Positions 1-64,000 of a DNA stretch of 64,000 nt are shown piece by piece (within the stretch, counting starts at the first letter, position 1; each line of letters opens with the position of its first letter). A program made the translations under genes and the position numbers. Under the pieces are notes generated by a model that saw only the letters and a list, made by a program, of their open reading frames with translations, did no database searches and was not told where the DNA came from. The stretch covers positions 4,715,001 through 4,779,000 of the forward strand of contig NZ_CP132910.1 in assembly GCF_030846775.1 (NCBI RefSeq). Direction: 5' to 3'. The stretch is from Geothrix sp. 21YS21S-2 (GTDB taxonomy: Bacteria; Acidobacteriota; Holophagae; Holophagales; Holophagaceae).

Positions 1-632
1 GCCATGAGGCCCTTGGCCAGCTGGGCCAGGGCGGGCAGGACGTCGGGGCCGGGAGCCGGGGTGGGGCGGCCGGTTCGGATGGCCTGGAAGACGGCCTGGA
101 GGTAGGCGCGGTTGGGCGCGGCCTGGCTGGCCGGCAATTGGAGGGCGATCTGTTCGGCGAGGGCCTTGCCCATGGGCAGGCTCGGCATGGCCAGGAGGAG
201 CAGGGCGTCGGCTTGCCGGGCCACCAGGAGGCTCAGGAGGGCGCCTTCCCCATGGCCCACCAGCAGGATCCGCCGGTTCCGGGCCTCGGGCAGGGCCCGG
301 GCGGCGGCCACGGCGGCCTCGATGTCTCCGGACTGGGCGTCCAGGGAGGCGTTCAGCTTGGGGTCCCGGCTGAGGGCGATGCGCTTGTCGAAACGCAGGG
401 AGCCCACCCCCTGGCCCTGGAGCCACTCCGCCAGGGCCCGGCCCGTGTGGGCGGGCAGCCGGGGCTGGCTCCAGTCCCGGTCCAGGGGGCCCGAATCGCC
501 CACCAGCACCGCGAACCAGGGGCCTTCGGCCGGCAGGACGCTCCCCTTCAGGGGGAGCCCGTTGAATCCGGCGAAGGCCGCCTCCCGGGGGGCGGGGGCC
601 TCCTGGACCTGGGCGGGGGGGAAAGGGATCAT
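1..632 (-). CDS. alpha/beta hydrolase family protein, 3' end outside window
   Basis: Reading from the ATG at 632 gives at least 210 codons without a stop, running off the window edge. The protein has a beta-strand/nucleophile-elbow segment ILLVGHGEGALLSLLVARQ (about residues 120-138), an upstream LRFDKRIALSR segment and the general pattern of small alpha/beta hydrolases of the dienelactone-hydrolase/esterase type. The unusual point is the elbow: the usual G-H-S-x-G has glycine in place of the nucleophilic serine (codons GGC CAT GGG GAA GGC, near position 250). Either the enzyme is inactive, uses another residue, or is a binding protein. No signal peptide is evident. The gene is divergent from the dipeptidase at 755. 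Family assignment is moderate; the function is not known. Confidence 0.6.
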   Translation of the reverse strand, partial: MIPFPPAQVQEAPAPREAAFAGFNGLPLKGSVLPAEGPWFAVLVGDSGPLDRDWSQPRLPAHTGRALAEWLQGQGVGSLRFDKRIALSRDPKLNASLDAQSGDIEAAVAAARALPEARNRRILLVGHGEGALLSLLVARQADALLLLAMPSLPMGKALAEQIALQLPASQAAPNRAYLQAVFQAIRTGRPTPAPGPDVLPALAQLAKGLM

Positions 633-754
633 GGGCGCTCCTGGAACTTCAGTGCTAGCAGGGGTGTGATGGTTTCAACAAGCCGGAGGACATGCCTCGC
701 TTTGTGATGCGGCATTGATATGATGGGGGCTTGTTCCCAACCGAAAGGACGCCC

Positions 755-2386
755 ATGAAGTCCCTGTTCCGAACCCTGACGGCCGCTTCGGTGGTCCTGG
801 TCTCCAGCCTCGCACAGCCCCTGGCGGCCTGCACCAACATCCTGGTCACCAAGGGGGCCAGCAAGGACGGCTCCACCATGATCACGTACGCCGCCGACAG
901 CCACACCCTCTACGGCGAGCTGTACTTCAAGGCCGGCGCCCAGCACCTCCCCACCGAGCAGCGGGACATCGTGGAGTGGGACACGGGCAAGTTCCTGGGC
1001 CGCATCAAGGAGGCCCCCGTCACCTACAGCCGCGTGGGCAACATGAACGAGTTCCAGGTGGTCATCGGCGAGACCACCTTCGGCGGCCGCCAGGAGCTGC
1101 AGGTGCCCGCGGGCGTCGTGGACTACGGCAGCCTGATGTACATCGCCCTTGAGCGCTCGAAGACGGCCCGGGAGGCCGTGCAGGTCATGGGCGACCTGGT
1201 GGCCCAGTACGGCTACGCCAGCGAGGGCGAGTCCATCTCCGTGGGCGACCCCAACGAGGCCTGGATCTTCGAGATCATCGGCAAGGGCAAGGGCCAGAAG
1301 GGCGCCGTGTGGGTGGCCGTGAAGGTTCCCGACGGCACGATCTCGGCCCACGCCAACCACGCCCGAATCAGCCGCTTCCCCCTGAACGACCCCAGGACCT
1401 GCGTCTATTCCAAGGACGTCATCTCCTTCGCCCGGGACAAGGGCTACTTCAAGGGCGAGGACAAGGACTTCAGCTTCACCGACGTCTACGCCCCCGCCGA
1501 TTTCGGCGCCCTGCGCTTCTGCGAGGCGCGGGTGTGGAGCGTCTTCAACCGCGCCGCCCCCTCCCTCAAGATCCCCATCGACATCGCCAAGGGCACCCCC
1601 GGCGCCAGGCCCATGCCCCTGTGCATCACCCCCGACCACAAGCTGAGCGTGCGCGACGTCATGGAGCTCATGCGGGACCACTACGAGGGCACCGAGCTGG
1701 ACATGACCAAGGACGTGGGCGCGGGCCCCTACCACACCCCCTACCGCTGGCGGCCCATGGAGTGGAAGGTGGACGGCAAGCAGTACCTGCACGAGCGCGC
1801 CATCTCCACCCAGCAGACCGGCTGGTCCTACGTGAGCCAGTCCCGGTCCTGGCTGCCCGACGCCATCGGCGGCGTGCTGTGGTTCGGCATGGACGACACC
1901 TACTCCACCGTCTACGTGCCCATGTACTGCGCCATCAAGGCCGTGCCCAGGAGCTTCGCCGAGGGCACCGGGTCCTGGAACGAGTTCAGCTGGGACAGCG
2001 CCTTCTGGACCTTCAACTTCGTGGCCAACTACGCCTACAGCCGCTACGACGAGATGATCGTCGACGTGCAGAAGGTCCAGCGCGAGCTCGAGGGCGGCTT
2101 CCTGGCCCACCAGCCCGAGGTGGAGGCCCACGCCAAGGTCCTCTACCAGCAGTCTCCCGAACTGGCCAAGGCCTTCCTCACCGACTACTCCTGCCGCCAG
2201 GGCGACCTGGTCACCGCCCGCTGGCGCAAGCTGGGCGAGATGCTCATCTGGAAGTACCTGGACGGCAACGTGCGGGACGCCAAGGGCGAAGTGACCCACC
2301 CGGCCTACAACCCCGACTGGTACCGCACCATCGTCCGGGAGAAGGGCGACGCCATCCGGATCCCCGAGGAGAAGACGGGACACTGA
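755..2386 (+). CDS. C69-family dipeptidase, secreted
   Basis: 543 residues from ATG 755. A possible TTG at 731 in the same frame is less likely, because the ATG directly precedes a normal signal peptide (MKSLFRTLTAASVVLVSS then LAQPLAA). Cleavage before Cys26 would expose the N-terminal nucleophilic cysteine of peptidase family C69 (N-terminal nucleophile hydrolases, PepD-like), followed by TNILVTKGASKDGS, the typical start of the mature enzyme. The family hydrolyses a broad range of dipeptides; the signal peptide puts this one in the periplasm or outside. A strong hairpin terminator follows at 2407. The S41 protease downstream has its own start 91 bases later, so the pair are neighbours in a proteolytic cluster rather than tightly coupled. 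A short rearranged remnant of a homologous gene lies at 4745-4810. Confidence 0.88.
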   Translation: MKSLFRTLTAASVVLVSSLAQPLAACTNILVTKGASKDGSTMITYAADSHTLYGELYFKAGAQHLPTEQRDIVEWDTGKFLGRIKEAPVTYSRVGNMNEFQVVIGETTFGGRQELQVPAGVVDYGSLMYIALERSKTAREAVQVMGDLVAQYGYASEGESISVGDPNEAWIFEIIGKGKGQKGAVWVAVKVPDGTISAHANHARISRFPLNDPRTCVYSKDVISFARDKGYFKGEDKDFSFTDVYAPADFGALRFCEARVWSVFNRAAPSLKIPIDIAKGTPGARPMPLCITPDHKLSVRDVMELMRDHYEGTELDMTKDVGAGPYHTPYRWRPMEWKVDGKQYLHERAISTQQTGWSYVSQSRSWLPDAIGGVLWFGMDDTYSTVYVPMYCAIKAVPRSFAEGTGSWNEFSWDSAFWTFNFVANYAYSRYDEMIVDVQKVQRELEGGFLAHQPEVEAHAKVLYQQSPELAKAFLTDYSCRQGDLVTARWRKLGEMLIWKYLDGNVRDAKGEVTHPAYNPDWYRTIVREKGDAIRIPEEKTGH

Positions 2387-2406
2387 GCGGCAGGCAAATA
2401 AGGGAG

Positions 2407-2434
2407 GGGGCCGGGAAACCGGCCCCTTCTTTTT
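2407..2434 (+). terminator. rho-independent terminator after dipeptidase
   Basis: Perfect 8-bp stem GGGGCCGG / CCGGCCCC with a GAAA tetraloop, followed by TTCTTTTT. It sits 20 bases after the dipeptidase stop and just before the S41 gene. Confidence 0.85.
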
Positions 2435-2477
2435 CACACCTTGGGGGTAGGATGGTTCCATCCCACCGGGAGAACCC

Positions 2478-4730
2478 ATGAAGCTGACCCTGCTCGGTCT
2501 CGCTCTTTCCGTGCCCGTACTGGCCCAGGCGCCGCAGCCGGCGCTGCTCAATCCCGCCTTCCTCGAAGGCGCCCCCGGCGAGATCCCCAAGGGCTGGTTC
2601 TTTCCCAAATCCGGCGCCGACGCGGGCTTCCATGCCGGGATCGAGGAGGACCCGGCCCTCCCCGGGGGGCGGTGCGTGGCGATCCGCCGGGAGACGGGCT
2701 CCGGGGCCTTCGGCAACCTGATGCAGGTGGTGGACGCGGGGCCCTTCCGGGGCAAGCGGATCCGGCTGCGCACCCGGATGAAGGTGGACCCGGGGACGGG
2801 GGGCGCGGGGCAGGCCTGGCTTCGGGTGGACCGGGAGGACGGGTCCATGGGGTTCTTCGACAACATGCAGGACAGGGCCGTGACCGCCACCGCGTGGACG
2901 GAGGGGACGATCGTGGGCGACGTGGCCCCGAACGCGAAGACCGTCAACCTCGGCGCCTTCTTCGTGGGCGGCCGCGGCGTCCTCCGGGTGGCGCCCTTCA
3001 CCCTGGAGGTCCTGGGCGACACGCCGGTGGTACCCGCCCAGGCCGCCCGGGCCCTCACGGAGCGGGGCCTGGCGAACCTGGCGGCCTTCACCCGGGCCTT
3101 CGGCTACATCCGGTTCTTCCACCCCTCCGACGCGGCCGCCTCCGCGGACTGGGAGCGGATCGCCATCCTGGGAGCGCGCGCCGCGGAGGGCGCGACGTCC
3201 GCCACGGACCTGGCCTCGCGCCTCCAGAAGTTCTTCGGTCCCTGGGCCCCCACGGCGCGCTTCCTGCCCCCCGGCGCCGCGCCCGCGCCGGTGAGGGCCC
3301 CCTCCGGGGCCACCCAGGCGGTGCGGTGGGTCCACACGGGGTTCGGCCAGGGCGCGGGCCACGGCGTCTACCACAGCGAACGGCACTACCTGCCGCTGGC
3401 CCAGGCGAAGGCCCAGGGCTGGGAGGACCCGGCGCGGGGCCGGGTCCTGGCCCTGGGCGCCGGGGTCCGCCTCATGCTTCCCACGGTGTGCTACGCGGAC
3501 GCCGGCGGGGCCACCTTCCGGGGCCCGGTCACCGCCGTTCCCAGGGCCCGCATGCCCGAACCCACGATGGGCGCGGGCGACGGCAACGACCGCGGCACGC
3601 GGCTGGGGGACGTGGCCCTGGCGTGGGGCGTGTTCCGCCACTTCTACCCCTACTTCGACGTGGCCGGAGGCTCCTGGGACGCCGAGCTGCCGCGTGCCCT
3701 GTCCGCGGCGGCGCTGGATCCGGACGCCGGGGCCTTCACCCGCACCCTGCGCCGGCTCACCGCGGCCCTCCAGGACGGACACATCCATGTCGAGGGACCC
3801 GGAAGGGACCAGGCCTGCCCCGCCCTGGCGCTGGAGATGATCGACGGCTGGCCCGTGGTGAAGGCCGCGGGGGAGGGCGCCAAGGCTGTCCCCGCGGGGA
3901 GCCGGATCCTCACCGTGGACGGGGAGCCCGCCGGCAGGCGCATCAAGCTCCTCGCCGAGGAGATCTCGTCGGCCTCCAACGGCTGGCTGGACCGCCAGGT
4001 GAGCCGGGAGTTCCTGGCCGGGCCCCACGGCCAGCCCGCCCGGATCACCTACGTCACGGCCGGAGGCGTGGCCGGGGAGGCCTCGCTCCCCCGTGACGCG
4101 AGCCCCTGGAACCTCCCCGCGGGCCCGTTGCCCCCCAAGGTGGGCGAGCTGCGTCCCGGCATCTGGTACGTGGACCTGGACCGGGCCACGGACCCGGAAT
4201 TCCAGGCCGCCCTGCCCAGCCTGGCCGCGGCCAGGGGCGTGATCTTCGACCTGCGCGGCTACCCGAAGGTGCGCCCGGGCTTCCTCCAGCACCTCACGGA
4301 CAAGCCCCTCGCCAGCGCCCGGTGGAACAAGCCCGTCGTCACCCTCCCCGACGGCGAGGCCTGGACCTGGGACACCGGCGGCCGGTGGGACCTGGAGCCC
4401 AAGACCCCCCGCATAAAGGGCAAGGTGGTCTTCCTCACCGGGGGTGGGGCCATCAGTTACGCGGAGTCCTGCCTGGGCATCGTGGAGGCCTACAGGCTGG
4501 GCGAGATCGTGGGCGCCCCCACCGCCGGCACCAACGGCAACATCTGCGGCCTCACCCTCCCGGGCGGCTACCACCTGGCCTTCACCGGCATGAAGGTCCT
4601 CAAGCACGACGGCACCCGCCACCACGGGGTGGGCATCCTGCCCACGGTTCCCGTGCGGCCCACCCCGGAAGGGCTCGCAGCGGGCCGGGACGAGGTGCTG
4701 GAGAAGGGACTGGCCCTCATGGCCCCCTGA
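2478..4730 (+). CDS. S41-family serine peptidase with N-terminal accessory domain
   Basis: 750 residues from ATG 2478, which follows GGGAGAACCC. An N-terminal signal peptide (MKLTLLGLALSVPVLAQA) is followed by a galactose-binding-like or carbohydrate-binding-like region (about 25-180, LLNPAFLEGAPGEIPKGW), a middle region, and a C-terminal S41 tail-specific-protease domain (about 380-740). The catalytic-serine region is TGGGAISYAES (Ser660, Glu663), followed by GAPTAGTNGNI, both typical of S41 enzymes. The protein is therefore probably a secreted or periplasmic endopeptidase. There is no obvious PDZ sequence by eye, though a short one may lie around residues 450-500 (GSRILTVDGEPAG). The neighbours (C69 dipeptidase upstream, M1 aminopeptidase and OPT transporter downstream) suggest a role in use of external protein or peptides. 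Exact substrate unknown. Confidence 0.82.
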   Translation: MKLTLLGLALSVPVLAQAPQPALLNPAFLEGAPGEIPKGWFFPKSGADAGFHAGIEEDPALPGGRCVAIRRETGSGAFGNLMQVVDAGPFRGKRIRLRTRMKVDPGTGGAGQAWLRVDREDGSMGFFDNMQDRAVTATAWTEGTIVGDVAPNAKTVNLGAFFVGGRGVLRVAPFTLEVLGDTPVVPAQAARALTERGLANLAAFTRAFGYIRFFHPSDAAASADWERIAILGARAAEGATSATDLASRLQKFFGPWAPTARFLPPGAAPAPVRAPSGATQAVRWVHTGFGQGAGHGVYHSERHYLPLAQAKAQGWEDPARGRVLALGAGVRLMLPTVCYADAGGATFRGPVTAVPRARMPEPTMGAGDGNDRGTRLGDVALAWGVFRHFYPYFDVAGGSWDAELPRALSAAALDPDAGAFTRTLRRLTAALQDGHIHVEGPGRDQACPALALEMIDGWPVVKAAGEGAKAVPAGSRILTVDGEPAGRRIKLLAEEISSASNGWLDRQVSREFLAGPHGQPARITYVTAGGVAGEASLPRDASPWNLPAGPLPPKVGELRPGIWYVDLDRATDPEFQAALPSLAAARGVIFDLRGYPKVRPGFLQHLTDKPLASARWNKPVVTLPDGEAWTWDTGGRWDLEPKTPRIKGKVVFLTGGGAISYAESCLGIVEAYRLGEIVGAPTAGTNGNICGLTLPGGYHLAFTGMKVLKHDGTRHHGVGILPTVPVRPTPEGLAAGRDEVLEKGLALMAP

Positions 4731-4744
4731 CCACCTCGAAATCG

Positions 4745-4810
4745 CCAAACCCATGCCGCTTTGCATCACCCCCGGGCTACAACCCCGACTGGTACCGCAC
4801 CCTAGTCCGG
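4745..4810 (+). pseudogene. rearranged remnant of a C69 dipeptidase gene
   Basis: Bases 4745-4774 match the intact dipeptidase around 1606-1635 (about 26 of 30 bases, encoding MPLCITP), and bases 4775-4810 match its 3' end around 2302-2337 (33 or so of 36 bases, encoding YNPDWYRT.VR). The two pieces are joined directly, so some 660 bases present in the intact gene are missing, and the reading frame changes at the junction. This is a decayed fragment of a second dipeptidase copy. The stop codon of the neighbouring minus-strand gene (4802-4804) lies inside it. Confidence 0.75.
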
Positions 4811-5281
4811 CATCGCGGTGATCTGGACATTGCACACCTTCCAGCGCCCGTCTTTCAGAACATAGGTATCGACATACCGGTAGTGGGATCGGAAAGGGGA
4901 GCCCTTGTAGGAGCCTGTCATATTGGTCCTTCCGCAAATCAAAGCGCAGGTTCCATAGATTCGAATATCCAGGTCTTCAACGGTGTAGGGATTGATGACC
5001 AGGTCGGCGGAGACGATCCCTTGGAGGAATGCCGTCTTATCTGAAATGACACCTTTGTTGCTGATGTGCCGGAAGTCTTCACTCATGTTGTCGGAAATGG
5101 CGGGCCGGTTCTTCAGAATGATGTCCTGGTCCCAGCGATCCGCTTGTTGCTTCAATAATGCTGCTACCGAGAGCGGGTCCGACGGCGAAACCCCATGGCG
5201 GCATGAAATCTGGGCGGGAATCAGGCTCAGCATCGCCAGGGCGGCGAATGAAATTCTTGATGACGGTTGCCAGGTTCTCAA
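4802..5281 (-). CDS. NTF2/SnoaL-like (DUF4440-type) exported protein
   Basis: 159 residues. Start chosen as TTG at 5281 because GGAGG lies six bases upstream and the translated N-terminus is a plausible signal peptide (ISFAALAMLSLIPAQISC); the cysteine is not in a standard lipobox. The remainder (LLKQQADRWDQDIILKNRPAISDNMSEDF, FRSHYRYVDTYVLKDGRWKVCNVQ) has the helix then curved-sheet pattern of the DUF4440/SnoaL branch of the NTF2 fold. Such proteins bind or isomerise small molecules; no catalytic assignment is possible. Base composition is clearly lower in GC than all neighbours, codon use differs, and the 3' end lies in a dipeptidase fossil, which together suggest acquisition by transfer. 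Confidence 0.72.
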   Translation of the reverse strand: MRTWQPSSRISFAALAMLSLIPAQISCRHGVSPSDPLSVAALLKQQADRWDQDIILKNRPAISDNMSEDFRHISNKGVISDKTAFLQGIVSADLVINPYTVEDLDIRIYGTCALICGRTNMTGSYKGSPFRSHYRYVDTYVLKDGRWKVCNVQITAMPD

Positions 5282-5527
5282 TTCCGACCTCCATGCCAGG
5301 TGGGTTCATGCGGGATTTGGAAGCATCCTAACTGGAAATCGGTGAACCGCCCCAACCCCAGCGACCGCATCTGGAGAAAACGGCCTCACCCACCCGGGGG
5401 CAGGCTCCCCTGCTACCTCGAAATGTGATCCACAAGCCGCCGTCCCCGGTGGATAATGACCGGACCCCTTGGAACTTCCGATCGCCCTCGCGAAAATCCA
5501 ACTCCAGCCCTTCCACGAGGAACGTCC

Positions 5528-7303
5528 ATGCCCCGCCTCGATCCCCATTCGTACTACGACGACCGCCAGCCCCGCACGGACCGTTGGCACCTGCGCTTCC
5601 TGGTGGACTTCGACCGCCGCGTCCTGAACGGCGAGGCCACGCTGGTGTTCAAGGCCCCCGCCGGGGGGACCCTGGACCTGGACACCAAGGGGCTGACCGT
5701 CTTCCGGGCCTGGGTGCCGGCCCTGGACCAGGACGTGCCCTTCGAACTGGGCGCGGAGGACCCCATCCTGGGGCGCCGCCTGCGCCTGGAGCTTCCACCG
5801 GGCACCGGGGCGGTGGTCCTCGCCTACGAGACGAGCCCCGAGGCCATCGGCCTCCAGTGGCTGGAGCCGGCCCAGACCGAGGGCGGCAGGCACCCCTTCC
5901 TCTTCAGCCAGTGCCAGGCGATCCACGCCCGCACCCTCGTGCCCTGCCAGGACTCGGCCTACGCCCGGGTCAGCTATGACGCCGAAGTGGTCGTGCCCGA
6001 GGGCCTTTCCGCGGTCATGTCCGCCGGGCCCGCCTGGGACGGCGCCGGCGAGGTGCCCGGCACGCGCGTGTTCCGCTTCTCCATGCCCCAGCCCATCCCC
6101 CCCTACCTCCTGGCCCTGGCCGTGGGCGAGCTGGAGAGCCGCGACCTGAGCCGGCGCGCCCGGGTGTGGGCGGAACCCGCCACGATCGAGAAGGCCGCCT
6201 GGGAATTCGCCGGCGTGGAGGACATGATCGTGCGCGCCGAGGGGCTCTTCGGGCCCTACGACTGGGACCGCTACGACATGCTCGTGCTGCCCCCCTCCTT
6301 CCCCTACGGCGGGATGGAGAATCCCCGGATGACCTTCCTCACCCCCACGCTCCTGGCCGGGGACCGCTCCCTGGTGGACGTGGTGGCCCATGAGCTGGCC
6401 CACAGCTGGACGGGGAACCTCGTCACCAACGCCACCGCCGAGCACTTCTGGCTCAACGAGGGCTTCACCGTCTGGGCCGAGCGCCGCATCCTCGAGGCCA
6501 TCCGCGGGCCCGAAGCCGCCGCCATGGGCTGGGCCATCGGCCAGAAGGCCCTGGACGAATCCCTCGCGCGGTTCAAGGACCAGCCCGAACTCACCGTGCT
6601 CCGCACCCACCTCGAGGGCGTGGACCCCGACGACGCCTTCTCCAGCATCCCCTACGAGAAGGGCGCGCGCCTGGTGGCGCTGCTGGAGGCCGACCTCGGC
6701 CGGCCCGCCATGGACGCCTTCGTGCTGGCCTACATGAGGCGCTTCCGCTTCACCTCCATCACCACCGAGATGTTCTGCGCCTTCGCCGAGGAGGTCCACC
6801 CGGGGCTCCTGGCCAGGGTGGACGCCGACGCGTGGCTCCATCGGCCCGGCATGCCCGCCAACGCCCCCGTGTTCCGTTCCGCGGCCCTGGAGGCGCTGGA
6901 AGCCCTGGGCAAGGCCTGCGCCCGGCCGGAGAAGGCGGTCATGGACGCCTGGAGCCCCACCGAGCTGCTGGTCTACCTCCAGAACCTCCCCCGCGCCCTC
7001 CCCCAGGCCGACTGCGCCTGGCTGGACGGGACCCTGGGCCTCACCGGCCGGGGCAACTACGAGATCCTGGTGGAGTGGCTGACGATCGCCGCCGGTTCCG
7101 GCTACGAGCCGGCCTTCCCCCGCATCCGGGAGGTGCTCCTCCGGGTGGGCCGCATGAAGTACCTCCGGCCCCTCTACTCCGCGCTGGGCGCCACCCCCGC
7201 CACGCGCGCCCTGGCCAGGGAGATCTTCGCCCAGGCCTCCAAGGGCTACCACGGCCTTTCGCGCCGGGTCGTCCAGGGCGTCCTCGACAAGCATCCCGCC
7301 TGA
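5528..7303 (+). CDS. M1-family metallo-aminopeptidase
   Basis: 591 residues from ATG 5528 (preceded by GAGGAACGTCC). No signal peptide, so cytoplasmic. The exopeptidase motif GGMEN is at residues 261-265 and the zinc site HELAH at 288-292 with the third ligand Glu311 in NEGF, spaced as in M1 enzymes. The length and the extended C-terminal helical domain fit the leukotriene-A4-hydrolase/aminopeptidase-B branch rather than the ~870-residue PepN. It should remove N-terminal residues from peptides. The gene is 17 bases ahead of the OPT transporter gene and in the same direction, so imported peptides would be trimmed directly by this enzyme. Substrate preference cannot be read from the sequence. 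Confidence 0.9.
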   Translation: MPRLDPHSYYDDRQPRTDRWHLRFLVDFDRRVLNGEATLVFKAPAGGTLDLDTKGLTVFRAWVPALDQDVPFELGAEDPILGRRLRLELPPGTGAVVLAYETSPEAIGLQWLEPAQTEGGRHPFLFSQCQAIHARTLVPCQDSAYARVSYDAEVVVPEGLSAVMSAGPAWDGAGEVPGTRVFRFSMPQPIPPYLLALAVGELESRDLSRRARVWAEPATIEKAAWEFAGVEDMIVRAEGLFGPYDWDRYDMLVLPPSFPYGGMENPRMTFLTPTLLAGDRSLVDVVAHELAHSWTGNLVTNATAEHFWLNEGFTVWAERRILEAIRGPEAAAMGWAIGQKALDESLARFKDQPELTVLRTHLEGVDPDDAFSSIPYEKGARLVALLEADLGRPAMDAFVLAYMRRFRFTSITTEMFCAFAEEVHPGLLARVDADAWLHRPGMPANAPVFRSAALEALEALGKACARPEKAVMDAWSPTELLVYLQNLPRALPQADCAWLDGTLGLTGRGNYEILVEWLTIAAGSGYEPAFPRIREVLLRVGRMKYLRPLYSALGATPATRALAREIFAQASKGYHGLSRRVVQGVLDKHPA

Positions 7304-7320
7304 CCTTCCAAGGAGAACCG

Positions 7321-9348
7321 ATGTCCGATGCCACCGAATCGACGCCCATCAAGGGGCTGCCGGAGAACTACCGGCGCGTCCTGGAACCCGGGGAGGACTA
7401 CGTCCCGCTGGTGCCCCAGGACGGCGTACTGGAGGTCACCACCCGGAGCGTGATGTACGGGATGCTCTTCTGCGCGATCTTCTCCATGGCCGCGGCCTAC
7501 CTGGCGCTGCGGGTGGGGCAGGGCATCGAGGCGGCCATTCCCATCAGCATCCTGGCCATCGGCATCTCCCGGTTCTACCTGCGCCGCAGCACGATCCTGG
7601 AGAACGTGATCATCACCAGCATCGGCGCCAACTCCGGCCACGTGGTGGCGGGCGCGGTGTTCACCATTCCCGCCCTCTACATGCTCGCGGGCGTCCCGGG
7701 CTCCAACGTGCCCTACCCGCAGCTGTGGCAGGTGGTCATCGTCTCCTTCCTGGGCGGGTGCCTGGGCATCCTGTTCCTCATCCCCCTGCGCCACAACTTC
7801 ATGGTGGACAACCACGGCGTGTTCCCCTGGCCCGAGGCCACCGCCACCGCCGAGATCCTCGCCAGCGGCGAGAGCGTGGGCAACCAGGCCAAGATCCTGG
7901 CCGGGTCCGCCGCGCTGGGCATGCTCTACGACGGCGCCTCCTCGCTGTTCCGGGCCATGTCCGAGACCATCACCCTCCGGCACGCGTACGTGGGCGCCAA
8001 GCTGCGCGAGCAGTTCATGGCCTTCAACATGCTCAACAGCGCGGCCACCATGTCCATCGGCTACATCATCGGCCTGCGCTACTCGGCCGTCATCGCCGCC
8101 GGCAGCATCCTCTCCACCTTCGTGCTGGTGCCCATGATCCACGCCATCGGCCAGCACGTGCCCGGGGTCCTGCCGCCGGGGACGATGCCCATCGCCCAGA
8201 TGGCCCCTGAGATGATCTTCAAGAACTACGTCCGCATCATGGGCATCGGCGCCATCGCGGGCGCGGGCATCATGGGCGTCCTGGCCGGCATGCCCGCCAT
8301 GATCAGGTCCATCGGCAAGAACATCGCCGGCCTGCGCAGCACCGAGAAGGTGGAGGTCTCCAGCCACGTGCCGCGGCCCGCGCGCACCCTGCCCAATTCC
8401 TTCGTGGGAGTGGGCCTGCTCATCTTCTGCCTGTGCTCCTTCCTCTTCTTCTCCTTCGGCGTGGGCATGAAGGGGGCCTTCTTCGCCGCCTTCGTCGGCA
8501 CCGTCGTGGTCATGGTCATCGCGTTCCTCTTCGCGCCCGTGGCCGCCCGCGCCATCGCCACCATCGGCACCAACCCCATCAGCGGCATGACCATGCTCAC
8601 CCTCATCATCACGGGCCTCGTGATGCTCAAGCTGGGCTTCGGCGGCGGGGTGGGCATGTTCATCACCCTGATGGTGGGCGGCGTCGTGTGCACGGCCCTG
8701 TCCGCCAGCGGCGCCTTCGCCACGGACCTGAAGATCGGCCACTGGATCGGCGCCACCCCCGCCCGGCAGATGTGGCTGAAGTTCCTGGGCACCTTCGTGG
8801 CCGCCCTGTTCACGGGCCTGGCGATGTGGATCATGAGCAAGCAGGGCTTCGGCACCGCCGCCGTGCCCGCGCCCCAGGCCAGCGCCATGCGCGAGATCCT
8901 GGACGGCATCTTCGGCACCACGGCCATGCCCCTGCGCTGGTTCCTGTTCTCCCTCGGCGTGGTGCTCAGCCTCGTCCTGCGCATGGTGGAGCTGCCGGCC
9001 CTGGGCTTCGCGCTGGGCATGTACCTTCCCATCGAGGTGAACACCCCGCTCTTCCTGGGCGGCCTGATCAGCTGGGTCGTGAACCGCAAGGGCTCCGGCG
9101 ACACGGACGCCGTCGTGAAGGCCCGGGAGAACCGGGGCATCCTGGTGGCCAGCGGCCTCATGGCCGGCGGCGGCATCGTGGGCGTGATCGCCAGCGCCTT
9201 CAAGATCAAGTGGCCCGACGGCTTCCCCATCCTCAGCGTGGCCTCGGTGGAAGGGGCCCTGGGCGAATGGCTGGCCATCGCGGCCATGACGGCGCTCTGC
9301 GTCTTCGTGGTGATCTACAGCCGCGCCGCGAAACCGGCCGAAGAATAG
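7321..9348 (+). CDS. OPT-family oligopeptide transporter
   Basis: 675 residues from ATG 7321, with AAGGAGAACCG immediately upstream. About 15 hydrophobic segments span the whole protein. The segment ENVIITSIGANSGHVVAGAV followed by FTIPAL (about residues 99-124) is characteristic of the oligopeptide transporter (OPT) family, and a second family-like region lies at GTNPISGMTMLTL. OPT proteins use the proton gradient to import small peptides or, in a few branches, metal chelates. The gene directly follows the M1 aminopeptidase with no terminator between, so an operon is likely and favours peptides as substrate. The stop is followed after about 60 bases by a 14-bp inverted repeat. Confidence 0.88.
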   Translation: MSDATESTPIKGLPENYRRVLEPGEDYVPLVPQDGVLEVTTRSVMYGMLFCAIFSMAAAYLALRVGQGIEAAIPISILAIGISRFYLRRSTILENVIITSIGANSGHVVAGAVFTIPALYMLAGVPGSNVPYPQLWQVVIVSFLGGCLGILFLIPLRHNFMVDNHGVFPWPEATATAEILASGESVGNQAKILAGSAALGMLYDGASSLFRAMSETITLRHAYVGAKLREQFMAFNMLNSAATMSIGYIIGLRYSAVIAAGSILSTFVLVPMIHAIGQHVPGVLPPGTMPIAQMAPEMIFKNYVRIMGIGAIAGAGIMGVLAGMPAMIRSIGKNIAGLRSTEKVEVSSHVPRPARTLPNSFVGVGLLIFCLCSFLFFSFGVGMKGAFFAAFVGTVVVMVIAFLFAPVAARAIATIGTNPISGMTMLTLIITGLVMLKLGFGGGVGMFITLMVGGVVCTALSASGAFATDLKIGHWIGATPARQMWLKFLGTFVAALFTGLAMWIMSKQGFGTAAVPAPQASAMREILDGIFGTTAMPLRWFLFSLGVVLSLVLRMVELPALGFALGMYLPIEVNTPLFLGGLISWVVNRKGSGDTDAVVKARENRGILVASGLMAGGGIVGVIASAFKIKWPDGFPILSVASVEGALGEWLAIAAMTALCVFVVIYSRAAKPAEE

Positions 9349-9861
9349 GCCCTGTAGGCAAACCCAAGGAAAGGACTTGCCAGGACTTATCCTGCCCTTT
9401 CCCGTCAATCCGATTCATCCCTGCTGGAACATGGATGAATCGGATTTAGGGGATGGATGGGGATCTTCTTGCCTTGACCTGGCCCCTAAATCCTGTGTCC
9501 AGGAAGTCCCGGGTTTGCCGACAGCCTATAGTGCCTTTCCTATTTTCCTCAGCGAGCCTCTGCGCGTTCTCCGCGCCTCCGCGTTTAGGCTTTTTCCGGG
9601 TGCATGCCGTCCGCTTATTTGATGACGCCGGTGGGTTGGGAAAAGGATTGAACGCGGCGCTGAGGGCTCGTGGAGGTTCAAGGAGAAAAGCCTTCAACGG
9701 GGTCCTCCAACAGAACACCCTCCAGAGTCTGTCCAGATTGATATATATTCATTGTTTATGCATATGGTTAGCGAATTCCCGGGTTCGTCGGAAACCGGAT
9801 CGGGGTTAAGCTGGATGCCTTTCAGCCCGACCCCTTTTCAGACTCCTTTTCCGAGACGCCC
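9349..9861. other. 513-bp intergenic stretch, lower GC, no gene
   Basis: No convincing reading frame. It holds the 14-bp inverted repeat at 9407-9446, a stretch at about 9550-9595 of repeated CTC/TGCGCG/CTCCGCG phrases of the kind seen dispersed in some bacterial genomes, and an AT-rich segment at 9735-9775 that could carry the promoter of the glucosidase gene. No clear -35/-10 pair could be fixed by eye. Confidence 0.6.
9407..9446. repeat. 14-bp perfect inverted repeat downstream of OPT gene
   Basis: Arms AATCCGATTCATCC (9407-9420) and GGATGAATCGGATT (9433-9446) flank a 12-base loop. There is no T-run directly after it, so it may be a weak terminator, an mRNA-stabilising hairpin or a protein site. 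Confidence 0.7.
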
Positions 9862-11523
9862 ATGCTCCGCATCCCCCGCGCCGTCCTCTACGCCTTCCTC
9901 TGCCTGTCCCTCGGGGCCCAGGCGCCCGCCGAATGGTGGCGCCATGCGGTCTTCTACGAGATCTACCCCCGCAGCTTCCAGGACACCAAGGGCGACGGCG
10001 TGGGCGACCTCCCCGGAATCACGGCCCGCCTGGACTACCTCCAGGACCTGGGCGTGGACGCGGTGTGGCTCACGCCGGTCTTCCCGTCGCCGCAGGTGGA
10101 CTTCGGCTACGACGTGTCGGACTACCGGGACATCGATCCGCGCTTCGGCACGCTCGGGGACTTCGACCGGCTCGTGGCCGAGGGGCGCCGGCGGGGGATC
10201 CGGGTGGTGCTGGACCTGGTGCTCAACCACACCTCGGACCAGCACCCCTGGTTCAAGGACTCCAGGTCCTCGCGCAGCGCCCGGCGGCGGGACTGGTATG
10301 TGTGGCGGGACGGCAAGGGGGCGGCGCCGCCCTGCAACTGGGTGTCGCTGTTCGGGGGGCCGGCCTGGACGCTGGACCCGGTCACGGGGCAGTGGTACTA
10401 CCACTTCTTCTACGGCTCGCAGCCCGACCTGAACTGGCGGAACCCGGCCGTGCGGGACGAGATGCTGGACGTGACCCGGTGGTGGTACCGGCGCGGCGCG
10501 GCCGGGTTCCGGCTGGACGCCCTGGACACCGTCTACGAGGATCCCGCCCTCCCGGACAACCCCCTCCTGCCGGGCCGCAACGCCTTCGGCGACCCGAACA
10601 TGCGCAACGTGCACAACTACAAGCTGGAGGAGGGCCGCGGGCTCATGCGTGCCCTGCGCCGGGAGGCGGACCCCTTCGGCGCGGTGCTCATCGGCGAGAC
10701 CTACACCGAGTCGACCGAGGAGCTCCGGGGCTACTACGGCGACGGCCGGGACCAGCTCCAGATGCCCACGGGCCACATGCTGGCCATGGCGGAGAAGCTG
10801 TCCGCCCCGGACTTCCGCAGGCGCATCGCGGCCACGGAGGCCACGGGGTTCTGGCCCGTGTGGGTGCTGGGGAACCACGACCTGGCGCGGGCCGTGAGCC
10901 GCTACGGCGACAAGGTCCACGACGACGCCATCGCCAAGGCCCTGGGGACGCTGCTCCTCACGCTGCGGGGCACCCCCATCCTCTACTACGGCGACGAGCT
11001 GGGCATGGTCAACACCGACCCCACGCGCCGGGAGGACGTGATGGACCCCATGGGCCGCGCGGGCTGGCCCGGCGCCAAGAGGCGGGACGGGGAGCGCACC
11101 CCCATGCAGTGGGACGCCACCGAGGCCGCGGGCTTCACCACCGGCCGGCCCTGGCTCCCGGTGCCTCCCGGGGCCCGCTCCCACAACGTGGCCACCGAGC
11201 GCCGGGACCCCGGCTCCGTGCTGAACTGGCATCGCGCGCTCCTGGCCCTGCGCAGGTCGAGGAAGGCCCTCCTGGACGGCGCCTACCGGCCCCTGGCCCC
11301 GGACGACCCCGACATCCTCGCCTACCTCCGGGTGGTCGAGGAGGAGACGATCCTCGTGGCCGTGAACCTCTCGGGCCGGGAGCGCAGGCTGGACCTCGGC
11401 CTGGGCGGACCGGCGCAGGTGCTCCTGGCCACGGGCCGCGTCCCGGCCAAGGGCCTGCCCGCGACGCTGGGGCCCTATTGCGCCCTGGTGGCGACCCTGG
11501 GGAGGCCTGCGGCGGTTCAGTGA
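9862..11523 (+). CDS. secreted GH13 alpha-glucosidase
   Basis: 553 residues from ATG 9862. A short signal peptide (IPRAVLYAFLCLSLGAQA) precedes a complete GH13 (beta/alpha)8 catalytic domain opening with WWRHAVFYEIYPRSFQD. The GH13 motifs are present: LDLVLNHTS (region I), GFRLDAL with nucleophile Asp219, IGETY with acid/base Glu279, and LGNHD with Asp340. The overall pattern (DWYVWRDGK, NWVSLFGGPAW, FFYGSQPDLNW) fits the oligo-1,6-glucosidase/alpha-glucosidase branch (GH13 subfamilies 17/23/31), not amylase with calcium domains. It would release glucose from short alpha-glucans or sucrose-like sugars in the periplasm. The 3' end overlaps the convergent phosphatase gene by 7 bases. Confidence 0.87.
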   Translation: MLRIPRAVLYAFLCLSLGAQAPAEWWRHAVFYEIYPRSFQDTKGDGVGDLPGITARLDYLQDLGVDAVWLTPVFPSPQVDFGYDVSDYRDIDPRFGTLGDFDRLVAEGRRRGIRVVLDLVLNHTSDQHPWFKDSRSSRSARRRDWYVWRDGKGAAPPCNWVSLFGGPAWTLDPVTGQWYYHFFYGSQPDLNWRNPAVRDEMLDVTRWWYRRGAAGFRLDALDTVYEDPALPDNPLLPGRNAFGDPNMRNVHNYKLEEGRGLMRALRREADPFGAVLIGETYTESTEELRGYYGDGRDQLQMPTGHMLAMAEKLSAPDFRRRIAATEATGFWPVWVLGNHDLARAVSRYGDKVHDDAIAKALGTLLLTLRGTPILYYGDELGMVNTDPTRREDVMDPMGRAGWPGAKRRDGERTPMQWDATEAAGFTTGRPWLPVPPGARSHNVATERRDPGSVLNWHRALLALRRSRKALLDGAYRPLAPDDPDILAYLRVVEEETILVAVNLSGRERRLDLGLGGPAQVLLATGRVPAKGLPATLGPYCALVATLGRPAAVQ

Positions 11524-12296
11524 CGCAGGGCTTCCAGAAGCTCCTCCTGGACCTGGGGGTTGCCGGTCACCACGTCGCCCGTCTCCACCCAGGCGTCGCC
11601 TCCCCGCCAGTCGGTGACGCATCCCCCGGCCTCCTGCAGCAGGAGCACGCCGGCGGCGAAGTCCCACTTGCGCAGGCCCATCTCGTAGTAGCCGTCGTAG
11701 ATGCCGCAGGCCGTGTGGGCCAGGTCCAGGGCCGCGGAACCGCCGCGGCGGATGGCCTTGGCGCGGTGGAAGATGGCCGGCAGGGTGCGGGCGAAGAGCT
11801 CGAAGCGGTCGCCCAGCTGCCAGGCGAAGCCGGTGGCCAGGAAGGCCCCCGTCAGGCCGGGCTGACCGGAGACGGCCATGGGCTGTCCGTTCCAGGTGGC
11901 GCCCCCGCCCCGCACGGCCACGAAGAGGTCCTCCCGCAGGGGATCGTAGATGCAGCCCGCCAGGGGCCCCTGGGGATCCCACAGGGCCACGGAGACGCAC
12001 CAGTGGGGGAACCCCTGGATGAAGTTGAGGGTGCCGTCCAGGGGATCGGCGATCCAGACGCGGCCTTCCACGGGACCGGTGGCCCCGGTTTCCTCGCCCA
12101 GGAAGCCATAAGCGGGGAAACGATCGGCCAGAAGTTTCTGGATGGCGGCCTCGCTTGCCCGATCGGCTTCGCTCACCAGGTCGTTCTTCGATTTTTCGGA
12201 AATGGTGCGTGGATCCAACTTGCGGAAATAGGTCAGGAGGATTCTTCCACCCGCCTGGGCAGCAGCTATGCAGGCTTCACGTTCGGCTTCGAGCAT
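11517..12296 (-). CDS. suhB: inositol monophosphatase family protein
   Basis: 259 residues from ATG 12296, chosen because GGAG lies seven bases upstream and the length then equals the family norm; a further in-frame extension to 12347 is unlikely. Metal-site motifs of the FIG/IMPase superfamily are complete: GEET (Glu68, Glu69), WIADPLDGTLNF (Asp84, Asp87), and KWDFAAG near residue 210. The family dephosphorylates myo-inositol 1-phosphate or related sugar phosphates (SuhB-type) in the cytoplasm using Mg2+. The gene stands alone, convergent with the glucosidase and divergent from nfu. The gene symbol is by family resemblance. Confidence 0.87.
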   Translation of the reverse strand: MLEAEREACIAAAQAGGRILLTYFRKLDPRTISEKSKNDLVSEADRASEAAIQKLLADRFPAYGFLGEETGATGPVEGRVWIADPLDGTLNFIQGFPHWCVSVALWDPQGPLAGCIYDPLREDLFVAVRGGGATWNGQPMAVSGQPGLTGAFLATGFAWQLGDRFELFARTLPAIFHRAKAIRRGGSAALDLAHTACGIYDGYYEMGLRKWDFAAGVLLLQEAGGCVTDWRGGDAWVETGDVVTGNPQVQEELLEALRH

Positions 12297-12410
12297 TGGG
12301 ATTCTCCATCTTTCAGATTGCCCGCACTTCTCCTGGGGCTTTCCCACAGTTTGGACTGGATAATCCCGACATTTCTAGTAAACTATTCAAGTCAGTGGCG
12401 AGGTTACCGT

Positions 12411-12953
12411 ATGCCCAAGGTCGTCAACATCGAACCCACTCCCAATCCCGATGCGCTCAAGTTCATCGTGCAGCGGCCCATTCTCCGGTCGGGGACGCGC
12501 TCCTTCCGGGATTTCGGGGCCGCGGTGGGGGATCCCCTCGCCTCCAGCCTCTTCGCCCTGGGCCGCATCACCTCGGTCTTCTACATGGACCGCTTCGTCA
12601 CCGTGAACAAGGCCCCGGACGACGAATGGAGCGGCCTCATCGACCCCATCTGCGAGGCCATCGAGGACCTGGAGATGGAGGCCGTGGACGGCAACGCGCC
12701 GGCCCCGGGCAGTTCGCTGGCCGACGACGAGAAGCTGGCGCGCATCAACAAGATCCTGGACGAGCGCATCCGGCCCGGCCTCGCCGGCGACGGCGGCGGG
12801 GTGGAAGTGCTCTCGTTCGAGGAGAACACCCTGCAGATCAGCTACCACGGAGCCTGCGGCTCCTGCCCCAGCTCCGGCGGGGGGACCCTGCGCTTCATCG
12901 AGGGCCTCCTGCAGGACGAAGTGGACCCCCAGATCCGGGTCATTAGTTATTGA
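12411..12953 (+). CDS. Nfu/NifU-type Fe-S cluster carrier
   Basis: 180 residues from ATG 12411. An Nfu N-terminal domain (EPTPNPDALKF, VFYMDRFVTVNK, about 1-90) is followed by a NifU C-terminal domain (about 105-180) with the cluster-binding CxxC at Cys149 and Cys152 (GACGSCPSS). Such proteins carry [4Fe-4S] clusters to apo-enzymes in the cytoplasm. Only a short linker (about residues 90-103) separates the domains. The upstream region is AT-rich and contains TTGGAC at 12351 and TAGTAA at 12376, a loosely spaced candidate promoter. The next gene starts 50 bases later in the same direction. Which target enzymes it serves is not shown by context, though hydrogenase and other Fe-S enzymes occur in this window. 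Confidence 0.9.
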   Translation: MPKVVNIEPTPNPDALKFIVQRPILRSGTRSFRDFGAAVGDPLASSLFALGRITSVFYMDRFVTVNKAPDDEWSGLIDPICEAIEDLEMEAVDGNAPAPGSSLADDEKLARINKILDERIRPGLAGDGGGVEVLSFEENTLQISYHGACGSCPSSGGGTLRFIEGLLQDEVDPQIRVISY

Positions 12954-13003
12954 ACGGCCGTCAGCGGCCGATGGACCGAGTGTAGTCTGAACGAGGACCG
13001 GCG

Positions 13004-15061
13004 ATGATCGAGACGAAGGCGAACAATGCGGGCCCCGGGGCCCAGGTGGCAGAGGGCCCGGACGCCCAGACCCTGAAGGGGTGGTACCGCACCATGCACA
13101 TGGGGCGGGTCCTGGACGACAAGGCGCCCAACTACCTGAAGCAGGCCATCGGCTGGTCCTACCACGCCCCCTGCGCGGGCCACGACGGCATCCAGCTTGC
13201 CCTGGGCCTCACGTTCCGGGCCGGGCAGGACTACCTGTTCCCCTACTACCGCGACCTGCTCACCTGCCTCGCCGGGGGCCTGACGCCCCTGGAGATCATC
13301 CTCAACGGCATCTCCAAGGCCGGGGACCCCGCCAGCGGCGGGCGCCACATGTCCAACCACTTCGGCAAGCCCGAGATCCACATCCAGAACGTCTCCAGCT
13401 GCACCGGCAACCACACCCAGCACGCCGTGGGCCTGGCCAGGGCCGTCAAGACCTACGGCCGGGACGCCGTGGTGTTCAGCAGCCAGGGCGAGTCCAGCGT
13501 CTCCGAGGGCTACGTGTACGAGGCCATCAACGGTGCCAGCCTCGAGAAGCTGCCGGTGGTCTTCGTGTTCCAGGACAACGGCTACGGCATCTCCGTGCCC
13601 AAGTCCGACCAGACCGCCAACGAGTTCGTGTGCGACAACTTCAGCGGCTTCCCCAACCTGCTGATCCTCAAGTGCGACGGCAAGGACCCCATCGACTCCA
13701 TGCGCGCCATGGACGAAGCCGTGGCCTACGCCAAGTCCGGCGCGGGCGCGGCCATCATCCAGGCCGACTGCGTGCGCATCGGCAGCCACTCCAACAGCGA
13801 CAAGCACGAGCTCTACCGGTCCCCGGAGGAGCTGGCCGCCGCCAGGGCCCAGGACCCGCTCCCGCGCTTCCGGCGCTACTGCCTCGAGCACGGCGTGGCC
13901 GAGGAGGACCTGGCCGGGATCGAGAAGGCCAACATGGAGATCTACAACGCGGCTTCCGACACCGCCATCACCTCCAAGGATCCCGATCCCGCGGCCATCT
14001 TCGAGCACCTGGTGCCCGAGCCCTGGGTGACGCCGCTGTTCCCGGACGGGACCCACGACGAGGACGGCGCCAAGGAGACCATGCTCCACGCCATCAACCA
14101 GACCCTGAAGGAGGAGTTCCGGGCCAACCCCGACACCTACATCTGGGGCCAGGACGTGGCCAACAAGGAGAAGGGCGGCATCTTCAACATCACCAAGGGG
14201 ATGCAGCAGGAGTTCGGACGCAAGCGCGTCTTCAACGGGCCCATCGCCGAGGACTTCATCACCGGCACCGCCAACGGCTTCTCCCGGCTGGACGACAAGA
14301 TCCGCGTGGTCGTGGAGGGCGCCGAGTTCGCCGACTACTTCTGGCCCGCCACCGAGCAGCTCATCGAGATCTCCCACGAGTCCTGGCGCAGCATGGGCAA
14401 GCAGGTGCCCAACATCACCATCCGCCTGGCCTCGGGCGGCTACATCGGCGGCGGCCTCTACCACAGCCAGAACATCGAGGGCTTCCTCACCACCATCCCG
14501 GGCATCCGCGTGGTGGTGCCGGCCTTCGCCGACGACGCCGCGGGCCTGCTGCGCACCTGCATCCGGAGCCGGGGCGTGAGCCTGTTCCTGGAGCCCAAGT
14601 TCCTCTACAACGCCGCCCAGAGCAAGGCCCACATCCCCGCCGACTTCGCCGTGCCCTTCGGCAAGGCGCGGGTGCGCAGGGAAGGCACGGACCTCACGGT
14701 GCTCGCCTACGGCACCCCCGTGCACTTCGCCCTGGAGGCCGCGCACAAGCTGGAGGCCGAGGGCCGCAGCGTGGAGGTGATCGACCTTCGCAGCCTCAGC
14801 CCCCTGGACACCGAGACCATCTTCGCCAGCGTCAGGAAGACCCACCGCGCCATCGTGGTGCACGAGGACAAGGTCTTCGGCGGATTCGGCGGCGAGGTGG
14901 CCGCGCAGGTCTCCGAGACGTGCTTCCCGTGGCTGGACGCGCCCGTGGGCCGCGTGGGATCCGCCTTCACCCCCGTGGGCTTCAACCGCATCCTGGAGCG
15001 GGCCATCCTGCCCAACACCGAGAAGGTGCTGGCCGGGATGCGCAAGGTGCTGGACTTCTAG
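13004..15061 (+). CDS. 2-oxoacid dehydrogenase E1, fused alpha and beta subunits
   Basis: 685 residues from ATG 13004. Residues about 20-330 form the E1-alpha part (GWSYHAPCAGHDGIQLALG, YYRDLLTCLAGG, GGRHMSNHF), and about 355-685 the E1-beta part (IWGQDVANKEKGG, FNGPIAEDFITGTANGFS, PFGKARVRREG). This is the single-chain thiamine-diphosphate E1 found for branched-chain or related 2-oxoacid dehydrogenases in several phyla. The thiamine-binding motif usually read as GDG..N appears here as SQGE (160-163) with the Asn at 192 in QDNGYGIS; the aspartate Mg2+ ligand is replaced by Gln161. No E2 or E3 gene is nearby, so the complex must be completed from elsewhere. Substrate (pyruvate versus branched-chain acids) is not decided. 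Confidence 0.85.
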   Translation: MIETKANNAGPGAQVAEGPDAQTLKGWYRTMHMGRVLDDKAPNYLKQAIGWSYHAPCAGHDGIQLALGLTFRAGQDYLFPYYRDLLTCLAGGLTPLEIILNGISKAGDPASGGRHMSNHFGKPEIHIQNVSSCTGNHTQHAVGLARAVKTYGRDAVVFSSQGESSVSEGYVYEAINGASLEKLPVVFVFQDNGYGISVPKSDQTANEFVCDNFSGFPNLLILKCDGKDPIDSMRAMDEAVAYAKSGAGAAIIQADCVRIGSHSNSDKHELYRSPEELAAARAQDPLPRFRRYCLEHGVAEEDLAGIEKANMEIYNAASDTAITSKDPDPAAIFEHLVPEPWVTPLFPDGTHDEDGAKETMLHAINQTLKEEFRANPDTYIWGQDVANKEKGGIFNITKGMQQEFGRKRVFNGPIAEDFITGTANGFSRLDDKIRVVVEGAEFADYFWPATEQLIEISHESWRSMGKQVPNITIRLASGGYIGGGLYHSQNIEGFLTTIPGIRVVVPAFADDAAGLLRTCIRSRGVSLFLEPKFLYNAAQSKAHIPADFAVPFGKARVRREGTDLTVLAYGTPVHFALEAAHKLEAEGRSVEVIDLRSLSPLDTETIFASVRKTHRAIVVHEDKVFGGFGGEVAAQVSETCFPWLDAPVGRVGSAFTPVGFNRILERAILPNTEKVLAGMRKVLDF

Positions 15062-15280
15062 GTTTTCAGGACAGGATCCTCGGCCCGGCCGTCGTTCACG
15101 AACTTCACGAAGCGGCTGATAACCTCCCAGTCGCCGTTGATTAGGACCCCCCCGCCGCCGCGGACCGGACCAGCCCCTTGGCGAAGGCGCCGCGGGAGAA
15201 TGGGAAGGTTTCGGGGAATGGGCGTCTCCTGCCGGTCCGCTGGAACGCCCCAGGCTAGTCACATAATTTATAAATCAAAC

Positions 15281-15826
15281 TCATCGACGCGGCTCCTTCT
15301 CGTCCCCGTCCACGGCCAGGGGGTTGGGGAGGGGATCCACCTGGATGCCGGTGACCTTGCCCCGGAAGCGCACGGGCAGCGTGAAGACGCCGTAGACATC
15401 CACCTGGTGGGTGAAATCGTACGAGACGGTGCACACGGGCCCCTCCTCGGTGAGGCCGGTTTCCAGCTTGAAGCTGTCGGCATCCAGGGCCGCCTCCGTG
15501 AGGCCCAGGTCGAAGGCGCGGCGGCGCAGCGATGCCCGCGCGCCCTCCTCGCCCTTGATGCGGGACTGCCGGGCCGCGATCCCCGCGGCATGGCGCAGGG
15601 CATAGTGCCCGTAGACCACCGGCAGGGCACGGGCTCCGGCCAGCAGTGCCGTCGCGAGGATCAGGAGGGCCACCGTGCTGCGGAACCGGTGGGCGGCGAG
15701 CCCCTGGCCCACTTCGTCCAGGAACCCCCGGATCCGGTTCCAGAGCCGGGAGCCCGCAGGGACCGCCAGCGCCCGGATCCGCGCCAGGACCCGCAGGGCG
15801 AGTTCCCTGGCCTCCTCAGCGCGCAT
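15281..15826 (-). CDS. unknown membrane-anchored protein
   Basis: 181 residues. I do not recognise the family. The N-terminal 45 residues are rich in Arg and Ala, followed by one hydrophobic segment (TVALLILATALLAGARALPV, about 50-70) and an extracytoplasmic C-terminal domain of about 110 residues (YDFTHQVDVYGVFTLPVRFRG) that looks like a small beta-rich domain. The start codon lies 11 bases inside the end of the upstream DUF4403 gene, so the two are probably translationally coupled and function together at the envelope. The downstream 219 bases to the E1 gene hold no gene and no clear terminator. Confidence 0.6.
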   Translation of the reverse strand: MRAEEARELALRVLARIRALAVPAGSRLWNRIRGFLDEVGQGLAAHRFRSTVALLILATALLAGARALPVVYGHYALRHAAGIAARQSRIKGEEGARASLRRRAFDLGLTEAALDADSFKLETGLTEEGPVCTVSYDFTHQVDVYGVFTLPVRFRGKVTGIQVDPLPNPLAVDGDEKEPRR

Positions 15827-17165
15827 CGGGAGTGACCCCGATCTGCACCATGCCTTCCATGCGGGCCACCACCTTGAAGCGGTCCTCCAGCACCTCCACC
15901 CTGCCCACCCGGAATGCGTCCACCACGCCGGTGAGGGCCACCTGGGGCGTGAGGGGGCGGTTGAGGCCCTGCTGCGTGCGCTCCTTCAGGTCCTTGAGGC
16001 TCTTGTCCAGGAAGAAGCTGCACTTCTCGGCGAGGGTCTTGCGCAGGGTGCCGCGGTAGATCCATTCCCCGAAGCTGGTGATCCAGCTCTTCGTCTCGAG
16101 CGTGTAATCCAGGTCCTCCAGGTGGAGGGTGCCCAGGATCTCGTTGAAGACGGGGCGGCCCTTGAGGGTCAGCCGTCCCGTGATCTTCCCCTTGATGTCC
16201 AGGTCCAGGTAGGCCCAGCCGTCCTTGCCGCGCACGGCGGCGCGGGTGACCTCGAACCGGCCCTTGTCGGTCTCCAGGGGCTGGGCGCCGAGCTGCTGGG
16301 TGAGCTGGCGCGAGGCGTGCTCGAAGCTCAGGTCCGCGTCGATCTGGAGGCTGAAGCCCGGCGCGATGGGCTGGGGCGAGAGGTCCAGGGGGGGCAGGGG
16401 CCGGGGGACGCGCTGGGGGCGCTCCCCCAGGCACACCGTCGGCCGGATCTGGATCTCGGGCGTGAGGGTGAGCACCTTGCCCAGGCTGGACCAGGGGCTG
16501 AGGCGCACGCGCTCGGGGTTGAGCATGAGGAACACCCCCGGGGCGAGCTCCACGGGCTGCTGGGCCTGGAGCCACGCCGCCTCGGCCCGGGGCCGGAGCC
16601 GGGTGGCCTCCTGGAGCTGCCCCTGGAGGGCCTGGGTGGCCTTGGCGAGGTTCTCCTTCATGCCCGCCAGCACCTTGTCGGTGATGTCGTAGCCCAGGTA
16701 CGTTATCTGGCAGCCGTCGATGCGCAGGGGTTCCTCGGGCGTGAGCTTGAGGTCGAGGCCCCAGTCCGGTGTGAGGGCCACCTCGGCCTGGATGCCCAGC
16801 CGGGCCTTGCGGAAGGTCTCCGGCGGCAGCCCGCAGGAACCCATGCCCCTGACGTAGGTGCCCATGCGCAGACCCACCTCGAACCAGTAGTTCACCGTCG
16901 TGTGCATGAAGACCCGGTTGCCCTTCAGGACGAAGTACAGCGGCTCCCGGTAGAGGTTGAACCGGTAGGCGGGGCTCCCCTGGGCGACCCCGGGCAGGTT
17001 GGTCCAGGTCTCCACCCCCTGCGGCGTCACGGGGGTCGTCCGCTCCGCGGCGGCGAACATGGGGGCCAGGTCCACCCGGATGGGGGCCGCCAGGGTGGAC
17101 GGGGGCGGAAGCTCCTGCCCGTGGAGGCAGAAGGGGATCAGGGCCAGGAGTCGCCACATGCGCAT
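15816..17165 (-). CDS. DUF4403-family exported protein
   Basis: 449 residues from ATG 17165. A short hydrophobic N-terminus (MRMWRLLALIPFCLHGQE) suggests export. The rest resembles DUF4403: repeated strands with INVDL/ITGRLTLKGRPVF type segments, a central Pro-rich linker (RPLPPLDLSPQPI, about 255-270) and LHLEDLDYTLETKSW near residue 350. These proteins have been likened to BPI/SMP-type tubular lipid-binding proteins, so a role in moving or holding lipid at the envelope is possible but unproven. The gene lies 34 bases after the bacilliredoxin gene and overlaps the next gene by 11 bases, giving a three-gene minus-strand unit. Family call by pattern memory. Confidence 0.65.
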   Translation of the reverse strand: MRMWRLLALIPFCLHGQELPPPSTLAAPIRVDLAPMFAAAERTTPVTPQGVETWTNLPGVAQGSPAYRFNLYREPLYFVLKGNRVFMHTTVNYWFEVGLRMGTYVRGMGSCGLPPETFRKARLGIQAEVALTPDWGLDLKLTPEEPLRIDGCQITYLGYDITDKVLAGMKENLAKATQALQGQLQEATRLRPRAEAAWLQAQQPVELAPGVFLMLNPERVRLSPWSSLGKVLTLTPEIQIRPTVCLGERPQRVPRPLPPLDLSPQPIAPGFSLQIDADLSFEHASRQLTQQLGAQPLETDKGRFEVTRAAVRGKDGWAYLDLDIKGKITGRLTLKGRPVFNEILGTLHLEDLDYTLETKSWITSFGEWIYRGTLRKTLAEKCSFFLDKSLKDLKERTQQGLNRPLTPQVALTGVVDAFRVGRVEVLEDRFKVVARMEGMVQIGVTPDAR

Positions 17166-17199
17166 GGAACCATGGTAAGCACGGGCGAACGGTCAGCGG

Positions 17200-17610
17200 T
17201 CACGAAATGGACGCGCAGAGCTCCTCGGCGATCATGTCCGGCGTGCGGTCCAGGAAGGACATGCGGCCCATGAGGTGGACCAGCCGCCCGTCCCGGAGGA
17301 TCGCGGCCTGGGGGGAGCTGGGCGGGGCGCCCTCGAAATACTCGCGGGCCCGCTGGGTGGCCTCGGTCTCCATGCCGGCGAACACGGTGACCAGATGGTC
17401 GAACCGGAGCCCCTTCTCGCGCAGGGCCTTGACGACGCCCGGGCGGGCCCCGGCCGCGGCGCAGCCGCATACGGAATTCACGATGAGCAGGGTGGTGCCG
17501 GGGCGCTGGAGGGCCTCGTCCACCTCGGCGGGGGTCATGAGGTGCTGGAAGCCGGCCTGACTCAGTTCCTCCCTCATGGGAGCGACCATGTACTCGGGGT
17601 AGTTTGCCAC
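17200..17610 (-). CDS. brxA: bacilliredoxin, BrxA/BrxB family
   Basis: 136 residues. Start is GTG 17610, supported by AGGAG five bases upstream. The thioredoxin-like fold carries the hallmark CGC motif at Cys48-Gly-Cys50 in LIVNSVCGCAAAGARPG, as in the YphP/YqiW (UPF0403) proteins that reduce bacillithiol-mixed disulfides. The rest (HLVTVFAGMETEATQRARE, GRLVHLMGRM) also matches that family in length and order. Its presence implies that the organism makes bacillithiol or a similar low-molecular-weight thiol. Transcribed away from sppA, ahead of the DUF4403 gene. Confidence 0.88.
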   Translation of the reverse strand: MANYPEYMVAPMREELSQAGFQHLMTPAEVDEALQRPGTTLLIVNSVCGCAAAGARPGVVKALREKGLRFDHLVTVFAGMETEATQRAREYFEGAPPSSPQAAILRDGRLVHLMGRMSFLDRTPDMIAEELCASIS

Positions 17611-17720
17611 GGGGTCTCCTCGTTCTCCGATAGTTTACCTGTTTTGTCACCATTGCCAAAGAGGTATCAAACGGGCGTGTGGGGGCATTACCATGGTGGA
17701 AACGGACCGGGGGTAGATTC

Positions 17721-19502
17721 ATGAAAGACTTTTTCAAGTCGCTGTTGGCGTCGCTGGTGGCCTTGTCCCTCTTCGTGGGGGGCGGGCTGGTGCTCCTGGT
17801 GATCATCGCCGCGTCCATGGGGCCCACCAAGCCCGTTGTCCCCGCCAAGGCCGTGCTCATCCTGGACCTGAACACCAACTTCACGGATTCCTACCCCGAA
17901 CCGGGACCTGCGGAGCTCCTGCAGAAGGCCGCGGGTGGCGGCCAGGCGGAGGGCATCCCCCTCCATGTGCTCGTCCAGGCCCTCGACCGTGCGTCCCATG
18001 ACGCCGGCCTCAGCGCCCTCTACATCACCGGCATCGTGCGTCCCGAGGGCGTCGGTTCCGGCCCCGCCGCCCTCAAGGAACTGAGGGAGGCCATCCTGCG
18101 ATTCAGGAAGGTCTCCGGCAAGCCCGTGATCGCCTACAACCAGTATTGGACCAAGCGGGAACTGTACCTCTGCGCCGGCGTGGGCAAGGTCTACATGAAC
18201 CCGCTGGGGGTGCTGGACGCCACGGGCTATGCCTCGGAGATCACCTTCTACGGCAAGGCCTTCAAGAAGTACGGCGTGGACGTGCAGGTCACCCGGGTGG
18301 GCAAGTACAAGAGCGCCGTCGAGCCCTACGTCCTGGAGAAGCTCAGCGATCCCGCCCGGGAGGAGCTGCAGGTCCTCATGGGCGACCTGTGGACCGAGTG
18401 GAAGTCGGCCGTGGCCGCGGACCGCAAGCTCACCCCCGACCAGCTCCAGGCCATCGCCGACGAGCAGGGCACCCTCACCTCCCCCGAGGCCCTCAAGGCG
18501 GGCCTGGTGGACAAGCTCCTGGCCAACGACCAGGTGCTGGACGAGCTCAAGGAGGTCGCGGGCAAGAAGGCCAGCGACCGTGATTTCCCACAGATCGACA
18601 TGGCCACCTACGCCAAGACCCTCCCCGAGGCCACCGGCTCGAACCGCATCGCCCTGGTGTTCGCGGAAGGCTCCATCGTGGACGGCTTCGGCACCACCGG
18701 CAGCATCGGCGGGGAATCGCTGAGCAACGAGCTCCGGCGCCTGCGCCTGGACAAGCGCGTCAAGGCCATCGTCCTGCGCGTGAACAGCCCGGGCGGCAGC
18801 GCCCCGGCCTCCGAGCTCATCCAGCGCGAGCTGGTGCTGGCCCGCAAGGACAAGCCCGTCATCGTGTCCATGGGCCACCTGGCGGCTTCGGGCGGCTACT
18901 GGATCTCCACCTATGCGGACCGCATCTTCGCCGAGCCCACCACCATCACCGGCTCCATCGGCGTCTTCGGCCTGCTGCCCAACGTGAAGTCCCTGGCCAA
19001 CGAGCACGGCATCACCTGGGACGGCGTCCAGACCGCGAAGCTGGCCAACTCCCTCACCATCTCGCGTCCCAAGAGCGACGCCGAGCTGGCGCGGGCCCAG
19101 GTCATGGTGGACTGGATCTACGACCTGTTCGTCACCAAGGTCGCCGAGAGCCGCAAGCTCACCCGCGACCAGGTGCAGGAGATCGCCCAGGGCCGCGTGT
19201 GGTCCGGGTCCTCCGCGATCCGGATCGGCCTCGTGGACGAGATCGGGAGCCTGCAGGACGCCGTGTCCTACGCCGCGAAGAAGGCGAAGATCGAGTCCGA
19301 CTACCGGCTGGAGGGTCCCTCCGAGCCCAGGACCGCCGTGGAGAAGCTCCTCAAGGCCCTGAGCGGCGGCAAGCGCCAGTTCACGCGCAGCTCGGCCGAC
19401 ACGCTCCAGGGGCAGGTCCAGCACGTCATCAGCGGCCTGGAGGCCTTCAGCGACCCCCGCGGCATCTACGCCCGCATGCCGTACGACCTCACCATCCGGT
19501 GA
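17721..19502 (+). CDS. sppA: signal peptide peptidase SppA, long form
   Basis: 593 residues from ATG 17721. One N-terminal membrane helix (about 8-35) anchors a tandem-domain S49 peptidase of the E. coli 67-kDa type. The catalytic lysine is Lys197 in VGKYKSAVEPY and the serine is Ser390 in GHLAASGGYW, matching the Lys209/Ser409 dyad of the E. coli enzyme. It degrades signal peptides left in the membrane after export. The stop codon overlaps the ATG of the HutD-like gene by one base (TGATG), so the two are co-translated, a pairing for which I know no functional reason. Confidence 0.93.
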   Translation: MKDFFKSLLASLVALSLFVGGGLVLLVIIAASMGPTKPVVPAKAVLILDLNTNFTDSYPEPGPAELLQKAAGGGQAEGIPLHVLVQALDRASHDAGLSALYITGIVRPEGVGSGPAALKELREAILRFRKVSGKPVIAYNQYWTKRELYLCAGVGKVYMNPLGVLDATGYASEITFYGKAFKKYGVDVQVTRVGKYKSAVEPYVLEKLSDPAREELQVLMGDLWTEWKSAVAADRKLTPDQLQAIADEQGTLTSPEALKAGLVDKLLANDQVLDELKEVAGKKASDRDFPQIDMATYAKTLPEATGSNRIALVFAEGSIVDGFGTTGSIGGESLSNELRRLRLDKRVKAIVLRVNSPGGSAPASELIQRELVLARKDKPVIVSMGHLAASGGYWISTYADRIFAEPTTITGSIGVFGLLPNVKSLANEHGITWDGVQTAKLANSLTISRPKSDAELARAQVMVDWIYDLFVTKVAESRKLTRDQVQEIAQGRVWSGSSAIRIGLVDEIGSLQDAVSYAAKKAKIESDYRLEGPSEPRTAVEKLLKALSGGKRQFTRSSADTLQGQVQHVISGLEAFSDPRGIYARMPYDLTIR

Positions 19503-20038
19503 TGCGCAGGCTGGGCCCCGCCGACTACCGCGTGATGCCCTGGAAGGACGGAGGGGGCTCCACCACGGAGCTCCTCATCCATCCCCCGGGCGCCACGCTG
19601 GCGGAGGGCTTCCTGTGGCGCATCAGCATGGCCGACGTGCCCGCGTCCGGGCCCTTCTCCGCCTTCCCCGGGGTGGACCGGAGCCTGATGCTGCTGTCGG
19701 GCAGCCTGGAGCTGGACCACGGCGGGCACGGCCTCCAGAAGCTGGAGGGACCCCTGCGGCCGGTGACCTTCTCCGGGGACTGGGCCACCACGGGCCGCCT
19801 CCTGGACGGGCCCTGCCGCGACTTCAACGTCATGTCCGCGAGGGGCCGGGCCCGGCACCGGCTCGGCGTCGTCACGGCGCCCGCGGCGCTGCCCGTGGCG
19901 CCGGTGCTGGTGGTGGTGTGCCTGGAGGGCGCGGTCGAGATCGCGGGGCAGGCGCTGGGGCCCTGGGACCTGCTGGAGCTGCAGGGCGGGGCGGAGGTCC
20001 TGGGCCGGGGCGTGCTGGCGGTGGTGGAACTGGCCTGA
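19502..20038 (+). CDS. hutD: HutD-family cupin protein
   Basis: 178 residues. The N-terminal PADYRVMPWKDGGGSTTELLI, the segment FLWRISMADVPASGPFSAFPG, and SLMLLSGSLELDH are diagnostic for HutD (DUF886), a bicupin usually found with histidine-utilisation genes. No other hut gene is in the window. In Pseudomonas, HutD is thought to set an upper limit on hut expression, perhaps by binding urocanate or a breakdown product; here a general ligand-binding role is as likely. The ATG overlaps the stop of sppA by one base. Confidence 0.85.
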   Translation: MRRLGPADYRVMPWKDGGGSTTELLIHPPGATLAEGFLWRISMADVPASGPFSAFPGVDRSLMLLSGSLELDHGGHGLQKLEGPLRPVTFSGDWATTGRLLDGPCRDFNVMSARGRARHRLGVVTAPAALPVAPVLVVVCLEGAVEIAGQALGPWDLLELQGGAEVLGRGVLAVVELA

Positions 20039-20096
20039 TTCGTATTCCCTTTCAAGGAAGCGCTTCTCCTGTAAGGGGCTTGACCCTGTCCAGCCG

Positions 20097-22220
20097 CTAC
20101 TTCTTCCGGACTTCCCCGATCGCCACGCTGGCCGTCTGCTCGTTGTTGGACAGATCGGCCACCTTCACCATCACGCGGCTGCCCTTGATGCGGGCGCGGG
20201 GCACCAGCACGTCGAAGGTGGCCTCCTTGGTGTCGAAGACCCGGGTCTCGGGGGCCACCTGGACCCAGCCGTCGCCGTCGGCGGAGATGGCGGCGTCCTT
20301 GAGCACGGAGGTCTGGTCCTTCGCGCTGAAGCGCACCCGCACGCCCTCGCCCTCGGGCGTGGCGGTGAGGTCGCTGATCACGGGCGGCGTGTGGTCGATG
20401 AGGAAGGGCGCGGTGCGCAGGACGGACGCCAGGGCCGAATTGAGGGGCTGGCTGGGGGCGTCCGAGGCGGTGATCTCCAGGCGGTACCTGCCGTCCGGGA
20501 CCCCGAGGGTGTCGAACGTGAAGAACCGCTCCTTCCAGGCCCGCTCCAGCTCGATGGGGGCGCCGGTCTCGGGCAGGAGGCGGAGGCCGAACTCCAGCTG
20601 GTCGCCGTTGGGGTCGGAGACGTGGAAGACGAAGGCCTGGGCGCCCCGGCGGAAGCTGCGCTTCTCGCTTCCGGCGTAGCCCAGGGCGGGGATGAGCTTC
20701 TGGGTCTCCAGGGGCACCCGCTCGATGCCGATGTCGTCGGGGGGCGCGGTGCGCGTGATGACCAGGCCCGGGGGCATGATCTCCGCGGACTCCCACATGG
20801 GCGCCAGGTTCCGGTTGGCCCAATGCATGCGCACGCCCTCCACGGTGGGCGTGGCGCCGCCCCGGGAGCTGGCGAGCTTGAGGCGGAACTGGGCGAAGCG
20901 GGCCGGCGCCAGGTGGGGGCGCTCGCCGCTGAGTAGCGGCGGGGTCCAGGGGGACCAGGTGCCGTCGGGGGTCTCGGTGGACCCGGTGCGGAACTGGAAG
21001 TCCACGGTGGTGCCCTGGGGCGTCTCGGCCTCCACGTAGGCCCGGCCCCAGTCGGCCAGGGGCGAGGCCTTGAGCACCTTGCTCTCGATGGTGCCCTCCG
21101 TGGCCTGGCTCTCGTTGAGGATGTGCAGTTCGGCGGGGTTGGAGGCCACCACCATCAGGTCGGACCCGGCGCGCAGGAAGGCCGTGGCCTGGGCGGCGCC
21201 CAGGTCCTGGAGGACGCTGAAGGGGGACTCGCCCCGGGCCCGCCCGGAAAGCGGCAGCGCGAAGAGCCGGGAGCGGTTGCCGGTGCCCACCAGGAGCTGG
21301 CCGTTCCAGGCGGTCAGGGCGAAGATCTGGTTCTGGGCGCTCTGCCAGAGGGTCTGGGGCACCCGGTCCTTGTCCAGGCGGATGACGGCCGACCTGGTCG
21401 TGGTGCCGGTCTCGGCCAGGTAGCCCTCCCGGCGCTCGAGGCTGCCGGCGGCGAACTTGCTGGAGATCCCGTTGGTGGCCCCGGCAAACACCTCGCCTTC
21501 GTTCACCACCAGGGCGCGCACTTCCTCGAAGCCCGTGGCCATGAGGGTCTCCATGCGGTCCCCGGTGCGGACCCCGGTGTAGTGGAGCACCAGGCCCCGG
21601 CCGTGGGAGCCCAGGTAGTAGCCGCCCTTGCCGTCCGGCGCCAGGGCGGTGAAGGCCGTCTCCTCGGGGAGCTCGGCCAATTTGCGGCTGTGGCCCTCGC
21701 GCGCCAGCACCAGGGCCGCGCCCTTCTCGCCGCCCCCGGCCAGCACCAGCTCGGTGCCGTCCACGGCCATGGCCCACACGAGGCGCGCCTCGATGTCCGC
21801 GAAGGGCTTCACCTCGCCGCCCGGCGTCACCCGGAAGAGCTTGGCCTCGCCGCTGGGCGCGACGATGAGGTCCTGGCCCAGGCGGGCCATGGCGAAGACG
21901 ATGCCGCCCTTCACCTGGGCCAGGGGCTTCACCTGGCCGGCGGTGTAGTGGAAGAGCTTGCCCTCGTTGCCCGCGCTGAGGTAGGCGCCCGCGGCCCCGT
22001 CGGACACCGCCGCCCACACGATGCCCTCGGGGAGCGTGCCCACGCGGCGGAGGCCGGGGGCGAGCCGGAGCTTGCCGTCCGCGCCGATTCGCACGCCCTT
22101 GGCGTCGGAGGTGAGCCAGTCGTTGAACGAGGCGAACGTGGCCGAGGGTTGCTGGGCCGAGGCGATGCCCGCCGAGGCGAGGAGGATCGAGCCCAGTACG
22201 GTGGTGAGGTTCTTCATCAT
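20097..22220 (-). CDS. exported beta-propeller-like protein of unknown function
   Basis: 707 residues. ATG 22220 chosen: GGAG lies five bases upstream and a clean signal peptide follows (LTTVLGSILLASAGIASA). The first 370 residues show repeated short strands with VWAAVSDGAAGAYLSAG, LVWAMAVDGTELVLAGG and FTALAPDGKGGYYLGSHG, spaced at 40-45 residues, as in beta-propellers. The C-terminal half looks like two or three immunoglobulin/fibronectin-like domains (WESAEIMPPGLVI, YRLEITASD, PPVISDLTATPEGEGV). No catalytic motif seen. It follows the S55 gene by 15 bases, so the pair likely form one operon and may act on or bind the same periplasmic target. Confidence 0.65.
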   Translation of the reverse strand: MMKNLTTVLGSILLASAGIASAQQPSATFASFNDWLTSDAKGVRIGADGKLRLAPGLRRVGTLPEGIVWAAVSDGAAGAYLSAGNEGKLFHYTAGQVKPLAQVKGGIVFAMARLGQDLIVAPSGEAKLFRVTPGGEVKPFADIEARLVWAMAVDGTELVLAGGGEKGAALVLAREGHSRKLAELPEETAFTALAPDGKGGYYLGSHGRGLVLHYTGVRTGDRMETLMATGFEEVRALVVNEGEVFAGATNGISSKFAAGSLERREGYLAETGTTTRSAVIRLDKDRVPQTLWQSAQNQIFALTAWNGQLLVGTGNRSRLFALPLSGRARGESPFSVLQDLGAAQATAFLRAGSDLMVVASNPAELHILNESQATEGTIESKVLKASPLADWGRAYVEAETPQGTTVDFQFRTGSTETPDGTWSPWTPPLLSGERPHLAPARFAQFRLKLASSRGGATPTVEGVRMHWANRNLAPMWESAEIMPPGLVITRTAPPDDIGIERVPLETQKLIPALGYAGSEKRSFRRGAQAFVFHVSDPNGDQLEFGLRLLPETGAPIELERAWKERFFTFDTLGVPDGRYRLEITASDAPSQPLNSALASVLRTAPFLIDHTPPVISDLTATPEGEGVRVRFSAKDQTSVLKDAAISADGDGWVQVAPETRVFDTKEATFDVLVPRARIKGSRVMVKVADLSNNEQTASVAIGEVRKK

Positions 22221-22235
22221 GGTCTCCACGTGCGC

Positions 22236-24008
22236 CTATTCGACTTCAAGTTCCATGCTGATGAGGCCCCGCACCTCGGACTCGAGGGGCAGGACGCCGC
22301 GGCTGATGATCTGGCGCTGGAGGCGGTTGGCGTTCAGGTCGCCGTCGGCCCCCAGCATGGCGGTGATGGTCGGGGGCACGCCCTCGATGCGCGCGCCCCG
22401 CAACCCGGCGCCGGGCTGGGTCTGCACCAGGAGCGCATAGGCGTGGTTGTTCCGCATGCCGCCGTTGAGCATGCGCACCAGGTCGCCCAGGCCCGCGATG
22501 TCGATGGCCCTCTCGTCGGGGTCCGCGTTGATGAGGCTGAACCCGTCGCCCACCAGCAGGGTGGCCTTGCCGGGCCGGGCCGAGGGCGGCACGAAGAGGT
22601 TCATGGTGGTGGTCTCCTTGGTGCCCTGGATGTTCTGCAGCACCACGTACACCGGCAGGGTCTGGCCCCGCTTCACCCGGGCCTTCAGGGTGCGCACGCC
22701 GCTGATGGCCGTGAGGTCGAGACGCTCCTCGGCCTTGACGGTGAGGCTGATGCCCTCGACCACCGGGCGCTCCCAGGGGTTCATGGTGAGGATCTGGAGG
22801 ATGCCGCCCAGATACATGGCCATGCGGTTGGCGTTGAGGTCGGCCACCATGTTCTCGATCTCGATGGCCGGGTGGCCGGCGAGCTTGATGTTGCCCTGCA
22901 GGGAGAGGCTCTGGAAGCCGGCGCCCCGCACGTAGGTGGAGATGGTCTGGCCCAGCACCATGGCGGCCAGGTTGGGCGTGACCACCGGGTGGTCCATGAG
23001 CTCGAACTTGAAGTTGAGGGTGCGCTTGCCGCCCAGGTTCAGGCCCACGCGCATGGGGACCATCCGGGGCTCGGCGCCCAGGACCGCGGCGATGCCCATG
23101 CTGCGGTCCAGGCGCAGGGCGCCCACGGGGGCCACGGACTGGGAGAGCTTGAACGAGCTGTTGTAGTTGGGCACGCACACGGCCACCGAGGCCGACCACA
23201 GGGGCAGGTCCACCGCGCCCAGGTTGAAGAGCTGGTGGCCGAAGCAGAGGACCTTCCGGCCCGAGACGTAGGTGATGGTGCCGGAGGCGGACATCTCCAG
23301 GTCCCCCTGCACCAGGTTCACCGCCACCATGCCGCCGGGCTCCAGGGGGCTGGCCTCGCCGGTGCCGGTCCCGGCCGCCATGGCGCCCATGGGCCGGAGC
23401 GGCAGCCCCGCCCAGAGCGACTGCAGCTCGGGGGCGGTGGAGGCCCCGAACACGGGGATCGGCAGCAGCTGGCCGCCCTCGGGGGCCTCGGTGGTGCCCA
23501 GGATCTCGCCGATGGGCACCATGTGCCCCAGGAGGGCCGACTTGAGGACCTTGGGCGGCTCCATCCGGGGCAGGATCAGGGGGGTGCGGGTGGAGGGGGC
23601 CTCCGACAGATCCTTGAGGCCGTCCAGCATCTCCCCGATGGGGGTGATGCCGCCGATGGGCTCCTTCTCGAAGGCGAAGCCGATGGAGAGGGCCCCGATG
23701 AGCCTGCCGCCGATGTAGCAGGGGGAGCCGCTCATGCCCGCGAGGATCCCGGTGTTGGCCAGGGGGCCCCCGCTGGCGCGCACCAGGATGAGGCTCCGGC
23801 CCGGCGCGAAGTTCTTCTGGAGGCCCAGGACCTCGAACTCGAAGGTCTCGATCTTCCCGCCCTGCCAGACGGTGCGGCCCACGCCCTTCATGCCGGTGCG
23901 GATCTCGTTCATCCCCATGGTGGCCGGAGGTTCAGCGGCGAGGGCCGCCAGGGGCCAGGTGAAGGCCAGGAAGGATGAAATGATCAAGGATCTCAAGGGG
24001 AAGGGCAT
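22236..24008 (-). CDS. S55 (SpoIVB-like) peptidase-domain protein
   Basis: 590 residues from ATG 24008 with a signal peptide (LIISSFLAFTWPLAALA). Residues about 28-125 resemble the SpoIVB S55 peptidase domain: GMKGVGRTVWQGGKIETFEFEV-type start, then ILAGMSGSPCYIGGRL with Ser95 in GMSGS(95)P as likely nucleophile, and GFAFEKEPIGGITPI. In Bacillus SpoIVB signals across the forespore membrane; in non-sporulating bacteria such as this one the function is unknown. The remaining 450 residues have no family I can name. First gene of a two-gene minus-strand unit with the propeller-like protein. Confidence 0.75.
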   Translation of the reverse strand: MPFPLRSLIISSFLAFTWPLAALAAEPPATMGMNEIRTGMKGVGRTVWQGGKIETFEFEVLGLQKNFAPGRSLILVRASGGPLANTGILAGMSGSPCYIGGRLIGALSIGFAFEKEPIGGITPIGEMLDGLKDLSEAPSTRTPLILPRMEPPKVLKSALLGHMVPIGEILGTTEAPEGGQLLPIPVFGASTAPELQSLWAGLPLRPMGAMAAGTGTGEASPLEPGGMVAVNLVQGDLEMSASGTITYVSGRKVLCFGHQLFNLGAVDLPLWSASVAVCVPNYNSSFKLSQSVAPVGALRLDRSMGIAAVLGAEPRMVPMRVGLNLGGKRTLNFKFELMDHPVVTPNLAAMVLGQTISTYVRGAGFQSLSLQGNIKLAGHPAIEIENMVADLNANRMAMYLGGILQILTMNPWERPVVEGISLTVKAEERLDLTAISGVRTLKARVKRGQTLPVYVVLQNIQGTKETTTMNLFVPPSARPGKATLLVGDGFSLINADPDERAIDIAGLGDLVRMLNGGMRNNHAYALLVQTQPGAGLRGARIEGVPPTITAMLGADGDLNANRLQRQIISRGVLPLESEVRGLISMELEVE

Positions 24009-24112
24009 GCGGCACTCTTAAAAGTCTAAGCCTAGCAGGATCGGCCCGGGCGGACCGGCAGGGGGATGTTCCCTCTCTGGTGCCGCCATGGACAGTCCGG
24101 TGCCTGAAAAAG

Positions 24113-24140
24113 TTGAAAATTTTTGGAAAAGTCCTAGGGA
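24113..24140 (+). promoter_or_regulatory. possible promoter of the YmdB-like gene
   Basis: TTGAAA at 24113-24118 and TAGGGA at 24135-24140 with a 16-base spacer, in an AT-rich stretch 24 bases before the ATG. The -10 is poor, so this is only a candidate. Confidence 0.3.
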
Positions 24141-24163
24141 GGGCCGCCTGTTAAGGTTTTCGG

Positions 24164-24937
24164 ATGAGGATTCTCGTCCTGGGAGATGTGGTGGGTGAGG
24201 CCGGCCGGCGGCTGGTGGAGGCGCATCTGCCCGCGCTCCAGCGCGAGCTCGCCCTGGATTTCATCGTGGTCAACGGGGAGAACGCCGCCCACGGGCACGG
24301 GATCACCGAGCGCATCGCCCGCCAGTGGTTCGAGGAGCTGGGGGTGAACGTCATCACCACCGGGAACCACGCCTTCGACGTCAAGGACATCGTCCCCTAT
24401 TTCCAGGTGGAATCGCGGCTCCTGAGGCCCGCCAACTACCCCCCCGGGACCCCGGGCAACGGGTACGTCAAGCTGCACACCCCCGGAGGCCAGGAGATCC
24501 TGGTCGTCAACCTCATGGGCCGGGTCCACATGCCCGTGTGCGACGATCCCTTCCGCTGCGCGGACGCCATCCTGGCCCGGGAGCGGGCCGACATCGTCAT
24601 CGTGGACATGCACGCCGAGGCCACCAGCGAGGCCCAGGCCATGGGCTGGTACCTGGACGGCCGGGTCGCGGCGGTGCTGGGCACCCACACCCACGTGCCC
24701 ACCCTGGACGCCAAGGTCCTGCCCGGGGGCACCGCCTACGTCACCGACGTGGGCATGACGGGCCCCTACGCGGGCGTCATCGGGATGACGAAGGAGTCCA
24801 GCCTCAGCCGTTTCCTCAAGGCCAAGGGGGACAAGTGGGAGGTGGCGGAGGGGGATCCCCAGCTCCACGGTGTGCTGGTCGTCACGGAAGGGCGGAAAGC
24901 GCAGTCGATCCAGCGTATCCTCAAGACTCTCCCCTGA
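24164..24937 (+). CDS. ymdB: YmdB-family metallophosphoesterase
   Basis: 257 residues from ATG 24164. Metal-binding blocks are in order: ILVLGDVVGEAG (Asp8), VVNGENAAHGHG, TTGNHAFD, and VLGTHTHVPT near the C-terminus. This is the TIGR00282/YmdB branch of calcineurin-like phosphoesterases; the Bacillus member hydrolyses 2',3'-cyclic nucleotides and influences biofilm and motility choices. No membrane segment, so cytoplasmic. The next gene begins five bases after the stop, giving a likely three-gene operon with the CoA transferase and DUF721 protein. Confidence 0.9.
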   Translation: MRILVLGDVVGEAGRRLVEAHLPALQRELALDFIVVNGENAAHGHGITERIARQWFEELGVNVITTGNHAFDVKDIVPYFQVESRLLRPANYPPGTPGNGYVKLHTPGGQEILVVNLMGRVHMPVCDDPFRCADAILARERADIVIVDMHAEATSEAQAMGWYLDGRVAAVLGTHTHVPTLDAKVLPGGTAYVTDVGMTGPYAGVIGMTKESSLSRFLKAKGDKWEVAEGDPQLHGVLVVTEGRKAQSIQRILKTLP

Positions 24938-24942
24938 GCCCC

Positions 24943-26058
24943 GTGTCACACCTCCTCTCCCACTACAAGATCCTGGATTTCTCCCGCATCCTGGCGGGAC
25001 CGTTCGCCACGCAGCTGCTGGCGGACTTCGGCGCCGAGGTCCTGAAGATCGAGCCCCCCTCGGGGGACCCCACCCGGGGCTGGGGCCCGCCCTTCGAGGC
25101 GGGCACGGGCGAGAGCGCCTACTTCCGCTGCGCCAACCGCGGCAAGCGGAGCCTGGCCATGGACCTGGAGGACGAGGGCTGCAAGGCCATCCTGGCCGAG
25201 CTGATGACCACCGCCGACGTGCTGGTGGAGAACTTCCTCCCGGATTCCGCGGAGGCCCTGGGCCTCACCTGGGAGCAGATCCACGACCGGTATCCCAAGC
25301 TCATCGTGGCCTCGGTGCGCGGCTTCGCCTCGGACGTGCCCGCGGCGAGGCGCCCCGGCTACGACTTCGTCCTGCAGGCCGAGAGCGGCCTCATGTCCAT
25401 CACCGGCGAGGCCCCCGGCGCCCCCATGAAGACCGGCGTGGCCGTGGTGGACGTCATCGCGGGCCTCTACCTCGCCAACGGGATCCAGGCCGCCATGCTC
25501 CACCGGGAGCGCACCGGCGAGGCGATCCACGTGGAGGTGCCCCTGATGGAAGCCGCCCTGGCCTCCCTGGTGAACGTGGCCGCCGAGACCCTCATGACCG
25601 GGGAGGCCCCCCGGCGCATGGGCAACGGGCACCCCCACATCGTCCCCTACCAGACCTTCGCGTGCAGCGACGGAAACATCGCCCTGGGCTGCGGCAGCGA
25701 CCGCCAGTTCGAACTTCTGGCCATGTGGGCCGGCATCGACCTGGAGCGGGAGCCCGGGTGGCGCTCCAACCGGGGCCGCGTCACGGACCGCGGGCGGCTC
25801 CTGCCGATCCTGGAGGCGCATTTCCGCAGGTCCACGGTGGAGGCCGCCACGACCTTCTGCGACCACCACGCCATCCCGGCCAGCCGGGTGCGCACCGTGG
25901 ACGACGTCCTCTTCCGCGAGGCCGGGAACCTGCACCACCTCGTCACGACCCTCTACGACGAGGCCGGGGGCCGCATGATCCCCATGCTGGCCTCCCCCGT
26001 GCTCTTCAACGACCTGCGGGCCCGGTCCCGGATCCCTCCGCCCCGGCTTCCGGAATGA
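24943..26058 (+). CDS. CaiB/BaiF family III CoA-transferase
   Basis: 371 residues. GTG 24943 is taken as start, since it falls five bases after the ymdB stop and gives the standard N-terminus (HYKILDFSRILAGPFATQLL). Family III signatures follow: ADFGAEVLKIEPPSGDPTRG, LVENFLPDSAEALGL, and GVAVVDVIAGLYLANGIQAA, in which the Asp of VVDV corresponds to the catalytic aspartate that forms the CoA-linked anhydride. The enzyme moves CoA between carboxylic acids. The substrate is unknown; related enzymes act on formate/oxalate, carnitine, succinate and aromatic acids, the last being interesting given the UbiD module elsewhere. Overlaps the following gene by four bases (ATGA). Confidence 0.88.
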   Translation: MSHLLSHYKILDFSRILAGPFATQLLADFGAEVLKIEPPSGDPTRGWGPPFEAGTGESAYFRCANRGKRSLAMDLEDEGCKAILAELMTTADVLVENFLPDSAEALGLTWEQIHDRYPKLIVASVRGFASDVPAARRPGYDFVLQAESGLMSITGEAPGAPMKTGVAVVDVIAGLYLANGIQAAMLHRERTGEAIHVEVPLMEAALASLVNVAAETLMTGEAPRRMGNGHPHIVPYQTFACSDGNIALGCGSDRQFELLAMWAGIDLEREPGWRSNRGRVTDRGRLLPILEAHFRRSTVEAATTFCDHHAIPASRVRTVDDVLFREAGNLHHLVTTLYDEAGGRMIPMLASPVLFNDLRARSRIPPPRLPE

Positions 26059-26450
26059 GGCGCCCCGGATCCCGGGACCTCGTCCCCCTGCGGGCCGCCT
26101 CCGGCCTCCCCGCGGATCCCCAGGCCCGCGTCGAGGCCCGCCTGCGCCACGGCTGGCTCCTGGTGGTGGGCCCCGCCCTGGTCAAGCACACACGGCTCCT
26201 GCGCGTGAGCCGGGGCACCCTGGTGGTGGGCTGCTGGCAGCCGCAGATCATCCCCAGCCTCCGGAAGTCCGTCGAGGCCGTCTGGCCCCAGGTCCAGGAG
26301 CGCCTGCGGCGCATGTGGAAACTCGACATGCGCGCCATGGAGATCGTCCCCTGCGACCCGCCCGAGGCCGATAAACCAGCGCCGGCGCGCCGGGAGCCCG
26401 ACGCCTTCAAGGCCGTCCTTGAGCTTTTGAGGGCCCGGCACAAAGGGTGA
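26055..26450 (+). CDS. DUF721 (DciA-like) protein
   Basis: 131 residues from ATG 26055, overlapping the CoA-transferase stop. The core segment HGWLLVVGPALVKHTRLLRV followed by GTLVVGCWQPQIIPSL matches DUF721, the domain of DciA, the bacterial helicase-operator protein that helps load DnaB when DnaC/DnaI are absent. An additional basic N-terminus and a C-terminal tail of about 40 residues flank the domain. Location in an operon with unrelated enzymes gives no extra support, so the replication role is by family only. The tRNA gene follows 41 bases later. Confidence 0.75.
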   Translation: MRRPGSRDLVPLRAASGLPADPQARVEARLRHGWLLVVGPALVKHTRLLRVSRGTLVVGCWQPQIIPSLRKSVEAVWPQVQERLRRMWKLDMRAMEIVPCDPPEADKPAPARREPDAFKAVLELLRARHKG

Positions 26451-26490
26451 TGGACCCGGAGGGCGGGTTCAGGTTAAGATCGATGCTTCG

Positions 26491-26568
<78 letters not shown>

Positions 26569-26576
26569 CTTAGATC

Positions 26577-26610
26577 AAAAGGGGAGCAACCATCCGGTTG
26601 CTCCCCTTTT
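26577..26610 (+). terminator. terminator of tRNA-Pro (array copy 1)
   Basis: Perfect 15-bp inverted repeat AAAAGGGGAGCAACC / GGTTGCTCCCCTTTT around an ATCC loop; symmetrical, so usable on both strands. Confidence 0.9.
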
Positions 26611-26783
26611 CGTCGGGGGAAAGATTCGGACTTCCGATCGGCAATGGCGCGCAGGTAGGGAAAGGCGGTCACGCCCTGCGTGACCGCCGGTCCGGCGAAG
26701 CCGGATTCCCGTGCGCAGCCAGTGCCGCGGGGTGAGCGGCAGCGAACCGAAGTTCGAATCTTCTCGCCCCGACCACTTAGATC

Positions 26784-26817
26784 AAAAGGGGAGCAACCAT
26801 CCGGTTGCTCCCCTTTT
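26784..26817 (+). terminator. terminator hairpin, array copy 2
   Basis: Identical to the hairpin at 26577, displaced by 207 bases with the repeat unit. Confidence 0.85.
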
Positions 26818-26989
26818 CGTCGGGGGAAAGATTCGGACTTCCGATCGGCAATGGCGCGCAGGTAGGGAAAGGCGGTCACGCCCTGCGTGACCGCCGGTCC
26901 GGCGAAGCCGGATTCCCGTGCGCAGCCAGTGCCGCGGGTGAGCGGCAGCGAACCGAAGTTCGAATCTTCTCGCCCCGACCACTTAGATC

Positions 26990-27023
26990 AAAAGGGGAGC
27001 AACCATCCGGTGGCTCCCCTTTT
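26990..27023 (+). terminator. terminator hairpin, array copy 3 (one mismatch)
   Basis: Same hairpin, but the right arm reads GGTGGCTCCCC, giving one mispair; it lies in the partial third unit. Confidence 0.8.
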
Positions 27024-27103
27024 CGTCGGGGGGAAAAATTCGGACTTCCGACATCCCAATATTTATCGGCCAATTGACGAAACCATCCTCTAAACTCTTG
27101 GCC

Positions 27104-27946
27104 ATGGAAACCGTTTTCAAGGTCTGGCTCCTCGACGAGCGTAGCCACGTGAACTGGAAGAAGGGGCTGCCGGAGCCCCACTGCCATCCCCACCACCAGG
27201 TCATCCTCATCCTCAGGGGATCCGGCACCCACCTGGTGGACGGGGTGGAAACCCGGATCCTCGGACCCTGGGTGATGCTGGTCGCCAAGGGGAAGAAGCA
27301 CTTCTACATGCCCGACGCCCAGGACGAAGGCTGGATGATCGACTTCGGCGAGGAGTTCCTGGACCAGGACGCCTCCTGGGTGTTCTCCGACTTCCTCGCC
27401 TCGCCCAACCTGCCCCTGCCGGGGGACGCCCTCAGCCGCCAGATCGGGACCCTGGCGCGGCTCATGTGGAACATCTCGAAGTCCGGGACCGCCGAATCGC
27501 GGCCTGTGCTGCGCCATCTGATGTCGGCATTCCTGCACCTCCTCCAGCCGCGCATCCACGCGCAGGCCACGCAGACCCAGGCCCACCTCACCGGCGAGTT
27601 CAAGCTCTTCCACGCGTTCCTGCAGGAACTGGACGGGCACTACCGGACCGGGAAGGAGGTGGGGTTCTACGCCCAGCGCCTGCGCTGCACCCCCAGGCGG
27701 CTCAATGCGGCCTGCAGGCTGGTGCTGGGCAAGACGCCGCAGCTCATCGTCATCGAGCGCTGCATGCTGGAGGCCAAGCGCCTTCTGGTCCACTCGGACC
27801 TGAGCATCCAGCAGATCGCCGCGGAACTGGGCTGGGAGGACCAGTCCAACTTCACGAAGACCTTCCGCAAGGCCACCGGCGAAACCCCCACCAGCTTCCG
27901 GAAGGCGCGCAGCCTGGCCCGGGACGGCAACCCCGGCAAGGACTGA
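27104..27946 (+). CDS. AraC-family transcriptional regulator
   Basis: 280 residues from ATG 27104 (a TTG at 27074 in frame is possible; neither has a good ribosome site). The N-terminal half is a cupin sensor domain (EPHCHPHHQVILILRGSGTHLV, metal-type His cluster, about 20-110). The C-terminal AraC-type double helix-turn-helix is at about 185-275 (GFYAQRLRCTPRRLNAACRL, LSIQQIAAELGWEDQSNFTKT, FRKATGETPTSFRK). The gene is 199 bases upstream of the porin-reductase cluster and in the same direction, so it is the natural candidate for its regulator, responding to a small-molecule ligand. Followed by an imperfect hairpin (GACCGCCCC / GGGACGGTC, 27969-27990). Confidence 0.87.
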   Translation: METVFKVWLLDERSHVNWKKGLPEPHCHPHHQVILILRGSGTHLVDGVETRILGPWVMLVAKGKKHFYMPDAQDEGWMIDFGEEFLDQDASWVFSDFLASPNLPLPGDALSRQIGTLARLMWNISKSGTAESRPVLRHLMSAFLHLLQPRIHAQATQTQAHLTGEFKLFHAFLQELDGHYRTGKEVGFYAQRLRCTPRRLNAACRLVLGKTPQLIVIERCMLEAKRLLVHSDLSIQQIAAELGWEDQSNFTKTFRKATGETPTSFRKARSLARDGNPGKD

Positions 27947-28145
27947 CAGGGGTCTTCCCTTTCGCGCGACCGCCCCATGCGGGACGGTCCAGTCCGGAAT
28001 CTACCAATATTGGGCGTCTGGGTACCAAGAAAAAAAGATCGAATGGATTTACGCTTGCCTAGTCCCGAGAAATTAAGGACCCGTAGGTAGTCAACTCAAC
28101 CACTCTCACAACTGCTGCCAATAGGCAACTAACCGGAGGCCTGTC
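27947..28145 (+). promoter_or_regulatory. regulatory region of the porin-reductase cluster
   Basis: About 200 bases with lower GC. It contains the palindrome CCAATATTGG (28003-28012) and the small inverted repeat TGCCAATAGGCA (around 28122). A related CCCAATATT lies upstream of the araC-like gene at about 27054. These are candidate regulator sites; no -35/-10 pair is convincing. Confidence 0.4.
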
Positions 28146-29405
28146 TTGAAATCCAAGTCCCTTCTCTTCGCCTTGGCCGGCGCCTGCGCGCTGCCTTTCC
28201 AGGCTTCCGCGCAGGCCAGCGAGGTCCAGATCTATGGCACCTTCCTGCCCCTGCTGGACCAGATCAAGACCAGCGGGGCCACCGCGCCCGGCCTTTCCCC
28301 CGCCACCGGCGGCGCCACCCAGGTCGCGGCCACGGCCTACACCGGCGACCTGGGCAACGTGCCCGGGCGCAACCGCCTCACCTCGGGCACCTCCAACCTG
28401 GGCTTCAGGGGCAGCTACCGCATCAGCGGTGACCTGAAGGTCATCTGGCAGATCGAAAGCGCCGTCAGCCCCGACGGGGATGCCCCCAACAGCCTGACCA
28501 GCCGCAACAGCTGCCTGGGCCTGGAGGGCAACTGGGGCCGCGTGTTCTTCGGCAACTGGGACACTCCCTACAAGGCCCCCCTCCTGTTCGTGGGCCCCCT
28601 GCGCGGCCTGAACCCCTTCGACAACGCCCTGACGGCGAACCCCGGCTTCAACGTGCCCGGGACCACCACCCAGGGCGGCCGGGTGAACACCGCGGCCGAC
28701 GCGGCCTTCAACCGCCGCCAGGGCAACAGCGTCCAGTACTGGACCCCTGACATGAACGGGTTCTCCGGGCGGATCGCCTATTCCGTGAACGAGGGCAAGT
28801 CGGCGGCCACCGCCACGGCCCCTTCGGTGAGCCCGGACCTGTGGTCGGCCTCGCTGAGCTACAGGAAGGGCGCCTTCAACGTCACCTACGGCTTCGAGGA
28901 GCACAAGAACTACTTCGGCCTGGCCCAGATGGGCGGCAGCGCGGGCGCGACGGCCACCAACGCCGGTTCCAAGGACGTGGGCCACGAGCTGGTGGCGGCC
29001 TACGCCTTCAGCACGGGCACCAAGGTCTCCGCCATCGTCGAGCGCCTCACCTACGACACGGACGAGACCGTGACCGGCAAGGTGGACCACTACCAGCGCG
29101 ATGCCTGGTACCTCCTGGTCCAGCAGCGCTGGGGCATGAACCAGGTGTTCGGATCCTACGGCAAGGCCGGGGCGGGCAGCGTCACCGTCCGGGGCGGCGG
29201 CCCCGCCACCACCAACGGCCTGGGCGGCACCCAGTGGAGCGTGGGCTACGTCCGCAGCCTCGCCAAGACGGTCGACCTCTATGCCTCCGCCTACGGCATG
29301 AACAACGAGCGCTCCGCCAGCTACGCCCTGTTCCCCCCCGTGGGGAAGGTGGCTCCCGGCGCCTCCACCACCGGCTTCGGCGTCGGCATCCTCTACACCT
29401 TCTAG
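28146..29405 (+). CDS. outer-membrane porin (general porin, betaproteobacterial type)
   Basis: 419 residues. TTG 28146 is the start: CGGAGG stands six to eight bases before it and a signal peptide follows at once (SLLFALAGACALPFQASA). The mature protein begins EVQIYGTFLPLL and ends in a C-terminal Phe (GFGVGILYTF), the beta-barrel-assembly signal; alternating strands such as GNWGRVFFGNWDTPYK occur throughout. It belongs to the Gram-negative porin group with Burkholderia/Comamonas Omp32-like members, anion-selective in the studied cases. A close paralogue is at 55552 (shared FNRRQGNS, NPGFNVPGTTTQ, NWDTPYK). First gene of the cluster with tatA, flavoprotein and cytochrome; it may admit the organic-acid substrate. 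Confidence 0.88.
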   Translation: MKSKSLLFALAGACALPFQASAQASEVQIYGTFLPLLDQIKTSGATAPGLSPATGGATQVAATAYTGDLGNVPGRNRLTSGTSNLGFRGSYRISGDLKVIWQIESAVSPDGDAPNSLTSRNSCLGLEGNWGRVFFGNWDTPYKAPLLFVGPLRGLNPFDNALTANPGFNVPGTTTQGGRVNTAADAAFNRRQGNSVQYWTPDMNGFSGRIAYSVNEGKSAATATAPSVSPDLWSASLSYRKGAFNVTYGFEEHKNYFGLAQMGGSAGATATNAGSKDVGHELVAAYAFSTGTKVSAIVERLTYDTDETVTGKVDHYQRDAWYLLVQQRWGMNQVFGSYGKAGAGSVTVRGGGPATTNGLGGTQWSVGYVRSLAKTVDLYASAYGMNNERSASYALFPPVGKVAPGASTTGFGVGILYTF

Positions 29406-29429
29406 TTCGAACCCCCGGAGGAGCGTCCC

Positions 29430-29615
29430 ATGGGCAATCTTGGAATCACGGAAATCCTTCTGATCGGGGGAGGCCTGCTGCTCCTCTTCGGGCCCTCGCG
29501 CCTCCCTGAGCTGGGGAAGTCCCTGGGCAAGAGCATCCAGGAATTCAAGAAGGCCGGCCGGGAACTCTCGGCGCCCGCCGGCGGCCTGGACGCGTCCAGG
29601 GAGAAGGCCAGGTAG
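29430..29615 (+). CDS. tatA: TatA/E-type twin-arginine translocase subunit (copy 1)
   Basis: 61 residues. One N-terminal membrane helix (ITEILLIGGGLLLLFGPSRLPELG) with the FGPSRLPELGKSLG hinge and amphipathic helix typical of TatA/TatE, then a short polar tail. It lies between the porin and a Tat-exported flavoprotein and would form the pore component of Tat export. No tatC or tatB is in the window, so it must work with a translocase encoded elsewhere. A second, shorter copy follows the cytochrome gene at 31918. GGAGG precedes the ATG by seven bases. Confidence 0.92.
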   Translation: MGNLGITEILLIGGGLLLLFGPSRLPELGKSLGKSIQEFKKAGRELSAPAGGLDASREKAR

Positions 29616-29694
29616 GCAACGCATCGATGGGGCGGCCTTCCGGGGCCGTCCCTTCGCTCCATCCATGAATCCATCCACTCAGGAGGTATGAGAC

Positions 29695-31398
29695 ATGAGT
29701 CAGGACCACCTCAAGGAAGACAAGGAACCCGATCCCTATACGCAGCAGGTGCTCGAGAGCGGCCTGTCACGGCGCAGTTTCCTGGCCCGCGCTGCGGGCG
29801 GTGCGGCCGCGGCCGGCCTTTTCGGGCTGTCGGGCGCCCCGGCCCTGGCGGCCGGGGCCCGGGCGGCCAAGACCCCGAACCCGGGCCCGGACGCGGCCTT
29901 CGGCAAGAGCGCCGACGGCGGCGCCACCCTGTCCTTCCTCCCCAAGCCGAGGCCCATCCACGACCGGGAGATCAAGCGGACCCTGACCTTCGACGTGGTT
30001 GTGGTCGGCGCTGGCGCCTCCGGGGTTCCCGCGGCGCTCTCCGCCGCCGAGAACGGGGCCAAGGTCGCCGTGATCCAGAAGGCCCCCTTCGCCCTGTCCC
30101 AGGGCAATACCGGGGCCGGCGTCGACCTGGCCACGAGCGAGAAGGCCGGCGTTGAGGCCCTGGTGGCGCGGCTCATCGCCGACAGCAACCACCGCTGCAA
30201 TCCCAAGCTCGTTCGGCAGTGGGCCTACCACTCCGGCGAAGCGGTCAAGTGGGTCGTCGACCGCGCCCGCCAGGGCGGGTCCCCGGTGGTGGACCAGGGA
30301 AGCGGCGCCCAGCGCGCAATCCTGAAGGTCAACGGCTACGGCATGGGGTACGTGACGTCCTTCTTCGGACCCAAGCCCTACACCACGGGCGACGGCATGC
30401 GCGCCCTCGCGAAGACCGCCGAGAAGGCGGGCGTCCGGTTCTTCTACAACATGCCGGCCGTCCAGCTGGTCCAGAACAAGGCGGGCGAAATCCTGGGCGT
30501 GATCGCCAAGGACCCCGACGGGCAGTACGTCAAGTTCCTCGCCACCAAGGGCGTGATCCTGGCCACGGGCGACTACCAGAACAACAAGGCCATGTCCGAC
30601 TACTTCATCCCGGACGTGAAGCACCTGGGGCGCAAGCAGCTGGACAGGAACGGCGATGGTTTCGTCCTGGCCTACTGGGCGGGCGGGGTCTTCGAGCCCA
30701 TCGGCCACACCAAGATGCTCCACGACTTCGACGCCGGCCCGGCCTCCATGTGCGACATGCCCTTCCTGGCCGTGGACCGCAAGGGCCGCCGGTTCGTGAA
30801 CGAGACCGTGGAGATGTCGCTCATGAACAACTACCTGAAGGACCCGGGGAACGCCGGCCACTACTCCCAGATCTTCGACGCGGACTACATGACCCAGGCC
30901 GCGAAATGGCCCGGCAAGCTGGTCCCCCCCGAAGGCCTGAAGCACTACATGCCCGATGATCCCGGCGCCAAGAAGGGCGTGTTCGCCTCCCAGGTGAACA
31001 CCCACGTGGCCGACACGATCGAGGACCTGGCGCGCAAGATCGAGGCGGACCCCGCGACGCTGGCGGCCACCGTCAAGCGCTACAACGAGCTGGTCGCCTC
31101 GGGCAAGGACAGCGATTTCGGCAAGCCCTCCGACCGCCTCGTCCCCGTTCTCAAGGCCCCCTTCTACGGCATCCACCGCCGTGTCCGCCTCTCGGCCATC
31201 TGCTCCGGCATGCTGGTGGACGAGAACCACCAGGCCCTGGACGCCGACGGCAGGCCCATCAAGGGCCTGTTCCTGGTGGGCAACCTCGGGGGCGGGTTCT
31301 ACGGGGGCGTGGATTATCCGCTCACCGTCTTCGGACTGTCGCTGGGCCGTTGCTACACCTTCGGGTACCTCACCGGAAGGCACGTCGCGAAGCTCTAG
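29695..31398 (+). CDS. Tat-exported FAD-dependent fumarate-reductase-like enzyme
   Basis: 567 residues from ATG 29695 (AGGAGG nine bases upstream). The Tat signal has Arg26-Arg27 in SRRSFLARAAGG, so the enzyme is exported folded to the periplasm. The FAD-binding motif VVVVGAGASGVPAAL has Gly105, Gly107 and Gly110; the capping region and GRRFVNE (about 360) and the C-terminal NLGGGFYGGVDYPLTVFGLS match the flavoprotein part of soluble fumarate reductases/flavocytochrome c, urocanate, acrylate and methacrylate reductases. There is no heme motif in this chain; the next gene supplies a tetraheme cytochrome, as in two-subunit methacrylate reductase systems. It probably reduces the double bond of an unsaturated carboxylate as respiratory electron acceptor. 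The actual substrate cannot be read from the sequence. Confidence 0.85.
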   Translation: MSQDHLKEDKEPDPYTQQVLESGLSRRSFLARAAGGAAAAGLFGLSGAPALAAGARAAKTPNPGPDAAFGKSADGGATLSFLPKPRPIHDREIKRTLTFDVVVVGAGASGVPAALSAAENGAKVAVIQKAPFALSQGNTGAGVDLATSEKAGVEALVARLIADSNHRCNPKLVRQWAYHSGEAVKWVVDRARQGGSPVVDQGSGAQRAILKVNGYGMGYVTSFFGPKPYTTGDGMRALAKTAEKAGVRFFYNMPAVQLVQNKAGEILGVIAKDPDGQYVKFLATKGVILATGDYQNNKAMSDYFIPDVKHLGRKQLDRNGDGFVLAYWAGGVFEPIGHTKMLHDFDAGPASMCDMPFLAVDRKGRRFVNETVEMSLMNNYLKDPGNAGHYSQIFDADYMTQAAKWPGKLVPPEGLKHYMPDDPGAKKGVFASQVNTHVADTIEDLARKIEADPATLAATVKRYNELVASGKDSDFGKPSDRLVPVLKAPFYGIHRRVRLSAICSGMLVDENHQALDADGRPIKGLFLVGNLGGGFYGGVDYPLTVFGLSLGRCYTFGYLTGRHVAKL

Positions 31399-31434
31399 GC
31401 CCCCCCGCCAACCACCCATCCGATCGGAGAAGAT

Positions 31435-31812
31435 ATGAACCGCATCACTGCTAGACAATGGGCTGCGGCGCCCCTCGCGGCGCTCCTGGTGCTGATGGGC
31501 GCGGCCAGTGCCGCCGCCGCGGCGCCCCAGGGAAAGGCGGACCGCATGTCCAAACATGCCGACAAGGGGATCACCTGCGCCCAGTGCCACGGCAAGACCG
31601 GCAAGAAGGCCGTGGTTCCCAAGAAGCAGTGCCTCACCTGCCATGGGGAGACCAAGGACCTTGCGGCCCGCACGGCCGACGTCAAGCCGAACAACCCCCA
31701 CGAGAACCGGCACCTGGGCACCGAGGCCGACTGCAACCGCTGTCACCACGAGCACGCGGCCTCGGAAAACCTCTGCCTTCCCTGCCACGCGTTCAACTTC
31801 CAGGTGCCCTGA
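31435..31812 (+). CDS. periplasmic tetraheme cytochrome c
   Basis: 125 residues with a signal peptide (about 1-31) and four CxxCH heme sites: Cys48-His52, Cys66-His70, Cys100-His104 and Cys114-His118. Additional histidines (His41, His89, His93, His105, His107) can serve as sixth ligands. Size and spacing resemble the N-terminal heme domain of Shewanella flavocytochrome c and the small cytochrome of methacrylate reductase. It would pass electrons from a quinol-oxidising protein to the flavoprotein encoded 36 bases upstream. No membrane quinol dehydrogenase (CymA-like) is encoded in this window. Confidence 0.92.
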   Translation: MNRITARQWAAAPLAALLVLMGAASAAAAAPQGKADRMSKHADKGITCAQCHGKTGKKAVVPKKQCLTCHGETKDLAARTADVKPNNPHENRHLGTEADCNRCHHEHAASENLCLPCHAFNFQVP

Positions 31813-31825
31813 CCCGCACCCTTCG

Positions 31826-31859
31826 CCGCGGCCGCCCGCAAACCTCCGGGCGGCCGCGG
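31826..31859 (+). repeat. 13-bp perfect inverted repeat between cytochrome and tatA copy 2
   Basis: CCGCGGCCGCCCG (31826-31838) and its complement (31847-31859) around an 8-base loop. No T-run follows, so it may shield the upstream mRNA or partly terminate, lowering tatA2 expression. Confidence 0.7.
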
Positions 31860-31917
31860 TCCCACCTTCCATTCCTTCAACAGATCCGCGCCCTGGGCCC
31901 GGACCCCGGAGACCATC

Positions 31918-32082
31918 ATGGGTAACCTCGGAATCACTGAAATCCTCCTGATCGGAGTCGCGGTGCTGATCTTCTTCGGGCCCTCCAAGCTGCCGGAGCT
32001 CGGCAAGTCCCTGGGCCGCGGCATCCAGGAGTTCAAGAAGGCCAGCCGCGAGCTGACCGCCCCCGCCGGCGACGGAAAGTAG
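31918..32082 (+). CDS. tatA: TatA/E-type translocase subunit (copy 2, 54 aa)
   Basis: 54 residues from ATG 31918 to TAG 32080-32082. The first 20 residues repeat copy 1 almost exactly (MGNLGITEILLIG, then VAVLIFFGPSKLPELGKSLG), and the tail is shorter (KKASRELTAPAGDGK). It is a recent-looking duplicate of the tatA at 29430, so the flavoprotein and cytochrome genes are bracketed by two tatA genes. A terminator follows about 100 bases later. Confidence 0.9.
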   Translation: MGNLGITEILLIGVAVLIFFGPSKLPELGKSLGRGIQEFKKASRELTAPAGDGK

Positions 32083-32178
32083 GGCCGGGATGACCGCCGC
32101 CGCCGAGCCGGCGGCTGCTTTTGGGGATTTTGCCCCGAAAAATATAGCAAATTGTGCTAAAAAATGTCCGTCCCGCGG

Positions 32179-32211
32179 AAAGGGGGGCAACCATCCGGTT
32201 GCTCCCTTTTT
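32179..32211 (+). terminator. terminator after the reductase cluster
   Basis: Hairpin AAAGGGGGGCAACC / GGTTGCTCCCTTT with ATCC loop and T-run. Loop and upper stem (GCAACC ATCC GGTTGC) are identical to the three hairpins of the tRNA-Pro array. Confidence 0.82.
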
Positions 32212-32291
32212 GGCCGGATCCCGTGCCAGGGGATGCTTGAAATCCGGCGAAGCGGCATGGACCGGAACCTTGTCCGGCCTGACAATGGCTC

Positions 32292-33929
32292 ATGGATACC
32301 CGGCCCGGCCTTCCTGAAACCCCTGGCAACGCCGTTCCCGGCGCGCTGGAGGCGCTGCTGGATTCCCTCGATTCCTGGTCCGCCCTGGTGGATCCCGCCG
32401 GGGTGATCACCGTCGTCAACCGCTCCTGGACCGCCTACGAGGGGGCCAACCCCTTCGTGGCCGGCCTGGGCCCGGGGAACGACTACGGCGCGGCGGTGCA
32501 GAAGGTGACCGGGTCGGCCGACGGCAACCTCTCCATCGTGGCCCTGGGCCTCCTGGCCGTGCTCAAGGGCAAGGTGCCCCGCCTGCGCCTGGAATTCCCC
32601 CTCAAGGGGGACGCCACCCAGTGGTTCGGGGTCCTTGCGGTGCGCTCGGGGGGCATGGTGGCCTTCCACCACACCGACCTCACCGAACGCATGGTGGTCA
32701 TGCAGCGCCTGCGCAGGGCCGAGACCCTGTTCAAGGCGACCACCGAGCACGCCCTGGACCTCATCTCGGTGCTGGACACCGACGGGAAGGTGGTCTTCAC
32801 GAGCCATTCCCACCCGAAGGTCCTGGGCTACTCGGAGCCCGAGTGGAAGGCGCTGCGGCTGGAGGAGCTCATCCACCCCGGGGACGCCGCCGGCTACCTC
32901 AAGCACATCCGGGACGCCTTCAAGTCGGGGCTCAGTCCCTTTTTCGAATACCGCATCCTCCACCGGAACGGCACCTGGAGCATCTTCGAGGGCCGGGCGG
33001 CGGTGGTGGAGACGGCCTCGGCCAGCAGCGAGACGGTGCTGCTCATCTCCCGCGACGTCACCAGCCGCAAGCAGGCCGAGCTGGAGCGGGCCTCCATGGA
33101 GGTCCAGCTGCGCCAGGCCCAGAAGCTGGAGGCCGTGGGCCAGCTGGCGGCGGGCATCGCCCACGAGATCAACACCCCCACCCAGTACATCAGCGACAAC
33201 GTCCGGTTCCTGGAGGAGGCCTTCAACAGCCTCGCCGAGATCCTCAGGGAGCAGGGGGGACTCCTGGACGCGGCGGCCAAGGACGCGGCCCTGGCTGCCC
33301 GGGCCGCGGGCATCCGCGAGCTGATCCAGCGGGAGGACCTGGACTACCTCCTGGGCGAGGTCCCCCGGGCCATCCAGCAGTCCCTGGAGGGCCTCACGCG
33401 GGTGTCGAGCATCGTCAAGGCCATGAAGATCTTCAGCCACCCGGGCGTGGCGGGGCGGGTGGCGGTGGACTTCAACCAGTGCGTCGAGACCACCTGCATC
33501 GTGGCCCGCAACGAGTGGAAGTACGTCGCCGTCCTGGAGACCGACCTCGCCCCGGACCTGCCGAAGATCACCTGCTACCCCGGCGAGGTGAACCAGATGA
33601 TCCTGAACCTGATCATCAACGCGGCCCACGCCATCGAGGCGGCCCTGGGCGGCTCGGGAGGCAAGGGCGCGATCCGGGTGCGCACGTTCCAGGAAGGCGA
33701 CTGGGCGGTGCTCCAGGTGGAGGACACCGGCACGGGCATCCCGAAGCTGATCCGGGACCAGGTGTTCCTCCCCTTCTTCACCACCAAGGCCGTGGGCAAG
33801 GGCACCGGCCAGGGGCTGGCCATCGTCCACTCCGTCGCGGCCAAGCACGGAGGGACGGTGGGCTTCGAGTCCGAGGAAGGGAAGGGCACCACCTTCACGG
33901 TGCGCCTGCCCCTTTCAGCCAAGGACTAG
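32292..33929 (+). CDS. PAS-domain sensor histidine kinase
   Basis: 545 residues from ATG 32292; no membrane segment, so a cytoplasmic sensor. Two PAS-like domains (about 20-135 and 140-260, the second with SHPKVLGYSEPEWKALRLEE and PAC-like FFEYRILHRNGTW), then a kinase core. The phospho-acceptor is His291 in [14 protein letters not shown], a variant H-box shared with the kinase at 36159. ATP-binding boxes: NLIINAAHAIEAA (N), VEDTGTGIP (G1), [20 protein letters not shown] (F/G2). No receiver of its own. It converges with the response regulator at 33915 (15-base overlap) and probably signals to one of the adjacent REC proteins. Confidence 0.88.
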   Translation: MDTRPGLPETPGNAVPGALEALLDSLDSWSALVDPAGVITVVNRSWTAYEGANPFVAGLGPGNDYGAAVQKVTGSADGNLSIVALGLLAVLKGKVPRLRLEFPLKGDATQWFGVLAVRSGGMVAFHHTDLTERMVVMQRLRRAETLFKATTEHALDLISVLDTDGKVVFTSHSHPKVLGYSEPEWKALRLEELIHPGDAAGYLKHIRDAFKSGLSPFFEYRILHRNGTWSIFEGRAAVVETASASSETVLLISRDVTSRKQAELERASMEVQLRQAQKLEAVGQLAAGIAHEINTPTQYISDNVRFLEEAFNSLAEILREQGGLLDAAAKDAALAARAAGIRELIQREDLDYLLGEVPRAIQQSLEGLTRVSSIVKAMKIFSHPGVAGRVAVDFNQCVETTCIVARNEWKYVAVLETDLAPDLPKITCYPGEVNQMILNLIINAAHAIEAALGGSGGKGAIRVRTFQEGDWAVLQVEDTGTGIPKLIRDQVFLPFFTTKAVGKGTGQGLAIVHSVAAKHGGTVGFESEEGKGTTFTVRLPLSAKD

Positions 33930-35066
33930 GAAGGGCTCCTTCAGTCCCACGAGCCGGGCGAAGTTCTTCAGGCGCTCCAGGTGGCTCTCCCCGACGCGGG
34001 TGAGGGGGGGATAGACCAGGATCCCCTCCCTCGTCTCGACGCCTTCCACGAGGATCTGTCCGGGCTGGACGGTGTCGTGGGTGGCGAGGTGGGGCAGGTC
34101 CTTGTCCTCGGCCAGCGCCTCGTCGGGCATCTCCAGGGTCCGGGCCAGGGCCTGGAGGATTTTCGGGTCGTAGAAGAGGGAGGTCTGGCTCATCTCGGCC
34201 AGCGCGGACTGGGCGTTGCCCCGCTTCTCCTCCAGGTCGAGGAAGTCCGAGGCGACCTTCAGGATGCGGCCGCCCAGGGGGATCTCGTCCTCCCGGACGT
34301 GGATGAGGGGGAACCCGGAGCCGTTGTAGTTCTTGTTCATGAAGAGGATGGCCTGGGCGACCTCCTCCATGCGCGGGATGTGGCGGATGAGGCCCGAGCT
34401 GATCTCCGGGAGGCGGGTGACCGTCTCGCGCTCGTGGGTGGTGATCAGGCCGCCGGAGCGCACCTTGGCCATGACGGAGGGGGGGACGGTGAGCGCGCCG
34501 ATCTGGCTGAGCATGGACGCGACCGTCACCACCCAGGTGGACTCCAGCTCCAGGACCTTGGCGATCTTCTGGGCCAGGGGGGCCAGGTGCTGGGACCGCG
34601 CGAAGGCCACGGGGTCGGCGATCGAGAGCAGGTCCACCAGGAGGGCGAGGCTGCCCTTGAGGGTGCCCTCCACCAGCTCCCGCTCGGCGGTCACCAGCTG
34701 GTACTGCTTGAGTCCGGCCTCCAGCGAGAGGGCCAGGGTGTCCGGGTCGCAGGGCTTGGTGAGGAAGCGGAAGATGTTCCCCTGGTTGACGGCCTCGATG
34801 GCCGTGTTCTGGTCGGCGTTGCCGGTGAGCATGATGCGCACGGAATCCGGGGACAGCTCCTTGGCCCGGGAGAGGAACTGGATGCCGTCCATGCCGGGCA
34901 TGCGCATGTCGGAGAGGATCACCCCGTAGGGGTCGTTATCGCGCATGCAGGCCAGGGCCTCGTCGCCGCCCTGGGCGGTGTCGAACTGGAAGCGCTTGCG
35001 CAGCGTCCGGGTGTAGGCGGCCAGGATGTTGGGGTCGTCATCGACCAGGAGGACCTTGGGGCTCAT
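33915..35066 (-). CDS. response regulator with degenerate HD-GYP domain
   Basis: 383 residues. Receiver domain (1-120) with Asp53 in ILSDMRMPGMDG and the conserved Lys104. The C-terminal part follows the HD-GYP order (about 140-330), with EDEIPLGGRILKVASDFLDL as in c-di-GMP phosphodiesterases. However, the HD motif is replaced by Ser187-Gln188 (SQIGALTVP in place of HDIGKIGIP), and HHExxDGSGYP is NKNYNGSGFP (to Pro253). The metal ligands are gone, so c-di-GMP hydrolysis is unlikely; a binding or scaffold role is possible. Its ATG overlaps the stop of the upstream regulator (4 bases). Confidence 0.8.
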   Translation of the reverse strand: MSPKVLLVDDDPNILAAYTRTLRKRFQFDTAQGGDEALACMRDNDPYGVILSDMRMPGMDGIQFLSRAKELSPDSVRIMLTGNADQNTAIEAVNQGNIFRFLTKPCDPDTLALSLEAGLKQYQLVTAERELVEGTLKGSLALLVDLLSIADPVAFARSQHLAPLAQKIAKVLELESTWVVTVASMLSQIGALTVPPSVMAKVRSGGLITTHERETVTRLPEISSGLIRHIPRMEEVAQAILFMNKNYNGSGFPLIHVREDEIPLGGRILKVASDFLDLEEKRGNAQSALAEMSQTSLFYDPKILQALARTLEMPDEALAEDKDLPHLATHDTVQPGQILVEGVETREGILVYPPLTRVGESHLERLKNFARLVGLKEPFLVLG

Positions 35067-36166
35067 GGGGTGTCCTTTTCTGCGGGTTCGAGGGTGAGCC
35101 AGGCGGGGACGCGGTCCTGGAGGCCTGCTCCGGCGAGGAACTCGCCGTCCTGGAGGCCCGCCGCCACGTGCACCGCCGCCATGGCCAGGGGATCGGCGAG
35201 CCGGGCCCTGGACGGGGAGCGCAGGTTGCCGACGAGGTCCAGCAGGGGGGCCGGAAGGCCCATGAGGGTCAGGTAGAGCCTGGAGACCTCGGGGGCTTCG
35301 GCGCCGAAGACCCGGCGTTCGTCCCGGTCCTCCGTCCCGGGCCGGGCCAGGGCCAGGATCATGGGGCCCGCGGCCGAAAGGAGGCCCCCGGCGTAGGCGA
35401 GATCCTGGACCGGCGCCGGGGCCCCCTCCGCCCGCGCGATGGCGAGGGCGAGCCGGGCGATGCGGAGGTGGGCCTCGCGCAGGGGCCTGAGCCGGGCCTC
35501 AGCCTCGGGGGCCGCGGGACCCATTACGAGATCCGCCAGCTCCTCCCGGCCCAGGAGCTGCACGGCCTCCCAGGGGTCCACCGTGGGCCTGGGCGGTCCG
35601 TAGAAGGCCGAATTGACCAGCTTCAGGGCCTTGGCGGCCAGTCCGGGATCCCGGCAGACCAGGCCCCTCAGGGCCACAGGCTGGGCGGCGGGATCGTCCA
35701 GGAACGCGCGGACCCGGTGGGAGGTCACGGGGCTTCCCGGCAGCTGGCCCATGCCGGCCACCACCGGAAGCAGGTCCATCTCGCCCTGTCCGAGGTCCTT
35801 GACCTCGGACACCTGGACGAGGGCCGCCAGCAGGAGGCCCGGCTCGCTGGGCTTGGTGAGGAAGCGGTGGGCGTACCGCGCCGCGCCGTGGAGCATGGCG
35901 GTGTCCTGGTGCCCCGAGAGCACGATGCGGACCATCTCCGGCCGGTGCTCCAGGCTCCATTCCATGAGCTGCACGCCGCTGTAGCCCGGCATGTTGAGGT
36001 CCGTGACCAGCACGTCGAAGGGCTGGACCTCCAGGAGCTCCCGGGCCTTGCGGCCGGACTCCGCGACGACGACCTCCCAGAGGTTGCGCATGCGGCGCAG
36101 CATGCGCTCGAGGCCCAGCAGGATCAGCTGCTGGTCGTCCACCAGCAGGATGCGAAGCCTAGCCAA
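35063..36166 (-). CDS. response regulator with HDOD-like output domain
   Basis: 367 residues. Receiver domain with Asp56 ([12 protein letters not shown]) and Lys105, followed by an HDOD-type helical domain (about 135-340) recognised by [21 protein letters not shown] and [12 protein letters not shown]. In the place of the LLHD(I/V)G segment seen in the paralogue at 38281 this protein has Leu262-Leu-Ser-Ala-Ala-Gly267. HDOD proteins act by protein interaction rather than known catalysis, so loss need not mean inactivity. The start lies 8 bases inside the end of the kinase gene 36159, and the stop overlaps the next regulator, so the three are one coupled minus-strand operon. Confidence 0.82.
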
Positions 36167-38177
36167 GGCGCCCCCCTTCCCGGTCCCGGGTGACGGGTAC
36201 CCGCAGGATGAACACGGACCCCGACCCGGTCTCCGTCTCGAAGGCCACGGTGCCCTTGTGGCGCTCCACGATCACGGTGTGGACGATGGCCAGGCCCTGG
36301 CCGGTGCCCCTCCCGACCTCCTTGGTGGTGAAGAAGGGATCGAAGATCCTCGGCCTCACATGTTCGGGGATGCCCGTGCCGGTGTCCCGCACCCGGATCT
36401 CGGCCATGCCCGCGTCCAGGGCGGTGGAGACGGTGATGGTCCCCTTGGTCTCGGGATCGGCGCTCTGCGCGTCGCTGATGGCGTGGGCCGCGTTGACCAC
36501 GAGGTTGAGGACGGCCTGGTTGATCTCGTTGGGGTAGCAGAGCACCGGCGGGAGGTTGGGATCCAGCTCCAGGACGAGGTTGGCCACGTACTTCCATTCG
36601 TTGCGGGAGACGGTGATGGTGCTCTCGATGGAGCGGTTGAGGTCCACATCCACCGGTTCCTCGCTGCCGGGGTGGGAGAAGTCCTTCATGGCCTTGACGA
36701 TCCGGGTGACCCGGGCGATGCCTTCCGCGGACTGTTCGATGGCCCTGGGGATCTCCTCCTTGAGGTAGGGCAGGTCCACCTCCTCCAGGATCCGAGCCAG
36801 GGGACCCGCAGGCTCCGGGAGGGCCTCCTCCAGCCCTTCCACCACCCTGAGCAGGTCCTGGAAGGCCTCGGCGAGGAACTTGGTGTTGTCGCCGATGTAC
36901 TGGGTGGGCGTGTTGATCTCGTGGGCGATGCCAGCCGCCAGCTGGCCGATGGCCTCCAGCTTCTGCGCGTGGCGCAGCTGGACTTCCAGGGAGAGGCGCG
37001 CCTGTTCGATCTTTCGGTTCTCTGTGGTGTCCTCCATCAGCCACACCGACCCTTCGTGGGGTATGGCGGGGTTCAGGGGCCTCCCGATCATCCGGCACCA
37101 GAACGAGGACCCGTCGCCCCGCAGGAGCTGCCAGGTGACGTCGGCGCGCTCCCCGCGCCGCATGGCGTCGTAGGTGGAGCGGGCCATCTCGTCGTAGGAG
37201 GCGCCGTCGGGGTAGAGGATCCGGGTGGGGGCGCCCAGGAGCTGGGCCAGGGGCCGCCCCAGGATCTCCGCCAGCCGGGAGTTGACCCATTCGAAGACTC
37301 GGTCGCGCACGAAGGCGATGCCCAGGGTGGAGTTCTCTAGGATGAGGTTCTTGATGGCGTGGGCCTTCAGCAGCTCCGTGTCCGCCTTCACCCGTGCCGT
37401 GATGTCCCGGGAGACGATGATGGCCAGGTCTCCGGAGGCGGTCCTGCCGCGCACGATCGCCGCCCGGCCCTCGAAATGGCGCCACGTGCCGTCCTTGTGG
37501 AGCAGGCGGAACTCGGTGGTGTCCTCGCGCCCGCCCTGGAAAAGCTCGGCCAGCTCGGCCTGGAGCCGGTCCCGGTCCTCGGGATGGAACAGGAACATGG
37601 GGGGGAACTCGTTGAGTTCCTCCATGGTGAAGCCCAGGGTCCGGGCATGGGCGAAGTTCTGGAAGAGCCGCCGGCCACTCTGGTCCAGCAGGGCCACCAG
37701 GTCGCCGGCGTTCTCGGAGATCACCCGGAACATCTCCTCGTTCTCGCGCAGGCGCTGCTCCGATTCCCGCTTGCGCGCGTTGCGTTCGAAGGCGCTGAGG
37801 AGGCAGTGGGCCAAGCGCCCGGGTGAGAGGTCCGGCGGAGCCAGGAAGTCCTCGGCACCCCTCCGGATGGCGAGGCGGGCCATCGTGTCGGCGCCGTCCT
37901 TCGCCACGAGGACGATGGCGAGGTCCCCGCCGTCCCGCCAGATCATGTCCAGGGCGGGAAGGCCCGGACCGCCACCCAGGCCTGCGCCCAGGACCACCAG
38001 GTCGATGCCGCCGCCCCGGAGCCTCCGCAGGCCCTCCCCGAGGGTCGCGGCGCTGGAGGCGGCCGTCCCCGGCAGCCCCGCCGCGGCGAGGTCGGCCAGG
38101 GTGCCCGAAAACAGAGGGTCGTCCTCGATGATCAGGAGGGTTCGGGGCTGGGGCGCTTCCAGGGGGGTTTCGGGCAT
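36159..38177 (-). CDS. multi-PAS hybrid sensor kinase with degenerate receiver
   Basis: 672 residues from ATG 38177. The N-terminal 1-130 is a receiver fold ([11 protein letters not shown]), but the phospho-acceptor aspartate is replaced by Gly64 in [12 protein letters not shown], so it is probably a pseudo-receiver. Two PAS domains follow (about 145-270, [19 protein letters not shown]; 280-400, [13 protein letters not shown]), then the kinase core with His419 in [15 protein letters not shown] box [14 protein letters not shown]1 VRDTGTGIP and the G2 region [10 protein letters not shown]. No membrane helix. It heads an operon with two response regulators (REC-HDOD and REC-degenerate HD-GYP), the likely phosphotransfer partners. 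Confidence 0.86.
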
Positions 38178-38280
38178 CTTGGGCGGGACCTGCTAGATGG
38201 TATCGTCCACTTCCGCCCGGGAATGAAATTCAGGGCCAAGGAAATCCGCACGATAAGGTAGAGAGGATCGCGAAGCAGCC

Positions 38281-39477
38281 ATGGCCGTCAGGACCCGGAT
38301 ACTGTTTGTTGATGATGAACCGCTCGTATTGCAGGGGCTCCAGCGGCTCCTGCGGAACATGCGGGCCGAGTGGGACATGGTCTTCGTCACCAGCGGCGCC
38401 GAGGGCCTGGAGGAACTGGCCCGGTCCCCCTTCGACGTGGTGGTCGCGGACATGCGCATGCCGGGCATGAATGGAGCCGAATTCCTCAACCGCGTCATGC
38501 GGCTCCATCCGGGCACGATCCGGCTGGTGCTCTCGGGCCAGGCGGATTCCGACCTGATCCTCCAGGTGGAAGGCGCGGCCCACCAGTTCATCTCCAAGCC
38601 CTGCGACCCCGGCATCCTGCGCACCGTGATCCAGGCCGCCAGCGAGATCGGAGGCCGCCTGCGCAGCGAGGAGATCCGCCGGGTCCTCGGCGGGATCGCC
38701 CACCTCCCGGTCCTGCCTGCCGCCTACCAGGAGATCCTGGCCCTCCTGGCCATCGAGGCCACGACCGTGGAGGACCTGGGCAGGGTGGTGCAGAAGGACC
38801 CGGGGATGACCGGCAACATCCTCAAGCTGGTCAATTCCGCCTATTTCGGCCTGCGCCAGCGGGTCTCGGACCCGGCCGAGGCGGTGTCCTTCCTGGGGGT
38901 CGACACCCTCAAGTCGCTGGCCCTGGTCCACGGAATCTTCAGTCAGGTGCGCGCGCTGCCGCAGGCCTTCAACGGCGCCCACCTCTGGCAGCACAGCCTC
39001 CAGCTGGCCGCGGCCTCCCGGGAGATCGCCAGGCTGGAGGGCCTGGGCCGTGAACTGGAGGCGGACTGCTTCACGGGGGGCCTCCTCCACGACGTCGGCC
39101 TGCTCCTGCTGGCTTCGGGGTTCCCCTCCGAGTACCACCGGATCGCCGGGCTCCTCGCCACGAGCTCCATGGAGATCCTCGATGCGGAAATGGAGGTGCT
39201 GGGAGTCCACCACGGCGAAGCGGGGGCGCACCTCCTGGGTCTATGGGGCCTGCCCGGCGCCGTCGTGGAGGCGGTGGCCCACCATCACTGCCCGCGCCCG
39301 TCCATCGGGATGACGCCCGAACGCGTCGTCCACGCGGCCGAGACGCTCTCCACGGCCGTCGGCGACTGCAAGGTGTTCGGCGTCCAGAGGGTCTGGGACC
39401 CGGGAACCCTCGAGGATGCCGTGGGACCCAGGTACGAGGCCTGGAAGCTCATCCTGGACCGGCTGGGCGAGGAATAG
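38281..39477 (+). CDS. response regulator with HDOD domain
   Basis: 398 residues from ATG 38281 (GAGAGGAT about 20 bases upstream; weak ribosome site). Receiver with Asp57 in VVVADMRMPGMNG and Lys106, then an HDOD domain (about 135-345) with VQKDPGMTGNILKLVNSAYFG, FLGVDTLKSLALVHGIF, and the intact LLHDVG (His270-Asp271). A C-terminal HHH-containing segment (AVAHHHCPRPS) also occurs in HD-domain proteins. Divergent from the kinase operon at 38177 with 103 bases between, so the two sides of the island may be co-regulated. Its 3' end overlaps the convergent REC-kinase gene by 29 bases. Confidence 0.87.
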   Translation: MAVRTRILFVDDEPLVLQGLQRLLRNMRAEWDMVFVTSGAEGLEELARSPFDVVVADMRMPGMNGAEFLNRVMRLHPGTIRLVLSGQADSDLILQVEGAAHQFISKPCDPGILRTVIQAASEIGGRLRSEEIRRVLGGIAHLPVLPAAYQEILALLAIEATTVEDLGRVVQKDPGMTGNILKLVNSAYFGLRQRVSDPAEAVSFLGVDTLKSLALVHGIFSQVRALPQAFNGAHLWQHSLQLAAASREIARLEGLGRELEADCFTGGLLHDVGLLLLASGFPSEYHRIAGLLATSSMEILDAEMEVLGVHHGEAGAHLLGLWGLPGAVVEAVAHHHCPRPSIGMTPERVVHAAETLSTAVGDCKVFGVQRVWDPGTLEDAVGPRYEAWKLILDRLGEE

Positions 39478-40603
39478 GGAGCACGATGTTGAAGCGGCTG
39501 CCGCCGCCGGGATTGTCGTCCACCCAGATGCGGCCCCCGTGGGAGTCGACCGCCGCCTTGCAGAAGGCCAGGCCCAGGCCGCGGTTGTGGCGGTTGTGGG
39601 CGTGGGAGGCGGAGGTCTCCAGCTGGACGTAGAGGTCGAACATCCCCTCGCGCATCGCCTCGGGAACCCCGGGGCCCTGGTCGGACACGTACAGGTGGAG
39701 CCCGTCGCCCTCGTGGCGCCCGGCGCCCAGGAGGAGGGTTCCGCCGTCGGGGGAGTAGCGCAGGCAGTTGTCCAGGAGGTTGCCCAGCACCCGGTCCATG
39801 AGGACCGGGTCCATGGGGTGGTGGAGATCGGCGTCCTCCACCTCCACCACGCCGTGGATCTTCCGCACCTTCAGCCAGAGGTCGTGGCGGGCCAGGATCC
39901 CCTCCAGGAAGGGCCGGAGCGGCACCTCGGCGAGGGAGGGCCGGATCCCGGTGTGCTCGGCCTTGATGTGGTCCATCCAGGAGGTGACCAGCCGCAGGAG
40001 GTGCTCGGCGCCCGTGAGGACCCGGTTCCAGGCCGCGGCGGGCCGGGTCTCCTGGGTGACCATCATCTCCGCCTGAAGGAGGATTCCGGCGATGGGGTTC
40101 TTGAGGTCGTGGAGGAGGAAGGCCTGGAGCCTCTCCCGCTCCTCGCGGGTCCGGAGGATGATCTCGTTCTGCGCCCCGATGGTGGCCACGCTGGTGCGCA
40201 GGTCCGTCATCAGCCCCCGGATGCGGATGAGGGACTTCACGCGCAGCTGCAGTTCCTCCGTGCGAACGGGCTTGGTGAGGAAGTCGTCGGCGCCGCAGTC
40301 CAGGGCCTCGGCATAGAGCTTCTCGTCGTAGGAGCCCGTGAGGACCAGGACGGGGATCTCGCCCCATCCCGGCAGGAGCCGCAGGGCCCGGCAGGTCTCG
40401 ATGCCGCTCATGCCCGGCATGACGAGGTCCAGGATGACCAGATCGACCGTGCCGCCCTGCGCGAAGGCCAGCGCGGCGGCACCGTCCCCGACGCAGTGGA
40501 CGATGTAGCCGCCGCGGCCCAGCTGGCGCTTGAGGGCGGCGCTGACGGCCCGGTCATCGTCCACCACGAGGATGGTTTCCCGCGAACCCCATTCCGGCGG
40601 CAT
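39449..40603 (-). CDS. REC-histidine kinase hybrid
   Basis: 384 residues from ATG 40603, chosen for GGAG six bases upstream; in-frame ATGs at 40645, 40630 and 40627 would add up to 14 residues. Receiver domain first (ILVVDDDRAVS, Asp in VILDLVMPGMSG, KPVRTEEL), then a kinase core with the H-box LLHDLKNPIAG and ATP-binding motifs NLLDNCLRYSPDGG, VSDQGPGVP, and NRGLGLAFCKAAVDSHGG. This receiver-then-kinase order is that of signal-relay kinases driven by another kinase. It is convergent with the REC-HDOD gene and divergent from the COG4389 gene (start 69 bases apart). Confidence 0.86.
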   Translation of the reverse strand: MPPEWGSRETILVVDDDRAVSAALKRQLGRGGYIVHCVGDGAAALAFAQGGTVDLVILDLVMPGMSGIETCRALRLLPGWGEIPVLVLTGSYDEKLYAEALDCGADDFLTKPVRTEELQLRVKSLIRIRGLMTDLRTSVATIGAQNEIILRTREERERLQAFLLHDLKNPIAGILLQAEMMVTQETRPAAAWNRVLTGAEHLLRLVTSWMDHIKAEHTGIRPSLAEVPLRPFLEGILARHDLWLKVRKIHGVVEVEDADLHHPMDPVLMDRVLGNLLDNCLRYSPDGGTLLLGAGRHEGDGLHLYVSDQGPGVPEAMREGMFDLYVQLETSASHAHNRHNRGLGLAFCKAAVDSHGGRIWVDDNPGGGSRFNIVLPIPRPAGPG

Positions 40604-40672
40604 GGTATTCTCCGAAGCGTCCCACATCATGTCATGAACGGCCATGAAGGGCGCGCCCAGAGAGGATGATTG

Positions 40673-42526
40673 ATGGCCTCGATACTCCTGACGAAGGTGC
40701 TCGCCGCTCCCGTCCCCGACGAGGCCTGGTTCGAGGGGCTGCTGAGGTGGGTGATGGACGGGGACCCGGAAGGCGGCCTCACCTCCGCCCGTTTCCGCCG
40801 GCTGCAGGAGCTCCAGGAACACCTCGAACTCCGCCCCTCGGGCCCTGAGTGGAAGGCCCGAATCCAGGCGGTCTGGAGCCATACCAGCGCTGTCGGCCTC
40901 CTGGCCGATGCGGGCCTGCCCACCCATGGTTCCTTCCTCCGCGAGGCGGTGGAGCTCCTGGTCGACCGGTTCGTGCCCAGCCTGGATCCCGAGAATGACC
41001 TCTCCGCGCTCCTTCACCGCCTGGAGCTCGACGAGGCCGACGGGGACTGGGTCGAGGCCCTGCCGGAGGGGGACGGCCTCTGGGACGGGCTCCTCTCCGT
41101 GCCTGCCGAGGCCCGCTGGGACGCCGTCCAGCTCCTGGCCTACCGGGCCGCGGCCCTGGGCCTGGCTCGCGACCTGCTGGGCCTGGGCCCCCAGGAACGC
41201 GAACTGGACTCGCCCTTCGCCAGGCTCCCCGAGGCCGCCGCGGCCCTGCGCGTGGGCGGGGATCCGGGCTGGGCCGCGCTCCTGGAGGACTGCCGCGCGC
41301 GCATGGCCAGGGCCCTGGAGCACCTCGAGACCCACGGGACCAGCTCGGAGCTGGTGTACCGCCTGGATCTCCTGGAGGCCTACCTGGAGCGCTGCGGCAA
41401 GCTGGTGGACGTCATCCAGGGCAGGCTCGGCGGCCGGGCGTTCGCCGCCGAGCTGATCCGGAGCAAGGCCCGGGGCCGGCGCCTGGGCACGCTGGTCAAG
41501 GGCAGCGTCAGGCTCATGGCCCGGAAGGTCGTGGAGCACACCGGGCGCACCGGAGAGCACTACATCGCCGAGTCCCGCGGGGAGTGGGCGAGCACGTTCT
41601 GGTCCGCGGCCGGGGGCGGCGCGCTGACGGCCTTCACCGCGCTCTTCAAGTACGCCCTGGCCGCGGCCGCCCTGGCGCCCCTGGTGGGCGGCCTGGGCTT
41701 CGCCGCCAACTACACCCTCAGCTTCGTGGCCATGCAGTTCCTGGGCCTGACCCTCGCTTCCAAGCAGCCCGCCATGACCGCCGCGAGCCTCGCCGGCGCC
41801 CTGGAGGACAGCCGCTCCCGGGCCGGCCTCAAGGACCTCGTGGCCGGGATCACCCGCAGCCAGGTCATGGCCACCGCCGGCAACGTCCTGGTGGCGATCC
41901 CCGCGACCCTCGCCCTGGCCCTGGCGTGGCGCTGGGCCCTGGGCCGGCCCTTCGTGGATCCGGCCACCGCCGCCCACAGCCTCCACGGACTCCACCCCTT
42001 CCGCTCCTGGACCATCCCCTTCGCCATGCTCACCGGGGTCCTCCTCTGGATGTCCAGCCTGGCCGCGGGCTGGGCCGCCAACTGGAGCGCATTCCGCCGC
42101 CTGCCCGAGGCCGTGGCGACGCACCGCCGCCTCCGTCTCTGGCTGGGCCCCGCCCGGGCCGAGGCCCTGGGCAGGCAGGTGGAGCACCACTTCAGCGGCG
42201 TGGCGGGCTACGTGGCCCTGGGCCTCCTCCTGGGCTTCCTCCCCGTGGCCTTCGCCTTCGCGGGCCTGCCCGTGGAGGTTCGCCACGTGACCCTCAACGC
42301 CGCGTCCCTGGCCCTCTGCGCCGTGGAGGACGTGCCGCGCTGGGGGGACATCGCCTGGGGGCTCCTCAGCATCGTCATCATCGGGGTGTGCAATTTCGGG
42401 GTGTCGTTCCACCTGGCCCTGAAGACGGCCATGAGGGCCCGCGGGGTGACGGGCTTCCATGAACTGAGCTGGCTGGGCCGGGAGTTCCTGAAGGACCCGT
42501 GGACGTTCCTGGGCCCCCCGCGCTAA
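40673..42526 (+). CDS. COG4389 membrane protein ('site-specific recombinase' Gcr-like)
   Basis: 617 residues from ATG 40673 (AGAGGA upstream; a TTG one codon earlier is also open). The N-terminal 270 residues are soluble and helical; then RRLGTLVKGSVRLMARKVVE and HTGRTGEHYIA, followed by about seven membrane segments (AAGGGALTAFTALFKYALAA, ANYTLSFVAMQFLGLTLASK, VLVAIPATLALALAWRW, ...). This order matches COG4389, a family labelled site-specific recombinase in databases. I see no tyrosine or serine recombinase active site, and a polytopic membrane protein is an unlikely DNA recombinase, so the label should not be trusted. Function unknown. Confidence 0.7.
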   Translation: MASILLTKVLAAPVPDEAWFEGLLRWVMDGDPEGGLTSARFRRLQELQEHLELRPSGPEWKARIQAVWSHTSAVGLLADAGLPTHGSFLREAVELLVDRFVPSLDPENDLSALLHRLELDEADGDWVEALPEGDGLWDGLLSVPAEARWDAVQLLAYRAAALGLARDLLGLGPQERELDSPFARLPEAAAALRVGGDPGWAALLEDCRARMARALEHLETHGTSSELVYRLDLLEAYLERCGKLVDVIQGRLGGRAFAAELIRSKARGRRLGTLVKGSVRLMARKVVEHTGRTGEHYIAESRGEWASTFWSAAGGGALTAFTALFKYALAAAALAPLVGGLGFAANYTLSFVAMQFLGLTLASKQPAMTAASLAGALEDSRSRAGLKDLVAGITRSQVMATAGNVLVAIPATLALALAWRWALGRPFVDPATAAHSLHGLHPFRSWTIPFAMLTGVLLWMSSLAAGWAANWSAFRRLPEAVATHRRLRLWLGPARAEALGRQVEHHFSGVAGYVALGLLLGFLPVAFAFAGLPVEVRHVTLNAASLALCAVEDVPRWGDIAWGLLSIVIIGVCNFGVSFHLALKTAMRARGVTGFHELSWLGREFLKDPWTFLGPPR

Positions 42527-42626
42527 GGGAACCCGTTCCTTCTTCTCCTCGGCGGGCCGAGGTTCGCCGGGAAATGAAAGGGGATGATTCCCGAACCCCA
42601 ACGGGCCCTACTTCAACTCATGTGCT

Positions 42627-43418
42627 TCAAATGCCGTGGATCTTGTAGAAGTACCATGCCGTCAGGATGAACCCCACCCCCACGACGATGGCGCGCACGG
42701 TCTTCCGCCCCACCCGGTGGGCCATGTGGGATCCGAAGAACCCTCCGCCCATGGCCGCGATCGCCATGAGGCCGGCGGTGCCCCACACCACGTTGCGGCC
42801 GTGGAAGAAGACTTCCGCGCCCAGGAACAGCAGGATGGCCACGCCGTTGATGGACAGGGCCAGGAAGTTCTTGAGGCCGTTCATCTGGTGGATGTCCGTG
42901 AGGCCCAGCAGGCTCAGGGCCGCGAGCATGAGGATGCCGATGCCCGCGCCGAAGAAGCCCCCGTAGATGCCCACCAGGAACTGGAAGAAGATGGCGCCCA
43001 TCCACCAGGTCCGGCTCCGCTCGCCGCCGTGCACGTGCCCGAGGGCCTTGGAGATGGAGTCGTTGGCGGCCATCAGGAGGGTGGCGGTGAGGATCAGCCA
43101 GGGGATGAGCAGGTCGAAGGTCTTGGCGGGGGTCGCCAGCATGAGCCACGCGCCCAGCGCGGCGCCGCCCAGCGACGGGGGCACCAGGCGCAGGGCGAAG
43201 CGCCGGGTCCCCTTCAGGTCCTCCCGGTGGCCCACGAACCCGCCGATGGACCCGGGCCACAGGGCCAGGGTGCTGGTGACGTTGGCCTGCTGCCCCGTGA
43301 GGCCGATGCCCAGCAGGGCGGGGAAGGAGATGAGCGTGCCTCCTCCCGCGATGGAATTGATGGTGCCCGCGGCGAAGGCCGCGGCCAGAACGGTAAGTTC
43401 ACGCCAGAGATGGGTCAT
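42627..43418 (-). CDS. TauE/SafE-family membrane exporter
   Basis: 263 residues, about eight hydrophobic segments in two repeated halves. The N-terminal NSIAGGGTLISFPALLGIGL and the internal repeat VGIYGGFFGAGIGILMLAAL are the two signature loops of the TauE/SafE (DUF81) family, which moves sulfite or small sulfur or organosulfonate anions across the inner membrane. The neighbours do not show sulfur metabolism, so the substrate is open. Transcribed away from the secreted unknown protein at 43626. Confidence 0.85.
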   Translation of the reverse strand: MTHLWRELTVLAAAFAAGTINSIAGGGTLISFPALLGIGLTGQQANVTSTLALWPGSIGGFVGHREDLKGTRRFALRLVPPSLGGAALGAWLMLATPAKTFDLLIPWLILTATLLMAANDSISKALGHVHGGERSRTWWMGAIFFQFLVGIYGGFFGAGIGILMLAALSLLGLTDIHQMNGLKNFLALSINGVAILLFLGAEVFFHGRNVVWGTAGLMAIAAMGGGFFGSHMAHRVGRKTVRAIVVGVGFILTAWYFYKIHGI

Positions 43419-43625
43419 CCCATGAGACTAGAGGCAGTCGGCGCCGTAATCCAGGGTGGGGCGGGAGCTCAAGGGGTGATCCGGCATGGGGCGCTGTCAA
43501 GACCTCGTGATACGTTGGAATCATATGGAAAAAAACGAATAAACTTTCATGTTACAACATTAATTTTCTATGGATGATCTCTATCCGCGGCTACGATCGA
43601 CCCCGCCCTCTGGAGGTGGGCAACC
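43419..43625. promoter_or_regulatory. divergent AT-rich promoter region
   Basis: Between the TauE-like gene and the secreted protein. Bases 43510-43575 are strongly AT-rich (TTGGAA at 43515, an A-tract at about 43530, the small palindrome TGTTACAACA at 43550). This is the most AT-rich stretch of its neighbourhood and probably holds the promoter of the 43626 gene; exact boxes are not fixed. Confidence 0.4.
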
Positions 43626-44444
43626 ATGAACCTTCGTTCCCTCTCTGCGCATGTCCCCACGTTCGCTCTTCTCATCGCACCCGCGCTGATGGCCCAGTCG
43701 GGCCCCCAGCCGCCGCCCCCGGTGATGGTATTCATCCGGGAGGAGGTCAAGCCCGGGAAGGGAGCGGCCCACGAAGCCACCGAGGCCGCCTGGACCCAAG
43801 CCATGATCAAAGGCAAATCGACCAACTATTACCTGGGCATGGAGGCCTTGACCGGCCCTTCGGAGGCCTGGTTCCTCGCCGGTTACGGCTCCTTCGCGAA
43901 ATGGGGCGGCGCCCAGAACGAGTTCGACGCCAACCCCGACCTCAAGAAGGAGATCGCCAGGATCGCCGAACAGGACGGGGAGCTGCTCAGCGGCGCCCGC
44001 ACCTTCGTGGGGGCCCGCCGCAAGGACCTGAGCTTCGGACCCGACGTGGAGATCGGCAAGATGCGGTACATGCGCGTGCGCACCTTCCGCGTCAAGCAGG
44101 GCCAGAACAGGCCCTTCGAGGACGGCCTCAAGGTGGCCCTGGAAGGGTATGCCAAGAGCAGGTATCCGTTCTCCTTCGCCACCTACGAGGTGGTCGCGGG
44201 CCAGCCCTCGCCCACCTTCGTGATCCTGCGCCCCATGAAGTCCCTGGGCGACATGGACCTCGCGGACGCGGCCGACAAGGCGTTCCTGGAGGTCATGGGG
44301 GAGGACGGCCGCAAGGCCCTCTCCAAGGTCTTCGGGGACAGCGTGCAGTTCGTGGAGAACCAGATCTTCTCCTTCAACCCGAAGCTCACCTTCGCGGGGC
44401 CCAGCACCATCGCCAGCGACCCGGCCTTCTGGGCGCCTAGGTAG
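43626..44444 (+). CDS. secreted protein of unknown function
   Basis: 272 residues from ATG 43626, with GGAGG ten bases upstream. A signal peptide ends at about LMAQ-S24. The mature part has two similar halves: VMVFIREEVKPGKGAAHEATEAAW and MRVRTFRVKQGQNRPFEDGLKVALEGY, each a strand-helix pattern that recalls dimeric alpha/beta-barrel (antibiotic-biosynthesis-monooxygenase-like) domains. I cannot name a function. The 3' end overlaps the convergent hydrogenase-maturation protease gene by 8 bases. Confidence 0.65.
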   Translation: MNLRSLSAHVPTFALLIAPALMAQSGPQPPPPVMVFIREEVKPGKGAAHEATEAAWTQAMIKGKSTNYYLGMEALTGPSEAWFLAGYGSFAKWGGAQNEFDANPDLKKEIARIAEQDGELLSGARTFVGARRKDLSFGPDVEIGKMRYMRVRTFRVKQGQNRPFEDGLKVALEGYAKSRYPFSFATYEVVAGQPSPTFVILRPMKSLGDMDLADAADKAFLEVMGEDGRKALSKVFGDSVQFVENQIFSFNPKLTFAGPSTIASDPAFWAPR

Positions 44445-44895
44445 CGAGTTCGGCCAGCACCGCCGCCGCCGCCCCGGGCACGGCCTCCGCCAGGGCGGGG
44501 CTCAGGTCCACGGTCATGTCCTGGGGCAGGGCGATGCTGAGGGTGAAGAGCACCACGTCGGGCTCCCCCAGGTCCATGAGGTAGAAGCTGTCCAGCAGGT
44601 CCTTCAGGCCGATGTCGTGCGCGGCCAGGCTGGGGGGGAAGTCGCTGGCGAACTTCGGGGCCAGGCGCCGCAGGGTGCCGGGGGGCTCGCCGTCGGCGGT
44701 GGCGTCGACGAGGATGATGCGGCGCGCGTCCTGCATGGGCTCGAGCAGCACCAGGCTGCCGGTTCCCCCGTCCAGGAACTCGACGCCGGGCGGGGCGGGG
44801 GCCTCCATGAGCCTGCGCACCACGTGGACCCCGGCCCCCTCGTCGCCGAGGAGCGTGTTGCCGATGCCCAGCACCAGGATCCGGTCAGGCGTCAC
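44437..44895 (-). CDS. hyaD: hydrogenase maturation protease
   Basis: 152 residues. ILVLGIGNTLLGDEGAGVHVV at the N-terminus contains the nickel-sensing Glu/Asp site of the HyaD/HybD/HoxM endopeptidases, and DGGTGSLVLL and AAHDIGLKDLL follow in the normal order. It removes the C-terminal tail of the hydrogenase large subunit after Ni insertion; that tail is present in the gene at 45581. Its start overlaps the end of the cytochrome b gene by 11 bases, so it is the last gene of the hydrogenase operon. Confidence 0.92.
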   Translation of the reverse strand: MTPDRILVLGIGNTLLGDEGAGVHVVRRLMEAPAPPGVEFLDGGTGSLVLLEPMQDARRIILVDATADGEPPGTLRRLAPKFASDFPPSLAAHDIGLKDLLDSFYLMDLGEPDVVLFTLSIALPQDMTVDLSPALAEAVPGAAAAVLAELAT

Positions 44896-45568
44896 GGTTG
44901 TCCTTCTCGAACTTCCAGCCGCCCACCATGGAGGAGGTGGTGCCCCGCCCCTCGATGTAGTCGTGGTAGAAGACCAGGTACACGTGCACCAGGGTGAAGA
45001 GCACGTAGAACCAGAGCATGGCGTGGTGCCACTGGCGCGTGTTCTGGTCGCCGCCCATGAAGGGCACGACCCAGGCGAAGGCCTTTCCGACGATGGAGCG
45101 GCTCATGGGGGCATACAGCCCGAACCCCGTGGCCACCTGGAACAGGAAGGCGAAGAAGGTGGCGAAGTAGATGGTCCCCGCCAGGCGGTTGTGCCCCACG
45201 TGGACGGGCCCCTTGAGCTTGGTCTGGAAGACGTCCACCTTGAGCACGTCCACGATCTCGTCGAGGTTCTTCCTGGAGGTGGGGATGAACTGCCGCCAGT
45301 CGGCGTACCGGTTGCCCACGAAGCCCCAGTAGATGCGGGCCAGGAAGTTGATGAGGAAGACGTAGCCGGCGGCGAAGTGCACGAAGCGCAGGGTGCCGAA
45401 CCAGTACTGGCCCGAGGCCTCCTGGGCGAACCCCACGTGGATGGGGTTGCCGATGAAGTAGCCCGTGACGGCCAGGGCCGTCACGGCGAAACCGTTGATC
45501 CAGTGGAAGGCCCTCACGGGCAGCTCCCACACGTACACCCGCTTGTAGGTGGCGTTGGTGGCGTGCAT
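44885..45568 (-). CDS. hyaC: [NiFe] hydrogenase b-type cytochrome subunit
   Basis: 227 residues with four membrane helices (NGFAVTALAVTGYFIGN, FAAGYVFLINFLARIYW, TIYFATFFAFLFQVATGFGLY, AMLWFYVLFTLVHVYLVFYH). Histidines in FHWINGF, RFVHF, and HHAML/LVHVYLVFYHDYIEGRG fit the two b hemes of HyaC/HupC-type subunits. It anchors the hydrogenase dimer on the periplasmic face and passes electrons to the quinone pool. The gene lies 12 bases after the large-subunit gene. Confidence 0.92.
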   Translation of the reverse strand: MHATNATYKRVYVWELPVRAFHWINGFAVTALAVTGYFIGNPIHVGFAQEASGQYWFGTLRFVHFAAGYVFLINFLARIYWGFVGNRYADWRQFIPTSRKNLDEIVDVLKVDVFQTKLKGPVHVGHNRLAGTIYFATFFAFLFQVATGFGLYAPMSRSIVGKAFAWVVPFMGGDQNTRQWHHAMLWFYVLFTLVHVYLVFYHDYIEGRGTTSSMVGGWKFEKDNRDA

Positions 45569-45580
45569 GTCCCCCTCCGC

Positions 45581-47299
45581 TCAGTTGAACTGCACCTGGT
45601 GGATCTGCTTGCCGCTGGGGTCGTAAAGGTGCACGGCGCAGGCCAGGCAGGGATCGAAGGAATGGATCGTCCGGAGGATCTCCACCGGCTGGTCCACGTT
45701 GGCCACGGGCGTCCCGATGAGGGAGGCCTCGTAGGAGGACCGCTGCCCCTTGGTGTCGCGGGGGGAGGCGTTCCAGGTGCTGGGAACGACCAGCTGGTAG
45801 TTGTCGATGGCCTTGTCCTTGATGCTGATCCAGTGGGCCAGGGCGCCGCGGGGCGCCTCGGTGAGGCCGACGCCCTCGGCCGCGGCGGGCCAGGTGTCGG
45901 GATCCCAGTGGTAGCGGGTGTGGGTTCGCACCTCGCCGTTCCTGATGTTGGCCACCAGCTCGTCGAAGAAGCCCTTCATCCAGTGGGCCACGATCTGGGT
46001 CTCCACGCCCCGCGCCGCGGTGCGGCCCAGGGTGGAGAAGAGGGCGGTGACGGGCACGTCGAGCTTGCCGAGCACGACGCCCACCAGCTCCTTCACGTCC
46101 GTGTTCCCCTTGGCGTAGGCCACCAGCATGCGGGCCAGGGGACCCACTTCCATGGGGTGCTCCTTCCACCGCGGGGTCTTCAGCCAGGAGTACTTCCCTT
46201 CGACGTTGAGCTGGTCGTAGGGCGGCTTGGGCCCGGTGTAGTTGAACTCGGTCTCGCCCCTGAAGGGATGCAGGCCGACCTCGTCGCCGCCGCCGTACTT
46301 GTACCAGGAGTGGGAGATGTATTCCCTGATCTCCTTCTCGTCCTTGCCGTTGACCTCATGGACCTCGTTGAGGTTGCGGCCCAGGATGGCGCCGCGGGGC
46401 AGCAGGTAGGAGCCCACGTCCCGGATGCCCCGGGTGGGCAGGTCGCCGTAGGCCAGGTAGTTCTCCAGCCCTCCGCCGATGGCGGCCCAGTCCTTGTAGA
46501 AGCCGGCGATGGCCAGGAGGTCGGGCACGTACACCTGTTCCACGAAGGTGATGGCGTCCTTGATGAGGCTGGCCACGTGATTGAGGCGTTCGGTGTTGAT
46601 GGCGTTGACCTCGTCGATGTTGAACGAGCAGGGGACGCCGCCCACCAGGTAGTTGGGGTGGGGGTTCTTGCCGCCGAAGATGGCGTGGATCTTGACGATC
46701 TCCTTCTGCCATTCGAGGGCGTCCAGGTAGTGGGACACGGCGATGAGGTTCACTTCCGGCGGGAGCTTGTAGGCCTTGTGGCCCCAGTAGCCGTTGGCGA
46801 AGATCCCCAGCTGGCCGCTCTCCACGTACTTCTTCAGGCGCGTCTGCACCGCGGCGAAGTGGCCGGGGTTGGACCTGGGCCAGGCGGACAGGGACTGGGC
46901 GATCTTCGAGGCCGCGACGGGATCGGCCTTGAGCATGCTCACCACGTCCACCCAGTCCAGTGCGTGCAGGTGGTAGAAGTGGACCACGTGGTCCTGGACG
47001 AACTGGGCGCAGAACATGAGGTTGCGCACCAGCTCGGCGTTCCTGGGAACCTCGATGCCCAGGGCGTCCTCGACGCTCCGGCAGCTGGCCAGGGCGTGGA
47101 CCGTGGTGCATACGCCGCAGACCCGCTCGGTGAAGGCCCAGGCGTCGCGGGGATCGCGGCCCTTGAGGATCTTCTCGATGCCCCGGACCATGGTGCCGGC
47201 GCTGAAGGCGTCCTTGACGACGCCGTTCTCCACCACCGCCTCGATGCGGAGATGGCCCTCGATGCGGGTGACAGGATCGATGACGATGCGCTTGCTCAT
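45581..47299 (-). CDS. hyaB: [NiFe] hydrogenase large subunit
   Basis: 572 residues from ATG 47299, which overlaps the small-subunit stop (TGATG). The Ni-binding motifs are complete: L1 RVCGVCTTVHAL with Cys61 and Cys64, and L2 FDPCLACAVH near the C-terminus. After that His the precursor has a 15-residue tail (LYDPSGKQIHQVQFN) to be cut by the maturation protease. Together with the small subunit this is a group 1 membrane-bound uptake hydrogenase, oxidising H2 in the periplasm. The large subunit has no signal of its own and is exported with the Tat-signal-bearing small subunit. Confidence 0.96.
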   Translation of the reverse strand: MSKRIVIDPVTRIEGHLRIEAVVENGVVKDAFSAGTMVRGIEKILKGRDPRDAWAFTERVCGVCTTVHALASCRSVEDALGIEVPRNAELVRNLMFCAQFVQDHVVHFYHLHALDWVDVVSMLKADPVAASKIAQSLSAWPRSNPGHFAAVQTRLKKYVESGQLGIFANGYWGHKAYKLPPEVNLIAVSHYLDALEWQKEIVKIHAIFGGKNPHPNYLVGGVPCSFNIDEVNAINTERLNHVASLIKDAITFVEQVYVPDLLAIAGFYKDWAAIGGGLENYLAYGDLPTRGIRDVGSYLLPRGAILGRNLNEVHEVNGKDEKEIREYISHSWYKYGGGDEVGLHPFRGETEFNYTGPKPPYDQLNVEGKYSWLKTPRWKEHPMEVGPLARMLVAYAKGNTDVKELVGVVLGKLDVPVTALFSTLGRTAARGVETQIVAHWMKGFFDELVANIRNGEVRTHTRYHWDPDTWPAAAEGVGLTEAPRGALAHWISIKDKAIDNYQLVVPSTWNASPRDTKGQRSSYEASLIGTPVANVDQPVEILRTIHSFDPCLACAVHLYDPSGKQIHQVQFN

Positions 47300-48420
47300 C
47301 ACTTGGCCCCTTCGTCTTCAGTCTGGCCCGCGGGAGAGGATTCCTTCACCGTCTCGGCGATGAGGGGGCGCTTCCGGATGTTGGTGGTGACGGCGTGGGC
47401 CGCGACCCCCACCGCGACTCCGATGCCCAGCCCCAGGCCGATGGTGTCGGCGGTGGATTCGATGCCGAAGCCCGGCGTGCTGGGCAGGTGCCGGTAGAAG
47501 GGGCCGTTGTCCCAGAACCCGTTCTCCGAGCAGCCGATGCAGCCGTGGCCGGACTGGATCGGGTAGCTGACGCCCCCGTTCCACCTGGTCACCGAGCACG
47601 CGTTGTAGGTCACCGGACCCCGGCAGCCCATGCGGAACAGGCAGTAGCCCTTGCGCGCGCCCTCGTCGTCCCAGGCGTCCACGAAGAGTCCGGCGTCGTA
47701 GTAGGGGCGGCGGTAGCAGGTGTCGTGCACCCGGCGCCCGTAGAACTCCTTGGGGCGGCCCAGGGCGTCCAGCTCGGGCCCGCGCCCGAACATGAGGATG
47801 TGGGTCACCACCGCGGCCATGACGTCGGCGATCGGGGGGCATCCCGGTACGTTGATCACGGGCTTTCCTACCAGCCTGGAGATGGCCGTGGCGTTCGTGG
47901 GGTTGGGCTTTGCGGCCTGGACGCAGCCGAAGGAGGCGCAGTTGCCCCAGGCGATGATGGCCGCGGCGTCCCGGGCGGCCTTCCTGAGGATCTCCTCGGC
48001 GCTCTCGCCGGCGATGCAGCAGTAGGCCCCGTCCGCGCCGGTGGGCACCGAGCCCTCCACCAGAAGGATGTACTTGCCCGCATAGTTCTTCATGGTGTCG
48101 TGCAGGCACTTCTCGGCCGCGGTGCCCGCGGCGGCCTGGAGGGTCTGGGTGTAGTCGAGGGAGATGGCGTCCAGGAGCACGTCGGCCACCACCGGGTGGG
48201 AGCCGCGGATGAAGGACTCGCTGCAGCAGGTGCACTCCTGGAAGTGGAGCCACACCACCGGAGGCCGGCCCTTCTTCTCGAAGGTGGCCGCCACCGCCGC
48301 GGTGGCCTGCGTGCCCAGTCCCGCCGCCACGGCCGCGAATCCGCAGAACTCCATGAACTCCCGGCGGCTATAGCCCTTCTCCTTCATGGTCTCCCACAGG
48401 GATTCCCGTGAAACAGACAT
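47299..48420 (-). CDS. hyaA: [NiFe] hydrogenase small subunit, O2-tolerant type signature
   Basis: 373 residues from ATG 48420 (AGGAGG upstream). Tat signal with Arg19-Arg20 in SRREFMEF. Fe-S cluster cysteines: Cys63, Cys65 and Cys66 in ECTCCSES, Cys161 and Cys166 in WGNCASFGC, and Cys194 in VPGCPP. By position these correspond to Cys17/19/20/115/120/149 of E. coli Hyd-1, i.e. both extra cysteines of the [4Fe-3S] proximal cluster that gives oxygen tolerance are present. Medial and distal cluster ligands follow (HDTCYRRP, GCIGCSENGFW). A C-terminal membrane helix (TIGLGLGIGVAVGVAAHAV) anchors it. Heads the operon hyaA-B-C-D. Confidence 0.95.
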   Translation of the reverse strand: MSVSRESLWETMKEKGYSRREFMEFCGFAAVAAGLGTQATAAVAATFEKKGRPPVVWLHFQECTCCSESFIRGSHPVVADVLLDAISLDYTQTLQAAAGTAAEKCLHDTMKNYAGKYILLVEGSVPTGADGAYCCIAGESAEEILRKAARDAAAIIAWGNCASFGCVQAAKPNPTNATAISRLVGKPVINVPGCPPIADVMAAVVTHILMFGRGPELDALGRPKEFYGRRVHDTCYRRPYYDAGLFVDAWDDEGARKGYCLFRMGCRGPVTYNACSVTRWNGGVSYPIQSGHGCIGCSENGFWDNGPFYRHLPSTPGFGIESTADTIGLGLGIGVAVGVAAHAVTTNIRKRPLIAETVKESSPAGQTEDEGAK

Positions 48421-48708
48421 GCAGCCTCCTCTGGTGTTGAGATTGAGACCCGGTCTTATAAATCATTCAATTAGAAGTGGAAACTCGAGGAATGGTAGTG
48501 CGACCTGTGGCGAAGTCAACACAAAGAGCACGCATTTGGTGTGAATTAGTTAACACAAATATTTTGTTATATTTAATTCAAATCTGGCCCTGTGCCGGCG
48601 GAAGGTCCCGGGGAATTGGGCGCCCTCGCCCCTTCCCCTCCGCGCAGGGAGAAGATCAAGATTGGGCATATAAACCCAATCAAGATCCGACAGCCGGAAA
48701 GGCGTCCG
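48421..48708. promoter_or_regulatory. divergent region between hydrogenase operon and membrane kinase
   Basis: 288 bases with an AT-rich centre (about 48535-48590: GTTAACACAAATATTTTG). Near the kinase start there is an inverted repeat GATTGGG / CCCAATC (48660-48681) whose 8-base loop contains TATAAA, a possible -10 box; a repressor site overlapping the kinase promoter would fit. No clear -35 seen. Confidence 0.4.
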
Positions 48709-50427
48709 ATGATCCCCCGCCTCGAGTCCCTCAAAGAGCGCCTGCTCCCGGACCGCACCCTGGGCCTTGAGCAGCGCTTCTTCCAGGGGCTCTGCCTCCT
48801 CGCGGCCCTGGTCTCGATCTTCGTGGTCATCCCCCTGGACCTCTTCCAGGACCTCGGTCCGTGGGTGGACGCGGTGAGCCTGTGCTTCGGCGTGGTGTCC
48901 CTGGCCATCTACTGGGAGGCGCGGCAGGGCCGCTACCTGAAGAAGACCATGCTGTTCTCCTACGTGGCGTGCCTCGACCTGCTGTGGTTCCCCAACGGCG
49001 GCTCCCAGGGCAGCGTCGGGCTCCATTTCTTCGAGGCCGGGCTGGGACTGGTCCTGTTCTTCAGGGGGCGTTTCCGGTATGCCGGCATCGCCCTGCTGGT
49101 GGCCAACGTCACGGCCCTGCTCCTGGCGGAGCGGGCCTGGCCGGACCTGGCCTACCCCTTCCGCTGGCCTTCCGGACGGCTCCTGGACCTCACCACGGGC
49201 TATGCCATCTCCCTCCTCGTGTGCTCCCTGATGCTCGGGTACGTCCTGGGCGGGCTGGACCGGGAGCAGGCGAGGCTGCGCCAGGCCCTGGAGGACAGCC
49301 GGAGGGCCGAGGCGGAACTGGCGGAGTCCCGGGCCCGGCTGTTCCAGGCGCAGAAGATGGAGAGCCTCGGCAGCCTCGCGGGAGGCATCGCCCACGACAT
49401 GAACAACGTCCTGGGCGCGATCCTGGGCCTGGCCTCGGTGTACGAGCACAGGGCGCTGCCGGGCTCGGACCAGGCGCGGGACATGGGGACGATCCGCCTC
49501 GCCTGCGAACGCGGCGGAAGCATGGTCAAGGGCCTCCTGGGGTTCGCCCGGAAGGGCGTGCCGGAGGAGCGGGACGTGGACCTGAACGCCCTGGCCCGGG
49601 AGCAGATCGCACTGCTGGAGAGGACCACCCTCCGGCGGGTGATCCTCGAGACCGATCTGGGCGACGGCATCCGCCAGGTCCGGGGGGACCCGGCGGCCCT
49701 GGGGCTGGCCCTGATGAACATCTGCCTCAACGCCGTGGACGCCATGCCCGGCGGGGGTTCCCTGCTGATCCGCACCTTCAACGGCCCGGAGGGGACCGTG
49801 ATCCTCGAAGTGGCCGACACGGGGACCGGGATGCCTCCGGACGTCCTGGCGCGGGCCATGGATCCCTTCTTCACAACCAAGCCCCAAGGGCAGGGCACGG
49901 GGCTGGGCCTTTCCATCGCCTTCGCGACCCTCGCGGCCCACAAGGGGAGCCTGGACATCCAGAGCCGGCCGGGACGAGGCACCCAGGTGCGCCTGCGCCT
50001 TCCGGGCCTGGAGACCGCCCTCCCCGGAGCGCCGGCGGCAGGGGCCCTCGGGCCCTCCCGGCGGCCCCTGAAGGTGCTCGTGGTGGACGACGACGAGCTG
50101 GTGCGGGAGTCCCTGGAGGCGCTCCTTGAGGCCCTGGGCCACGCCTGCGCCCTCGCGGAAGGGGGCGAGGCGGCCCTTGCCACGCTCGAAGCCGGCCTGC
50201 GCCCGGACGTGGTGCTCCTGGACATGAACATGCCCGGACTGGACGGGGGGGCCACCCTGCCGCGTCTCCGCCTCATCGAGCCGGACGTCCCGGTCCTCCT
50301 GGTCACGGGGAGGGTGGACCAGAACGCCCTGGACCTGGTGGCCTCCCACACCGGCGTCTCGCTGCTGGGCAAGCCCTTCGGCATCCGGGACCTCCAGGCG
50401 CACCTGGACGCGCGCACCGCCGGATAG
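48709..50427 (+). CDS. membrane-bound hybrid histidine kinase
   Basis: 572 residues from ATG 48709 (GGAAAGG eight bases upstream; in-frame upstream codons exist but lack support). About six membrane helices in the first 200 residues form the sensor (FFQGLCLLAALVSIFVVIPL, VDAVSLCFGVVSLAIYW, YAISLLVCSLMLGYVLGG). A coiled linker leads to the kinase core with H-box AGGIAHDMNNVLGAILG, NICLNAVDAMPGGG, VADTGTGMP and TGLGLSIA. A C-terminal receiver has its Asp in VVLLDMNMPGLDG. It is divergent from the hydrogenase operon, a frequent arrangement for regulators of uptake hydrogenases, but a link to H2 sensing is only inference. Confidence 0.86.
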   Translation: MIPRLESLKERLLPDRTLGLEQRFFQGLCLLAALVSIFVVIPLDLFQDLGPWVDAVSLCFGVVSLAIYWEARQGRYLKKTMLFSYVACLDLLWFPNGGSQGSVGLHFFEAGLGLVLFFRGRFRYAGIALLVANVTALLLAERAWPDLAYPFRWPSGRLLDLTTGYAISLLVCSLMLGYVLGGLDREQARLRQALEDSRRAEAELAESRARLFQAQKMESLGSLAGGIAHDMNNVLGAILGLASVYEHRALPGSDQARDMGTIRLACERGGSMVKGLLGFARKGVPEERDVDLNALAREQIALLERTTLRRVILETDLGDGIRQVRGDPAALGLALMNICLNAVDAMPGGGSLLIRTFNGPEGTVILEVADTGTGMPPDVLARAMDPFFTTKPQGQGTGLGLSIAFATLAAHKGSLDIQSRPGRGTQVRLRLPGLETALPGAPAAGALGPSRRPLKVLVVDDDELVRESLEALLEALGHACALAEGGEAALATLEAGLRPDVVLLDMNMPGLDGGATLPRLRLIEPDVPVLLVTGRVDQNALDLVASHTGVSLLGKPFGIRDLQAHLDARTAG

Positions 50428-50460
50428 GCTAGAATCGGGAAGCCTCGAAAGGACCTCCCC

Positions 50461-51006
50461 GTGCCCCGCATGCCCCTGCTCCCAGCCGTTCTCGTGGCCC
50501 TGGCGGCCAGCCCCCTCCTCCACGCGCAGGCCCGCCCCGCCCAGGAGCTCCTCAAGGAGGCCCAGGCCGCGGCCGCGGGCCGGACGGTCCTGGTGGCCTT
50601 CCACGCCTCCTGGTGCGGCTGGTGCCGGCGCCTGGAGGCCGTACTGGCCCGCCCCGCGGTGAAGGCGGTCATGGACCGCCACTTCGTCACCCAGTGGCTG
50701 ACCATCCAGGAGCGGGGACCGAAGAAGGAGCTGGACAACCCCGGCGCCGCCGAGCTGTACGCCACCTGGACCGGCGGCGTGAAGACCGGGATCCCCTTCT
50801 ACCTGGTGCTGGACGGCAAGGGCGCGCCGCGCTCCACCTCCATCCGCCCCATCGCCGGCGGCCCCGCCGAGAACATCGGCTATCCCGGCAGCCCCGCGGA
50901 GATCCAGGCCTTCGTCTCGCTGCTCAAGGACGGCGCCCCCGGCCTGACCCAGGCCGAGATGGAGATCCTCGCGGCCGAACTGGACGCCGCGAAGCCGGTG
51001 AAGTGA
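50461..51006 (+). CDS. periplasmic thioredoxin-like protein
   Basis: 181 residues from GTG 50461 (AAGGA seven bases upstream; an ATG three codons later is an alternative). Signal peptide (LLPAVLVALAASPLLHAQA), then a thioredoxin fold with active site WCGWC in LVAFHASWCGWCRRLEAVL. The following TWTGGVKTGIPFYLVLDGKG supplies the cis-Pro region. It resembles DUF255/thioredoxin_7-like periplasmic reductases. It is probably a disulfide reductase or isomerase; partner unknown. Its stop overlaps the ATG of the acetyltransferase gene. Confidence 0.82.
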   Translation: MPRMPLLPAVLVALAASPLLHAQARPAQELLKEAQAAAAGRTVLVAFHASWCGWCRRLEAVLARPAVKAVMDRHFVTQWLTIQERGPKKELDNPGAAELYATWTGGVKTGIPFYLVLDGKGAPRSTSIRPIAGGPAENIGYPGSPAEIQAFVSLLKDGAPGLTQAEMEILAAELDAAKPVK

Positions 51007-51482
51007 TGCTCACCCTGCGTCCCGCCGCCCCCGGGGACATCCCCCTCATCCTCGCCTACGTGCGGGAGCTGGCCCTGTACGAGAAGGCCCCCGAGAAGGC
51101 CGTGGCCACGGATGCCGACATGCGCGGGGCGATCTTCGGGGAGCACCCCTACGCCTGGGTGATCCTGGCCGAGTGGGAGGGCCGCCCCGCCGGCTTCGCC
51201 CTGTGGTTCTACAACTTCAGCACCTGGGAGGGGAAGCCTTCGCTCTACCTGGAGGACCTCTTCGTGAGGCCCGAGTTCCGTGGCCACGGGATCGGCAAGG
51301 CCCTCCTGAAGCGCCTCGCCGCCATCGCCCTCGAGAAGGGCTGCACGCGCTACATGTGGGCCGTCCTGGACTGGAACCAGCCCTCCATCGACTTCTACGA
51401 GCGCCAGGGAGCCAAGGTGATGCGGGAATGGCTGCACTGCCGGGTCGAGGGCGAGGCACTGGAAAGACTGGCCAGGGAATAG
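51006..51482 (+). CDS. GNAT-family N-acetyltransferase (SSAT-like)
   Basis: 158 residues from ATG 51006, overlapping the previous stop by one base. The acetyl-CoA binding motif is LEDLFVRPEFRGHGIGKALL (R-G-x-G-x-G/A at RGHGIG), with FALWFYNFSTWEGKPSLY before and YMWAVLDWNQPSIDFYERQG after. This pattern is closest to the diamine/thialysine acetyltransferase group (SSAT-like), which acetylates polyamines or lysine analogues. Cytoplasmic. The gene ends just before a very long hairpin (51484-51569). Confidence 0.83.
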   Translation: MLTLRPAAPGDIPLILAYVRELALYEKAPEKAVATDADMRGAIFGEHPYAWVILAEWEGRPAGFALWFYNFSTWEGKPSLYLEDLFVRPEFRGHGIGKALLKRLAAIALEKGCTRYMWAVLDWNQPSIDFYERQGAKVMREWLHCRVEGEALERLARE

Positions 51483-51483
51483 C

Positions 51484-51569
51484 CCTTCCTCGGCGATCCT
51501 CGGCCCCTCGGCCACCTCGGCGGAATGCATCGCCGAGGTGGCCGAGGGGCCGAGGACCGCCAAGGAAGG
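51484..51569. repeat. very long inverted repeat between convergent genes
   Basis: Two 39-base arms (51484-51522 and 51531-51569) around an 8-base loop, with about three mispairs at the junction of CGGCGAT and ACCGCCA. The arms are built of repeats of CTCGGC. Situated exactly between the stop codons of the acetyltransferase and ubiX genes, it can act as a two-way terminator, but it is far longer than needed. Confidence 0.85.
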
Positions 51570-51582
51570 CAGGGAGGGCGGT

Positions 51583-52152
51583 TCAGCCCTTCCATCTCCG
51601 GAAATGGGCGTATTCCATGCCGAACTCCGCCATCACCTTGCCCACCAGGTGGTCCTCCATGTCCTCAACGGACGCGGGACCGTGGTAGGAGGTGAGGACG
51701 GGCGGCATGATCACGACGCCCATCTTCGCCAGTTCGAGCATGTTCTTCAGGTGGATGACGCTGAGAGGCGTCTCCCGGGCCATGAGAACCAGCTTGCGGC
51801 GCTCCTTGAGGGTCACGTCGGCGGCGCGCAGGAGGAGGTTCTCGGAATAGCCGTGGGCGATGCCGGCCACCGTCTTCATGCTGCAGGGGATGACCACCAT
51901 GCCTTCGGTGCGGTAGGTGCCGCTGGCGATGGTGGCGCCGATGTTCCTCACGTCGTGGGTGCGGGTGGCCAGCGCCTCCAGCTCCCTCTGGGGCAGGTGG
52001 AGCTCGTGCTCCAGGGTGCGGCGGGCGCCGTCGGTGGTGACCAGGTCGGTCTCCCAGCCATCCTGCTCCCGCATCGCGTGCAGGAGCCGGATGGCCAGGT
52101 TCGCGCAGCTGGCGCCGCTGATGCCCACCACGAGGCGCTTGGGACCGGTCAT
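51583..52152 (-). CDS. ubiX: UbiX-type flavin prenyltransferase
   Basis: 189 residues. The N-terminal LVVGISGASCANLAIRLLHAM is the FMN-binding start of the UbiX/Pad1 family, and VVIPCSMKTVAGIAHGYSENLLLRA and LVLMARETPLSVIHLKNML match the phosphate and prenyl-phosphate binding segments. It makes prenylated FMN, the cofactor of UbiD decarboxylases; a ubiD gene lies two genes upstream. One base separates it from the DUF554 gene, so ubiD-DUF554-ubiX is one operon. Confidence 0.94.
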   Translation of the reverse strand: MTGPKRLVVGISGASCANLAIRLLHAMREQDGWETDLVTTDGARRTLEHELHLPQRELEALATRTHDVRNIGATIASGTYRTEGMVVIPCSMKTVAGIAHGYSENLLLRAADVTLKERRKLVLMARETPLSVIHLKNMLELAKMGVVIMPPVLTSYHGPASVEDMEDHLVGKVMAEFGMEYAHFRRWKG

Positions 52153-52153
52153 C

Positions 52154-52870
52154 CTAGTGCACCATGAACCGCACCCACAGGGCGCTGATGGGCATGGCGA
52201 TGAAGAGCGCCGGGAGCATGTTCGCCACCGAGAAGGGCTTGATGCCCGCGATGCGGAAGCCCGTGGCGACCATGATGAGGCCGCCGCAGGCGGAGAAGTC
52301 CGCGATCATGAAGGGCGTGGTCATGGGCAGGATCTTGGTGGCGAGCAGGAAGAGGCTGCCCTGGATGACGAACTGCGGGATCGCCAGGGTGGCCACGGAA
52401 TAGCCCAGGGCCGTGGCGAAGATGGCCGCGGTGAAGAGGTCCAGGAAGGACTTCACCATGAGCAGGGAGGTGTCCCCGGTCATGCCCTCGTTCATGGCCC
52501 CGAAGATGCCGGTGCCGCTGGCGCAGAAGAGCACCAGGATGGCCACGAACTTGCCGAGGAACTCCTCGTGGGTGATGCCCTCGGCGGGCTTGGCGAACTT
52601 GTCGATGAAGCCGCGGGTCTTGCTGGCGAGCTTCATGATGTAGTCCTCCAGGTGGAGGAGCTCGCCGATGGCGGTGCCCACCAGGAGGGCTAGGATCACC
52701 GCGGGGAGGAACTTGACCTTGACGATCATGGCGATGCCCAGGCCCATGGAGGACACCCCGAAGACCAGGGGCATCTTGGTGCGCAGGTTCTCGCTGATCT
52801 TGTTGCCCATGGAGGCGCCGGTGAGGCTGCCGAGGACCACGGACGCGCCGTTGACGAAAGGACCGATCAT
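52154..52870 (-). CDS. DUF554 membrane protein
   Basis: 238 residues from ATG 52870 (GGAG upstream), about seven hydrophobic segments, with VNGASVVLGSLTGASMG at the start, and FCASGTGIFGAMNEGMTGD in the middle, which are recognisable DUF554 (YdfK/YqgA-like) landmarks. The family is uncharacterised and often described as putative transporters. Here it is embedded between ubiD and ubiX, so import of the acid substrate or export of the decarboxylated product is a reasonable guess. It starts 34 bases after ubiD ends. Confidence 0.82.
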   Translation of the reverse strand: MIGPFVNGASVVLGSLTGASMGNKISENLRTKMPLVFGVSSMGLGIAMIVKVKFLPAVILALLVGTAIGELLHLEDYIMKLASKTRGFIDKFAKPAEGITHEEFLGKFVAILVLFCASGTGIFGAMNEGMTGDTSLLMVKSFLDLFTAAIFATALGYSVATLAIPQFVIQGSLFLLATKILPMTTPFMIADFSACGGLIMVATGFRIAGIKPFSVANMLPALFIAMPISALWVRFMVH

Positions 52871-52904
52871 ATGTGCTCCGGAAGAAGGTGGGTTGCGGGT
52901 CGGC

Positions 52905-54380
52905 CTAGAGGAAGCGCTTGTAGTCGACTTCCATGAACTGGGCGCGCTGGAACCTCGCCTTGAGCTCGAAGGGGACGGTGCAGTCGAAGATGGCCTTGGT
53001 GGTGATGCCCTTGCCGCGGATGGAGGGGCTCATCTCGGGGGTCTGGGAGGGGTCCAGGGGGTGGCAGCGCACGCCGGGGATGGCGATGACGTCGGCATCG
53101 GCCTGGAAGCGGGTGGTCATGGCCCACAGCACGTCGTTGGTGTCGAAGGGGTCCACGTCCTCGTCCACGAGGATCACGTGCTTGAGCTCGGAGAAGGACG
53201 AGAAGGCCAGGAGCGCGGCCTGGCGCTGGCGGCCCTCGTCGAAGGGCACGGCCTTCTTCACCTGGAGGATGGCGAGGTACTTGCCGCCGCCCGAGGGGTG
53301 CGCGTAGACGTTCTGCAGGAAGCCGGGAAGGGCCTTGCCGACCATCATCTTGATGGAGGCCTCGGTGGGGATGCCCGCGAGGTTCACGTGCTCCTCGGAG
53401 GGACCGATGGTGGTCTGCATGATGGGATTGACGCGGTGGGTGACGGCCGTGACCTTGATGACGGGCAGGCTCGGGTGCGCGGGGCCGTTGTAGCCGGGGA
53501 ACTCGGGCATCGCCTTGCCGGTGTGGCTGTTCTGGTCCTCCACGACGCGCACGTCGGGCTGGAGGAAGCCCTCGATGACGATCTCGGCGTGGGCGATGGC
53601 CTTGGCGTCCACCGTGAGGCACTCGACCACTTCCACGGCCTTGCCCCGCAGCGCGCCGGCGATGCCCAGCTCGTTGAAGCCCAGGGGCGTGGAGGGGGCC
53701 TCGAAGCACGCGGCGACGTACACCGCGGGGTCCAGGCCGATGCTGATGGAGATGGGCTGGGGCTGGCCGGCCTTCTCGGCCTTGATGCGGAAGGCGTCCA
53801 GGTGGCGGCCGGGGACGAACATCATGGAGATCTCGTCCTTGCCCTGGATGCAGAGGCGGTGGATGGTCACGTCCTCCTGGCCGTTCTCGGGATCCTTGCC
53901 GTAGCACAGGCCCATGGTGATGAAGGGGCCGGCGTCCTCGGGGGTATTGGTGGGGGCGGGGATGAGGGTCCGGATGTCGAAGCCGGGTTCGGAGGCCTTG
54001 TGGACCACTTCCTGGCACACGGCGCTGCCGGCCTTGACGACCTTGGGAACGATGGGGGCGTTGAGCGCGTCGCAGAGGATGGAACCCACCTTCTCCACGG
54101 TCGTGCCCAGGAGCAGGGCCACGCGCCTGCGGTCGGCGAGCATGCCGATGGAGACGCGGGAGCCGGGAAAGCCCTTGATGTTGTTGAAGAGCATCGCGGG
54201 GCCGAGCTTGGTGGGGCGCATGACGGTGCCGCCCGCGCCGATGTAGCGGTAGACGCCGGAGAGCTCGGCGATGGGGTCCACTTCCACGTCGGTCTGGTGC
54301 AGCTGCCCCTCGTGCTGCTCCAGGAGCTCGATGGCCGAGCGGAGATCGTGGACGGTGACGGCGGTTTCTATTGGCGACAT
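52905..54380 (-). CDS. ubiD: UbiD-family prFMN-dependent (de)carboxylase
   Basis: 491 residues from ATG 54380, with a strong AGGAGG six bases upstream. UbiD landmarks in order: VYRYIGAGGTVMRPT, PAMLFNNIKGFPGSRV, LPAPTNTPEDAGPFITMG-like segment (about 155-175), AEIVIEG and AMPEFPGYNGPA in the Glu-rich active-site region, and the C-terminal VDEDVDPFDTNDVLWAMTTR. It carboxylates or decarboxylates an aromatic or unsaturated acid using the prenyl-FMN made by the UbiX encoded downstream. Its length fits 4-hydroxybenzoate, protocatechuate or gallate decarboxylases; substrate is not decided. In an anaerobe it could open the breakdown of phenolic acids. Controlled probably by the upstream LysR gene. 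Confidence 0.92.
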   Translation of the reverse strand: MSPIETAVTVHDLRSAIELLEQHEGQLHQTDVEVDPIAELSGVYRYIGAGGTVMRPTKLGPAMLFNNIKGFPGSRVSIGMLADRRRVALLLGTTVEKVGSILCDALNAPIVPKVVKAGSAVCQEVVHKASEPGFDIRTLIPAPTNTPEDAGPFITMGLCYGKDPENGQEDVTIHRLCIQGKDEISMMFVPGRHLDAFRIKAEKAGQPQPISISIGLDPAVYVAACFEAPSTPLGFNELGIAGALRGKAVEVVECLTVDAKAIAHAEIVIEGFLQPDVRVVEDQNSHTGKAMPEFPGYNGPAHPSLPVIKVTAVTHRVNPIMQTTIGPSEEHVNLAGIPTEASIKMMVGKALPGFLQNVYAHPSGGGKYLAILQVKKAVPFDEGRQRQAALLAFSSFSELKHVILVDEDVDPFDTNDVLWAMTTRFQADADVIAIPGVRCHPLDPSQTPEMSPSIRGKGITTKAIFDCTVPFELKARFQRAQFMEVDYKRFL

Positions 54381-54430
54381 CTGGGTCCTCCTTTTAGGAT
54401 TCCCCATCAGACCGCAGACGATTTCCCGCG

Positions 54431-54460
54431 GATAATACCGTTTCCAACTGCGGTCCATTG
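54431..54460 (-). promoter_or_regulatory. ubiD promoter, shared motif with porin 2
   Basis: On the minus strand CAATGG, 17 bases, then TATTAT, placed about 45 bases before the ubiD ATG. About 24 of the first 28 bases are the same at 55384-55411 upstream of the second porin, in the same orientation to the gene. Confidence 0.6.
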
Positions 54461-54475
54461 TCCTTCGATATGGAG

Positions 54476-55360
54476 CTACCCGGCCACAATCGCCTCGATG
54501 ACGTCGCGGATGGCCTGCGACAGGTACCGGTCCGTGCGGTGGATGAGCGCGGGGTGCAGGGTCAGGCCCGGCAGGTCCAGGGGGTGGATCTCGAAGCGGT
54601 CCCCGAGCGTCCCGGGGATCTCCGAGGCGGGGATGATGGCGGCGGCCTGCAGACCCCGCAGAAGGCAGCCCAGCAGGGTCCGCACATCCGGTGAATCCAG
54701 GATGATGCGGGGTTCGATATCCTTCTCCTGGAAGGCCTTCAGCAGGAATTCGAAGGTGCCTCCACCGGTCCAGCGCCGCATGCAGATCAGCGGGATCCCG
54801 GCCAGGTGCTCGACGCCGATCCGCGCGGGCAGGCCCGCGGGTGCCAGCCCCGCCGGCATGACCACGCAGAGGTTGCCCGTGGGAAGCAGGCGCACCGTGT
54901 TGCCTTCCTTCGGCACGGGGAGGAGCAGGATCGCGAAGTCCAGCTCCCTGGATTCCACGTGGGTCGCCAGGTCCGAGCTGTCGGAGATGAGCAGGCTGAA
55001 CTTCAGCCTGGGAAAGCGCGCGTTGAACCCGGGCAGCAGCTTGAGGAAGTGGGACGCGCACACGCTGGAGGTGCCGATGCGGATCGTCCCCGAGAGCCCG
55101 TCGGCCACGTTCTTGACTTCGGAGGGGATGTCGCCCAGCTGGTCCAGGACCTGCCGGGCCCGCTCGTAGAGCATCCGTCCGGACTCCGTCACCTGCCAGG
55201 CGTGGCCCTCGCGGATGATGAGCTGGACGCCGAGCTCGTCCTCCAGTTCCTTGAGGCGCTGGCTCAGCGGGGGCTGGGACATGTTGAGGAGCCGCGCGGC
55301 GCGGCTGATCTGGCCCTGCTCGACGATGGTGCAGTAGTACGTGAGCCGCTTGGTGTCCAT
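54476..55360 (-). CDS. LysR-family transcriptional regulator
   Basis: 294 residues from ATG 55360. The winged helix-turn-helix is at 1-65 (TYYCTIVEQGQISRAARLLN, MSQPPLSQRLKELEDELG), then a two-lobed periplasmic-binding-type ligand domain from about 90 (GTIRIGTSSVCASHFLKLLP). Such regulators usually respond to the substrate or an intermediate of the pathway they control. It lies directly upstream of ubiD on the same strand and divergent from porin 2; the repeated ~30-bp sequence upstream of both suggests that it controls both. Confidence 0.9.
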   Translation of the reverse strand: MDTKRLTYYCTIVEQGQISRAARLLNMSQPPLSQRLKELEDELGVQLIIREGHAWQVTESGRMLYERARQVLDQLGDIPSEVKNVADGLSGTIRIGTSSVCASHFLKLLPGFNARFPRLKFSLLISDSSDLATHVESRELDFAILLLPVPKEGNTVRLLPTGNLCVVMPAGLAPAGLPARIGVEHLAGIPLICMRRWTGGGTFEFLLKAFQEKDIEPRIILDSPDVRTLLGCLLRGLQAAAIIPASEIPGTLGDRFEIHPLDLPGLTLHPALIHRTDRYLSQAIRDVIEAIVAG

Positions 55361-55383
55361 GGGGCTTCCCTCATATCGGCTTG

Positions 55384-55440
55384 CAATGGTCCCCAGTGCG
55401 AAACGGTATTAGGGCGCATCCCCGACTGGGCGTATTCCCA
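55384..55440 (+). promoter_or_regulatory. porin 2 promoter and possible LysR site
   Basis: CAATGG, 17 bases, TATTAG (55384-55412), nearly the same as the ubiD promoter, followed by the inverted repeat TGGG-CGTATT-CCCA (55427-55440), which suits a LysR-type T-N11-A operator. The mRNA leader to the porin ATG would be about 130 bases. Confidence 0.55.
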
Positions 55441-55551
55441 TAGTGACCCATTTTTTTCCTTCCGGGGCAAGCGCCCCGATCTCCGAATGTCCCCGTGCCG
55501 CGGCCTGTACCGCCGGGGGAAACGTCCACCCACTTTCCGAGGAGCGCCCCC

Positions 55552-56796
55552 ATGCGCCGCAACCCAACCCTGTCCCTGCTCGCGCTGGCGTCCATCGGCG
55601 CCTGCGCCCAGGCCGCCGACGTGCAGATCTACGCCACGCTCCTCCCCTTCCTGGAGAGCGTGAGGACCACGGGCGCCACGCCCGCGGGCCTCACGCCCGC
55701 CCTGGGCGGCGCCAGCCAGGTTCCGGGTTCGGCCTACACGGGCCTCGACCTCCCCTCCCGCCTGCGCATCACCTCCGGCACCTCCAACCTGGGCTTCCGG
55801 GGCGCGTGGAAGGTGGCCGACGACCTCCAGGTGTTCTGGCAGATCGAGAACGCCATCAGCCCCGACGGCGACGCCCCCAACACCCTGGCGGGCCGCAACT
55901 CCGCCGTGGGCCTCAAGGGCAGCTGGGGCACCGCGTTCTACGGCAACTGGGACACGCCCTACAAGTTCCCTCTCCTGGCCGTGGGCCCCCTGCGCGGCCT
56001 GAGCCCCTTCGACAACGCGCTCACCGCCAACCCCGGCTTCAACGTGCCCGGCACCACGACCCAGAGCGGCCGCGTCAACGGCAAGGCCGATGCCGCCTTC
56101 AACCGCCGGCAAGGCAACAGCATCCAGTACTGGTCCCCCGTGTGGAACGGCTTCTCCGCCCGCGTGGGCGTCTCCGTGGACGAGGGGAAGACCGTCGCCA
56201 CCGCCGCCGCGCCCTCCGTGAGTCCCACGATCCTTTCCGGCCTCGTGACCTATGCCCAGGGCCCCGTGAAGGTCAGCTACGGGTTCGAGCGGCACAACGA
56301 CTACTTCGGCCTGTCCCAGCTGGGCGGCAACGCTGGCGCCACCCTGACGAACAAGGCCTCTTCCGACACCGGGCAGGAACTGGTGGCGTCCTACGCCTTC
56401 AGCACCGGCACCAAGGTCTCCGCGGTGGTGGAGCAGCTCACGTACGACACCGACGACACCGCCGCCGGCGCCCTCCGCCAGTACAAGCGCACCAATTGGT
56501 ACACCCTGGTCCAGCAGCAGCTCGGCAGGCACCAGGTGTGGGCGGCTTTCGGCCGCGGCAGCGCCGGTTCCGCCCAGCGCAACGGCGGCGCCGCCGCCTC
56601 CACGGACGGGCTGGAAGGGACCCAGTGGAGCGCGGGCTATTCCTACGCCATCGCCAAGAACGTGGACCTGTTCGCGTCGTACTACGGCATGACCAACGGC
56701 CGCTCCGGCACCCTCGCCGAGTTCCCGCCGGTGGGTACCGTCGCCCCGGGCGCGAACACCACGGGCATGGGCCTGGGCCTGCTCATCACGTTCTAG
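55552..56796 (+). CDS. outer-membrane porin, paralogue of 28146
   Basis: 414 residues from ATG 55552 (GAGGAG upstream). Signal peptide NPTLSLLALASIGACAQA; the mature start ADVQIYATLLPFLE and final Phe (MGLGLLITF) are as in porin 1. Long identical blocks with porin 1 include FNRRQGNS, NPGFNVPGTTTQ, FGNWDTPYK-like YGNWDTPYK, and YAFSTGTKVSAVVE-like strands; overall they look more than half identical. Loop sequences differ, so selectivity may differ. Placed in the ubiD locus, it could admit the aromatic acid. Its stop overlaps the convergent SnoaL-like gene by 11 bases. Confidence 0.88.
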   Translation: MRRNPTLSLLALASIGACAQAADVQIYATLLPFLESVRTTGATPAGLTPALGGASQVPGSAYTGLDLPSRLRITSGTSNLGFRGAWKVADDLQVFWQIENAISPDGDAPNTLAGRNSAVGLKGSWGTAFYGNWDTPYKFPLLAVGPLRGLSPFDNALTANPGFNVPGTTTQSGRVNGKADAAFNRRQGNSIQYWSPVWNGFSARVGVSVDEGKTVATAAAPSVSPTILSGLVTYAQGPVKVSYGFERHNDYFGLSQLGGNAGATLTNKASSDTGQELVASYAFSTGTKVSAVVEQLTYDTDDTAAGALRQYKRTNWYTLVQQQLGRHQVWAAFGRGSAGSAQRNGGAAASTDGLEGTQWSAGYSYAIAKNVDLFASYYGMTNGRSGTLAEFPPVGTVAPGANTTGMGLGLLITF

Positions 56797-57253
56797 GTTC
56801 CATCCGTTCGGGCGTCCCGGTCAGCCAGAGGATGCCCAGCTTGACGCTCACGAACTTCCAGCCCTGGGGCGTGCGGCGGTACGTGCTGTCGTACCAGCCG
56901 CCGCCGTCCCAGTGCTCGAAGGGCGTGGCGCCCACGTGGACGGCCTGGAGGCAGGAGCGGGATGCCGCGGTGTCGCCGTCGACCGTGATCTGGTGGTTGG
57001 TGCTGATGTGGTGGGTGCCCGAATACCTGGCGAGGCCGTGGGGCATCAGCTCGGGCATGCGCTCCCTGGGCATGCGGAACGTGCCGCCGGTGGTGGGGTC
57101 GGGAAGCTCCACGTAGCCGCCCTCCGCGAAGTTGGCCGCATAGCCTTCGTAGTCCTTCGCGTCCAGGCAGGACGCGAAGCTGAACAGCAGGTCGCTGATG
57201 AGGGCGCGGTCGACGAGCCACTGCACCTGGTCACGGATGGAGGAATCGGTCAT
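56786..57253 (-). CDS. SnoaL-like protein
   Basis: 155 residues from ATG 57253 (GGAGC upstream), no signal peptide, so cytoplasmic. The pattern DRALISDLLFSFASCLDAKDYEGYAANFAEGG, THHISTNHQITVDGDTAASRS and WYDSTYRRTPQGWKF is that of the SnoaL_4 / scytalone-dehydratase-like branch of the NTF2 fold, often found in aromatic or hydroxylated-ring metabolism. A role in processing a product of the UbiD reaction is possible by location only. Convergent with porin 2. Confidence 0.8.
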   Translation of the reverse strand: MTDSSIRDQVQWLVDRALISDLLFSFASCLDAKDYEGYAANFAEGGYVELPDPTTGGTFRMPRERMPELMPHGLARYSGTHHISTNHQITVDGDTAASRSCLQAVHVGATPFEHWDGGGWYDSTYRRTPQGWKFVSVKLGILWLTGTPERMEPRT

Positions 57254-57299
57254 GGGAAGCTCCTGGTCCGGTAATGCAGGTCTTGTTCCAATATCTAAA

Positions 57300-57322
57300 G
57301 TGCTTATTAGCCCGTGCTTATT
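57300..57322 (-). promoter_or_regulatory. direct repeat upstream of SnoaL-like gene
   Basis: GTGCTTATT occurs at 57300-57308 and 57314-57322, a 14-base period, about 50-70 bases before the start codon of the minus-strand gene. Spacing near one and a half helical turns; a regulator site is possible. Confidence 0.35.
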
Positions 57323-57398
57323 TCAGAAGCAGGCGCACGGGTCGAATCGATTGTGAACAACCGGCCGGTGCACTTGTCCATTTCCCGAACAACGCGGA

Positions 57399-57428
57399 GA
57401 AAAAAAACGGGCACCCGAAGGTGCCCGT
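57399..57428 (-). terminator. terminator of the cDPG-synthetase-like gene
   Basis: 9-bp stem ACGGGCACC / GGTGCCCGT with a TTCG loop on the minus strand, followed by eight U residues. It lies 20 bases after the stop. Confidence 0.9.
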
Positions 57429-57448
57429 TCTTTTCATGCTCATTCGTG

Positions 57449-58786
57449 TCAGTGTGCGGCCACGGCCGCTTCCACCGCCGCCTTGACCTGCACGGCCAGC
57501 TGTCCGGGGGTCACTTCGGCCAGCTGATAGGCCACGCGCACCATCGGCTTGGAGACCTTCAGGACGCGGGTGATGTCGATGGGCGTGGCGGAGATGACCA
57601 CGTCGCAGGGGGTGGCTTCGATGGTCCGCTCGAGGTCGGCGACCTGCTCGGCCCCGTAGCCCATGGCGGGGAGGATGCCCCTGGCGTTGGGATACTTGGC
57701 GTAGGTGGCGGCGATGGACTTCACGGCGTAGGGGGTGGGGTCCACGATGGTGCCGACGCCCACGGCCTTGGCGGCGACGACGCCGGCGCCGTAGCTCATG
57801 GAGCCGTGGGTGAGGGTCGGGCCGTCCTCGATGATGAGGGCCTTCCTGCCCTTGACCAGCTCGGGCTTCTCGCAGGTGACGGGCGAGTTGGCGCGGATGA
57901 CCACGGCCTTGGGATTGAGGCGGGCCGCGGCGGCTTCGATGGACTTGATGTCCTCTTCCTTCGCGGAGTCGCACTTGTTGATGACGATGACGTGGGCCAT
58001 GCGGAAGTTGGCCTCGCCGGGGTGGTAGATGGACTCGTGGCCCGCGCGCAGGGGGTCGGCGATGACGATGTGCAGGTCGGAGGCGTAGAAGGGCAGGTCG
58101 TTGTTGCCGCCGTCCCACAGGATCACGTCGGCTTCCTTCTCGGCGCTGCGGATGATCTGCTCGTAGTCGACGCCGGAGTAGATGATGAAGCCGTTGTCGA
58201 TATGGGGCTCGTACTCCTCCCGCTCCTCGATCGTGCATTCGTGCAGGTCAAGATCGCTGTAGGTGGCGAAGCGCTGGCAGGCCTGCTTGGCGAGGTCGCC
58301 GTAGGGCATGGGGTGGCGGATGGCCACGACCTTCTTGCCCAGGCCCTTGAGGATGTTGGAGATGTAGCGGGTGGTCTGGCTCTTGCCGGCGCCGGTGCGC
58401 ACGGCGGTGATGGCGATGACGGGGACCTTGGACTTGATCATGGTCTTGTCGGCGCCCAGCAGCTCGAAGTCCAGGCCCAGCGCGATGCAGCGGCTGGCCA
58501 TGTGGCCGACGTACTCGTGGGTCACGTCGGAGTAGGAGAACACGGCCACGTCGGGCTTGTCGCGCTTGACGATCTGTTCCAGCTCCTGCTCGGGGACGAT
58601 GGGGATGCCGGCGGGATAGAGCTTCCCGGCCAGGACGGCGGGGTAGATCCGCTCGTCGATCCCGGGGATCTGGGTGGCGGTGAAGGCGACGACCTGGTAG
58701 TCGGGGTTGTCGCGATACACGGTGTTGAAGTTGTGGAAGTCGCGGCCTGCGGCTCCCAGGATGACGACACGACGCGGGGTGGACAT
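57449..58786 (-). CDS. cyclic 2,3-diphosphoglycerate-synthetase-like GTPase (COG2403)
   Basis: 445 residues from ATG 58786 (GGGAG upstream). Domain order: N-terminal Rossmann-like part (VVILGAAGRDFHNFNTVYRD), then a P-loop ITAVRTGAGKSQTTRYI (about 125-140), WDGGNNDLPFY and VINKCDSA in the nucleotide-binding part. This is the COG2403 family, whose studied member in the archaeon Methanothermus makes cyclic 2,3-diphosphoglycerate, a thermoprotectant. In mesophilic bacteria the product is uncertain. A stand-alone gene with its own terminator; upstream it has an inverted repeat CATGGTC / GACCATG at about 58842-58859. Confidence 0.82.
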   Translation of the reverse strand: MSTPRRVVILGAAGRDFHNFNTVYRDNPDYQVVAFTATQIPGIDERIYPAVLAGKLYPAGIPIVPEQELEQIVKRDKPDVAVFSYSDVTHEYVGHMASRCIALGLDFELLGADKTMIKSKVPVIAITAVRTGAGKSQTTRYISNILKGLGKKVVAIRHPMPYGDLAKQACQRFATYSDLDLHECTIEEREEYEPHIDNGFIIYSGVDYEQIIRSAEKEADVILWDGGNNDLPFYASDLHIVIADPLRAGHESIYHPGEANFRMAHVIVINKCDSAKEEDIKSIEAAAARLNPKAVVIRANSPVTCEKPELVKGRKALIIEDGPTLTHGSMSYGAGVVAAKAVGVGTIVDPTPYAVKSIAATYAKYPNARGILPAMGYGAEQVADLERTIEATPCDVVISATPIDITRVLKVSKPMVRVAYQLAEVTPGQLAVQVKAAVEAAVAAH

Positions 58787-58971
58787 TCAATTCTCCCTTT
58801 GTGGGTCGACCGAATTACCGACACACCCGAAATGGGTAGTCATGGTCTCGGGACCATGGTTATGCGGCAATGTTAGCCCTTTAAACCGGTTTGTCACATG
58901 CATCGTGACTTTTGGTATACATGACCGGATCAGGAGGATTTCCGGGGCCGGAAAAGTGCTAGTCTTTCCAC

Positions 58972-61749
58972 ATGAATGCATCAACATTGCTCCGTCAGGT
59001 CCTGGGACGGCGGTGGGTCCAAGCCCTCGCTCTCCTGGTCGTTCTCTATGCGGCGGCCGGGTTCCTCCTCGCACCGGCCCTGATCCGGGCGCAGCTTCCG
59101 AAGCGGCTGGCGCCCATGCTCCACCGGGAAGTTACGGTGGCCCGGGTGCGTGTCAACCCCTTCGCCCTCTCCGTCACGCTGGAGGGCTTCCTGGTGAAGG
59201 ACAAGGACGGCTCGGCCCTGCTGGGCTGGGACCGGCTCTACGTCAACCTGGGCGCCGCCACCCTGTTCCGGCTGGCCCCGGTCTTCCAGGAGATCCGCCT
59301 GGAGGGCTTCCACGCGCAGGTGGTGCTGGACAGGGAAGGCAACCCCACCTTCCAGGACCTGCTGGTGGCCTCCCCCGAGCCCCCCAGGCCCGCGGGGCCC
59401 CTCCCGGACATCCGCATCCGCAAGCTCACCGTGGTGCGCGCCCGGGTGGACTTCGCGGACCGCTCCACCACCCCCGCCTTCACCACGGTCCTGGGCCCCC
59501 TGAGCCTCGACCTGGACGGCTTCCGCCTGAAGCCCGACAACAACAACCCGTACGCCTTCACGGGGCGCACCGAGCGGGGCGAGACCTTCGGGTGGCGGGG
59601 CCACTTCTTCGTGGAGCCCCTGCGCAGCCAGGGAAGCTTCTTCGTGGGGGGCCTCCACCTGCCCAAGTACGCCCCGTACTACCGTGACAGGATGGACGTC
59701 GAGCTGATGTCCGGCACGCTGGACGTGAAGGCCGACTACGAGTTCCGGTGGGGCGAAGGCAGCCACGCCGTGCGCCTCCACAAGGGCGAGGCGGGCCTGG
59801 ACAACCTCTCCCTGGGCGAGACCGGCGTGCCCGGCTCCGCCGTCGACCTGGCCGAGGTGCGGGTCAAGGGCCTGGAGGCGGACCTCCTGGAATCCAAATT
59901 CCACGTGGCCTCCCTCGCCGTGCGCAACAGCCGGCTCAAGGTGGAGCGAAACGCCGCGGGCAGCATCAACCTCATGCGCATGGCCACGCCACGCGTGCCC
60001 GCCAAGCCGAAGAAGGCCGAACCCTTCACCTTCGACCTGGACGAACTCCGCGTGGAGAACCAGTCCGTCGCCTTCCGGGACCTGGTGCCCAGACGCCCCG
60101 TGGACCTGACCCTCGACCAGCTGGCCCTCACCGTAAGGAAATTCAGCATGGATCCGGCCAGGCTCTGCGACGTGGACCTGGATCTGCGGTGGAACGGCAG
60201 GGGACGCGTCCATGCCGCGGGCACCGCGGCGCCGCTGAAGTCCGCCGGGGCCCTGGAGCTCAAGGTGGACGACCTGGACCTGGCGCCCCTGGACGGCTAT
60301 GCGGCGCCGGACGCCACCCTCGCCTCCGGGCGCCTGGGGCTGGCCGGGCACGCGGACTTCGACCTTCCCGCCGCGAGGTACGCCTTCCGGGGGCAGGCCC
60401 GTGTGGACGGCTTCAAGGCGGTCGCGGGCAACGCCGAGGTGGCCTGGGAAGCCCTGCGCGTGGCCGGAATCAGGGCCGCCTCGAGCCCCATGGCCGTGTC
60501 CCTGGCATCCATCGACTGGGACCGGCCCGCCTTCAGGTTCGTGCGCACCGCCGCGGCCCCAGCGGTGCCGGCGGAAAAGCCCGCGGAGAAGTCCGCGCCC
60601 GGTGCCCCGGTGAAGGCCGAGATCGGCGCCTTCCGGTTCAAGGGAGGCTCCTTCACGTTCCTGGACCGGAGCCTGCAGCCGGTGGTGGCCCTCTCCCTGG
60701 ACCATATCGACGGCCAGGTGGGCCGGCTCTCCTCGGACCCCGGGTCCCGGGCCTCCATGGAGCTGAAGGCGCTGGTGGACGGCGCCGCGCCCTTCACCGC
60801 CAAGGGCACCGTGAACCTCCTGTCCCAGGCCGCCTACACCGACGTGGCCCTGGTCATGGGCGGCATGGACCTGTCGCCCCTGAGTCCCTACTCGGGCCGC
60901 TACGTGGGCTACGGCATCGAGAAGGGCAAGCTGGAACTGGACATGAAGTACCTCGTGCAGGACCGCAAGCTCGAGGGCGAGAACCGGATCCGCATGGACC
61001 AGTTCACCCTGGGCGGGGCGGTGGAGAGCCCCGAGGCCGTGCACGTGCCGGTGAAGCTGGGCCTGGCCCTGCTGCGGGACCGCCACGGCGTCATCGACCT
61101 GGACGTGCCCGTGCGCGGGGACCTGGCCTCCCCCGACTTCAAGCTGGGCCGGGTCATCTGGCGCGCCGTCATCAACGTCTTCGCCAAGATCGCCACTTCG
61201 CCCTTCGCGCTGATCGGCAAGGCCTTCGGGGGCGGGGACGCGGACCTCAGCCTCCTGCCCTTCCCGCCCGGGGGGGACGCCGTCGACGCCCAGGGGGCCA
61301 AGGTCCTGGAGACCCTCGAGAAGGGCCTCTTCGAGCGCCCCGGCCTGCGCCTGGAGATGGAGGGCACCGCGGGCGAGGTCGATGTGCCCGCCCTGAAGCT
61401 CGCGGAGCTGGAGGCCTCCCTGGCGCGCCTCAAGGGCCAGCCCCTGGGGCCCGGTGAGCGGCCGAAGTTCCTGCGCGCCGCCTACCTCCAGGCATTCCCC
61501 CCGCCCAAGGACCCCAAGGAGGCCAAGGCCGCTCCCGAACCCGCCCCGGCCGACATGGAAGCCCGGCTCCTTGCCCGGGTCGATGTGGACGCCGCTGCCC
61601 TTCGGCTGTTGGCCCGCCGTCGCGTCCAGGCCGTCCGGGACCGTCTCCTGGGCTCGGGAAAGGTGTCCGAGGACCGGGTCTTCATCGTCGACGGTGGGGA
61701 ACGGGCCCGGAAGGAAGGCGGAAGCCGTGTCTATTTCGAACTGAAGTGA
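58972..61749 (+). CDS. DUF748/AsmA-like membrane-anchored protein
   Basis: 925 residues from ATG 58972. A single N-terminal membrane helix (ALALLVVLYAAAGFLLAPAL) is followed by a very long repetitive beta-rich region (VARVRVNPFALSVTLEGFLV, LYVNLGAATLFRLAPVFQEI, FTFDLDELRVENQSVAFRDL) and a helical C-terminus. This is the DUF748 pattern, related to AsmA/TamB-type proteins thought to bridge the periplasm and carry lipid. The protein would span from inner to outer membrane. Next gene starts 16 bases after the stop. Confidence 0.85.
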   Translation: MNASTLLRQVLGRRWVQALALLVVLYAAAGFLLAPALIRAQLPKRLAPMLHREVTVARVRVNPFALSVTLEGFLVKDKDGSALLGWDRLYVNLGAATLFRLAPVFQEIRLEGFHAQVVLDREGNPTFQDLLVASPEPPRPAGPLPDIRIRKLTVVRARVDFADRSTTPAFTTVLGPLSLDLDGFRLKPDNNNPYAFTGRTERGETFGWRGHFFVEPLRSQGSFFVGGLHLPKYAPYYRDRMDVELMSGTLDVKADYEFRWGEGSHAVRLHKGEAGLDNLSLGETGVPGSAVDLAEVRVKGLEADLLESKFHVASLAVRNSRLKVERNAAGSINLMRMATPRVPAKPKKAEPFTFDLDELRVENQSVAFRDLVPRRPVDLTLDQLALTVRKFSMDPARLCDVDLDLRWNGRGRVHAAGTAAPLKSAGALELKVDDLDLAPLDGYAAPDATLASGRLGLAGHADFDLPAARYAFRGQARVDGFKAVAGNAEVAWEALRVAGIRAASSPMAVSLASIDWDRPAFRFVRTAAAPAVPAEKPAEKSAPGAPVKAEIGAFRFKGGSFTFLDRSLQPVVALSLDHIDGQVGRLSSDPGSRASMELKALVDGAAPFTAKGTVNLLSQAAYTDVALVMGGMDLSPLSPYSGRYVGYGIEKGKLELDMKYLVQDRKLEGENRIRMDQFTLGGAVESPEAVHVPVKLGLALLRDRHGVIDLDVPVRGDLASPDFKLGRVIWRAVINVFAKIATSPFALIGKAFGGGDADLSLLPFPPGGDAVDAQGAKVLETLEKGLFERPGLRLEMEGTAGEVDVPALKLAELEASLARLKGQPLGPGERPKFLRAAYLQAFPPPKDPKEAKAAPEPAPADMEARLLARVDVDAAALRLLARRRVQAVRDRLLGSGKVSEDRVFIVDGGERARKEGGSRVYFELK

Positions 61750-61765
61750 ACCCCCGGAGGGATGC

Positions 61766-62323
61766 TTGGACAAGCTGCTCACGATCTCCCTGGCCGTCCT
61801 CTGCGCCTGGCCCCTGGCCGCCGGCGACGGCATCCAGTACCAGCTCAACGGCCGGGCCACGCAGCCTGGCAAAAGCCTGAAGGACATCGGCTTTTCCCGT
61901 ACCGGCGCCGGCGGCGGCTTCGCCGTCCTCGTGGGGAAGGAGGCCATGCGTCTGCGCGTGCGCCTGGATGGGGATTCCTTCCCCGCCGATGGCGGCCGCG
62001 TCGCGATGAACAACTATGGCCTGGGCGCGGACGGCCTCCTGACGCTGGCCCCCGATTCGGCCTTCCATCCCACGATCTCCGCGGGGGTGGTCCTCCAGAA
62101 ATGGCGGATGGGATCCGAAGGGACGTACGACCAAGCCACCGGCCTGGGCAACAGGGGCACCTACAACGGCTCCACGGGCCTTCTCAAGCTGGCGGTCCGG
62201 GCGGAGGCGGGCATCCAATACAAGGAGCGGTTCGCCCTCTACGTGGGGATGCTCACGGGCCGGATCGGGTGGGACCGCCGGGCCCGGTGCCCCTACGTGG
62301 GGTTCTCGGTGAACATCCTGTAG
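61766..62323 (+). CDS. small outer-membrane-like protein, unknown
   Basis: 185 residues. Start TTG 61766 is favoured since GGAGG lies six bases upstream and a signal peptide follows (LLTISLAVLCAWPLAAG). The rest alternates short amphipathic strands (IQYQLNGRATQP, AMRLRVRLDGDSFP, FALYVGMLTGRIGWD) and ends YVGFSVNIL. It looks like a small beta-barrel; I do not recognise the family. It follows the DUF748 gene closely, so co-transcription is likely. Confidence 0.6.
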   Translation: MDKLLTISLAVLCAWPLAAGDGIQYQLNGRATQPGKSLKDIGFSRTGAGGGFAVLVGKEAMRLRVRLDGDSFPADGGRVAMNNYGLGADGLLTLAPDSAFHPTISAGVVLQKWRMGSEGTYDQATGLGNRGTYNGSTGLLKLAVRAEAGIQYKERFALYVGMLTGRIGWDRRARCPYVGFSVNIL

Positions 62324-62324
62324 A

Positions 62325-62358
62325 CGCGAAAAGGGGCCCCGCAGGGCCCCGTTTCGCG
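62325..62358. terminator. two-way hairpin terminator
   Basis: 15-bp stem with one mismatch (CGCGAAAAGGGGCCC / GGGCCCCGTTTCGCG) and CGCA loop, between the convergent small outer-membrane-like and peroxiredoxin genes. Confidence 0.8.
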
Positions 62359-62370
62359 CGATCCGGCAGG

Positions 62371-62952
62371 CTAGTGGTTGGCCGCGTACTCGCGCAGGCC
62401 TTCCTGGGTGGGCTTCATGGCCTTGTCGCCCTTCTTCCAGTTGGCGGGGCAGACCTCGCCGTTCTTGGTGTGGAAGTCCAGCGCGTCCACCACGCGGAGG
62501 ACCTCCTCCACGTTGCGGCCCAGGGGCAGGTCGTTGACGGTGATGTGGCGCAGGATGCCCGCCTCGTCCACGAGGAACAGGCCGCGCAGGGCGATGCCGC
62601 CGGGGAGCAGGACGTTGTAGTCCGCCGCGATGGACTTGGACAGGTCGGAGACCAGCGGGAAGCTGACGCCCTTGATGCCGCCGTTCTTGATCTCGGTGTT
62701 CGCCCAGGCCCAGTGGCTGAAGTGGGAGTCGACGCTCACGCCCAGCACCTGGGTGTCGCGGGCCTCGAACTCCTTGACGGCGTCGGAGAAGGCCAGGATC
62801 TCGGTGGGGCAGACGAAGGTGAAGTCCAGGGGGTAGAAGAACAGGACGACCTTCCTGCCCTTGTACTGGCTGAGGGTGACTTCCTTGAACTCGCCGTTCA
62901 CGAGGGCGGTGGCCTTGAAGTCGGGTGCGGGTTGAGTTACGAAAGCAGCCAT
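62371..62952 (-). CDS. typical 2-Cys peroxiredoxin
   Basis: 193 residues from ATG 62952 (AGGAGG upstream). Peroxidatic Cys48 in DFTFVCPTE and resolving Cys168 in GEVCPANW, in the right spacing for the AhpC/Tsa typical 2-Cys group; the supporting Pro and Thr residues are present. It reduces H2O2 and organic peroxides in the cytoplasm. No AhpF or thioredoxin reductase is encoded next to it, so the reductant comes from elsewhere (the bacilliredoxin at 17200 is not its normal partner). Divergent from arginine deiminase. Confidence 0.93.
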   Translation of the reverse strand: MAAFVTQPAPDFKATALVNGEFKEVTLSQYKGRKVVLFFYPLDFTFVCPTEILAFSDAVKEFEARDTQVLGVSVDSHFSHWAWANTEIKNGGIKGVSFPLVSDLSKSIAADYNVLLPGGIALRGLFLVDEAGILRHITVNDLPLGRNVEEVLRVVDALDFHTKNGEVCPANWKKGDKAMKPTQEGLREYAANH

Positions 62953-63066
62953 GTGGCCTCCTGTGGGGGAACGATTTCCAGTGAGTTTCCAGGCTACGAT
63001 GGGGCCCGCAGGCGAGGCAAGGGAATTGTGACCAGTTTGGTAAACTTTCGGTAAATCGCTTTTTCG

Positions 63067-63078
63067 GATAAGCTTATC
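63067..63078. promoter_or_regulatory. 12-bp perfect palindrome upstream of arginine deiminase
   Basis: GATAAGCTTATC, 31 bases before the arcA ATG and in an AT-rich divergent region; preceded by two copies of GGTAAA (about 63040 and 63051). A dimeric regulator site is possible. Confidence 0.45.
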
Positions 63079-63108
63079 TTCAACTTTTGTGCCCTTTTTG
63101 AGGACGTC

Positions 63109-64000
63109 ATGCCCGCAATCCAGTTATCGATATTTTCCGAGATCGGCCGCCTGAAGCAGGTGGTCGTGCACAACCCCGGCCCCGAAGTGGACATGATGGT
63201 TCCGGACATGATGGAGGAGCTGCTCTTCGACGACATCCTCTACGGGGACCTCGCCCGGGCCGAGCACGGGGTGTTCCGGAAGGTGCTGGCCCGGGTGGCC
63301 GACGAGGTGCTGGACATCCAGGACCTCTTCGTGGAGTCGCTCGATTCCGAAGGGGTGAAGCTGGCCTTCATCGAGGACTTCCGGCGCCTGGTGGACATGC
63401 CCGACGAGTCCGCGAACCTGCTGCGGGCCATGGCTCCCGCGGACGTGGCCCGGGCCGTGATCACCGGCATCCCCTGGGACGACACCCTGAGCCACACTCA
63501 CTGGCAGAAGCGCTTCGACTACACCGTGCGCCCCATCCCGAACCTCCTGTTCATGCGGGATCCCGCCGCGGTGGTGGGCCGCGGGTACAACATCAACTTC
63601 ATGGCCACCTGGGCCCGGGAGCGCGAGCCGCTGATCCTCAGCTACGTCTTCCGCCACCACCCGCGGCTGTGCCACCTCCAGGAGGCGGACCGGCTCTTCG
63701 ACCAGCTCACGCCGCTTCTCAAGGGCGAGATCCGCATGCCCCAGAGCCTGGAGGGCGGGGACACCCTGGTGCTCTCCGACAAGGTGCTGGCCGTGGGCTG
63801 CAGCGAGCGAACTTCCGCCGACGCCATCCACATGCTGGCCGAGAACCTGCGCCGGCAGGACCTCTCCTTCGACACCCTGCTCATGGTGCTCATGCCCAAG
63901 GTGCGCAGCGCCATGCACCTCGACACCATCTTCACCCGGGTCAGCGAAGGCGAGTGCCTGATCTACCCGCCCTTCTTCACGGACCACAGCCGCGAGCTGC
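63109..64000 (+). CDS. arcA: arginine deiminase, 3' end outside window
   Basis: The first 297 residues from ATG 63109 are present. Landmarks of ADI: SEIGRLKQVVVHNPGPE at the N-terminus, FDYTVRPIPNLLFMRDPAAV, SLEGGDTLVLSD, SERTS, and AMHLDTIFT with His270. The catalytic cysteine, expected near residue 400, lies beyond the window. The enzyme turns arginine into citrulline and ammonia, the first step of the arginine deiminase pathway that yields ATP by carbamate kinase under anaerobic conditions. Whether arcB and arcC follow cannot be seen. Confidence 0.93.
   Translation, partial: MPAIQLSIFSEIGRLKQVVVHNPGPEVDMMVPDMMEELLFDDILYGDLARAEHGVFRKVLARVADEVLDIQDLFVESLDSEGVKLAFIEDFRRLVDMPDESANLLRAMAPADVARAVITGIPWDDTLSHTHWQKRFDYTVRPIPNLLFMRDPAAVVGRGYNINFMATWAREREPLILSYVFRHHPRLCHLQEADRLFDQLTPLLKGEIRMPQSLEGGDTLVLSDKVLAVGCSERTSADAIHMLAENLRRQDLSFDTLLMVLMPKVRSAMHLDTIFTRVSEGECLIYPPFFTDHSREL

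Follow-up and report, generated by a model that had tools for sequence, protein, structure and literature searches.

What is the sequence that occurs twice, in opposite orientations, on either side of a single gene for a LysR-type regulator: a promoter shared by two transcription units, or a pair of operators through which the regulator would control both? In the window (the whole stretch of 64,000 nucleotides that was analysed), this 294-aa regulator (54476..55360, - strand; HTH domain PF00126 and substrate-binding domain PF03466, both above cut-off) is encoded between ubiD-DUF554-ubiX on the - strand and the gene for porin 2 on the + strand (55552..56796; 414 aa), a Gram-negative porin (Porin_4, PF13609). 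The ubiD gene (52905..54380, -) encodes a 491-aa UbiD-family decarboxylase of the AroY (protocatechuate decarboxylase) type and is followed after 34 nt by the gene for a DUF554 membrane protein (52154..52870, -; PF04474) and, after a 1-nt gap, by that for a UbiX-family flavin prenyltransferase (51583..52152, -; NF004685 and TIGR00421 above cut-off). The closest solved structures of this UbiD are by far those of AroY (PDB 5o3m, E=3e-202, residues 9-490), and protocatechuate-like acids are therefore its likely substrates. A SnoaL-like gene (56786-57253, -), convergent with porin 2 and overlapping its end, has no counterpart at the matching place in two relatives (G005 and G002). Elsewhere in the same genome there is a second AroY-type ubiD, 90% identical (L129:7655-9127, corresponding to G000:C1:2162154-2163626), which has no operator of the window type.

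Two LysR-like dyads in a 40-bp repeat

A sequence-only reading of the window had described a repeat of about 30 bp and taken it for a promoter. As it claimed, the two copies are identical at 24 of 28 positions from CAATGG onward (54460 on the - strand, 55384 on the + strand), both contain a 17-base spacer and TATTA(T/G), and each is oriented, on opposite strands, towards the gene that it precedes. The repeat is thus real, but its true length is 40 bp, an upstream part with CATATCG having been missed: it starts 12 bases before CAATGG, shows 31/40 identical positions between 54472-54433 (-) and 55372-55411 (+), and is the longest inverted pair within 54380-55560. The copy on the ubiD side, putative operator A (54433..54472, -; CATATCGAAGGACAATGGACCGCAGTTGGAAACGGTATTA), starts 3 nt past the lysR stop codon, and that on the porin 2 side, putative operator B (55372..55411, +; CATATCGGCTTGCAATGGTCCCCAGTGCGAAACGGTATTA), lies at 12 nt from the start codon of lysR. 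When the two intergenic regions were shuffled 3000 times (first-order Markov), no pair of 28-mers exceeded 21 identities (24 observed) and no pair of 40-mers exceeded 26 (31 observed). A search of the genome had also been proposed, and CAATGGNCCNCAGTNNGAAACGGTATTA with up to 3 mismatches was found in two places only in the 5.25 Mb, the same two that were the only matches to a less stringent pattern of 19 bases (3 mismatches at most).

What these boxes might be is suggested by the alignment of 11 of them from the genus, in which the invariant or nearly invariant columns are CAT (1-3), ATG (15-17), CA (23-24) and GGTATT (34-39). These columns outline two dyads. Site 1, CAT-N11-ATG (54456..54472, - in operator A; 55372..55388, + in operator B), has an ATG that is invariant and a CAT that is present in 10/11 boxes. 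Site 2 begins 22 bp downstream of site 1 and has the form CA(G/T)-N11-ATT, CAG-N11-ATT in the window (54434..54450, - in operator A; 55394..55410, + in operator B), with an invariant right half GTATT. Both dyads are nearly perfect in one member of the genus (G004), where they read CATAT-N7-GTATG and CATAC-N7-GTATT. The standard LysR-type operator consists of tandem T-N11-A dyads, its recognition site lying near -65 and its activation sites close to -35 and -10 (PMC11602165). Read against the alignment, CAATGG consists of the right half of site 1 plus one more base, and TATTA corresponds to the right half of site 2.

The likely place of the promoters

A consensus scan of 51300-57000 gave no sigma-70 promoter. 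A -10-like signal is conserved beyond the dyads, 22 bases past the end of site 2 (box positions 62-67). In seven promoters of the genus (those of the window, of G001 and of G004), the best match to TATAAT downstream of the box falls at position 62 (mean 3.43 vs 1.36; 0/2000 shuffles), and in the ubiD promoters of the genus nearly all columns that are invariant upstream of the ribosome-binding site lie either in the box or in this putative -10. When thirty Bacillales promoters (28 loci plus L053, L054 and L057) are aligned on the box, an extended -10 is seen at the same place, TG occupying 59-60 and TAnnnT 62-67. The likely -10 elements of the window, assigned from this aligned position, are TCTGAT for the ubiD operon (54406..54411, -), with a predicted start near 54399, and TATTCC for porin 2 (55433..55438, +), with a predicted start near 55445. 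Site 1 would then be centred near -65, where a recognition site is expected, and site 2, the putative activation site, near -43, both distances being counted from predicted starts. The two hexamers are weak and have no good -35, as expected for activator-dependent promoters.

This bears directly on the proposal that the repeat itself is the core promoter, with CAATGG as -35 and TATTA(T/G) as -10, read by a special or a housekeeping sigma factor, the shared promoter accounting for co-regulation. The 17-base spacing is in accord with it, as is the finding that the better match to TATAAT for the window ubiD is TATTAT (5/6), which lies inside the box and is conserved with it. However, CAATGG matches TTGACA at 0/6 positions, both supposed hexamers coincide with right halves of the LysR dyads and the second element takes the form of a perfect dyad in G004 (CATAC-N7-GTATT). 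Moreover, conservation reaches upstream to CATATCG, with dyad symmetry, position 41 within the supposed -10 varies (T, G, or T/G among relatives), and a separate conserved -10 is found at 62-67. Finally, the boxes number two per genome and always lie near a LysR of the window type, unlike the promoters of a sigma factor. We therefore consider it very improbable that the repeat is a core promoter, and favour the reading of both boxes as LysR operators lying upstream of the promoters.

Conservation, and a change of regulator

The relatives found by sequence belong to the Holophagaceae, in the phylum Acidobacteriota. Both boxes are kept at the same places in the orthologous loci of three other species of the genus, G005, G002 and G001, whose lysR genes are 89, 86 and 60% identical to that of the window, with the caveat that the porin box of G001 matches at only 25/40 positions. 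Across 60 genomes, the 19-base pattern occurs in 13 places, 11 of which lie, in five genomes, near a close LysR homologue (50-100% identical), while the reversed pattern used as a control gave 0 matches over the same genomes. No box was found in G003 (81% complete), the sole member of the genus without a close LysR homologue. In G004, where lysR is 50% identical and there is no AroY-type ubiD, three boxes lie on a 23.7-kb contig (C267) and precede genes for an MFS symporter, an acylating-type aldehyde dehydrogenase and a porin of the Pfam family of porin 2, the last of which adjoins aroD and an aroE-like gene. The genes linked by boxes on this contig (L036, L068), which include an MFS shikimate-transporter-like gene, are likely to form a cluster for the use of shikimate or quinate.

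The same dyad phasing was found upstream of lysR in most of 34 homologues of the Bacillales and of the Azospira family. A two-dyad score of at least 13/15 is reached in 34/43 LysR homologues and in 0.7% of shuffles, which also cover the AT-rich background of the Bacillales, although the Bacillales pattern was partly drawn from three of the loci first seen. In the Bacillales, the dyad pairs are mostly 18-34 nt from the lysR start (30 loci), and some homologues of the Azospira family have a recognizable box with slightly altered spacing. The Bacillales promoters (L072-L101) also show an additional conserved CATAT at box positions 43-47, after site 2, which is not conserved in the genus of the window and might be a third subsite for LysR that overlaps the -35. 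A two-dyad geometry peculiar to this LysR clade had to be ruled out, since 4/25 distant LysR genes share it. Geometry alone cannot therefore identify the regulator, whose identity rests on co-occurrence and on what has happened in another genus.

This genus, of the same family, is represented by G035, in which the structural genes of the module are readily recognized (porin 2 is 65%, ubiD 82%, DUF554 86% and ubiX 59% identical), while the LysR encoded between porin and ubiD is only 24% identical to that of the window. The window-type box is absent from this module. Instead, another repeat, TCAATC...AAGTATTGGAT, is common to its ubiD and porin promoters (22/28 identities, 0/3000 shuffles), although over 40 bases the match is only marginal (26 identities, P about 0.0007). 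LysR proteins of the G035 type, 46-55% identical to one another, are encoded in G013, in G021, in G001 and in the second cluster of the window's genome, and have a recurrent element of their own, ATCAATC...(A/G)TATTGGA(C/T), found in four genomes and as a weaker variant in a fifth (G001). That second cluster (L129), which contains the other AroY-type ubiD, also holds a ubiX and a third ubiD-like gene. A different LysR thus comes with a different shared repeat, which suggests that the operator sequence follows the regulator and that joint control of decarboxylase and porin has been kept. Although it is drawn from sequence, this replacement provides the strongest argument for a real regulon and for boxes that belong to LysR.

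It also weighs heavily against the notion that some other regulator, encoded elsewhere, binds the boxes, the neighbouring LysR being a bystander. This notion draws on the generality of LysR-like geometry and on the fact that the pairing of this LysR with the box is something we infer. Nevertheless, the boxes are found in genomes with a window-type LysR and lie at most a few kb from it (11/13 pattern matches), and when the neighbouring LysR changes the operator sequence changes too, while the structural genes stay. A bystander LysR therefore seems most unlikely, and the regulator encoded between the boxes is the preferred candidate.

The proposed regulon and comparable systems

Very probably, then, both 40-bp boxes are operators of the LysR encoded between them, which would jointly induce porin 2 and the ubiD operon. 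The single regulon of ubiD-DUF554-ubiX and porin 2 that had been proposed at the outset is strongly supported under this LysR by conservation, co-occurrence and regulator replacement, while the notion that it rests on a shared promoter has found no support. The following scenario can be outlined. In each box, the dyads are 22 bp (about two helical turns) apart and would lie on one face of the DNA, so that one LysR tetramer probably holds both the recognition site at about -65 and the activation site at about -43, beside the -35 position. Upon binding its co-inducer, for which an aromatic or hydroaromatic acid, for instance protocatechuate, is the most likely candidate, LysR would activate the promoters downstream, neither of which has a good -35. 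Joint induction would combine uptake through porin 2 with decarboxylation by UbiD, using the cofactor made by UbiX, and with whatever DUF554 contributes. Since operator B overlaps the lysR leader, lysR is probably autoregulated. That LysR tetramers at the two inverted boxes, about 900 bp apart and flanking lysR in four species, loop out lysR and thereby couple the promoters is a very improbable and unneeded reading, as each box has a complete set of two dyads and the G004 boxes, 1.6 and 7.5 kb apart, are arranged differently.

The role of DUF554 deserves comment. In the Azospira family, it is the product of the gene divergent from the LysR homologue in 5/5 cases (L056, L102-L105; DUF554 48-51% identical). 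A search of 229 genomes of the class around Azospira (E<=1e-60) found Azospira itself only. The divergent genes in the Bacillales include 4-hydroxyphenylacetate genes (encoding HpaB, an aldehyde dehydrogenase, a DHDPS-family protein and an extradiol-dioxygenase-like protein) and VdcC/BsdC-type ubiX-ubiD, which links the LysR clade throughout to aromatic acids. The presence of DUF554 inside the ubiD-ubiX operon and in divergent position in the Azospira family suggests a role in aromatic-acid transport or tolerance, and in two phyla connects this uncharacterized family with a regulator linked to aromatic acids. Structure prediction for DUF554 gave a mean pLDDT of 44, no solved structure matches it, and a literature search on the family returned only three papers, all unrelated. 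A second DUF554 gene of the same genome, 68% identical (L118:3582-4301, corresponding to G000:C1:3742584-3743270), sits between genes for a flavin-dependent oxidoreductase and a different LysR on the same strand.

The unusual points of this system are the replacement of regulator and operators together and DUF554 as a recurrent target. It is a tentative and somewhat doubtful suggestion that the module swapped its LysR between genera, rebuilt both operators and kept joint control, with DUF554 as a standing target of the clade that would be a transporter or channel for aromatic acids or their products. What emerges is a specific candidate operator and a candidate regulon through which uptake and decarboxylation of aromatic acids would be controlled in the Holophagaceae (Acidobacteriota), where few regulators have been studied, together with a corrected likely place for the promoters and a natural case in which a regulator and both its putative operators have changed together while the regulated genes have stayed. 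A literature search found no paper on this operator.

Comparison with known systems is nonetheless instructive. The likeness to AroY (3,4-dihydroxybenzoate decarboxylase; PDB 5o3m, 5o3n and 5ny5) extends over the full-length UbiD alignment mentioned above and is one of sequence, the difference being that the window's genome has the second ubiD copy outside the window-type operator. With the generic three-subsite model of LysR operators (PMC11602165), the locus shares T-N11-A dyads, a predicted place of site 1 near -65 and of a second site beside the -35, an adjacent regulator gene and a weak putative core promoter. It departs from this model in that the centre of site 2 is predicted at about -43, that the genus shows no conserved third site (ABS II), and that the regulator gene has a complete putative operator on either side rather than a single divergent region. 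Judged by gene arrangement, the closest described system appears to be that of Bacillus subtilis BsdA (YclA), a LysR activator of the phenolic-acid decarboxylase operon bsdBCD (PMC5541019), since both have a LysR beside an operon for a ubiX/ubiD-type non-oxidative decarboxylase. LysR homologues 39-41% identical, encoded beside VdcC/BsdC-type operons (L053, L054), bear the same two-dyad operator. However, the UbiD of the window is of the AroY type rather than BsdC/VdcC (452.8 bits, below the VdcC cut-off of 650), and its operon, in which no bsdD was found, contains DUF554 instead, with a porin promoter added to the presumed targets of the regulator.
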